DNA of 36,663 nucleotides from Lacinutrix mariniflava. Its GTDB lineage: Bacteria; Bacteroidota; Bacteroidia; Flavobacteriales; Flavobacteriaceae. Made by a program: the position numbers and the translations under genes. Positions 1 to 36,663 of the stretch are shown here, piece by piece. The stretch covers positions 1-36,663 of the forward strand of contig NZ_LIQG01000021.1 in NCBI RefSeq assembly GCF_001418015.1. Direction: 5' to 3'. Below the pieces are notes generated by a model that was given only the letters and a program-made list of their open reading frames with translations, was not told the DNA's origin and searched no databases. The stretch's first letter is position 1; the number at the start of each line of letters is the position of its first letter.

Positions 1-288
1 CCCTATCTATCGTAGCCATGGTGTGCCGTTACCACACCATCTAGCTAATAGAACGCATAGTCATCTTATACCGTAATCTTTAATGATATCTTGATGCCAA
101 GTCATCATACTATAAGGCATTAATCTTCGTTTCCAAAGGCTATTCCTTAGTATAAGGTAGATTCTATACGCGTTACGCACCCGTGCGCCGGTCGTCAGCA
201 ATAGCAAGCTACTCTGTTACCCCTCGACTTGCATGTGTTAAGCCTGCCGCTAGCGTTCATCCTGAGCCAGGATCAAACTCTTCATCGT
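1..288 (-). rRNA. rrs: 16S ribosomal RNA, 5' end (partial)
   Basis: Read on the minus strand, this is the beginning of a bacterial small-subunit rRNA. The universal 27F region (AGAGTTTGATCCTGGCTCAG) lies at about 262-281, followed by the conserved GCAAGTCGAGGGG and CGGGTGCGTAACGCGT segments. Position 288 corresponds to E. coli 16S nucleotide 1 by alignment of the GAAGAGTTTG motif, so the 5' end is good to a few bases. The gene continues beyond the window edge. It is transcribed leftwards, away from thrS. Confidence 0.97.
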
Positions 289-367
289 TAAATTTTTAAG
301 TGTTGCCACTAATATGCTTAACAACCAAAGAAATTAATTAGTACTCGAATGGTTTATTCTCTTGTTT

Positions 368-393
368 GTTTATAACCGTTTCCAGTTATAAAC
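368..393 (-). other. Inverted repeat in the 16S leader
   Basis: GTTTATAAC (368-376) and GTTATAAAC (385-393) form a perfect 9-bp stem around an 8-nt loop, between the nearest rRNA promoter and the 16S gene. It would be part of the transcribed rRNA leader. No T-run follows it, so a processing or leader-folding role is more likely than termination. The function is inferred only from position. Confidence 0.4.
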
Positions 394-472
394 TTACGCT
401 GTCAATTCAATATGTTTATGAACTTGTATTCTTATTTTTAATTTGCTAATTCGTTACCTTATTAGCGGGCTG

Positions 473-503
473 CAAATGTAAAACCCTTTTTTATTCTGTG
501 CAA
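473..503 (-). promoter_or_regulatory. rRNA promoter P1 (proximal)
   Basis: On the minus strand a TACATTTG box (revcomp of 473-480) fits the Bacteroidota -7 consensus TAnnTTTG, with TTG (revcomp of 501-503) 20 nt upstream as the -33 element. It lies about 185 nt upstream of the 16S 5' end. The bases after the box, CAGCCCGCT, resemble those after the other two boxes in this leader. Confidence 0.75.
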
Positions 504-610
504 TGTTTTTTTGTTTTTATTTTAAAAACTTTGAAGCTTTTAAAACTCTAAAAAAAACATCTAATGTCACTGAACTTTTTCGCTCTAAATTTTAACGTTT
601 TTAGCGGCTG

Positions 611-618
611 CAAACTTA
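611..618 (-). promoter_or_regulatory. rRNA promoter P2 (-7 box only)
   Basis: TAAGTTTG (minus strand, 611-618) matches TAnnTTTG and is followed by CAGCCGCT, as in P3. No TTG is visible at the expected -33 distance, so this is the weakest of the three tandem boxes. Confidence 0.5.
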
Positions 619-734
619 CAACCTTTATTTTATATAAAAAGCTTTTTTTGAAAGTTTTTTATATTTTTATTTTCGCCTTGTTTTAGAACTTCGCTTTTTG
701 TTATTGTCTGTGTGACTACAACGCTAAGCGGCTG

Positions 735-764
735 CAAATGTACAACTGATTTTCAACCTGACAA
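735..764 (-). promoter_or_regulatory. rRNA promoter P3 (distal)
   Basis: TACATTTG (minus strand, 735-742) with TTG (762-764) 19 nt upstream matches the Bacteroidota promoter consensus. The downstream CAGCCGCTTAGCG matches the other tandem boxes. It would give the longest rRNA leader, about 450 nt. Confidence 0.75.
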
Positions 765-981
765 GCTTTATTTTAATCTTTTTTTAAGTTTATTTTTAGA
801 TTGTTTTAGAAAAGCTTCTAATCAAGGTGTTACGTGTTGATTTTATTACTGTTATTTTTGTCTTGTTTGTCCTTATTATATATACCATATTTAGACTAAC
901 TTTTAAGGTTGTACTTCTACTCTATTGCAAACCATAGATAATCATTGTTTATTCTGTAAAAAAGACAACTTAATAAATAAT

Positions 982-1061
982 GCGTTAGGGATTGAAACGG
1001 CATCCTTTTTTCTTTTTTGAAAAAAGATATAGTGTAAAGCCCGACCTTTAGGTAACGCCCA
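982..1061 (+). ncRNA. Conserved structured intergenic element, copy 1 (Flavo-1-like candidate)
   Basis: An 80-nt element opens with GCGTTAGGGATTGAAACGG and closes with AAGCCCGACCTTTAGGTAACG. GCGTTA pairs perfectly with the terminal TAACGC. ACC-TTTA-GGT forms a small hairpin near the 3' end. The centre is a long hairpin of ATCC-T6-C against GAAAAAAGAT with one bulged base. A second copy with the same flanks but a different central arm lies at 33771-33858. Both precede housekeeping genes on the plus strand. The pattern resembles a recurrent Bacteroidota intergenic RNA such as the Flavo-1 motif; that name is from memory and unverified. It lies upstream of the thrS promoter, so it is not part of that leader. 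Confidence 0.6.
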
Positions 1062-1093
1062 ACAGATTAATGAATATAATTTGTGGATATGTA

Positions 1094-1124
1094 TTGTTTG
1101 TGTGTTTATAACCTATTATCTTTG
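1094..1124 (+). promoter_or_regulatory. thrS operon promoter
   Basis: TTG (1094-1096), a 20-nt spacer and TATCTTTG (1117-1124) match the Bacteroidota consensus. Transcription would start near 1131, leaving a short leader of roughly 16 nt before the thrS ATG. A long T-box-like leader is therefore not expected. Confidence 0.7.
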
Positions 1125-1146
1125 TTAACTGAATTTAAATTTATAT

Positions 1147-3081
1147 ATGATACAGATTACTTTACCAGATGGGAGTGTTAAATCGTTAGAAGCGAACTCG
1201 ACTCCTATGGATGTTGCTAAAAGCATAAGCGAAGGTTTTGCTAGAAATGTTATTTCTGCAAAATTTAATGGACAAACCGTTGAAACCGTTACTCCTTTAA
1301 CAACCGATGGTTCTATAGTATTATATACCTGGAATGATGATGAAGGGAAAACTGCTTTTTGGCATTCTAGTGCTCATGTTTTGGCACAGGCTGTTCAGGA
1401 ATTGTATCCTAATGCTAAATTAACGATTGGGCCTGCGATTGATCGTGGTTTTTATTATGATGTGGATTTTGGTGATGCTGTGTTGTCTGATAAGGATTTT
1501 ACAACGATTGAAAAGAAAATGCTTGAGATTGCTCGTGGAAAACACGACTTTAAAATGAGAAGCGCATCTAAGGCTGAAGCTTTAGAGTTATATAAAGACA
1601 ATGCGTTTAAGACTGAATTGATTGAGAATTTAGAGGATGGCACTATTACTTTTTGTGACCACTCTACTTTTACAGATTTATGTCGTGGTGGACATATACC
1701 GAATACTGGCATTATTAAGGCTCCTAAAATACTCTCGGTAGCTGGTGCTTATTGGCGAGGTGATGAAACAAAGCCGCAATTAACGCGTATTTATGGGATT
1801 GCTTTTCCGAAACAAAAGGAATTAACTGAATATTTAGCTTTATTAGAAGAAGCTAAAAAGCGTGACCATAGAAAACTTGGTAAGGAGCTAGAGTTATTTA
1901 CATTTTCGCAAAAGGTTGGTGCTGGATTACCGTTATGGTTACCTAAAGGTGCTGCCTTACGTGAGCGTTTAGAGAATTTTTTGAAAGCTGCACAGAAAAA
2001 AGCAGGTTACGAAATGGTAATGACTCCACATATTGGACAAAAGGAACTTTATGTTACTTCTGGACATTATGCTAAATATGGTGAGGATAGTTTTCAAAGC
2101 ATAAAGACACCTAAAGATGATGAAGAGTTTTTATTAAAACCTATGAATTGCCCACACCATTGTGAAATATATAACGCAATGCAATGGTCTTACAAAGATT
2201 TACCTAAACGATTTGCTGAGTTTGGTACTGTTTATAGGTATGAGCAAAGTGGTGAATTACATGGATTAACGCGTGTTCGTGGTTTTACTCAAGATGATGC
2301 GCATATCTTTTGTACTCCTGATCAATTAGATCAAGAGTTTAAAAATGTTATAGATTTAGTACTTTACGTTTTTGGTTCTTTAGGTTTTGAAAATTTTACA
2401 GCACAGGTTTCTTTAAGGGATCCGGAGGCGCCAGAAAAATACATTGGTAGTCTTGAAAATTGGGATAAAGCTGAGCAAGCTATTATTAGTGCTGCTAAAG
2501 ACAAAGGTTTAAATTATGTTATTGAAACTGGTGAAGCAGCTTTTTATGGTCCTAAATTAGACTTTATGGTTAAGGATGCTTTAGGTCGAAAATGGCAACT
2601 TGGAACAATACAGGTTGATTATAATTTACCAGAACGTTTTGAATTGACTTATAAAGGAAGTGATAATGAGTTGCATAGACCTATAATGATACACCGTGCT
2701 CCTTTTGGTAGTATGGAACGTTTTATAGCTATTTTATTAGAACATACTGGTGGTAATTTTCCACTTTGGCTAATGCCAAATCAAGTTTCTATATTAACTC
2801 TTAGTGAGAAATATGAGAAATACGGTGAAAAAGTTTTAAATTTGCTAGAAAAACACGAAATTCGCGCTCTTGTAGATAATAGAAGTGAGACTATTGGTAA
2901 AAAAATTAGAGAGGCCGAAATGAAGAAGACGCCTTATATGATTATCATAGGAGAGAATGAAGAGAAAGAAAACAAGATATCTGTTAGACAACATGGAGGA
3001 GAAGATTTAGGCACGATTAGTGTAGAAGAGTTCTCAAAGATTGTTGATATAGAAATAAATAAGACATTAAAACAATTTTAA
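1147..3081 (+). CDS. thrS: Threonine--tRNA ligase
   Basis: The cytoplasmic class II aminoacyl-tRNA synthetase that charges tRNA-Thr with threonine using ATP. At 644 residues it has the usual bacterial length. An N-terminal TGS domain (about 1-61) is followed by the HxxxH editing domain ([11 protein letters not shown] near residue 75) and its SAD part, then the class II catalytic core. The zinc-ligand segments are visible: [10 protein letters not shown] near 334, DDAHIF near 384 and [12 protein letters not shown] near 517. A C-terminal anticodon-binding domain ends the protein. The ATG at 1147 is well placed behind the promoter at 1094-1124. It leads the translation operon with infC, rpmI and rplT, a linkage common in bacteria. 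Confidence 0.98.
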
Positions 3082-3109
3082 TAATAATATTAACTAAAAT
3101 TTTACAGCC

Positions 3110-3661
3110 ATAGCAATTCGTAGAAAAAGATCAAGAGGTCCTTTAAGAGTCATTAAAGAAGACCAACACAGAATTAACTCGAAAATTAGAGCAGAAAGCG
3201 TGCGTCTAGTTGGAGATAATATCGAAGTTGGTATTTACACAACTAAGGAAGCCATGGTGTTTGCTGATGAACAAGAGTTAGATCTTGTTGAGATTTCACC
3301 AAAAGCGATTCCTCCGGTGTGTAAAGTAATGGATTATAAAAAGTTTCTTTACGAGCAAAAGAAACGTGATAAAGCGTTAAAGTCTAAAGCTACTAAAGTT
3401 ATTATTAAAGAAATTCGTTTTGGTCCACAAACTGATGATCATGATTATCAGTTTAAAAGAAAACACGCTGAAAAGTTTTTAAAAGAAGGTGCTAAATTAA
3501 AAGCATTTGTATTCTTTAAAGGACGTTCTATTGTGTTTAAAGAGCAAGGTCAGATCTTATTATTGCGTTTAGCGCAAGACCTAGAAGAACTTGGTAAGGT
3601 TGAACAAATGCCAAGATTGGAAGGAAAAAGAATGACTATGTTTATTGCTCCTAAAAAGTAG
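3110..3661 (+). CDS. infC: Translation initiation factor IF-3, non-ATG start
   Basis: IF-3 binds the 30S subunit, keeps it free of 50S and checks start-codon choice. Reading only from the GTG at 3200 gives 153 residues and loses the start of the N-domain. The same frame is open upstream and encodes [20 protein letters not shown] and [10 protein letters not shown], matching the N-terminus of flavobacterial IF-3. An in-frame stop at 3095-3097 limits the gene, and there is no ATG, GTG or TTG between that stop and 3200. The start must be ATA at 3110 (183 residues) or ATT at 3116. A rare start codon in infC is the known basis of IF-3 autoregulation in E. coli (AUU). The body contains [19 protein letters not shown] and the C-domain [14 protein letters not shown]. 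Family assignment is near certain; which of the two codons starts it is not. Confidence 0.93.
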
Positions 3662-3727
3662 ATTACAAGCTAATACAAGGTTAGCATAACAATATTATAA
3701 GTGAAATAATTAATACTAGGAAACAAG

Positions 3728-3925
3728 ATGCCTAAAATGAAAACAAAATCTAGTGCTAAAAAGCGTTTTAAGCTTACAGGTACTGGAAAGATTAAAAGAA
3801 AGCACGCGTTCAAGAGTCATATCTTAACAAAGAAGTCTAAGAAACGTAAGCTTAAATTAACTCATGATGGTTTAGTACATAAAGCCGATGAGAACAATAT
3901 TAAAGTAATGCTACGTTTAAAGTAA
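3728..3925 (+). CDS. rpmI: 50S ribosomal protein L35
   Basis: A 65-residue, very basic protein beginning [20 protein letters not shown], the conserved L35 N-terminus, with the typical internal [14 protein letters not shown] segment. Length and sequence fit L35 of the large subunit. It lies 66 bp after infC and 107 bp before rplT in the classical infC-rpmI-rplT order and is presumably cotranscribed. Confidence 0.97.
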
Positions 3926-3960
3926 CATTACCTTAATAGGTTACAAATTATTTATAAACC

Positions 3961-3980
3961 CTGGAGTTAGGCAAACTCAG
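3961..3980 (+). promoter_or_regulatory. Hairpin between rpmI and rplT
   Basis: CTGGAGTT and AACTCAG pair through seven base pairs with one bulged G around a five-base loop, in the 107-bp rpmI-rplT gap. L20 represses its own operon through leader RNA structures in several bacteria. This hairpin is a candidate site of that kind or a processing site. No T-run follows it. Confidence 0.3.
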
Positions 3981-4032
3981 ATTTAACTAAGTGTCGCATT
4001 ATTGACCGCCTACTACAAAACACATTTAAATT

Positions 4033-4377
4033 ATGCCAAGATCAGTAAATTCTGTTGCCAAAAGAGCCAGAAGAAAAAAAGTGCTTAAACAAGCAAAAGG
4101 TTACTTTGGAAGACGTAAAAACGTTTGGACAGTAGCAAAAAATGCGGTTGACAAAGCGATGCAATATTCGTACAGAGACCGTAGAGTAAAAAAGAGAACA
4201 TTTCGTGCATTATGGATCACGCGTATTAACGCTGGTGCTCGTTTACACGGTATGTCTTATTCACAATTTATGGGAAAAGTAAAAGCTAACAATATCGAAT
4301 TAAACCGTAAGGTTTTAGCTGATTTAGCGATGAACCACCCAGGTGCTTTTGAAGCAATCGTGAACAAAATTAAATAA
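4033..4377 (+). CDS. rplT: 50S ribosomal protein L20
   Basis: A 114-residue basic protein with the L20 signature: [20 protein letters not shown], then [16 protein letters not shown] and [21 protein letters not shown]20 is needed early in 50S assembly and binds 23S rRNA. The length is normal. It is the last gene of the thrS-infC-rpmI-rplT operon and is followed 48 bp later by a strong intrinsic terminator. Confidence 0.98.
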
Positions 4378-4424
4378 GGGCATTTTGCCAATTGAATAAT
4401 ATCATTTCACTTATATGAGAGAGA

Positions 4425-4454
4425 GTCCAATTCGAAAGAATTGGACTTTTTTTT
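4425..4454 (+). terminator. Intrinsic terminator of the thrS-rplT operon
   Basis: GTCCAATTC-GAAA-GAATTGGAC forms a perfect 9-bp stem with a GAAA tetraloop, followed immediately by eight T residues (4447-4454). Confidence 0.95.
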
Positions 4455-4502
4455 ATATAACATTTACGTTAACTTAATGTTATTGCTAAGTCTATTTTAG
4501 TA

Positions 4503-4510
4503 AAACTAAT
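4503..4510. repeat. Left target-site duplication (AAACTAAT)
   Basis: AAACTAAT directly precedes the left inverted repeat of the insertion sequence and is repeated exactly at 5997-6004, just after the outer right inverted repeat. An 8-bp duplication is the size usual for ISL3-family elements. Confidence 0.85.
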
Positions 4511-4547
4511 GGATCAATACCAAAAGTTGTGGGATAGCAAAAAATAA

Positions 4548-4925
4548 GTGAACTTTGGATTAAAAATTTCGATGTCCTCAGAAAGATTCTTAGCTATAGC
4601 GAATTTATTACTTCCAGAAGTACTTGTAAAGTATTTTGAGATGACTAAACATTATACTAAAGGTGAAGATATTCATTTTTACTTTACCGAATTAAATAAA
4701 ACTCCAGAAGAATTTAAAAGTATTACTCTTCATTCTAAAGGCTTCTTTCCCGAAGCCACTGTTCAAGATTTTCCTATACGTGGAAAGAATGTATTTCTAC
4801 ACATAACAAGGCGTAGATGGCTGAACAAAGCTACAGGAAAAGTAGTTACAAGAGATTGGCAATTAGTAGCAAAAGGAACTAGAATAACTAGTGATTTTGC
4901 TGCTTTTTTAAAAGAACTCTATTAG
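4548..4925 (+). CDS. ISAon1-type transposase N-terminal region protein
   Basis: A 125-residue first ORF of the element, starting at GTG 4548 or possibly ATG 4572. It carries the region with LLLPEVLVKYFEMTKHY and TLHSKGFFPEATVQDFPIRG. ITRRRWLNKATGKVVTRDWQ is basic and plausibly helps DNA binding. In Bacteroidota these elements commonly have a separate short ORF of this kind before the DDE ORF. It ends at TAG 4923-4925, overlapping the open frame of the second ORF (open from 4912). Its role in binding the IS ends is inferred from the family. Confidence 0.8.
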   Translation: MNFGLKISMSSERFLAIANLLLPEVLVKYFEMTKHYTKGEDIHFYFTELNKTPEEFKSITLHSKGFFPEATVQDFPIRGKNVFLHITRRRWLNKATGKVVTRDWQLVAKGTRITSDFAAFLKELY

Positions 4926-5904
4926 TAATAACGCTTCTAACACAACAGTTATAGCTAAATTCTACGGTGTAAATTCGAGAAATTTACAAAGGCAATACAA
5001 AGATTATTTAAGTGATTTCAAGCAGTGGAATCAAAAAGTACATGCAAAGCAATGGCTACTATTTCCAAAGAATATAGGAAGCTATCTTTCGTTAGATGAA
5101 ACAGCTTTTTCAAATGGCGATTTATACACTATACTAACTAATAAAAAAGCAAAAGGTAAAAAAGGAGCTATAGTGTGTATGGTTAAAGGAACTAAAGCTG
5201 ATACTGTTATAGAAATACTCAGTAAAATTCCATTAAAACAAAGACGAAAAGTAAAAGAAGTGACCTTAGATATGGCTGGAAACATGGGATTAATAGTTAA
5301 AAAATCATTTATAGAAGCAACATTAGTTATTGATAGATTTCATGTTCAAAAGCTTGCGTTAGATGCATTACAACAGATTAGAATTAAGCATAGATGGGAT
5401 GCACTTGATGCTGAGAACAGTGCTATAGAAAAGGCAAGAAATAATAATGAAAAATATACTCCGATACTGTTTAGTAATGGAGATACACTAAAACAATTAT
5501 TGGCTAGAAGCCGCTACTTGCTATACAAATCAAATAGTAAATGGACTAAAAATCAGCAAAAAAGAGCAAAAATACTTTTTGAACATTATCCAGATTTAGA
5601 AAAAGCATATAAGCTGTGTCAAAACTTATCTTGGATATTTAATAATACTAAAGGAAAAACTTCTGCTTTAATACGTTTAGCTAAATGGGATGAAAAAGTA
5701 AGACAAGCAGCATTTAAAAGCTTCAATACCATTGCTAGAACAATGTCAATACACTATAAAAATATACTCAACTATTTTGATAACAGAAGTACTAACGCTT
5801 CTGCTGAATCTTTCAATGCTAAAATAAAAGCCTTTAGAGCACAATTTAGAGGTGTTAGAAACGTAGAATTCTTCTTATTTAGACTAACAACTATTTTTGC
5901 TTAA
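4921..5904 (+). CDS. ISL3-family DDE transposase (second ORF)
   Basis: The catalytic part of the IS transposase. The frame is open from 4912 to 5904, in +1 register to the first ORF. The first ATG is at 5173, which would remove the first catalytic Asp in SLDETAFSNG (codon 5095). Translation must therefore begin earlier, by +1 frameshifting in the 4912-4925 overlap or at a rare codon such as ATT 4921, which overlaps the first ORF's TAG. The next catalytic region is VTLDMAGNMG, followed by VIDRFHVQKLALDALQQIR and, near the C-terminus, NRSTNASAESFNAKIKAFR with the catalytic Glu. No internal stop is present. The start given here is the ATT option (327 residues) and is uncertain. Confidence 0.85.
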   Translation: MSNNASNTTVIAKFYGVNSRNLQRQYKDYLSDFKQWNQKVHAKQWLLFPKNIGSYLSLDETAFSNGDLYTILTNKKAKGKKGAIVCMVKGTKADTVIEILSKIPLKQRRKVKEVTLDMAGNMGLIVKKSFIEATLVIDRFHVQKLALDALQQIRIKHRWDALDAENSAIEKARNNNEKYTPILFSNGDTLKQLLARSRYLLYKSNSKWTKNQQKRAKILFEHYPDLEKAYKLCQNLSWIFNNTKGKTSALIRLAKWDEKVRQAAFKSFNTIARTMSIHYKNILNYFDNRSTNASAESFNAKIKAFRAQFRGVRNVEFFLFRLTTIFA

Positions 5905-5996
5905 TTTTTAAATCCCACAACTTTTGGTATTGATCCATTTAGACTAACAACTATTTTTGCTTAATTTTTAAATCCCACAACTTTTGGTATTGATCC
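5877..5996. repeat. Perfect 2 x 60-bp tandem duplication of the IS right end
   Basis: 5877-5936 and 5937-5996 are identical. Each unit contains the last transposase codons, the stop and the right inverted repeat. The target duplication follows the second copy, so the outer copy is the functional boundary or the duplication occurred after insertion. Confidence 0.95.
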
Positions 5997-6012
5997 AAAC
6001 TAATTATCTTTG
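5984..6012 (+). promoter_or_regulatory. Hybrid promoter for the HAD gene
   Basis: TATCTTTG (6005-6012) matches the -7 consensus and lies just after the target duplication. A TTG at 5984-5986, inside the IS right inverted repeat, is 18 nt upstream. The native -7 box thus appears to use a -33 element supplied by the IS. Transcription would start near 6019, which excludes the TTG at 6010 as start codon of the gene. Confidence 0.6.
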
Positions 6013-6033
6013 AGTTTAAACCAATACTTATAT

Positions 6034-6855
6034 ATGGATTTATCTAAAGTAAAACTAATTACCACAGATATGGATGGCACATTACTTAATTCTAATCATG
6101 AAGTAAGTGATGATTTTTTCGAGCTCTTTAAGCAAATAAAATCTCAAGGTATACTATTTGCTGCCGCTAGTGGTCGACCATACTATAGCATGATAGATAA
6201 ACTATCTAAGATAAAGAACGATATTATTATAGTATCTGAAAATGGTGGTCTTGGTGTAAAAAATGATGAATTATTTTTATCAAACCCTATAGACGAGAAC
6301 AACTTTAAGGAAATATCTAATTTAGTTTCTAGCATAAATGATGCTCATGCTGTTTTTTGTGCTAGAGATAAAGCTTATGTTTTGAGCGATTCGGAAATGC
6401 TATTAGAATTACTTAAAGAATATTATCCGCAATATAAAGTGGTTTCTAATTCCTTAGAGATTACTGAACCCATTTATAAGGTTGCTTTATTTCATGAGGA
6501 AAGTTCTGAGCGTTTTATTTATCCATTTGTGAAACACATTGAAAATCGTTTTAAAGTAAAAGTTAGTGCCAATCATTGGGTTGATATCTCTGAAAACAAA
6601 GCTAATAAAGGCCATGCAATTGCACTTATTCAAGAGGCATACAATATTTTACCTGAGGAGACTATTGCTTTTGGAGATTATAATAATGATATTGAAATGC
6701 TAAAATTGGCTAAGTTTAGCTTCGCTATGAAAAATGCTCATCCAGATGTTAAAGCTGTAGCTAATTTTGAAACCAAAAGCAACGACGAAAATGGTGTTGA
6801 ATATATATTGAAACAAATTATTGATGCTAAAGAAAAAGCCATTAAAGAACTCTAA
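6034..6855 (+). CDS. Cof-type HAD-IIB family hydrolase
   Basis: A cytoplasmic haloacid-dehalogenase-fold phosphatase of the Cof/YkrA type, acting on unknown sugar phosphates, phosphorylated cofactors or similar. All four HAD motifs are visible: DMDGTLLNSNH (motif I with the nucleophile and acid Asp), ASGRPYYS (motif II), the Lys region NKANKGHAI (motif III) and FGDYNNDIEML (motif IV). The IIB-type cap lies between motifs II and III. ATG 6034 gives 273 residues, typical for the family. An upstream in-frame TTG at 6010 lies inside the promoter and is rejected. The gene overlaps the end of the convergent cyclase gene by 14 bp. Confidence 0.92.
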   Translation: MDLSKVKLITTDMDGTLLNSNHEVSDDFFELFKQIKSQGILFAAASGRPYYSMIDKLSKIKNDIIIVSENGGLGVKNDELFLSNPIDENNFKEISNLVSSINDAHAVFCARDKAYVLSDSEMLLELLKEYYPQYKVVSNSLEITEPIYKVALFHEESSERFIYPFVKHIENRFKVKVSANHWVDISENKANKGHAIALIQEAYNILPEETIAFGDYNNDIEMLKLAKFSFAMKNAHPDVKAVANFETKSNDENGVEYILKQIIDAKEKAIKEL

Positions 6856-7909
6856 TAGCCGAAATTTTAAATTTCTGTTCTTTTCCTTTTAACTGAATAT
6901 CCCCAATAAATTCTGATGTATATTTAGTTGTTAATGCTAAGTCATTAATTAATAAGTTTGAGCATAATAGCAACTCGTTGTATTTATTGCACTCTCCTTG
7001 TATTCTTGCTGAAGTATTAATAACATCTCCATGGTATGCAATTTCTTTTTTAACTGTACCTACTTCTGTTACTATTAACTTGCCGCCATGTAAACCGGCT
7101 TTAAATACGGGAACTAGATTGTATTTAGACTTATAGTATTTTTGTTTTTTTTGTATCCGGTTTTGAAACTCAAAGAATAGATTAACACAATTATTATTAG
7201 TAATTCCTCTTTTATACTTCCAACTAAGTACTGCCTCGTCTCCAACGTATTGATAAATTTCTGCATCATATTTGTTTACAATTCTATTTAAATCGTAAAA
7301 GCAATCTTGAATTAGCTCGCTATAACTATAATGTCCAATTTGTTCTGCTATTGTTGTGGAAGCTTGCAAATCTAAAAACATAAAAATACGCTTCTCCTCT
7401 CTTGGCTTTCTATACTTACCAATTAAAAAATTAAAGAATACTCCCCTTCCAAATTTTTCGTTTGCAATTTTTATAAATGAAAAAATAATAGAGCATATTA
7501 AAAAATAGCTTATAATAATCCAAAATATTCTACTCGTTTTCCACCAACCGTCTTGCGTTGTTAAGTTTATGTTTAACTCGTATTCTGCTAATGGAAATAC
7601 GTAATTTAATGAAAGGATGATACCAATGAGATAGATAACAAATTTCTCGAATAAGACTAATGCTAAAGAAAGGTTTTTTGATAGAAATTTATCGAACAGA
7701 AATTCTACAACCGCAAATAAAGTACCCACTAAAAGTCCTAATAGAATACCAAATGCCAGTATATCGGAAATATGATAATCTGTTACAATAATACCTTCCT
7801 CTGCTCCTATTGCAAAATATCTGATACATATAAAAATACAGAAAGCTATTACCCAAAATATAACCGTTTGAAATAATAAACGTAAAAACTGAATACTATA
7901 GTTTTTCAC
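6842..7909 (-). CDS. Membrane-anchored class III adenylate/guanylate cyclase
   Basis: 355 residues. About 155 N-terminal residues hold roughly four hydrophobic segments and form a membrane anchor. The cytoplasmic class III nucleotide cyclase domain follows (about 168-355). The metal-binding aspartates are in FMFLDLQAST and YVGDEAVLSW, and the transition-state Asn and Arg are in DVINTSARIQ, so the domain looks catalytic. The product (cAMP or cGMP) cannot be decided by eye. It starts 6 bp after the EF-hand gene on the same strand, so the two are almost certainly cotranscribed. Its 3' end overlaps the HAD gene tail to tail. Confidence 0.88.
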   Translation of the reverse strand: MKNYSIQFLRLLFQTVIFWVIAFCIFICIRYFAIGAEEGIIVTDYHISDILAFGILLGLLVGTLFAVVEFLFDKFLSKNLSLALVLFEKFVIYLIGIILSLNYVFPLAEYELNINLTTQDGWWKTSRIFWIIISYFLICSIIFSFIKIANEKFGRGVFFNFLIGKYRKPREEKRIFMFLDLQASTTIAEQIGHYSYSELIQDCFYDLNRIVNKYDAEIYQYVGDEAVLSWKYKRGITNNNCVNLFFEFQNRIQKKQKYYKSKYNLVPVFKAGLHGGKLIVTEVGTVKKEIAYHGDVINTSARIQGECNKYNELLLCSNLLINDLALTTKYTSEFIGDIQLKGKEQKFKISAIRVL

Positions 7910-7915
7910 TGCTAT

Positions 7916-8185
7916 TTAATTTGAAATTTCGTCTATTGCTGTTTGGAATTCTTTCCAATTTATTGAATCGTCTCCATCTTTATCGTAACCTTCAATTAAT
8001 TTAGAGCTTACCACACCTCTAATAAACCCGCTTATTTCGGCTTCTTTAAGTAAGTTTTTAATTTCAGATTTAGAAAGCTTACCATCTCCATTTTCATCGA
8101 AAAAACGAAAAGCTTCTTCTGGAGTTCTAAAATGGTTTGTAATAAGAATTTGTATTTTCTTTAGTATATCGTCTTTTGCTGACAT
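7916..8185 (-). CDS. EF-hand calcium-binding protein
   Basis: A small 89-residue protein with no signal peptide and two EF-hand loops: DENGDGKLSKSE (about residues 30-41) and DKDGDDSINWKE (about 69-80). Both have acidic residues at the coordinating positions and Glu at position 12, so calcium binding is likely. It lies directly upstream of, and in one unit with, the membrane cyclase, which suggests it is a calcium-responsive partner of that enzyme; this is inference. A broken paralogue lies at 19700-19963. Confidence 0.88.
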   Translation of the reverse strand: MSAKDDILKKIQILITNHFRTPEEAFRFFDENGDGKLSKSEIKNLLKEAEISGFIRGVVSSKLIEGYDKDGDDSINWKEFQTAIDEISN

Positions 8186-8216
8186 TGTTTATTCTTTTAT
8201 GTATTATCGAATTTAC

Positions 8217-8246
8217 AAAAAAAGAGCTACAATATAAATTGTAGCT
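8217..8246 (-). terminator. Intrinsic terminator after the metalloprotease gene
   Basis: AGCTACAAT and ATTGTAGCT form a 9-bp stem around ATAA. On the minus strand the stem is followed by a T-rich run (complement of 8217-8223). It separates the metalloprotease gene from the EF-hand/cyclase pair. A similar hairpin remains at 11798-11825. Confidence 0.8.
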
Positions 8247-8331
8247 CTCTTAAAGTAGTAAAAATGACTTATAGCAATAATTTTTAACCACTCCCCTTTA
8301 AAAAGGCTTACTATTAAAAACTTGTTTTATT

Positions 8332-11331
8332 TTATTCTTTAACAAACTTTAAAATAGTACCGTTACTAAAACTTAGTAAGTAAATACCATTAGAAAACCC
8401 ATTAACAGGTATGCTATTATTAGAATTAGAAACTTCTCCACTAGTAATTTTAGCTCCCAAAATATTATAGATTATATAATTCTCTTTTGTTGTTAATCCT
8501 GAGACATTAATCGAGCTACTTGCAGGATTAGGGTATATTTTAAATTTAGGTATTTCATTAACAGAATCTACAGACAAAGTCGGTTCAACAGCTACAGGTT
8601 TATTGCTATTACTAAAAACAACACATTCTGAAGTCTGAACAGCTGTAAGTGTCTGCCCTAACCATGACGTAGGATTCGAATTTACTGGAGAACCAGCTCC
8701 TCCATTCTTGTAAGACGCACCATACACTTTGTAGCTTCCTACTGCTAAGCCTGTAAAATCTGCAGCTGTACTTTGTGCTTCAATTTGGTTATTAGCATTA
8801 TTTACAGCTACGTATGTATAACCTGAATCTGCTGGTGTAGCAGCTACAGTAGAAACAGAACCTGCACCAGAGAATGACATGGTTCTTGAACCATGATTAT
8901 AATTAAGATTCCAAGCTACTAATTTGTAGTTTGTACAAGGTGATAACGTTACAGACAATGAAGGATTATAACTAATAGCACCAGTAGCATTAGACTTAAG
9001 AAAAGTACCAGAACAAGGTGCACCTGGATTATATCCAGAAGCTAGAAAAACTGAAAAAGCTGTTGCTGTACCCGAAGTTACATTTGCAATGGTATAACTA
9101 CCTGCAGTATCAACACTAAAATCGAAAGTTTCATAATTTTCTACTTGCCATTGTGTACTACATGTAGTGCCACCTGAAGTGGTTGCAGAAACAAGCTCTC
9201 CAGAAGGGCTACTTGCATTAATATTTAAAGCTGTTTGAGTAACTGTTGTTCCAAATAAACTGTTTAACGTTAAATTTAACCCAGCGTCACCTTGTGTAAA
9301 TGTAACCGCATTAGTAGGACAAAAATTATTACTTATTGCTGTACATCCAGCAATAGTAATAGCAAAATTATTATTCGAGATATCGAAAAACACATTACCA
9401 ACAGCTTCTACTTTAATACGTGCAGTTGTAGTTTGAATATTTGGTAACATAATACTTTCTGTTCCATCGTTAGCAGTATTAGTTGCTAATGTTGTAGGGA
9501 AGGTTAATCCGCCATCTGTAGATAATAAAATATTAACAATTGGTGTTGCAGTATCTGTACCGTTTACAGACCAAGTAATGGTTTGTGCAGAACCAGCTGC
9601 GTAAGATGAAGATAAGTTAGTTGTTTCAAGAAATGGTCCAATACTACCATCTACATTAACAATCATATCACTATAAGAAACACCACCACCAGCAGCATTA
9701 TTATCACGAACCGTCATACGTAAATTTGCAGCTATAGTAATAGAAGGTAATTTATCTCCTTTTGCCTGATTTGTTCCATCAAGAATTGTAGAAAGAATAG
9801 GGAAAGTACGAGTGGCTGCACTAGCAGTTGCATCGTAAGTACGAAAGAAAGGTGGTTGTGTTGTATCGTCTAATGTAGTTGACGTAGGCGTTATAGCTCC
9901 AATGTCTGTACCTTCCCAACAATAGGTGTAAGAATCTCCAGATCCTTCAGAATCCGCACTCGCTGTAAGCGTAAAAGGTGTAGACTTTGGTATAGTTACA
10001 GTAGCAGGCATCGTTATTACTGGTGGTGTATTACCACTAGCAGTGGTTACAGCACAACTACTAATACTTGAAATAAGAGCGTCTGCTTCAAAATAACTAG
10101 CCGTATGGTAATTTAATATTGGTCCGTTAGTTGTACTATTAAAATAATCGTCTGAACCACAGGTAAACCCATAACTCATGATAGTTGCACCAGCACCTGG
10201 CTCTACTGAAGTCGAAGCATTTCGGGTTGTACAAACTGGAATCGAACTATTATAAGAATGGTTCATCCCAAACTGATGTCCTACCTCGTGTAATACAAGT
10301 TGGTCTCCAAAAACTTGAGAATAAGGAGGTCCACCTTCACCACCAGCACCACGTGCTTTAGCGCTATCATTACACAGAGAAGAAAAAGAAGCCACACCTC
10401 CACCCGAGTTGTTTCCTCCATCACCAAGTACAAATCCTATATCATAATTAGCATTACCAATTACAGCATCAACATTAGCCTGGTTCTCACCAAGCATTGT
10501 ACCAACGTTTGAGTTGGTATAGGGATCGGTATTACCATCGGTATAGACAAGATTTGTTCCACTTACTAAATTAAAATGTACACTTAATTCTCTACGAAAA
10601 ACCAAATTTAGAGTTGCTACGTATTGAATTACCTTATTAAAACTACTTGTTTCTGTACCACCATTCGAGGCAGTAAACTCTCCAGTTGCAGCCATTGCTA
10701 GGCGAAAGGTACGCAGGTCTGCTCCTGTATTATTTCTGTTACTGGCAGATTCGTTACTATTGTTTACGGTTTTTTTTTCCAAAATAGTAGTTGTGCCACA
10801 TCTATCTCCTCCAAAATCTGGAGGTGTTATAGCATTACGTGTAAAATAGCTATAGTAAACATCTTTGTCATCATTTGAATAATGCTCAAAGTAAACAGCG
10901 TCACCATCATAATTCAAAATAACAATATGAAGTCCACCAGAGTTAAACGTAAGTCTAATAATTGCCTCTTTATTCTTTAAGCCGTTACCTGTATAAGATT
11001 TTATTTCTGGATGCTGAGCCGCAATTTCTGGAGAAAGAATTGAAGATTCTACCAAGCCAAATACTTCTGTTTTTCCATTTGGCATTGGAATTTCTAGTTG
11101 TAAATTTTCGTTGTTTTCAAATTCTATTGGTGCATTTAAAAGGTAGCTTCTTAAGCTTGCTTCATCTAGTTTAAGTACATTAAAATCTTTAATATTCCTA
11201 ACTGTTTCAACAGCTTTTGGAAGTGATCTGCCTTCCATGGAAGAGAAGTATTTAGATTGCGCTTGTAAGCCTGTGCCAAATAGTAAAGGCAAAAACAGTA
11301 AATTGGTAAAAAAAAGTAGAATTGGTTTCAT
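8332..11331 (-). CDS. Secreted reprolysin-like (M12B-type) zinc metalloprotease with T9SS sorting domain
   Basis: A 999-residue secreted protease. A signal peptide (residues 1-24, ending in LQAQ) is followed by a propeptide-like region and a metzincin catalytic domain (about 205-430). The zinc motif HEVGHQFGMNH is near 347 and the Met-turn SYGFTCG near 385. Beyond are a region with PVITMPATVTIPKS and two or more beta-rich segments of unknown type. A T9SS type A sorting domain covers about the last 75 residues (IYPNPASSSINVSGLTTKEN, ending LKFVKE). The protein should cross the outer membrane by T9SS and be attached or released. Its CTD is very like that of the frameshifted gene at 12458-14709, also at DNA level. 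No clear TAnnTTTG promoter was seen; TACATTTA lies about 80 nt upstream. Confidence 0.93.
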   Translation of the reverse strand: MKPILLFFTNLLFLPLLFGTGLQAQSKYFSSMEGRSLPKAVETVRNIKDFNVLKLDEASLRSYLLNAPIEFENNENLQLEIPMPNGKTEVFGLVESSILSPEIAAQHPEIKSYTGNGLKNKEAIIRLTFNSGGLHIVILNYDGDAVYFEHYSNDDKDVYYSYFTRNAITPPDFGGDRCGTTTILEKKTVNNSNESASNRNNTGADLRTFRLAMAATGEFTASNGGTETSSFNKVIQYVATLNLVFRRELSVHFNLVSGTNLVYTDGNTDPYTNSNVGTMLGENQANVDAVIGNANYDIGFVLGDGGNNSGGGVASFSSLCNDSAKARGAGGEGGPPYSQVFGDQLVLHEVGHQFGMNHSYNSSIPVCTTRNASTSVEPGAGATIMSYGFTCGSDDYFNSTTNGPILNYHTASYFEADALISSISSCAVTTASGNTPPVITMPATVTIPKSTPFTLTASADSEGSGDSYTYCWEGTDIGAITPTSTTLDDTTQPPFFRTYDATASAATRTFPILSTILDGTNQAKGDKLPSITIAANLRMTVRDNNAAGGGVSYSDMIVNVDGSIGPFLETTNLSSSYAAGSAQTITWSVNGTDTATPIVNILLSTDGGLTFPTTLATNTANDGTESIMLPNIQTTTARIKVEAVGNVFFDISNNNFAITIAGCTAISNNFCPTNAVTFTQGDAGLNLTLNSLFGTTVTQTALNINASSPSGELVSATTSGGTTCSTQWQVENYETFDFSVDTAGSYTIANVTSGTATAFSVFLASGYNPGAPCSGTFLKSNATGAISYNPSLSVTLSPCTNYKLVAWNLNYNHGSRTMSFSGAGSVSTVAATPADSGYTYVAVNNANNQIEAQSTAADFTGLAVGSYKVYGASYKNGGAGSPVNSNPTSWLGQTLTAVQTSECVVFSNSNKPVAVEPTLSVDSVNEIPKFKIYPNPASSSINVSGLTTKENYIIYNILGAKITSGEVSNSNNSIPVNGFSNGIYLLSFSNGTILKFVKE

Positions 11332-11797
11332 AATTATTTAGGGTTATTTGTTAAAACTAACATATAATATCTTAGCTCGTTTTGAGTATACAACATACTA
11401 AATGTATAGGTTAAAGTTACTCTTCACGAAAATACACACAACTGGCTTATTTTTTAAAAAAACAACTACTCAATCAATACTCAAACTTATAAATAACTGA
11501 TTTAGTTGAATTAAAGGTCTCTTGAAATACTATCAATCAATTTTATTTAAATAAAAAAAGGGAATAATTATAGACTTTATAACCAAAGTGCTTGACATAA
11601 TTCATGTACAGAAATAAGGTCTTGTTTTTTTATTTTAGCATTAATTATCTAACACTAAGTATTGGATACAGAATAATTAAAGGATTGAAATTAATTTCTA
11701 CTTCCTTCAGTAAGCTTTAAGTAGAGAGTTAAACAATTTACGATCTCCTCTTTTGCTAAAAATGGTGTTATGTTTAAAGCCAATTGAATTAACGAAA

Positions 11798-11825
11798 AAA
11801 AGCTACAAAATTAATTGTAGCTTTT
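11798..11825. terminator. Orphan terminator-like hairpin
   Basis: AAAAGCTACAA and TTGTAGCTTTT form an 11-bp stem with a 6-nt loop and A/T runs on both sides. The stem and following bases resemble those beside the terminator at 8217-8246, yet no gene ends here. It probably belonged to a lost minus-strand T9SS gene. Confidence 0.6.
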
Positions 11826-11954
11826 CTAGAATAGTTAAAATGATTAATAGCGATAATCTCTAACTCCTTCCTTACAAATTTCTCCCCAAAGAAATTTGAA
11901 CATCTTTTTATCTTTTACGATTTAAAAAGTACTTACATTACTAAACCTAAATAG

Positions 11955-12010
11955 TTACATATATTGAGTAAAAGCATTAGCGTTAATACTATTACTAACA
12001 TTATAAACAA
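11955..12010 (-). pseudogene. Relic of a T9SS C-terminal domain
   Basis: On the minus strand one frame reads NVSNSINANAFTQYM, followed by a stop. This resembles the NNSINVNDFANGIYLL stretch of the intact T9SS tails nearby, and the DNA resembles 12518-12560. The fragment is short and decayed, so the assignment is tentative. Confidence 0.4.
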
Positions 12011-12169
12011 TAGCTCGTTTTTTTTCATAATTCTAGCCATTTGAGATTTAAAATTTGAGTTAAGCAAAAAAGAACTCTTCTATATTTAATACGGAATTAA
12101 TTTAAGTAGGTTTTATTATTTCTTACAATAGTATATTTAAATAAGTAAATAAAAAAATAGAGACACATG

Positions 12170-12315
12170 AACGACATGATTATGTTACAAACGACATAGT
12201 TTTTTTTATTTACACTCTTTTTGTGTATCGTTTTTAATAAAATTAGAGTTCCTTCTAATCCGTTTTACAAATAACATAGTTAGCAAATGAACGACACCAT
12301 TCTGTTACAAACATC
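12170..12315. promoter_or_regulatory. AACGAC repeats, second array (relic)
   Basis: AACGAC occurs at 12170 and 12190 (20-bp spacing) and at 12290, with a variant AACATC at 12310 (again 20 bp). The unit between them, of the form AACGACATGATTATGTTACA, matches the array at 14775-14830. It sits just upstream of the kinase 5'-end relic. Confidence 0.65.
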
Positions 12316-12478
12316 AGGTTTTGATTAAATTAGGACTATATTATGTCTTTCAATTTTGTAGCTTTGGAAGCCAAACGCTCTAGATTTATTTATGTCAAAC
12401 CACTATCTCTTATTATATCTATTTCTTTTTAATTGTGTAATAAACATCCTAATTATACTATTCTTTAACAAACTTTAA
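12316..12478 (+). pseudogene. Truncated 5' end of a histidine kinase gene
   Basis: This stretch parallels 14831-14970, the promoter and start of the intact kinase. It has AGGTTTTG, then TAAATTAGGAC, ATGTCTTTC, a TAGCTTTG -7 box and an ATG at 12392 that opens a hydrophobic signal-like peptide (MSNHYLLLYLFLFNCVINIL). The frame stops after 28 codons where it runs into the T9SS tail of the facing gene. A paralogous kinase gene appears to have been deleted here, leaving only its control region. Confidence 0.6.
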
Positions 12479-14709
12479 AGTATTCCCATTATTAAATTTT
12501 AGTAAATAAATACCATTAGCAAAGTCATTAACGTTAATACTATTATTAATATTAGATATTTCTCCTATACTAATTTTAGCTCCTAAAATATTGTAGATGG
12601 TATAGTTTTGTTTAGTAGTTAAACCAGATACGTTAATCGTACTGTTTGCAGGATTAGGAAAAATAGAAATTAAATTATTACTTATTTCATTGTCTTTAAT
12701 ACTTAAAGTAGGATCCTGTAAATTTGGTCTTAAAAGATAAGAAACATTAAAACCAAAGTCTTCATTATTAGACCATGTACCATTTGGATTTCCTGGCCAA
12801 TTTACCCAAGTTGTACCAACTGTAAAAATATTTTCTGTAGTCGCTAAACTAATATTACTAGTTCCTTCTTCAATTGCAATAAGATATTTACCTGGATCTA
12901 AACTAAATGCATTACCTATAATATTAGCAGTATAACTTTGATTAACACCAGTAATAGTTACAACTTCAGTTTGAGCTATAATGGCATTTGGAACATCTGA
13001 AGCCATATCCCATATAGTCACAAATGTTGTTGTGCCATCTAAATCATTGCTTTGATTTGCTATTTCAAAAGTTACAGATACTATATCTTGAGTAACTAAA
13101 ATATCGAACTGTTGGCCTAATTGACCACCATTGCCTGTACCAATCCCTAAAGAACCAGTAGCAATATTATTGTCTCTTGCATAGGTGCCTAATGAAATTT
13201 CTTTGGTAGAAGATGTTGTGTTATTAGAAAGGTCCGTATCGGTCTCTGCAAGTGTAAGAGTATATGTTACCGTATAACTCCCTAACATTGTTGGTGTAAA
13301 GCCAGTAAAAGTTATAGGTAAACTTGCCCCTACAGCTATAACTTGAGGGCTACTAGATTCTGTATAAACTTCTGATGAATTACTATCTGCTACTGCAACC
13401 GTTAAAATTACATTTGTGGCTTCAACGGTTCCTACATTTTCAATAGTTATACCGTTAGCGATGGACGATATCTGAGTTAGAGGAATACTGGTATATTGAT
13501 CTTGCCCAACATTTGTATCTACTATTGCTAAATCGTTATTAATACTTATAGTTGTAAATGAATTAGGTCCATCCCAAATACTTGCATCCATCACATCACA
13601 GACAGCTCTTACATAAAAATCATAAGTTGTACCTTGAGTTAAACTTGTAATATTTACTGGGTTAGTTGTTGTTATAATAGTTGTGCCATTACCTGGAGTA
13701 AATCCAGTTGTTCCATATTCTACTTCCCATTGCGTGGCTGTACCAAAATTTGTCCAAGCTAAGTCTGCAGAAGTAGGTGTTATATTAGAAGCTTCTAATG
13801 CACTAGGAGCAATACAAGTACTTGGACAACCTCCATTATTAAAGCTTACATCATCTATTAATATATCATTAAAATTAGCATTCTCTAGTGAGTTAGTAAA
13901 AAACGTACACGTGCATTACCTGTTATAGTGTAACTAGCTAAATTTACAGTAGTAGAAACCCACCTTGGGCCCAAATTTTGTTGGTAAGATGTAACCGTAT
14001 TCCAAGCAGCACCATCGTAAAACTCAACATTTATAGTATTATTACCAGAGTCATTCGTATTGTGACTAAATAAAGCATAACATAAATGAGGTGTAGTTAA
14101 GTCAGATAAATCAATTTCCGGACTAGTTAATATATCTCCCGTACCAGAAGTAGAATTCGGTGCAGTTCCATCTATCCAAGCATAATTTGTACCTCCTCCT
14201 GTTGTATAATCTCCTGCAGATGAAGCACCATAAGCTGCTTCTGTATTGTATATATAACCCTCTCCGGTTTCGGACCAACCACTAGGAGTTGTAGTTCCTG
14301 TAAAAGATTCTGTCCAAGGAGCAGAAGTTATTACAGCAGTTACAATTATAGATTGACCACCAGGAGAACAGTCATCAACAGTAGTAGTAAATATGCTTGG
14401 TGGGAATGCAGACGTTCCTTCTGCTGTAGCATAAATTTCTATAGGATTTGCATACATATTATAAATTTGCCAAGTACCATTAACCTTTTTAATATCAGTT
14501 CCATTACTAGTATTACTCCACACACCAGTTTGCAATTCTGTATAAGTGTTATCTAAGTTAACTCCACAAGTAGAACCAAAACCACTAACGGTATAAGCAC
14601 TTTGCGCATTAGCAACAAAGCCAAAAGCTATACATGCAAATATTAGGCAAACTTGCGAAAGCATTTTATTTGGTTGCAAAAATGCTGTTAAAATGTATTT
14701 GTTTTTCAT
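12458..14709 (-). pseudogene. T9SS-secreted surface protein (MAM-like + FN3), split by a one-base frameshift
   Basis: One gene broken into two frames. Part one (14709 to 13885) has an N-terminal signal ending FGFVANAQ and a jelly-roll/MAM-like domain ending in TITGNARVRF. At 13896-13901 a T6 run puts it out of frame, and it stops at LLTH. Adding one T restores RFFTNSLENANFNDILIDDV, the expected end of such a domain. A fibronectin type III domain follows (TPTSADLAWTNFGTATQWEV to TYDFYVRAVCD), then two beta-rich domains and a T9SS CTD (IFPNPANSTINVSGLTTKQN, ending LKFVKE). The restored protein would be about 750 residues. This may be a sequencing error, a real mutation or slippage at the homopolymer. 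It is divergent from the kinase at 14909. Confidence 0.85.
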
Positions 14710-14774
14710 AATTGTATTATTTGGGTTTTATAATTTCATGCAATGATATGCTTAACACATAGTAATTGAAAATG

Positions 14775-14830
14775 AACGATCATGAACGACCTAATTATGT
14801 TACCAACGACATGATTTTGTTACAAACGAC
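14775..14830. promoter_or_regulatory. AACGAC operator array upstream of the histidine kinase
   Basis: AACGAT at 14775 and AACGAC at 14785, 14805 and 14825 are spaced 10, 20 and 20 bp, so all lie on one face of the helix. The 20-bp unit has the form AACGACATGATTTTGTTACA. The array ends about 44 bp upstream of the -7 box of the kinase gene, between two divergent genes. Direct repeats about two helical turns apart are how LytTR regulators bind, and the minus-strand CGTTNGT core partly fits their consensus. Control by the adjacent LytTR regulator is inference. Confidence 0.6.
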
Positions 14831-14873
14831 AGGTTTTGCATAAATTAAGACGTTTTCATGTCTTTCGATTTTG

Positions 14874-14881
14874 TAATTTTG
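14874..14881 (+). promoter_or_regulatory. -7 box of the kinase/regulator operon
   Basis: TAATTTTG fits TAnnTTTG and predicts transcription from about 14888, upstream of the ATG at 14909. No clear TTG lies at the -33 position, as expected for an activator-dependent promoter. It also rules out the earlier in-frame ATG at 14858. Confidence 0.5.
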
Positions 14882-14908
14882 AGAACTGTCATTTTCAGAA
14901 TTTATTTT

Positions 14909-16750
14909 ATGTTTAAATATTGCCCTTTATTATATTTAATTTTTCTTATTAACCTAATAAGCACACAAATAGCAACAGCACAAGATGCGCCAAAATTTGA
15001 AATGTCTTATTTTGAAGATATAAGTGCTACACTTTCTTTTAAATCTGTACAAGAGAAAAAATTCACACCTACTAAAGAGAAATTTATTAATTTAGGTATT
15101 ACAAAAAGTGCACTTTGGATCAAAATTGATTTAAACCGTAAAGTACTAGATGAAGAAACTCTTATAGAAGTTAAAACACCTTTAAAAGATAGTATCACAC
15201 TATTCTATACCTTAAAGAATAATGAAATAGTAAGAGAATCTTTGGGTGTTATGTTTCCATATTCTAAAAATAAGTTTAATCACTACTTACCTACTTTTAA
15301 TGTTCCTATACATGATTTAGCAACTTCTATTGTGTACCTTAAAGTAACGAGTAGGTATTCTTTATTTTTACCTATTACTGTTAAAAGCAAAGAACAATTT
15401 TATAAACAACGTATTGATTCTTATTTAATAGCCGGTTTACTTATTGGTGGTTTATTATTAATGGGGATTTATAACTTATTTTTATATTTTAGTACAAGAG
15501 ACTTTAGTTACCTATTATATGTATTAGCTTTATTCTCTGCTATTTTATCTCAAGGCTATCTTTTCGGAATTTTAATTCCGTATTTAAGTCCAGAATCTCC
15601 CGAGTTCTCTTTTCGATTTCCAATAATAATCATGTCTTTTACAGGCATTTTTAGCGCATTTTTTGCCATTCGTTTTTTAACTATAAAAAGAACAAGTACA
15701 TTTTTATACTACTTATTACTCTTTTTTATTACACTTCTGGTATTCAATATCACTTTAGAATTGATGAAGTTTGACTATTTATCTAGAAAATTAAATATTT
15801 TTCTTATTATAGGAATCTCCACAGTTATTTTTTCTTCAGCAGTTTATAGTCTGATTAAAAAAAACAAAATAGCGCTATATTTCACTATTGCTTGGACTTT
15901 CTATCTTTTTGGAATGATTGTGTTCGCTCTTAAATCGATTGGTGTTTTATCTCATAATACCTTTACAGATCATTTTATGCACTTTGGTACTTTTTTGGAA
16001 GTTATTTTATTGTCTTTTGCATTAGGTCACAAATATTCTTTAGTACAAGTAGAAAAGGAACGTTTAGAAAACCAAACTAGAGAAGAATTAGAAGCACTAG
16101 TAAAGCTTCAAACTACAAAATTAGAAACTTCTTTAGGTGAAAAAGAGGTGCTTCTTAAAGAAATACACCATCGCGTTAAAAACAATTTACAAATAGTAAT
16201 TAGCTTATTAGATTTACAAGTTGCATCGATACAAGGCACTAAAAACAAAGAGATTCTTTTACAAAGTAAATCTCGAGTTTATTCTATGTCGTTAATACAT
16301 CAAAAATTATATCAATCTGATAATTTGGCTAGAATAAATATGAAAAATTATCTAGAAGAATTGTTTCCTTATTTAAAAGACAGTTATTATACTGGTCGTT
16401 CGAAAATAGATTATAGTATAACTATTGAAAATAAAGATATGTCTTTAACCAAAGCTGTTCCTTTAGGTTTAATAGTAAATGAATTACTAGCCAATAGTTT
16501 TAAATACGGATTAACGAATGATATTAATAATAAAATTGAAATTGTTCTTGAGCAGCATGATAAAAATTGGATTTTACAAATAGCGGATTCCGGAAAAGGC
16601 TTTGACCAAACCACATTAAAACAAGACATTAAAAAGTCTTTAGGCTTATTTTTAGTAAGCTCATTAACTAAACAGTTACATGGTACTATAAAGCGTTATT
16701 ATAAAGAGGAATTATTTGTTACAGAATTAACAATACCTATTGAAGAGTAA
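14909..16750 (+). CDS. 7TM-DISM sensor histidine kinase (HisKA_2 type)
   Basis: A 613-residue membrane sensor. A signal peptide (ending IATAQ) leads to a periplasmic 7TMR-DISM extracellular domain (about 30-165), then seven hydrophobic segments of the 7TMR-DISM type (about 170-375) and a short coiled coil. The HisKA_2 phosphoacceptor helix has EIHHRVKNNLQIVISLLDLQ, with the conserved His. The HATPase_c domain has an N-box (GLIVNELLANSFKYG) and a G1 box (IADSGKGFD). The start is ATG 14909, because 14858 lies before the promoter. It is followed after 4 bp by a LytTR regulator and is divergent from the frameshifted T9SS gene, which suggests sensing linked to surface-protein expression. Confidence 0.92.
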   Translation: MFKYCPLLYLIFLINLISTQIATAQDAPKFEMSYFEDISATLSFKSVQEKKFTPTKEKFINLGITKSALWIKIDLNRKVLDEETLIEVKTPLKDSITLFYTLKNNEIVRESLGVMFPYSKNKFNHYLPTFNVPIHDLATSIVYLKVTSRYSLFLPITVKSKEQFYKQRIDSYLIAGLLIGGLLLMGIYNLFLYFSTRDFSYLLYVLALFSAILSQGYLFGILIPYLSPESPEFSFRFPIIIMSFTGIFSAFFAIRFLTIKRTSTFLYYLLLFFITLLVFNITLELMKFDYLSRKLNIFLIIGISTVIFSSAVYSLIKKNKIALYFTIAWTFYLFGMIVFALKSIGVLSHNTFTDHFMHFGTFLEVILLSFALGHKYSLVQVEKERLENQTREELEALVKLQTTKLETSLGEKEVLLKEIHHRVKNNLQIVISLLDLQVASIQGTKNKEILLQSKSRVYSMSLIHQKLYQSDNLARINMKNYLEELFPYLKDSYYTGRSKIDYSITIENKDMSLTKAVPLGLIVNELLANSFKYGLTNDINNKIEIVLEQHDKNWILQIADSGKGFDQTTLKQDIKKSLGLFLVSSLTKQLHGTIKRYYKEELFVTELTIPIEE

Positions 16751-16754
16751 GTAT

Positions 16755-17456
16755 ATGAAAAACAGGAAAATATTAATTGTAGAGGATGAACTTATTATTG
16801 CTGAAAACCTACGTTATATTCTTAATGAATATGGCTATCATTTTGTAGATGTTGCAGGAAGTGCAAACGAAGCAAAACAGTTATTCTCTAAAAAGTTATA
16901 TGACCTTGTATTAATGGACATTAATTTGGAGGATAATAGCGGAATAGACGGTATTGATTTGATTCAAATATTAATTAAAAAATATTCTTTTATCTATATA
17001 TACATAACTGCAAACGCCGATATTAAAACAATAGAGAAAGCAAAAACTACGCAACCATCTGGCTATATAGTAAAACCTTTTAATAATGCTACTATTCATG
17101 CTAACGTTCAAATTGCCTTAAATACAATACAAGACGATATTTATTTTACATACACAAAAACAGGTATGCAGCATAAAATATTAGTTTCCGATATTATGTA
17201 CGTGGAAGCGGATGGCGCTTATACAAATATCTACTCCATTAATAAAGAAGCACATTTTATAAGAAAATCTATTGCGGAATTTTTAGAAATTTATCCAACT
17301 TACTTTATTAGAATTCATAAATCTGTATTAATTAACAAAAATAACATACAGGGCTATACCAGTCAATCGGTAAAAGTAAATGATGAAAAACTACCGTTAG
17401 GTAGAGCTTATAAACAGAATTTCTTAGAGAACATTAAGGATCTCTCGTTTTCTTAA
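16755..17456 (+). CDS. LytTR-family response regulator
   Basis: 233 residues: a CheY-like receiver (about 1-120) with the acidic pair at E10/D11, phosphoacceptor D55 in LVLMDINLE, Thr/Ala in YITANAD and Lys in YIVKPF. A C-terminal LytTR DNA-binding domain (about 135-230) contains VEADGAYTNIYS and RIHKSVLINKNNI. ATG 16755 lies 4 bp after the kinase stop; an in-frame TTG at 16740 overlaps the kinase and is less likely. It is the evident partner of the upstream kinase and the best candidate to bind the AACGAC repeats at 14775-14830. Confidence 0.93.
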   Translation: MKNRKILIVEDELIIAENLRYILNEYGYHFVDVAGSANEAKQLFSKKLYDLVLMDINLEDNSGIDGIDLIQILIKKYSFIYIYITANADIKTIEKAKTTQPSGYIVKPFNNATIHANVQIALNTIQDDIYFTYTKTGMQHKILVSDIMYVEADGAYTNIYSINKEAHFIRKSIAEFLEIYPTYFIRIHKSVLINKNNIQGYTSQSVKVNDEKLPLGRAYKQNFLENIKDLSFS

Positions 17457-17523
17457 AAGTATATATAAAAAACTTAAGAGATTATGTAGAGTACCTCTCT
17501 TTTAAATAGTACTTGGTTTTACT
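17457..17523. terminator. Possible weak bidirectional terminator
   Basis: Between two convergent genes, TTAAGAGA and TCTCTTTTAA can pair around a loop of about 14 nt, with T-rich sequence after it. The stem is short, so this is a weak call. Confidence 0.3.
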
Positions 17524-18159
17524 TTATTCTTTGTTTTTAAAAAATAAATACTCTCTATAAACCAAATATTGAAAAATAATATAAAACAAGGTGTTAAAAA
17601 TCCAAATATCAATATAAGGATCTTCATACAATACTAAGTCTAAATTCCCAAACAAAAATATAGTTATACTACAGCATAAATATAAAATTAAACCTATAGA
17701 AAAGTTAAAATAATTATGTTGTGTCTCAAAATTTTTAAAAATAAAAACGAAAGCATAGCCTACTAAAATTGCAGATGTCGAAACAATTTCATAGATATTA
17801 AAAGTCCAAAATAATTGATTATTGAAATAATACATGCCTGCTAAAATCAATATTTCTATAACAAAAATAGTGACAATTAATTGCTTCATTATTTTTTCTT
17901 TAAATAGTTTATAAAATAAAGAACTTAAAAAGGAAAATTGAAAAACAAAATAAAAATGAGATATAAATAAATTCAAGTTTGGATGTAAAAACCCTATTAT
18001 ATGACAGGTAATTTCTATTATTGACAGTGCTATTAAGTACGCCAAAAATATTTTATATACTTTCTTATTTACATCCTTATTGGTTATAAATAGGAATGTG
18101 TTAATTATTAAAAAAAACAAACCAACTAAACTAAAAAGGAAACCTAACATTAAATTCAT
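17524..18159 (-). CDS. Small polytopic membrane protein of unknown function
   Basis: 211 residues, very hydrophobic, with about six or seven predicted transmembrane segments and no soluble domain. The N-terminus (MNLMLGFLFSLVGLFFLIIN) begins directly in the membrane. The layout resembles the free-standing 7TM sensor-like membrane domains often found near two-component genes in Bacteroidota, but no motif allows a firm assignment. It lies 17 bp downstream of an 'asparagine synthetase B'-like gene on the same strand, so it may be cotranscribed with it. It converges with the LytTR regulator. Confidence 0.75.
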   Translation of the reverse strand: MNLMLGFLFSLVGLFFLIINTFLFITNKDVNKKVYKIFLAYLIALSIIEITCHIIGFLHPNLNLFISHFYFVFQFSFLSSLFYKLFKEKIMKQLIVTIFVIEILILAGMYYFNNQLFWTFNIYEIVSTSAILVGYAFVFIFKNFETQHNYFNFSIGLILYLCCSITIFLFGNLDLVLYEDPYIDIWIFNTLFYIIFQYLVYREYLFFKNKE

Positions 18160-18176
18160 AATTTGGAGCTTGTGTT

Positions 18177-19433
18177 TTACGTTTTTTGTTTCTTTTTCTT
18201 CGCCGCAGGAAATAACACATTATTAAGTATTAATCTATAACCTGGAGATGTTGGGTGTAAATAGAGTTCTGTCTTTGGGTCACCAACTTTATGTGTGTAA
18301 TCTTCCGGATCGTGACCTCCATAAAATGTAAAAAAGCCTTTTCCCTTAATACCATGAATGTATTTTGCTTCGCCATTTGTTTTGTTTTCTCCCATAACAA
18401 GTACATTACTTTTAATTTGCTCTCGAGTAAAAGATGTGGTTTGTCCCATAAAACCTTTTACTAAAGCTGTGTGGTTTTGACATAACATGGTTGGAATTGG
18501 ATCCCATTTTGCAGAGAAATCCATAAGAGAGAAATAGTCTGTTTGTTTTGGTATTTTACGTTTTGGAGTCATGTCTATACTAGAAAACTCGTATACCATT
18601 GGACTGCGTTCCAACGTGTAATCTTTAAAAGCAAAGGTTTTATGGTACTGTATTTTAGATTGGTAATTAGCATCGCTCGCGTCACCATCGAACATTGGCT
18701 CGCAAATATCTACACCTTCCGCAGATAATGCTATATCAAAACTATCTGTTGCACTGCACATAGCAAACATAAATCCTCCACCAACAACATAATCTCTAAT
18801 TTTTAATGCAACGTCTCTTTTCTCCGTAGACACTTTACTGTAACCTAATTTTGTTGCGAGAGTTTCAGCAGATTTTTTTTCGTCTATATACCAAGCAGCG
18901 GTTCTGTAACGTGCATAAAATTTACCAAATTGGCCTGTAAAATCTTCGTGATGCAGATGCAGCCAATCGTAGAGAATTAGTTCATCTTTTAAAACGTCTT
19001 CATCGTAAATGGTTTCGTACGGTATTTCGGCGTAGGTTAATACCATTGTAACCGCATCATCCCAAGGTAGTTTGCCTTTTGGTGTGTAAACTGCAATTTT
19101 TGGAGCTTTTTCTAAAACTACAGATTCCATATTTTTACTTGGACTACTAATTTCATTTAGTATACTTTCCGTTTTATCATCACTTAGCACTTCAAAACTT
19201 ACACCTCGAATTTGACATTCTTTTCGAATTTCGTCAGTATCTGGTAATAAAAAAGAACCACCTCTATAGTTTAATAGCCACTTAACTTTTATGTCTTTGG
19301 CTAACGTCCAATAGGTAATTCCATAAGCCTTTAAGTGATTTTCTTGTGTTTCGGCATCCATTGGCACCAATATATAAGATGCGTAACTTTGGCTTGTTAT
19401 TAGGGAAATTAATATGAATAGTATATTTTTCAT
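18177..19433 (-). CDS. 'Asparagine synthetase B'-like exported protein, copy A
   Basis: 418 residues with an N-terminal signal peptide (about 1-18, SLITSQSYAS). It belongs to a flavobacterial family that databases often label asparagine synthetase B. It shows neither the Cys2 N-terminal nucleophile nor the PP-loop ATP motif expected of AsnB. Conserved-looking parts are YWTLAKDIKVKWLLNYRGGS, YDWLHLHHEDFTGQ, GGGFMFAMCSATDSFDIALS and TFYGGHDPEDYTH. The GGGF-CSATDSFD region recalls a class I amidotransferase-like fold, but activity is unknown. Copy B at 25342-26598 is almost identical; visible changes are S14F, I22L and Y399D (approximate positions). It sits in a duplicated segment. Confidence 0.85.
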   Translation of the reverse strand: MKNILFILISLITSQSYASYILVPMDAETQENHLKAYGITYWTLAKDIKVKWLLNYRGGSFLLPDTDEIRKECQIRGVSFEVLSDDKTESILNEISSPSKNMESVVLEKAPKIAVYTPKGKLPWDDAVTMVLTYAEIPYETIYDEDVLKDELILYDWLHLHHEDFTGQFGKFYARYRTAAWYIDEKKSAETLATKLGYSKVSTEKRDVALKIRDYVVGGGFMFAMCSATDSFDIALSAEGVDICEPMFDGDASDANYQSKIQYHKTFAFKDYTLERSPMVYEFSSIDMTPKRKIPKQTDYFSLMDFSAKWDPIPTMLCQNHTALVKGFMGQTTSFTREQIKSNVLVMGENKTNGEAKYIHGIKGKGFFTFYGGHDPEDYTHKVGDPKTELYLHPTSPGYRLILNNVLFPAAKKKKQKT

Positions 19434-19643
19434 TGCCTTGTTTTTGATTATTTCAAAAATTGATTAACACAGAAATAATCCTCTTGAAAGATAATCAAAA
19501 AATATTCCTTTTCAGAAACAGTAATAAATAATTAAGCAGAAATACAGTAATAGGTATTGTTATTATTAATCCTGGAACTCCCCAAATAAATCCTCAAAAC
19601 ATTAATGCTACAAGCACTGTAATTACATTAATGGAAAAAGATT
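18190..19643. repeat. Direct repeat A (partner of 25355-26865)
   Basis: A segment of about 1.45 kb repeated in the same orientation 7165 bp away with only scattered base changes. It covers the 'asparagine synthetase B'-like gene from just before its stop codon, its upstream region, and part of the 3' end of an AI-2E transporter gene with an internal deletion of about 60 bp. Confidence 0.93.
19532..19643 (-). pseudogene. Relic of an AI-2E family transporter 3' end
   Basis: The sequence matches 26699-26865, the C-terminal end of the intact AI-2E family gene. About 60 bp is missing between two AGAAATA repeats, and homology ends at GAAAAAGATT. It was carried along with the duplicated gene and has decayed. 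Confidence 0.85.
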
Positions 19644-19699
19644 ATTACAAACAGTAAATGAAGAAAATGAATAACGTATTTTTTAATGTTACCTAGTTT

Positions 19700-19963
19700 A
19701 GTATCTCGTCAATTAGTATCTAAAATTTATCCCAAGTAATAAGTTCATCGACATAGTTATTTCAACCTTATATAAATTTAGAGCTTACCACACCACGAAT
19801 AAAACCAATAATTTCTATTTATTTAAACACACTTATAATTACATTTTTTTTTAAAATCTGCTATCTCCAATTTTGCAAAAAAACATAAAGCTTCTTCTGG
19901 AGTTTTGAAATGCTTGGTTATAAGGATTTGTATTTTCTTTAAAACATCATTTTTTACTGACAT
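19700..19963 (-). pseudogene. Broken EF-hand gene, paralogue of 7916-8185
   Basis: From ATG 19961-19963 the minus strand reads MSVKNDVLKKIQILITKHFK then TPEEALCFFA, matching the start of the EF-hand protein almost residue for residue. The first calcium loop is deleted and the frame breaks soon after. DNA similarity returns at about 19780-19800 (TTTAGAGCTTACCACACC) and fades near 19700. Confidence 0.85.
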
Positions 19964-20021
19964 GTGTTTTGATTTTGTTTAATAGTAAGAAATTATGTTT
20001 GGATATAATATTGTATTGATA

Positions 20022-20051
20022 ACAAAAAAGAGCCGCATTTCTGCGACTCTT
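20022..20051 (-). terminator. Intrinsic terminator of the LamG gene
   Basis: On the minus strand AAGAGTCGCA-GAAA-TGCGGCTCTT forms a 10-bp stem (one G-U pair) with a GAAA loop and then a T-run, 23 bp after the LamG gene stop. Confidence 0.92.
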
Positions 20052-20074
20052 TATATTTGTTATAATAGGAAAAC

Positions 20075-22876
20075 TTAGTCTTTAATTACTCTTTTAGTAA
20101 CTTCACCAAAAGCGGTTTTCATTTTTAATAAATACATTCCATTACTAAATGAAGAAATATCTATTGTATTAACGTCTTGATTACATGTTTTACTTAACAA
20201 TAATCTACCGTTAATATCGTAAATAGATAGCTGTAATTCAATTCCGTCTATATTAGAAATATTTAATAATCTACTTGTAGGATTTGGGTATATGCTGATA
20301 TTACTTAGTTTGTTATTATCATTAATTCCTAATGTTTCTTCCACATTAACTATTATTTCAGAACGCTCACTCCCACAGCCATTATCATTTGTACTAGTTA
20401 CCCAATAAGACGTAGAACCAACTGTAGATGTATCTGGTGTTGGAGCATTTACGTCTCCCATTCCTCCAATTTCTGTAGTATACCACATTAATCCTGTTCC
20501 ATTAGATCCTGTTGTTGCTGTTAATTGTGAAGCAGTATCTCCTTGATTATATGTTACTGGTGTTGTAACTGTTGCCTCAGAAGGAATTATTGATCCTGTT
20601 GTTACTGGAGAACCAGCTAACCAATTAGAAGTCATTCCTGTTAAATAAAAATTTGTTAAAGTACCATTATTTGCATTTGACGTTGCGTCTAATAGAGTTG
20701 TTTCCGATGTATTATCTGCTGCGTCAATACCTTGATTAAAATTGTAGTAAGCTACTAAACCTGTTTCGTTACCTTGTAATTCGCAATTTTTACCAGCATT
20801 AATTTGATTAGCTGTTTTTGCAACACTCCAAATACGAATATCATCCATATTACCTGTAAATAAACGATCAGGATATATTGAATTGTTTCCAATTAACACA
20901 ATCTCTGCATTGTTATTAATAATCCCAGAAGCGGTAGCTTGAGTTTCTAATATACCATCTATATAAATCTTAATAGCGTTACCACCTAAAGTTGCAGCTA
21001 TATGATGCCAATTTCCATCGTTTATATTTGTAGTTGAATTAATTTCTTGTGTAGGTGTTATGCCACTACAGGTAAAATTCACAGTTCCTGAATCATTTAA
21101 ATGTAATCTCCAGCTATCATCTCCTTTAACGACTAAAGCATCCCATTGTTGAGGCAACACGTTTGAATTCACCCAAAGCTCTACAGTCATTTCAGTTGTA
21201 AAATCAAAATTAGATTCATTTGCTAATTGAATATAATTATTAGAGCCATCAAAATTTAAGTGCGTTGCTGGAGCATAAACATTAACTACCATTTCTGTTC
21301 TTTTACTTTCACATCCATTAGCATTAGAACTTGAAACCCAATATGAAGTTGCTCCAATAGTTGCCGTACTTGGTGAAGGTGCTGTTGATAATCCAGAACC
21401 ACCTGTTTCTGATGTGTACCACATTAATCCCGTTCCATTAGATCCTGTTGTTGCTGTTAACGGAGTTGCAATATCTCCTTGAGTATATGTTACTGGTGTT
21501 GTTACAGTTGCTTCAGAAGGAATTATTGATCCTGTTGCTACTGGAGAACCTGATATCCAATTAGAAGTTGTTCCTGTTAAGGCAAAATTAGTTAAAGTAC
21601 CATTATTTGCATTTGAAGTTGCATCTGTTAAGATTGTAACACTTGTATTATCATTAGCATCAAGACCTTGATTAAATTTGTAGTAAGCTATTAAACCTGT
21701 TTCATTACCTTGTAATTCACAGTTTTTACCAGCATTAATTTGATCGGCTGTTTTAGCTACATCCCATATACGAATATCATCTAAATCACCATTAAAAAGG
21801 TATTGGTTACTATTTTTGGCTCCTATTTGAAGAATACCACTACCTGTATAAGGGACTACTCCTGAATCTGAACCCACTAAAACACCATCTTGGTAAACCT
21901 CTCTTGAATTATCTGTTATATTGTAGACACAAGACCAATGGTGCCATTCATTATCTGCTACATAATTTGCAGCGGGAATATTTATATCATTGTCCCAAAA
22001 AGCAAATGTAAAATCATTGTTATTTCTAAAACCAATATGTAATAAATTACTATTTGCTTCATTTCCTTGTGTTAAAACATAACTATCTGTGTTATTTGAA
22101 GCACGTTTAGAATAAAATTCTACTGTAAATGATATATTTTCTACATTTATTCCAGAAGGAACTTGAACATAATCATTAACTCCATCAAAATTTAAATGCG
22201 TAGCAAGTTCACCTACATAAACATTTAATGGTTCTCTTTTGCTTTCACAACCTGCGGCATCGCTTTGTGTCACCCAATAGGTTGTAACACCATTAGCATT
22301 TGTACTTGGTACTGGAGCTGTAGTAATTGGCATTCCTCCAGAATTAGATGTGTACCATTTAAGGTTTGATCCATTGGCAAATAAAGCTGTTGCAGCTTCT
22401 CCGACAGAGTAATAAACATTTTCTACCAATGGCACGGTTGGCATTGATGCTTCAGGACTTGTTACTGTAAATGTAAAGTTTTCGTAAATAAAATTAGATG
22501 AAGTTGTATTTCCAATTTGCCACTTGATTAAAAATTGATCTACAGGCAACAAACCTACAGGTATTGTAAATGTTCCACTAATAGGGTTGTTAGTTACACT
22601 TATTGAATTCACCAAATTTTCTCCAGAACTATTTACAACATACATATTAACTGTTCCATATCTACCTGCCTCTAGATTGAATGTATAGCCGACACTTATA
22701 TTATTATGACATTTTGAAAAATTTGAAAAATTTTCAATTTCATACTCTTGGCCTGAAACCCAATTTGATTCTTGATAAATTCCAATGACCTTGTCATAAA
22801 CATGATCATAGCTTTGAGCTTTAGCCATATTAAGGCTTACACAAGCTAATAAAAAAAAGTAAAGTTTTAATTTCAT
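20075..22876 (-). CDS. T9SS-secreted LamG/Ig-like repeat surface protein
   Basis: 933 residues. A signal peptide (1-20, ending MAKAQ) is followed by a beta-rich N-terminal domain (about 21-140). Three CHU_C-associated Ig-like repeats (about 145-222, 440-522 and 750-830) have the pattern LMWYTSETGGSG and YWVSSSNANGCESKRTEM. Two LamG-type jelly-roll domains (about 223-400 and 525-720) begin THLNFDGVNDYVQV and THLNFDGSNNYIQL. A T9SS type A tail (about 855-933) has IYPNPTSRLLNISNI. The architecture suggests a cell-surface carbohydrate-binding or adhesive protein without an obvious catalytic domain. It lies 102 bp downstream of a LytTR regulator on the same strand, so it may be that system's target or share its transcript. 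Confidence 0.92.
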   Translation of the reverse strand: MKLKLYFFLLACVSLNMAKAQSYDHVYDKVIGIYQESNWVSGQEYEIENFSNFSKCHNNISVGYTFNLEAGRYGTVNMYVVNSSGENLVNSISVTNNPISGTFTIPVGLLPVDQFLIKWQIGNTTSSNFIYENFTFTVTSPEASMPTVPLVENVYYSVGEAATALFANGSNLKWYTSNSGGMPITTAPVPSTNANGVTTYWVTQSDAAGCESKREPLNVYVGELATHLNFDGVNDYVQVPSGINVENISFTVEFYSKRASNNTDSYVLTQGNEANSNLLHIGFRNNNDFTFAFWDNDINIPAANYVADNEWHHWSCVYNITDNSREVYQDGVLVGSDSGVVPYTGSGILQIGAKNSNQYLFNGDLDDIRIWDVAKTADQINAGKNCELQGNETGLIAYYKFNQGLDANDNTSVTILTDATSNANNGTLTNFALTGTTSNWISGSPVATGSIIPSEATVTTPVTYTQGDIATPLTATTGSNGTGLMWYTSETGGSGLSTAPSPSTATIGATSYWVSSSNANGCESKRTEMVVNVYAPATHLNFDGSNNYIQLANESNFDFTTEMTVELWVNSNVLPQQWDALVVKGDDSWRLHLNDSGTVNFTCSGITPTQEINSTTNINDGNWHHIAATLGGNAIKIYIDGILETQATASGIINNNAEIVLIGNNSIYPDRLFTGNMDDIRIWSVAKTANQINAGKNCELQGNETGLVAYYNFNQGIDAADNTSETTLLDATSNANNGTLTNFYLTGMTSNWLAGSPVTTGSIIPSEATVTTPVTYNQGDTASQLTATTGSNGTGLMWYTTEIGGMGDVNAPTPDTSTVGSTSYWVTSTNDNGCGSERSEIIVNVEETLGINDNNKLSNISIYPNPTSRLLNISNIDGIELQLSIYDINGRLLLSKTCNQDVNTIDISSFSNGMYLLKMKTAFGEVTKRVIKD
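20450..22220. repeat. Internal duplication within the LamG protein gene
   Basis: Two units of about 935 bp, each encoding an Ig-like plus LamG module, are tandem. For example GGAATTATTGATCCTGTTG at about 20583 recurs at about 21518, and TTTTTACCAGCATTAATTTG near 20790 recurs near 21725. Conservation is strongest over the Ig-like parts. Limits are approximate. Confidence 0.75.
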
Positions 22877-22978
22877 AAATTATAAATTTGTTAGTTTAAT
22901 TAAGGACGTTAAAACTAACTTTTAACCCATGAAATACAAATAATAAGGGTTGAAACGCAATATTTTGTATGTAGACGA

Positions 22979-23647
22979 CTATTTAAATTGCTTTGCGTAG
23001 GTTCTAGAAAGTGGGATTTCTACACTATTTATAAACACAGCGTTTGAAGTAACTCTCTCTACTTTATTTTTATTTACAATATATGATCGATGTGTTTGAC
23101 TAAACACATCAGAAGGTAACCTTTCCAAAATAACACTTAACGATTGTCTAGTAGTAAATTTTTTGAAAACGGTTTGAATATTGACATAATTACCTTCTGC
23201 TACAAAGTACTTAATAGCATTAAAATCTAAACTAACTATATCATAACCATCTTTAAACTGAAATGTTTGGCTTTGTTTTTTATGCATAGCCAAATTAATA
23301 GAAGCCAATAAATCTACTTTTTTTAAAGGTTTGGTTAAATAAGCGTCCGGATTTGTTTTTAAAGCATCATTCATTAATACTAAATCGTGTTGACCTGTAA
23401 TAAAAATGATGGTCGCATTACTATTCTTTACTTTTGCTAATTCAATGCCCTCATTTACTCCTTTTAAATTTATATCCATAAGGATAATATCTGGCGAAAA
23501 AGAAGCCATTTCTATTAATGCTGATTCTTTATTATTTGCAATATTAATTTTTGTAAAGTTTTCTTCTTGCAACACCTCTTCAATATAATCGGCAATAATA
23601 ATTTCATCTTCTATTATTAGAATTTTAGTATTAAGTATCTTATTCAT
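22979..23647 (-). CDS. LytTR-family response regulator
   Basis: 222 residues: receiver (about 1-125) with E13/D14, phosphoacceptor D58 in IILMDINLKG, Thr in IFITGQHD and Lys in YLTKPLKK. A C-terminal LytTR DNA-binding domain follows (about 135-222) with FVAEGNYVNIQT and QTHRSYIVNKNKV. Its start overlaps the end of the upstream kinase gene by 8 bp, indicating translational coupling. It lies directly upstream of the LamG surface protein gene, the likely regulated or co-expressed partner. It is clearly diverged from the regulator at 16755. Confidence 0.93.
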   Translation of the reverse strand: MNKILNTKILIIEDEIIIADYIEEVLQEENFTKINIANNKESALIEMASFSPDIILMDINLKGVNEGIELAKVKNSNATIIFITGQHDLVLMNDALKTNPDAYLTKPLKKVDLLASINLAMHKKQSQTFQFKDGYDIVSLDFNAIKYFVAEGNYVNIQTVFKKFTTRQSLSVILERLPSDVFSQTHRSYIVNKNKVERVTSNAVFINSVEIPLSRTYAKQFK

Positions 23648-25340
23648 TGATTATTTTTTTTGATAGTGAAAAAGAAAAACCTTTGTCTGTACTTATTTTA
23701 TAATCCATTACTAATTGACGACAGATTTTATCGATCAGTTTTGGTGTAATTGTTTTATTAAAACTAGCTGTTCCATTATCAGTATAATTGAATAATAAAT
23801 AACCATTATCAGATTTTAATTCAAAATCTATTGCTTTATTATCTTGCTTATAAAAAGCATGTTTTATAGAATTTATTAGTAGTTCTGTAAGTAAAAGTCC
23901 AAAATACATTGCATGGTCTATAGGGATTTCAACAGAAGCAATACTAAAATTAGTTGTAATATCGTTGTCTTTAAACACATCGAAGAAACTAACTTTTACA
24001 TCATTAAGGTAACCTGCTGTATTCACCTTTTTTTTATCTTCACTTTTGTATAAATGTTTGTGTAACGTAGAAATAGCCTCAACTTTAGTTAAAATGTTTT
24101 TTAAATAAATACTTTCTTTTTCTGAAGTTTTTTTAAGTTGATTAGAAACAAGAATGACTACCAACTGCAAATTATTATTAATACGATGATTGGCTTCACT
24201 TAGCAAAAATTCATTTTCTTGAGATAAATATTGTAACCTTTTGTTGCTTTTTCTTGATCTTTTAAGAAAATAAGCAATAACAGCAATTATAAAAAAAGCA
24301 AAAGAAACCAAGCTAATACTCACATATAAATTTATTCTATTTGCTACTAACTCTTTATTTTTATTATGAATTTCGAGAGTATTAATTTTTATTTGATTTT
24401 CTTTTTCCTTTAGCTTGTATTTACCTTCTATGTTTAACAATAATTCTTCTTTTTTAATTTCGTTATACTTAGTAGTAAGCTCTAGTCTGTATTTTAAATA
24501 TTCGTATGCTTTTTCTGTATCGTTAAGTCTAAAATATAAATTTTGAATATTCTCATTAAGGATAATTTCATTGTATAATAAATTGTTTTCTTTAGAAAAT
24601 TTAGCTGCGTGTAATGCTTTTTTTAGTGCTTTCTCTAATTGGTTGCTTCTAGCTAAAGCCATTATATAACTTATATAAGCATCAGCTTGCTGTTGCTCCA
24701 TATTATTACTTTCTGCAAATTCAATTATTTCTTCTAAATAGCGTATTGCTGTGTTATATTCTTTTTTACGTTCATAAACACCTGCAATCTCAAGTAAAGA
24801 ATAAAACACATTATCTTTATCATTTATTTTTCTTGCTAAATCAAGTGATTTATTAGCGTAAAACAGTGTTGAATCTTGTATATGATAAAACTCTGTAAAA
24901 AGTGCTGCTCGCCTATTGTAATATTTAGCTAAATAAAGTTCATCAACTTTATATTCCTTTAAAATGTGTGCTGCCTTATCAAGCTCAACAACAGATTCTA
25001 CCAGCATTGTTCTTTTTCTGAAAAACTCTGCCATTTTTACATGGTATAAGAATTCTAACTGTTTATTATTTATGGTTTTAATGTTCTCAAAAGCCTTAAT
25101 GTAATAATCATTAGCCGTATCATAATCTAACTTTAGTTTGTGAATTTGAGCTAATCCTAAAAGGAGATTGATTTTTTGTTCTTGATCTGTAGGTTCTGCT
25201 ATGTACTTGCTATAATAAGTTATGGCTTCATCTAATTTGTTTTCATTAATTAGATTCTGACCAAAATCTACAATATCATCCTTTTGAGAAAATGATAGAT
25301 GAAACATTAAAAATGAAATACAAAGAAATAGACATCTCAT
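23640..25340 (-). CDS. TPR-containing HisKA_2-type sensor histidine kinase
   Basis: 566 residues from ATG 25340. A signal peptide (MRCLFLCISFLMFHLSFSQ) is followed by periplasmic tetratricopeptide repeats (about 25-320), a transmembrane helix (about 338-358) and a cytoplasmic kinase part. The HisKA_2 helix reads EANHRINNNLQLVVILVSNQ. The HATPase N-box is LLTELLINSIKHA. The G1 region is YTDNGTASF, lacking the usual second glycine of DxGxG, so kinase activity may be low or altered. An earlier in-frame ATG at 25385 lies inside the preceding gene and would spoil the signal peptide. The chosen start is 1 bp after that gene's stop. It pairs with the overlapping LytTR regulator. Confidence 0.9.
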   Translation of the reverse strand: MRCLFLCISFLMFHLSFSQKDDIVDFGQNLINENKLDEAITYYSKYIAEPTDQEQKINLLLGLAQIHKLKLDYDTANDYYIKAFENIKTINNKQLEFLYHVKMAEFFRKRTMLVESVVELDKAAHILKEYKVDELYLAKYYNRRAALFTEFYHIQDSTLFYANKSLDLARKINDKDNVFYSLLEIAGVYERKKEYNTAIRYLEEIIEFAESNNMEQQQADAYISYIMALARSNQLEKALKKALHAAKFSKENNLLYNEIILNENIQNLYFRLNDTEKAYEYLKYRLELTTKYNEIKKEELLLNIEGKYKLKEKENQIKINTLEIHNKNKELVANRINLYVSISLVSFAFFIIAVIAYFLKRSRKSNKRLQYLSQENEFLLSEANHRINNNLQLVVILVSNQLKKTSEKESIYLKNILTKVEAISTLHKHLYKSEDKKKVNTAGYLNDVKVSFFDVFKDNDITTNFSIASVEIPIDHAMYFGLLLTELLINSIKHAFYKQDNKAIDFELKSDNGYLLFNYTDNGTASFNKTITPKLIDKICRQLVMDYKISTDKGFSFSLSKKIINE

Positions 25341-25341
25341 A

Positions 25342-26598
25342 CTAGGTCTTCTGCTTCTTTTTCTTCGCCGCAGGAAATAACACATTATTAAGTATTAATC
25401 TATAACCTGGAGATGTTGGGTGTAAATCGAGTTCTGTCTTTGGGTCACCAACTTTATGTGTGTAATCTTCCGGATCATGACCTCCATAAAATGTAAAAAA
25501 GCCTTTTCCTTTAATACCATGAATGTATTTTGCTTCTCCATTTGTTTTGTTTTCACCCATAACAAGTACATTACTTTTAATTTGTTCTCGAGTAAAAGAT
25601 GTGGTTTGTCCCATAAAACCTTTTACTAAAGCTGTGTGGTTTTGACATAACATGGTTGGAATTGGATCCCATTTTGCAGAGAAATCCATAAGAGAGAAAT
25701 AATCTGTTTGTTTTGGTATTTTACGTTTTGGAGTCATGTCTATACTAGAAAACTCGTATACCATTGGACTGCGTTCCAACGTGTAATCTTTAAAAGCAAA
25801 GGTTTTATGGTACTGTATTTTAGATTGGTAATTAGCATCGCTCGCGTCTCCATCGAACATTGGCTCGCAAATATCTACACCTTCCGCAGATAATGCTATA
25901 TCAAAACTATCTGTTGCACTGCACATAGCAAACATAAATCCTCCACCAACAACATAATCTCTAATTTTTAATGCAACGTCTCTTTTCTCCGTAGACACTT
26001 TACTGTAACCTAATTTTGTTGCGAGAGTTTCAGCAGATTTTTTTTCGTCTATATACCAAGCAGCGGTTCTGTAACGTGCATAAAATTTACCAAATTGGCC
26101 TGTAAAATCTTCGTGATGCAGATGCAGCCAATCGTAGAGAATTAGTTCATCTTTTAAAACGTCTTCATCGTAAATGGTTTCGTAAGGTATTTCGGCGTAG
26201 GTTAATACCATTGTAACCGCATCATCCCAAGGTAATTTGCCTTTTGGTGTGTAAACTGCAATTTTTGGAGCTTTTTCTAAAACTACAGATTCCATATTTT
26301 TACTTGGACTACTAATTTCATTTAATATACTTTCCGTTTTATCATCACTTAATACTTCGAAACTTACGCCTCGAATTTGACATTCTTTTCGAATTTCGTC
26401 AGTATCTGGCAATAAAAAAGAACCACCTCTATAGTTTAATAGCCACTTAACTTTTATGTCTTTGGCTAACGTCCAATAGGTAATTCCATAAGCTTTTAAG
26501 TGATTTTCTTGTGTTTCAGCATCCATTGGCACCAATAAATAAGATGCGTAACTTTGGCTTGTAATTAGGAAGATTAATATGAATAGTATTTTTTTCAT
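25342..26598 (-). CDS. 'Asparagine synthetase B'-like exported protein, copy B
   Basis: 418 residues, almost identical to copy A at 18177-19433 (differences include F14, L22 and D399), with the same signal peptide. It shows no AsnB catalytic signature, so the common label is doubtful and function is unknown. It lies immediately upstream of the TPR histidine kinase with a 1-bp gap, so it heads an apparent four-gene unit: this gene, kinase, LytTR regulator, LamG protein. About 100 bp upstream is the AI-2E family gene on the same strand. Since copy A's upstream flank is a truncated version of this flank, copy B is likely the original. Confidence 0.85.
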   Translation of the reverse strand: MKKILFILIFLITSQSYASYLLVPMDAETQENHLKAYGITYWTLAKDIKVKWLLNYRGGSFLLPDTDEIRKECQIRGVSFEVLSDDKTESILNEISSPSKNMESVVLEKAPKIAVYTPKGKLPWDDAVTMVLTYAEIPYETIYDEDVLKDELILYDWLHLHHEDFTGQFGKFYARYRTAAWYIDEKKSAETLATKLGYSKVSTEKRDVALKIRDYVVGGGFMFAMCSATDSFDIALSAEGVDICEPMFDGDASDANYQSKIQYHKTFAFKDYTLERSPMVYEFSSIDMTPKRKIPKQTDYFSLMDFSAKWDPIPTMLCQNHTALVKGFMGQTTSFTREQIKSNVLVMGENKTNGEAKYIHGIKGKGFFTFYGGHDPEDYTHKVGDPKTELDLHPTSPGYRLILNNVLFPAAKKKKQKT

Positions 26599-26865
26599 TG
26601 TCTTATTTTTGATTATTTCAAAAATTGATTTTCATAGAAATAATCCTCTTGAAAGATAATTAAAAAAATTATTCCTTTTCAGAAACAGCAATAAATAATT
26701 AAGCAGAAATAATCTTAGCTATTCCTCTTGTACTAGGGAATTGTTCTAATATTATTTTAAGAAATACAGTAATAGGTATTGCCATTATTAATCCTGGAAC
26801 TCCCCAAATAAATCCCCAAAACATTAATGCTACAAGCACTGTAATTACATTTATTGAAAAAGATT
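25355..26865. repeat. Direct repeat B (partner of 18190-19643)
   Basis: The longer member of the direct repeat. It covers the 'asparagine synthetase B'-like gene, the 100-bp upstream region and the last 167 bp of the AI-2E family gene. Homology to A stops at GAAAAAGATT (26865) on one side and at the gene's stop region on the other. Confidence 0.93.
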
Positions 26866-27727
26866 TCCCCATAAATATTGGTTCCAAAATAGAACCATAA
26901 AGCACTTGTGTTCCTGCAATTGCAATAATAAAAAACAATAATGTACTTGAAGCTTCTAATTCTACAAACGCAAAAACTGAAAGTAATAATACCGTTACAA
27001 ATGAACCTACCATTTGAACAAAATTAATTAAGAAAGCAAATAAGCCCCAAAAAATAGGAAAACTTACATCGAAGAAATAGCAAGCTAAACCAGTAAATAA
27101 TCCTGTTAGAAAGCTAACTAATACTTTTACTTTTATAAATTTTATTAAATCGTTTTCAATTTTAATGAATGTTTTAATAGATTGGTGTCTCTTCTTTAAT
27201 AAGGTTTTATTAATAAGGTTTTCAATATTTATAGATTCGGCTAACCAGAGCACCACAAAGAAAATAGTCATCAACAATGCTGTTAACGCTCTTGTTATAA
27301 CGGTTAAAGTGTTTCCAAAGTTTTTAAATATGGCTTCTTTATTAAGAAAACGAGATAATTTAGCATTGTCTTCTTTTATAGCTTCAGAACCAAAAATAGA
27401 TTCCACTTCATAAACCAAATCATTTACTTTAGTTTGTGCTTTTAAAAGGAATGACGAATCGCTTTCCATTATCTGTTTACTCGATAATTTTACTAACTCT
27501 ACTCCTAGTTTTACACCTAAAACGATAATTAATAGTACTATAAAAATACTTATTATTTTATGTACTCCTCTACGTTTTAAAAAACGCATTAATGGTAAAA
27601 ACAACAACGCTATAAACATTGAAAAAAACAATGGAATAAATATAAACGATAAGACTTTAAGTAAATAAAATATTATTGGTATTACTATTATTAACAGTAA
27701 GTAGTTTGTTGTACGGAGTTTATCCAT
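26699..27727 (-). CDS. AI-2E family transporter
   Basis: 342 residues, an integral inner-membrane protein of the AI-2E/YdiK/PerM family. About eight hydrophobic segments are visible, with an N-terminal pair, a soluble stretch (about 75-130) and the characteristic C-terminal region (FWGFIWGVPGLIMAIPITVF) rich in Gly and Pro. Members export autoinducer-2 or act as ion antiporters; the substrate here cannot be told. TATCTTTA about 40 nt upstream is one base from the -7 consensus. The 3' end was duplicated into the relic at 19532-19643. Confidence 0.88.
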   Translation of the reverse strand: MDKLRTTNYLLLIIVIPIIFYLLKVLSFIFIPLFFSMFIALLFLPLMRFLKRRGVHKIISIFIVLLIIVLGVKLGVELVKLSSKQIMESDSSFLLKAQTKVNDLVYEVESIFGSEAIKEDNAKLSRFLNKEAIFKNFGNTLTVITRALTALLMTIFFVVLWLAESINIENLINKTLLKKRHQSIKTFIKIENDLIKFIKVKVLVSFLTGLFTGLACYFFDVSFPIFWGLFAFLINFVQMVGSFVTVLLLSVFAFVELEASSTLLFFIIAIAGTQVLYGSILEPIFMGKSFSINVITVLVALMFWGFIWGVPGLIMAIPITVFLKIILEQFPSTRGIAKIISA

Positions 27728-27798
27728 TATTGTTACACTTATTTTTATGTAAAGATAATTTAATGTGGTCTTTTATTGTTAAATTTTAACACTAGTTG

Positions 27799-29331
27799 TT
27801 AAAACGGAACTTCATCATCTGGAGCACCGAAGGCATCTTCTGGTGATGCAGTAAAATTATCGGTTTTAAAACCATCGTCATTAGCAGCATTCATTTTACT
27901 ATGAAATTCTTGTCCAGAAGAGAAAGGTGTATCGAAATCATCTAGATTATCAAACTTACCTAAGTTTCCAATAAACTTTAAACGAATATTTTCAAGTCCA
28001 CCATTTCTATGCTTTGCTACAATAAACTCACCTTGTCCAGCTGTAGGAGATTGATCGTCATCATCCCATTCATCAATTTTATAGTATTCTGGTCTGTATA
28101 TAAAAGATACAATATCTGCATCTTGCTCAATGGCTCCAGATTCACGTAAATCTGAAAGTAAAGGTCTTTTACTTCCTCCACGTGTTTCTACAGCACGCGA
28201 TAATTGTGATAATGCAATTACTGGCACTTCTAATTCTTTTGCTAAAGCTTTTAGGTTTCTAGAAATAGTAGATATTTCTTGTTCACGATTTCCTCCACTA
28301 CCTGCAGCTGTCATAAGCTGTAAATAATCAATCATGATCATTTTAATTCCGTGCTGAGATGCTAAACGTCTTGCTTTTGCACGTAAATCGAATATTGAAA
28401 GCGATGGTGTATCATCAATAAACAAAGGTGCTTTTTCAAGCGCTTTTACTTTAACGTTTAATTGCTCCCACTCGTGTTTTTCTAATTTACCTGTTCTTAA
28501 TTTCTCTGAAGACAAGCCGGTTTCACTAGAAATTAATCTTGTTATTAACTGTACAGAAGCCATCTCTAAAGAGAAGAAGGCAACAGGAACGTTATGCATT
28601 ACAGCAATATTTCTAGCCATTGTTAACGTAAAGGCTGTTTTACCCATACCTGGACGTGCTGCAACAATAATTAAATCACTTGGCTGCCAGCCCGAGGTTA
28701 ATTTATCTAGCTTATCGAAACCAGAAGGCACACCACTCATTCCATCTTTCTTAGAAATCTCCTCAATTTTCTTTTTGGCTTGTATTACTAAATCTTGTGC
28801 TGTTTCACTCGATTTTTTAATATTTCCTTGAGTTACTTCATATAATTTAGATTCGGCCATATCTAGCAAATCAAAAACATCTTGAGTTTCGTCGTAAGCG
28901 GTTTCTATAATTTCGCTTGATATTTTAATTAAGCTTCGCTGAATAAATTTCTGTAAAATAATACGGGCATGAAACTCAATATGGGCAGAAGAAGACACCT
29001 TTTGTGTTAACGAAATCAGATAAAAATCACCTCCAGCTAAATCTAGCTTCGCATTAGTTTTTAATTGCGTAGAAACGGTTAATAAGTCAATTGGTTGACT
29101 TTCCTGAAACAACATAAATATAGCTTCAAAAATATGTTGATGGGCTTCTTTATAAAATGCATCAGCACTTAAAATATCAATAACCTCATCGACACCTTTT
29201 TTATCAATCATCATCGCACCAAGAACAACCTCTTCTAAATCAAGAGCTTGCGGTGGTATTTTTCCTTTTTCAAGAGATATAATTGTACTTTTATCTACTT
29301 TATATCCGGATACTGGGTTGGGTTGCTTCAT
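27799..29331 (-). CDS. dnaB: Replicative DNA helicase DnaB
   Basis: 510 residues, the hexameric 5'-3' helicase of the replication fork. The N-terminal DnaB domain (about 20-125, PPQALDLEEVVLGAMMIDKK) and linker are followed by the RecA-like C-terminal domain. Walker A is ARPGMGKTAF (near 228), Walker B is MIMIDYLQLM, and the later motifs LSQLSRAVETRGGSKRP and SDLRESGAIEQDADIV are present. No intein is visible. An acidic, low-complexity C-terminal tail follows. It stands alone, 183 bp from accA upstream, where no clear promoter consensus was seen. Confidence 0.97.
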   Translation of the reverse strand: MKQPNPVSGYKVDKSTIISLEKGKIPPQALDLEEVVLGAMMIDKKGVDEVIDILSADAFYKEAHQHIFEAIFMLFQESQPIDLLTVSTQLKTNAKLDLAGGDFYLISLTQKVSSSAHIEFHARIILQKFIQRSLIKISSEIIETAYDETQDVFDLLDMAESKLYEVTQGNIKKSSETAQDLVIQAKKKIEEISKKDGMSGVPSGFDKLDKLTSGWQPSDLIIVAARPGMGKTAFTLTMARNIAVMHNVPVAFFSLEMASVQLITRLISSETGLSSEKLRTGKLEKHEWEQLNVKVKALEKAPLFIDDTPSLSIFDLRAKARRLASQHGIKMIMIDYLQLMTAAGSGGNREQEISTISRNLKALAKELEVPVIALSQLSRAVETRGGSKRPLLSDLRESGAIEQDADIVSFIYRPEYYKIDEWDDDDQSPTAGQGEFIVAKHRNGGLENIRLKFIGNLGKFDNLDDFDTPFSSGQEFHSKMNAANDDGFKTDNFTASPEDAFGAPDDEVPF

Positions 29332-29514
29332 GTTAAGCTAATGTAAAACAATTGTTACGAGAATGTGCGTTTTAAGAATTTTCAATCTTAACACCTCTTC
29401 AACAATTGAACTGTTAATAAGTCAATAATATTGTTAATAAGCATAAAAAAATTCAAAAATTGAACTGGCTAAATGCTTAGTCTTATATTTTTTTATTTTA
29501 AGTATTTGTTACTG

Positions 29515-30468
29515 TTAGCCTTTATAAACTCCCATTTGAGAATATTTATCCATACGCTGCTCTACTAATTCTTTTGGTGATAAGTTTTTAAACTCATCGT
29601 AAGATTTTTCAATAGCATTTTTTACAGCTGCAAACGTTTTATCTCTATCACTATGTGCTCCTCCTAATGGTTCTTTAATGATTTCGTCTACTATCTTCAT
29701 TCTTTTCATGTCTGTAGCAGTAAGCTTTAAAGCATCTGCAGCTTGCTCTTTGTACTCCCAGCTTCTCCATAAAATTGAAGAACAAGATTCTGGAGAGATT
29801 ACTGAATACCATGTATTTTCTAGCATTAGCACCTTATCTCCTACTCCAATCCCTAATGCTCCACCAGAAGCACCTTCACCAATTACAATAGTAATGATTG
29901 GTACTTTAAGACGTGTCATTTCAAGAATATTTCTAGCAATAGCTTCACCTTGACCGCGTTCTTCTGCTTCTAAACCAGGATATGCTCCCGGAGTATCTAG
30001 AAGTGTTATTACTGGAATACCAAACTTCTCGGCAGATTTCATTAAACGAAGCGCTTTACGGTAACCTTCTGGATTTGCCATCCCGAAGTTTCTGTATTGT
30101 CTTGTTTTTGTATTGTATCCTTTTTGTTGACCAATAATCATGTAACTTTGGTCTCCAATTTTACCTAATCCACCAATCATGGCTTTATCGTCTTTAAAAT
30201 TACGGTCTCCATGTAGCTCTAAAAAAGAGTCTCCACATAAAGCTTTAATATAATCTAAAGTATAGGGTCTGTTAGGATGGCGCGACATTTGTACACGCTG
30301 CCATGGTGTTAAATTCTTGTAGATTTCCTTTTTAGTTGCAACAAGCTTTTTCTCTATTTGTTTACAGGTTTCTGTAACATCGACTTCGCTCTCTTTACCA
30401 ATAATTTGGCATTTGTCTAATTGGTCTTCTAGTTCCTTTATTGGTAATTCAAATTCTAAATATTCCAT
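29515..30468 (-). CDS. accA: Acetyl-CoA carboxylase carboxyltransferase subunit alpha
   Basis: 317 residues, the usual length. With AccD it transfers the carboxyl group from biotin to acetyl-CoA, making malonyl-CoA for fatty-acid synthesis in the cytoplasm. The N-terminal helical part ([19 protein letters not shown]) and the crotonase-fold catalytic domain with [20 protein letters not shown] and [12 protein letters not shown] are clear. It is the last gene of the minus-strand run tgt-lptF/G-eamA-accA, 40 bp after the transporter gene. Confidence 0.97.
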
Positions 30469-30508
30469 TGAGAATTATATTATATAATTTCTAAGTTAGG
30501 TTACAAAA

Positions 30509-31423
30509 TTACACATTTTTTTCGTTTTGTGTCTTCTTATTTTTAAAGGCTTTTGTGTTTTTTATTATTCCGTTTAAAATCACGGTAGTCAATATAATAA
30601 GAGCTCCATAATAAAATGAAGATGACATGGTCTCTGTTTCTGGGAATATTACTAATGCTAATATCACACCATAAATAGGCTCTAAATTATAGGTAAGCAC
30701 CACTGTATAAGGACTAATTTGTTTCATTACATATACTGATGCTATAAACGCATAAGCCGTACAAATAGTTGCTAAAATTAATAAATAAAGAAAATCTTCG
30801 ATGCTTAATTGGAAATATTCTAGAGAAAAACCATCTCCAAATATTAATATAAATAGTGAAATAAAAACAACACCCGCAATAAACTCGTAAAATGAAATTT
30901 TTGTAGCTGAATCTTTTTCAAGAAATTTACCATTTAAAACGGCGAATAGTGACGAAAAAAAAGCTGATGAAATACCTAGTAAGATTCCTGTAATGTGCTT
31001 CATCTCTGTTTGCAGAATTATTGCAATTCCTATAATTACAATGACTCCAAAGAGTATTTCGTACCAAATAATTTTTCGCTTATAAACTATTGGCTCTATA
31101 AATGAAGCAAAAAAGGCTCCTGTAGAAAACATAGCTAAAGCTATTGAAATATTAGCAACATCTATGGATGCGAAAAAAGTGATCCAATGTAGAGCAATTA
31201 TAACTCCAGCGACAGAGAACTTAAGAAGTGTTTTTCGGTCTATCGTAATATCTACTTTAGCTATTTTTATATAAGCAAACATAAAAACAGTAGCAATTAC
31301 CATACGAAACCAAACTAGTGAAACGGCCTCGATAGTGATAAGTTTTCCTAAAACAGCAGTAAAACCAGCTATAAAAACTAAAAAATGTAGATGTAAATAA
31401 TTTTTAAATTTATCGTTTAGCAT
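30509..31423 (-). CDS. EamA/DMT family transporter
   Basis: 304 residues with about ten transmembrane helices in two EamA repeats (about 10-140 and 150-285), as in drug/metabolite transporters. The N-terminus FLVFIAGFTAVLGKLITIEA and the YTVVLTYNLEPIYGVILALV region with the EP dipeptide are typical of the superfamily. The substrate is unknown; amino-acid or metabolite export is common. It overlaps the end of the LPS permease gene by 14 bp, indicating an operon. A Lys-rich tail ends the protein. Confidence 0.9.
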   Translation of the reverse strand: MLNDKFKNYLHLHFLVFIAGFTAVLGKLITIEAVSLVWFRMVIATVFMFAYIKIAKVDITIDRKTLLKFSVAGVIIALHWITFFASIDVANISIALAMFSTGAFFASFIEPIVYKRKIIWYEILFGVIVIIGIAIILQTEMKHITGILLGISSAFFSSLFAVLNGKFLEKDSATKISFYEFIAGVVFISLFILIFGDGFSLEYFQLSIEDFLYLLILATICTAYAFIASVYVMKQISPYTVVLTYNLEPIYGVILALVIFPETETMSSSFYYGALIILTTVILNGIIKNTKAFKNKKTQNEKNV

Positions 31424-32483
31424 TGTATAATAATATAACAGCTAAAATACCAAAAATTACGTTTGGAAACCAAACTGCTATTAAAGGCGAGAAATCAGAC
31501 TGTGCTGCCATAGTACCAAAGACTTTGTCGAAGAAAACAAATATCATGGCAATAGTAATACCAAAAGCAAGATTAACTCCCATTCCTCCTCTTCTTTTAA
31601 TAGAAGATACGGCAACTGCTATAATTGTTAATATAAATACAGAAACAGGTAAACTCCACTTTCTATACAATTCTAATTTGTAACGACCAATATTAGAAGA
31701 TCCACGTTTTTCTTCACGTGAAATAAAACGCTTTAAATCTATATAATTCAAAGTCTCCGCAATATAATCGTCTGGTACTAAATCTTCTAGTTCGAAACTA
31801 AAAATAGTGTCTTTCCTGCGTTCACTTTCAAGAATATCTTTTTCGTCTGTAACTGTACGTTTAAAGTAATTACGCATTCTGTAAATAGAATCTTCCTCGA
31901 TATATCTTATACTATTTGCACTTATTTTATGAGTCATCTTATCTCCTTCAAAGTGTTCTAGTGAGAAATTTAAACCTTGAGCTCTTACGCCATCAAAACT
32001 ACTAACGTATATAATTTCGTTATCATTAATCTGTTTAAAAAGCTTTTGATTTTGAGTGCTTTTCTTTCCTTTTAAATATTTGTATTGAAAATCGTTAAAC
32101 CCTTTACTAGCATTAGGTGCAAGATACAAACCTAGAACAATTGAAATTAAACCTACAATAGTGGCTCCAATTATATAAGGTCTTAAAAATCTTGAAAATG
32201 ATACTCCTGAACTTAAAAAAGCAACAATCTCTGTGTTATTTGCTAATTTAGAAGTGAACCATATTACCGAAAGAAATAAAAATAATGGAAATAAAAGATG
32301 AGCAAAGTACACAGTAAAATCTAATAGATATAACATTACTTCACCAAAAGGTGCCTCACGCTCTAGGATTTTACCTATTTTTTCGGCAAGGTGAACTGTT
32401 ATTCCTATTGGAATAAACAGCAGTATCATCATTAAAAATGTGAGTAAGTAGCGCTTTAATATGTACCAATCTAGTATTTTCAA
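31410..32483 (-). CDS. LptF/LptG family lipopolysaccharide export permease
   Basis: 357 residues of the YjgP/YjgQ family. Three N-terminal transmembrane helices (MKILDWYILKRYLLTFLMMI, then about 55-75 and 100-120), a periplasmic beta-jellyroll (about 130-265) and three C-terminal helices are visible. LptF/LptG and LptB form the inner-membrane ABC extractor that passes LPS to LptC and the Lpt bridge. Sequence alone does not distinguish LptF from LptG. It lies 2 bp after tgt and overlaps the EamA gene by 14 bp. Confidence 0.92.
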   Translation of the reverse strand: MKILDWYILKRYLLTFLMMILLFIPIGITVHLAEKIGKILEREAPFGEVMLYLLDFTVYFAHLLFPLFLFLSVIWFTSKLANNTEIVAFLSSGVSFSRFLRPYIIGATIVGLISIVLGLYLAPNASKGFNDFQYKYLKGKKSTQNQKLFKQINDNEIIYVSSFDGVRAQGLNFSLEHFEGDKMTHKISANSIRYIEEDSIYRMRNYFKRTVTDEKDILESERRKDTIFSFELEDLVPDDYIAETLNYIDLKRFISREEKRGSSNIGRYKLELYRKWSLPVSVFILTIIAVAVSSIKRRGGMGVNLAFGITIAMIFVFFDKVFGTMAAQSDFSPLIAVWFPNVIFGILAVILLYNAKR

Positions 32484-32485
32484 TA

Positions 32486-33616
32486 TTAAAGTCTTTTATC
32501 CATTTGTTTAACCATCATGTCTTTCCAAGTTCTAAAATCTCCTGCTAAAATATGCTTTCTAGCTTCACGAACCAACCACATATAAAATCCTAAATTATGA
32601 ATGGTTGCTATTTGTGCTGCTAATCTTTCGTTTACAGTAAATAAATGTCTTACATAAGCCTTAGAGTAATCTGTATCCACCCATGTAATTGCCATATCGT
32701 CTAAAGCAGAAAAATCGTCTCTCCATTTTAGGTTTTTAATATTTATAGAGCCATGTGCTGTAAATAACATACCGTTTCTAGCATTACGCGTTGGCATAAC
32801 ACAATCAAACATATCTACACCAAGTGCAATATTTTCTAGGATATTAATTGGAGTTCCAACTCCCATTAAGTAACGTGGTTTATCTTCTGGAAGTATAGCC
32901 GTTACAATCTCTGTCATCGCATACATCTCTTCTGCCGGTTCACCAACAGACAAACCTCCAATAGCATTACCTACTGCTCCTGAGTTTGCTATATACTCTG
33001 CCGATTGCACACGTAAATCTTTATAACAACTCCCTTGTACAATTGGAAAGAATGCTTGAGAATAGTCGTATTTAAAAGGTACTTTCTCTAAATGATTAAT
33101 ACATCTATCTAACCACCTATGCGTCATCTTCATTGAGCGTTTAGCATAATTATAATCGCAAGGATACGGTGTACATTCATCGAAAGCCATAATAATATCT
33201 GCTCCAATACTACGCTGGATCTCCATTACGCTCTCTGGTGTAAATGTATGGTAACTACCATCGATATGAGATTTAAACTTTACACCTTCTTCTTTAATCT
33301 TTCTATTAGCAGATAAAGAGTAAACTTGATAACCACCAGAATCGGTTAAAATATTACGATCCCAATTCATAAATTTATGTAAACCACCTGCTTTTTCTAA
33401 AACATCTATTTGAGGTCTTAAATATAAATGATAAGTGTTTCCTAAAATTATATCTGGATTAATATCATTTTTCAGCTCACGTTGGTGCACTCCTTTTACA
33501 GAAGCAACTGTACCAACGGGCATAAAAATTGGAGTTTCTATAACGCCATGGTCTGTAGTAAGTACTCCAGCTCTTGCACTACTTTGTGCATCTTTACCTT
33601 TTAATTCGAATGTCAT
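32486..33616 (-). CDS. tgt: tRNA-guanine (queuine) transglycosylase
   Basis: 376 residues from ATG 33616, matching the family length; the upstream ATG at 33676 adds a hydrophobic stretch that does not fit. The enzyme exchanges G34 of Asp, Asn, His and Tyr tRNAs for preQ1. Visible motifs are ILTDSGGYQVYSLS, IMAFDECTPYP, GGLSVGEPAEEMY and FDCVMPTRNARNGMLF with the catalytic Asp. The zinc site, normally CxCxxC plus a later His, lacks its cysteines here (SALDDMAITWVDTDYSKAYV), although the His in TIHNLGFYMW remains. It heads the tgt-lptF/G-eamA-accA run. Confidence 0.95.
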   Translation of the reverse strand: MTFELKGKDAQSSARAGVLTTDHGVIETPIFMPVGTVASVKGVHQRELKNDINPDIILGNTYHLYLRPQIDVLEKAGGLHKFMNWDRNILTDSGGYQVYSLSANRKIKEEGVKFKSHIDGSYHTFTPESVMEIQRSIGADIIMAFDECTPYPCDYNYAKRSMKMTHRWLDRCINHLEKVPFKYDYSQAFFPIVQGSCYKDLRVQSAEYIANSGAVGNAIGGLSVGEPAEEMYAMTEIVTAILPEDKPRYLMGVGTPINILENIALGVDMFDCVMPTRNARNGMLFTAHGSINIKNLKWRDDFSALDDMAITWVDTDYSKAYVRHLFTVNERLAAQIATIHNLGFYMWLVREARKHILAGDFRTWKDMMVKQMDKRL

Positions 33617-33770
33617 ATTTATGGAAATATTCAGCATGTAAAGATAAATAACAAAATAACATAGCTTCTTAAACATTTAATAAAATTCTAAAAACTTTAC
33701 AAGTGCACTATTTCTATTACTTACAAAAATAAAAATATTACGGAGGTTTAACTTCTCTCTATAGAAAAGC

Positions 33771-33858
33771 GCGTTAGTGATAGTAACGGAAAGCCCACAG
33801 CCTGACGCAGGAAGTGCGAGGACTTGTAGTGGATAGCGCGACCCTTGTGGTAACACCC
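33771..33858 (+). ncRNA. Conserved structured intergenic element, copy 2 (Flavo-1-like candidate)
   Basis: It begins GCGTTAGTGATAGTAACGG and ends GACCCTTGTGGTAACACCC, the same frame as copy 1 at 982-1061: GCGTTAG-GAT-G-AACGG at the 5' end, TAGTG-AAGC/AGCGCGACC in the middle, GGTAAC-CCC at the end. The central arm differs (CCCACAGCCTGACGCAGG instead of a T/A-rich hairpin), as expected for a structured RNA with a variable arm. It is more G+C-rich than its surroundings. It lies upstream of the transketolase promoter. The rest of the 33617-33996 gap contains only AT-rich sequence and that promoter. Confidence 0.6.
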
Positions 33859-33939
33859 AAATAATTTTTGCAGTGCACTAAAAGTTTACAATTGTTAGCA
33901 AATTGTATGAATTGGTTAATAAATGTATTAACTCTTTCT

Positions 33940-33970
33940 TTGTTTAAGGCTTATAATAAAGTTATTTTTG
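33940..33970 (+). promoter_or_regulatory. Transketolase operon promoter
   Basis: TTG (33940-33942), a 20-nt spacer and TATTTTTG (33963-33970) match the Bacteroidota consensus. The predicted start near 33977 leaves about 20 nt before the ATG at 33997. Confidence 0.65.
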
Positions 33971-33996
33971 ATACTTTATAAATCAAGCTAAAAACA

Positions 33997-34842
33997 ATGG
34001 CAAACACACAACAATTAGAAGACATTACAACTCAAGTTCGTAGAGACATTTTACGAATGGTTCATAAGGTAAATTCTGGACACCCAGGAGGTTCTTTAGG
34101 CTGCGCAGAATTTTTTGTTTCGCTTTACAACGAGATAATGGATAGGAAAGAAGGTTTTGACATGGATGGTATTGGAGAAGATTTATTTTTCCTTTCTAAT
34201 GGTCATATCTCACCTGTTTACTATAGTGTTTTAGCTAGAGTTGGTTATTTCCCAATAGAAGAGTTAAATACTTTTAGATTATTAAATTCACGTTTACAAG
34301 GACATCCAACAACTCATGAAGGATTACCAGGAATTCGTATTGCTTCAGGTTCACTAGGTCAAGGTCTAAGTGTTGCCCTTGGTGCTGCACAAGCTAAAAA
34401 ATTAAATGGTTGTAACCACTTAATTTATAGTTTACATGGAGATGGTGAATTACAAGAAGGTCAAAATTGGGAAGCTATTATGTATGCTGCAGGAAAAAAT
34501 GTAGATAATATAATTGCTACTATAGATTTAAATGGTCAACAAATTGATGGTTCTACAGACACTGTATTACCAATGGGAAGTATAAAAGATAAGTTTGAAG
34601 CTTTTGGCTGGACTGTTCTTGAAATTGAAAAAGGTAATAATATAGATGCTATTTTAAAAGGAATGGCAGAAGCAAAATCTTTAACTGGAAAAGGAAAACC
34701 TGTTTGTGTATTACTAAAAACAGTTATGGGTAACGGAATCGATTTTATGATGCATACTCATGCTTGGCATGGAAAAGCACCAAATGATGAGCAATTAGCT
34801 ATTGGTTTAGCACAAAACCCTGAAACTTTAGGCGATTATTAA
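33997..34842 (+). CDS. Transketolase, N-terminal (thiamine-diphosphate-binding) subunit
   Basis: 281 residues corresponding to the first third of full-length transketolase. It carries the ThDP pyrophosphate-binding domain: SGHPGGSLGCAEFFVSLYNE, SLGQGLSVALGAAQAKKL and the GDG...N motif in HGDGELQEGQNWEA with IATIDLNGQQIDG. It transfers two-carbon ketol units in the non-oxidative pentose phosphate pathway. It needs the partner subunit encoded 55 bp downstream. Two-gene transketolases are established in many bacteria and archaea and usual in this lineage, so this is not a truncation. Confidence 0.95.
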   Translation: MANTQQLEDITTQVRRDILRMVHKVNSGHPGGSLGCAEFFVSLYNEIMDRKEGFDMDGIGEDLFFLSNGHISPVYYSVLARVGYFPIEELNTFRLLNSRLQGHPTTHEGLPGIRIASGSLGQGLSVALGAAQAKKLNGCNHLIYSLHGDGELQEGQNWEAIMYAAGKNVDNIIATIDLNGQQIDGSTDTVLPMGSIKDKFEAFGWTVLEIEKGNNIDAILKGMAEAKSLTGKGKPVCVLLKTVMGNGIDFMMHTHAWHGKAPNDEQLAIGLAQNPETLGDY

Positions 34843-34855
34843 TTCCTATCCTAAA

Positions 34856-34880
34856 TCCTTCCCAAAAGGAGGGACTTTTT
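34856..34880 (+). promoter_or_regulatory. Hairpin with T-run between the transketolase genes
   Basis: TCCTTCC and GGAGGGA pair over seven positions (one G-U) around CAAAA, followed by CTTTTT. It resembles a short intrinsic terminator within the operon and could reduce transcription of the second subunit or protect the upstream message. Confidence 0.5.
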
Positions 34881-34897
34881 AAAAACTAAGATAAAAG

Positions 34898-35851
34898 ATG
34901 AAAACATACGAAAACCAAGGTAATAACGATACACGCTCAGGATTTGGAGCAGGATTAACAGAATTAGGAAGAACAAACCCAAATGTAGTTGCACTTTGTG
35001 CAGATTTAATTGGTTCGCTAAAGATGGATCAATTTATTGAAGAAAACCCAGAACGTTTTTTTCAAATAGGAATTGCAGAAGCAAACATGATGAGTATTGC
35101 TGCTGGTTTAACTATTGGTGGTAAAATACCATTTACTGGAACATTTGCTAACTTTTCTACAGGTCGTGTTTACGATCAAATAAGACAAAGTATTGCATAC
35201 TCTGATAAAAATGTAAAGATTTGTGCTTCTCATGCTGGTTTAACTTTAGGTGAAGATGGTGCAACACACCAAATACTTGAAGATATTGGATTAATGAAAA
35301 TGTTACCTGGCATGACTGTAATCAATACTTGTGATTACAACCAAACTAAAGCTGCAACTATAGCTATTGCAGAGCATAAAGGGCCTGTATATTTACGTTT
35401 TGGAAGACCAAAAGTTGCAAACTTTACTCCTGTGGATCAGAAATTCGAAATCGGTAAGGCATTACATTTAGTAGATGGTACAGATGTAACTATTGTTGCT
35501 ACTGGACATTTAGTTTGGGAAGCACTAGAAGCGGCTAAAGCTTTAAATGAAAAAGGGATTTCTGCTGAAGTTATAGATATTCATACTATTAAGCCTTTAG
35601 ATGCTAAAGCAATTATAGATTCTGTAAGCAAAACAAAATGTATAGTTACTGCGGAAGAGCATAACCATTTAGGAGGACTTGGAGAAAGTGTTGCAAGAGT
35701 GTTATCACAACACAATCCTACACCTCAAGAGTTTGTTGCAACAAATGATACTTTTGGAGAATCTGGAACACCAGCTCAACTAATGGAAAAATATGGCTTA
35801 AATGCTGATGCAATTGTAAAAGCTTGCGAAAAGGTTATAAAAAGAAAATAG
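34898..35851 (+). CDS. Transketolase, C-terminal subunit
   Basis: 317 residues forming the pyrimidine-binding domain and C-terminal domain of transketolase. Visible are RFFQIGIAEANMMSIAAGLT with the catalytic Glu that activates ThDP, THQILEDIGLMKMLPGMTVI, KGPVYLRFGRPK and the C-terminal VDIHTIKPLD-type segment (EVIDIHTIKPLDAKAIIDS). Together with the preceding subunit it completes the enzyme. It is followed by a strong terminator. Confidence 0.95.
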   Translation: MKTYENQGNNDTRSGFGAGLTELGRTNPNVVALCADLIGSLKMDQFIEENPERFFQIGIAEANMMSIAAGLTIGGKIPFTGTFANFSTGRVYDQIRQSIAYSDKNVKICASHAGLTLGEDGATHQILEDIGLMKMLPGMTVINTCDYNQTKAATIAIAEHKGPVYLRFGRPKVANFTPVDQKFEIGKALHLVDGTDVTIVATGHLVWEALEAAKALNEKGISAEVIDIHTIKPLDAKAIIDSVSKTKCIVTAEEHNHLGGLGESVARVLSQHNPTPQEFVATNDTFGESGTPAQLMEKYGLNADAIVKACEKVIKRK

Positions 35852-35875
35852 TATTTTAGTTAAAACTATATTTTT

Positions 35876-35912
35876 AAAGGCTAAAAAATCAATTGATTTT
35901 TTAGCCTTTTTT
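35876..35912. terminator. Terminator of the transketolase operon
   Basis: A long palindrome, AAAGGCTAAAAAATCAATTG and its complement, with GGCT/AGCC in the stem and a terminal TTTTTT run. It lies 24 bp after the second subunit's stop. Symmetry means it could also stop transcription from the other side. Confidence 0.88.
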
Positions 35913-35953
35913 ATTTGTTAATATTTAAAAGCCATCAGTATAAGAAAATATAT

Positions 35954-35968
35954 TGGCACGATTTTCGT
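35954..35968 (+). promoter_or_regulatory. Possible sigma-54-type promoter of the beta-barrel gene
   Basis: TGGCACG-ATTT-TCGT matches the -24 part of the sigma-54 consensus (TGGCACG-N4-TTGC) exactly and the -12 part partly: G of the GC pair is kept and C is T. It predicts a start near 35980, 23 nt before the ATG. The match is suggestive only. Confidence 0.4.
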
Positions 35969-36002
35969 TTAAAGATACAGTTCACATTAAAAAACGACAA
36001 CT

Positions 36003-36641
36003 ATGAGAAATTTTGTAAAGTTTCAGAATCACTTCAATAATAAAAGTGATTTAAGAAAAGGAGTATGGTTATCTGTAATATTTATTGTGGCTATAGTTTC
36101 ATCTGCTATAGCTCAAAACGGAAGCGGATTTGGGATTAAAGGAGGAGTAAACTACAATGCTAATGGTGATTATTTTAATTCAATTAGTAATACTTCTGAA
36201 GATCCAACACGAGCAATAGGGTACCACATTGGAGTCTTTGGTAAACTAGGTGATAAAGTATACTTAAAACCAGAACTGATGTACACCAAAACAAGTAGTG
36301 CATATGATGCAGGAGATTTTGAGCTACAACGTATTGATGCTCCTGTTTTAGTTGGAATTAAAGTATTAGGTCCTGTTAGTGTTTTTGCAGGCCCTGCTTT
36401 TCAATATATTTTAGATTCTGACATAGAAGATGCTAGAATTGGTGCCGTAGAAAATGATTTTACTGTTGGTCTAAATTTTGGAGTCGCTTTAAATTTTGAT
36501 TCGCTTGGAATCGATCTACGCTACGAACGTGGTTTTTCGGACAACGAAGCGACTATTATTACAAATAATTCTACAGTAAATATAGGTAGACTAGATACAA
36601 GGCCAGATCAATTAATATTGAGTCTTTCTATTAAATTATAA
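36003..36641 (+). CDS. Outer-membrane beta-barrel (porin family) protein
   Basis: 212 residues. A long N-region is followed by a hydrophobic signal segment ending in SSAIAQN (about residue 39). Amphipathic beta strands then begin with GFGIKGGVNYNANGDYF and end with the outer-membrane terminal strand DQLILSLSIKL. The motif FGKLGDKVYLKPELMYTK is typical of the Bacteroidota outer-membrane beta-barrel family (PF13568-like). Substrate and partners are unknown. It stands alone after the transketolase terminator; the first 18 residues before the hydrophobic segment are unusually long, but ATG 36003 fits the predicted promoter. Confidence 0.85.
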   Translation: MRNFVKFQNHFNNKSDLRKGVWLSVIFIVAIVSSAIAQNGSGFGIKGGVNYNANGDYFNSISNTSEDPTRAIGYHIGVFGKLGDKVYLKPELMYTKTSSAYDAGDFELQRIDAPVLVGIKVLGPVSVFAGPAFQYILDSDIEDARIGAVENDFTVGLNFGVALNFDSLGIDLRYERGFSDNEATIITNNSTVNIGRLDTRPDQLILSLSIKL

Positions 36642-36663
36642 AAAGTTCTAAAATAAAAAAAGA

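Follow-up and report, generated by a model that had tools for sequence, protein, structure and literature searches.

Flavo-1 elements of Lacinutrix mariniflava share a covarying three-way junction and may be maintained as folded DNA

The window, which is the whole 36,663-nucleotide contig NZ_LIQG01000021.1 of Lacinutrix mariniflava, starts inside a 16S rRNA gene on the minus strand (5' end at 288) and carries two copies of one intergenic element (Table 1). Owing to this start inside 16S rRNA, copy 1 is seen to adjoin an rRNA operon: it is located between the operon and the promoter-like motif of thrS, and operon and thrS point away from each other. Copy 2 is located between tgt and the promoter-like motif of the transketolase gene tkt. 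Both copies sit in divergent spacers, upstream of motifs of the TTG-N20 type, which we take to be a promoter consensus. An earlier note on this DNA had described two elements with common ends and unlike central arms near housekeeping promoters (thrS, transketolase); their coordinates and likeness are borne out, as is the position of both upstream of such motifs.

Table 1. Features of the two Flavo-1 loci in the window
Feature	Position	Strand	Evidence and remarks
Flavo-1 copy 1, type I arm	982..1059	+	RF01705 56.5 bits; R1 96.5 bits; minimum-energy fold is the three-way junction
Copy 1, P1 5' strand GCGTTA	982..987	+	Paired to 1053-1058; P1 covariation
Copy 1, P2 5' strand with conserved internal loops (GGGATTGAAACGGCATCC)	988..1005	+	Covarying pairs 7-17, 8-16, 12-12, 16-8, 17-7
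Copy 1, variable apical arm (T-run, loop, A-run)	1006..1025	+	Swapped at some orthologous sites of other copies
Copy 1, P2 3' strand	1026..1044	+	P2 covariation
Copy 1, side hairpin P3 CCTTTAGG	1045..1052	+	Double-sided changes at one of two P3 pairs
Copy 1, P1 3' strand TAACGC	1053..1058	+	P1 covariation
Promoter-like motif of thrS, TTG-N20-TATCTTTG	1094..1124	+	3' of copy 1; conserved in congeners
thrS	1147..3081	+	TIGR00418, 720.5 bits
tgt, divergent from tkt	32486..33676	-	TIGR00430, 477.3 bits
Flavo-1 copy 2, type II arm GGAAAGCCCACAGCC...GCGAGGACTTGTAG	33771..33857	+	R1 43.8 bits; RF01705 29.9 bits; G002 and G007 carry this arm at the orthologous site
Copy 2, P1 5' strand GCGTTA	33771..33776	+	R1 match; one non-standard pair in P1
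Copy 2, P1 3' strand TAACAC	33851..33856	+	R1 match
Promoter-like motif of tkt, TTG-N20-TTTCTTTG (TATCTTTG in G005, G012)	33912..33942	+	3' of copy 2
Transketolase, N-terminal half	33997..34842	+	Best family transketolase; being half a protein, it scores below the cut-off for the full length

Both window elements belong to one family, Flavo-1, as the earlier note had supposed. The covariance search against Rfam that it had suggested places copy 1 above the gathering score of 42 bits of the Flavo-1 model RF01705 and copy 2 under this cut-off (E 1.1e-4 in a 251-base search). RF01705 is typed 'Gene; sRNA' in Rfam and as printed models the P2 arm alone. R1, a covariance model with a fuller structure built from 45 other copies, yields exactly two matches at E<=1 in the window, namely the two Flavo-1 copies, with rough E-values of 2.1e-22 for copy 1 and 6.1e-9 for copy 2; neither window copy was in the training set, which did include the orthologues of copy 1 from five other species. 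Being homologous by the wider R1, copy 2 is thus a divergent relative without a formal RF01705 match. With Flavo-1 as described by Weinberg et al. 2010 (PMC2864571), the window elements share the P2 arm, the conserved internal loops and the host group, to which the present analysis adds P1, P3 and further arm types.

In the L. mariniflava genome (G000), RF01705 has 45 matches at E<=1, of which 33 exceed the cut-off, and R1 has 56 at E<=0.01, giving a total of about 45-56 copies; some altered copies are missed by R1, such as the one at L222, which was recognised by eye. RF01705 matches at E<=0.001 are present in 37 of 60 genomes, G000 included, with 0 to 44 per genome within the genus. Across the Flavobacteriaceae, 186 of 299 genomes have Flavo-1 at E<=1e-4, in a survey with strict filters and at most 15 candidates scored per genome. 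The family is nearly absent from one congener, G010, which has no RF01705 match at E<=0.001 and three R1 matches (best E 3.3e-6); this near-loss concerns a single lineage whose placement in the tree has a weak support of 56. In G048, which belongs to another family, seven copies have near-identical cores and five of them a common stretch of about 70 nt upstream, which points to amplification in this genome. Judged by eye, most of these copies abut terminator-like hairpins at their right edge. Some of the copies with the common upstream stretch (L052, L109-L111, L114) also carry a palindrome resembling TATTCGAATA and a short frame that looks like a signal peptide. On the complete 3.30 Mb contig C1 of G009, every one of the 23 RF01705 matches (E<=1e-4) falls within 0-2.01 Mb, and the remaining 1.29 Mb holds none (chance about 1e-5 if uniform).

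The Flavo-1 fold is a three-way junction composed of an outer stem P1 (GCGTTA/TAACGC), a long arm P2 and a side hairpin P3. Outward from the junction, P2 consists of three pairs, an A.G mismatch, a U-A pair, one free pair and a purine-rich 3x3 loop, followed by two pairs, another 3x3 loop, AUC/GAU and an apex of T-run and A-run. The minimum-energy fold of the sense strand of copy 1 is this P1/P2/P3 junction, and that of copy 2 does not yield it. Covariation among genome-wide copies, the analysis proposed by the earlier note, is strong, also when no pairing rule enters the extraction. Testing all pairs of 43 block columns in 93 unique copies (two false rows removed beforehand), the five top pairs by corrected mutual information are the five variable P2 pairs. 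When copies are extracted by conserved letters, none of them at the five tested pairs, 668 of the 735 P2-pair cells in 147 unique rows, some of them false matches, are Watson-Crick versus 321 in shuffles (maximum 358), the others being G-T (13), A-C (11) or different (43). In alignment A1, 97.6% of 942 cells pair, double-sided changes occur at 11 of 21 pairs, and double-sided cells number 97, compared with 27.5 for shuffled rows and 2-13 for slid ones. The counts on A1 and on all block-extracted sets, the 93 copies and the comparisons of orthologous sites among them, lean towards structure, since block extraction and the choice of A1 rows demanded conserved letters and several standard pairs.

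The GCGTTA/TAACGC stem and the ACC/GGT hairpin, whose pairing had been read from the window, both covary among copies. P1 occurs in the variants GCATTA/TAATGC, GCGAGA/TCTCGC and GTGTTA/TAACAC in a set of 76 rows, 10 of which have three P1 pairs or fewer; P1 counts on this set and on A1 lean towards structure because the P1 end was chosen as the best-pairing hexamer. P1 remains significant with a plain GCC anchor blind to pairing, by which 268 of 348 cells at P1 pairs 3-6 are Watson-Crick versus 218 in shuffles (highest 231). In P3, one of the two pairs shows double-sided changes in A1. Even near-invariant positions change as pairs in more distant relatives when inspected by eye: the U-A beside the free pair is G-C in G024 (L241, L242), and AUC/GAU is UAG/CUA in G019, G020 and G033. 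In our favoured reading, what selection keeps in Flavo-1 is its single-strand fold.

Wobble pairs were considered as evidence for the strand and dropped. An excess of G-T over A-C (15 to 3), counted in 127 blocks by a rule that treated G-T as a pair and with one false coding-sequence match included, vanished (13 to 11) when pairing was left out of the extraction. That G-T does not outnumber A-C in the latter set differs from the tolerance expected of an RNA; as the excess is gone and the pairing-free rows are partly false, wobble cannot settle between RNA and DNA and the weighing of the two was left unchanged.

The copies persist at their sites. With flank similarity over more than 500 bases taken to define a counterpart, 20 of 22 G009 loci have one among 21 G011 loci, and 32 of 45 G000 loci have one in a set of 40 G002 loci that together cover 41 of the 43 matches in G002. 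Since sites are mostly shared, the present mobility of Flavo-1 is low. Across 28 orthologous G000-G002 pairs, the blocks are 92.6%, the apices 77.4% and the 60 nt upstream 66.6% identical, a comparison in which extraction favours intact copies and the flank is the upstream side only; of the other four among the 32 pairs, L028, L033 and L036 were unextracted in one or both genomes and L015 was absent from the list. In these 28 pairs, 28 of 252 pair cells have changed, 10 by double replacement of one Watson-Crick pair with another, 7 to or from G-T and 11 with a mismatch.

The apical arm is replaced in place. Apical identity is below 0.7 in 7 of the 28 G000-G002 pairs, and among the 11 of 20 G009-G011 pairs compared (the others were de-duplicated as identical or unextracted), one (L097/L144) has a wholly different apex, with different arms inside loci that are 92.5% identical. 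We distinguish four arm types by names coined here. Among the loci read, the commonest is type I (GGCATCC...GATATAG, or GGAAATCC...GATTGTAG). Type II is found at the tkt site of G000, G002 and G007, with an apex series C-G, T-G, T-A. Type III (GGTTTGTTTGAGCTCC...GAGCGAGTAGTG) is found in G002, G006 and G000 at the L092 site, with a close form in L040 and an altered one at the thrS site of G001, and type IV in G019, G020 and G033. The apical module GCTGCCATATATGGC occurs 18 times in the locus set, in which some loci overlap, and every time inside an element. Palindromes of other kinds, presumably common flavobacterial repeats (e.g. CTTCGACAGGCTCAGCCTGA, TCCCGATAACTATCGGGA, GTTCGAG...TCGAGAAC), lie in the apex or P3 of L115-L126, L023, L036, L037, L190 and L222, as if these repeats landed preferentially on hairpin tips.

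Occupied and empty sites are seen within the genus. At the thrS site, 10 of 13 genomes (G000 included) have a copy, of type I in nine; G003 and G010 have none, and G001 has a Flavo-1 shell with another arm. G008 has an interrupted copy (R1 43 bits) beside a broken thrS frame. In this genome, which is 84% complete, stops and frame changes interrupt thrS (L087-L089), probably through an assembly error. The tkt site is occupied in 3 of 12 genomes (G000, G002, G007), the set lacking G003, where no full-length match was found; at the nine empty sites, R1 finds nothing except a 14-bit fragment (E 0.37) in G001. The tree built from thrS and tkt pairs G000 with G002 as sisters and places G007 elsewhere, so that the tkt copy needs two gains or several losses. 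As to a target-site duplication, the tkt spacer shows by eye just an AT-rich near-repeat of 10-11 bases in G000 and G002, which is ambiguous in G007. At the L092 site, type I is present in four of 12 genomes (G005, G007, G009, G012), type III in three (G000, G002, G006) and no copy in five; the G000 copy carries two extra inserts and is missed by R1. A wider replacement is likely in G011, where the start of the adjacent gene is different as well. Two look-alike copies per genome, L079 and L103 in G009 and L081 and L147 in G011, change together between these species; as L103 is also similar to the sequence beside the thrS copy of G000, both may adjoin rRNA operons.

A decaying MITE-like repeat without function, its covariation produced by hairpin template switching and gene conversion among copies, would fit the terminal inverted repeat, the occupied and empty sites, the near-identical G048 copies and the arm modules common to several loci. 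We regard it as unlikely: template switching would erase mismatches, whereas internal-loop mismatches beside covarying pairs are conserved, and the blocks outlast their upstream flanks in place, with the leaning of the extraction towards intact copies given above. Repeats of the MITE type, such as ERIC and BOX, share with Flavo-1 the inverted ends, the two states of sites and the tens of copies; Flavo-1 differs in combining covariation with conserved mismatches and in having its interior exchanged in place. The caution of the earlier note that the copies might be a MITE-like repeat with terminal inverted repeats holds in part, given P1 and the occupied and empty sites, yet there is covariation too.

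A fold kept while the stem sequence changes, a variable terminal arm and exchanged inner parts would also befit a structure-recognised recombination site. Integron attC sites, with boxes RYYYAAC/GTTRRRY, are recognised by fold over sequence and have a variable terminal arm, a likeness that for Flavo-1 concerns a presumed recognition. Such an identity is highly improbable, as Flavo-1 copies are dispersed, cassette arrays were not noticed in the loci read, and the Flavo-1 ends do not fit the boxes.

Being hairpin-forming, intergenic, multi-copy and persistent, Flavo-1 resembles the REPIN/REP elements associated with RAYT transposases (PMC3116915, PMC2817692); it differs from them by needing no Y1 gene and by its conserved internal loops, three-way junction and compensating stems. 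Mobilisation of a REP-type element by a Y1 (RAYT) transposase is very unlikely here. Y1 genes are present in some relatives, and their weak positive correlation with Flavo-1 over 60 genomes (Spearman 0.24, p 0.07) speaks for it; G000 lacks a Y1 match, as do 11 of the 18 genomes with at least 10 copies, which largely refutes RAYT as a present need in the genus; it may have had a past role. In some lineage the link may hold, since G018 has 14 Y1 matches and 16 Flavo-1 copies.

Flavo-1 copies are dispersed in both orientations relative to their neighbours. Seen from the element, and with genes called by a simple longest-ORF rule here and in the larger set, the 45 G000 loci comprise 22 antisense to both neighbours, 10 sense, 5 convergent, 3 divergent and 5 incomplete. 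Over 106 extracted copies from five genomes (G000, G002, G009, G040 and G048, orthologous copies being counted repeatedly), 51 are tandem antisense, 29 tandem sense, 14 convergent, 6 divergent and 6 unclear, with the false coding match removed; the antisense lean of 51 to 29 has a binomial p of 0.018, valid for independent copies, which these are not. The motif TTG-N17-23-TANNTTTG, which we take as a promoter signature, occurs within 50 nt upstream just 2 times over 106 copies of G000, G002, G009 and G011 (again without the false match), showing no enrichment, and 10 times within 100 nt downstream. In a study of F. psychrophilum (PMC9723704), Flavo-1 matches are reported to be sense or antisense of transcribed regions, with many outside them, and several 5' transcribed regions to coincide with matches.

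Flavo-1 may still be a true RNA family, i.e. a trans-acting sRNA or an RNA-protein binding element expressed from weak or non-consensus promoters or by read-through, a possibility that we find open to serious doubt. It is favoured by the RNA-like internal loops, by the strong covariation, by the coinciding 5' regions of F. psychrophilum and by the mark 'RNA? y', i.e. probably, in Table 1 of Weinberg et al. (PMC2864571). The lack of promoter enrichment, the antisense lean, the thrS copy lying between two units that point apart and the many F. psychrophilum matches in untranscribed parts argue against it, as do the few G-U pairs (8 of 942 A1 cells, a count over Flavo-1 rows alone). The 'structured RNA' of the earlier note is thus upheld as to structure and not as to RNA nature.

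A cis-regulatory RNA of thrS and tkt, acting as leader, switch or attenuator, would agree with the location of both copies in front of these genes and is barely credible. Both copies lie upstream of the promoter-like motifs (starts being predicted from motifs) and so outside the predicted thrS and tkt mRNAs; other copies lie beside other genes in either orientation, and the tkt site is mostly empty, so a meaning of the thrS and tkt positions is not supported. In addition, the alternative GGAT/ATCC hairpin with its T-run is not kept in L234, L236 and L240, where ATC/GAT is TAG/CTA, and a terminator function of this hairpin was discarded on the same ground. In all probability Flavo-1 represents neither a conventional RNA gene nor a switch of adjacent genes.

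We favour a plausible account, somewhat short of an even chance, in which Flavo-1 is a DNA-borne folded element between transcription units, recognised in trans and maintained in place. A selected fold, the absence of a fixed relation to transcription, site retention and interior exchange make a folded DNA strand with trans recognition the simplest single account. The working form would be a folded DNA strand, as a hairpin or cruciform, whose conserved base a putative trans-acting protein would recognise; the element would be gained as a unit and then kept in place, its arms may be exchanged among copies by the putative partner, and copies would decay once this partner is lost. More specifically, and with considerable doubt, a putative enzyme may recognise the three-way junction on one strand, swap or re-copy arms between copies at tens of sites, and so keep the element at these sites over a genus. 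The purine-rich internal loops, which look RNA-like, count against the folded-DNA reading. No replication-strand bias was detected when the best split was compared to shuffled strands with the origin unknown (p 0.64 in G002, 0.24 in G009 and 0.65 in G026), although such a bias is predicted for a lagging-strand ssDNA transposon; this, too, counts against the favoured reading.

If Flavo-1 truly acts at the DNA level, a major bacterial group carries mistaken annotations and sRNA counts, and covariation, however strong, does not by itself prove an RNA. The modular arms and the occupied and empty sites make its maintenance mechanism testable, and the near-empty G010 beside rich relatives offers a route to the partner via gene content. 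Against the favoured reading, no trans-acting partner emerged among the Flavo-1 neighbours in 12 low-copy genomes (20 loci, part of their copies). Twelve neighbour clusters in this set are common to two or three genomes and represent generic families or shared loci, the widest being a short-chain-dehydrogenase-like family in three genomes (G024, G031, G053). A composite transposon bounded by inverted copies was considered and set aside: at L255 (G297, 1.4-2.7 kb of contig C84), Flavo-1 copies in inverted orientation enclose two small frames, for which an XRE-like regulator and a possible restriction enzyme are our guesses. In two genera, Flavo-1 lies between metH and metF (L237 in G013, L244 in G014; gene names read from sequence), and the L237 copy is the sole RF01705 match of its genome at E<=0.001.
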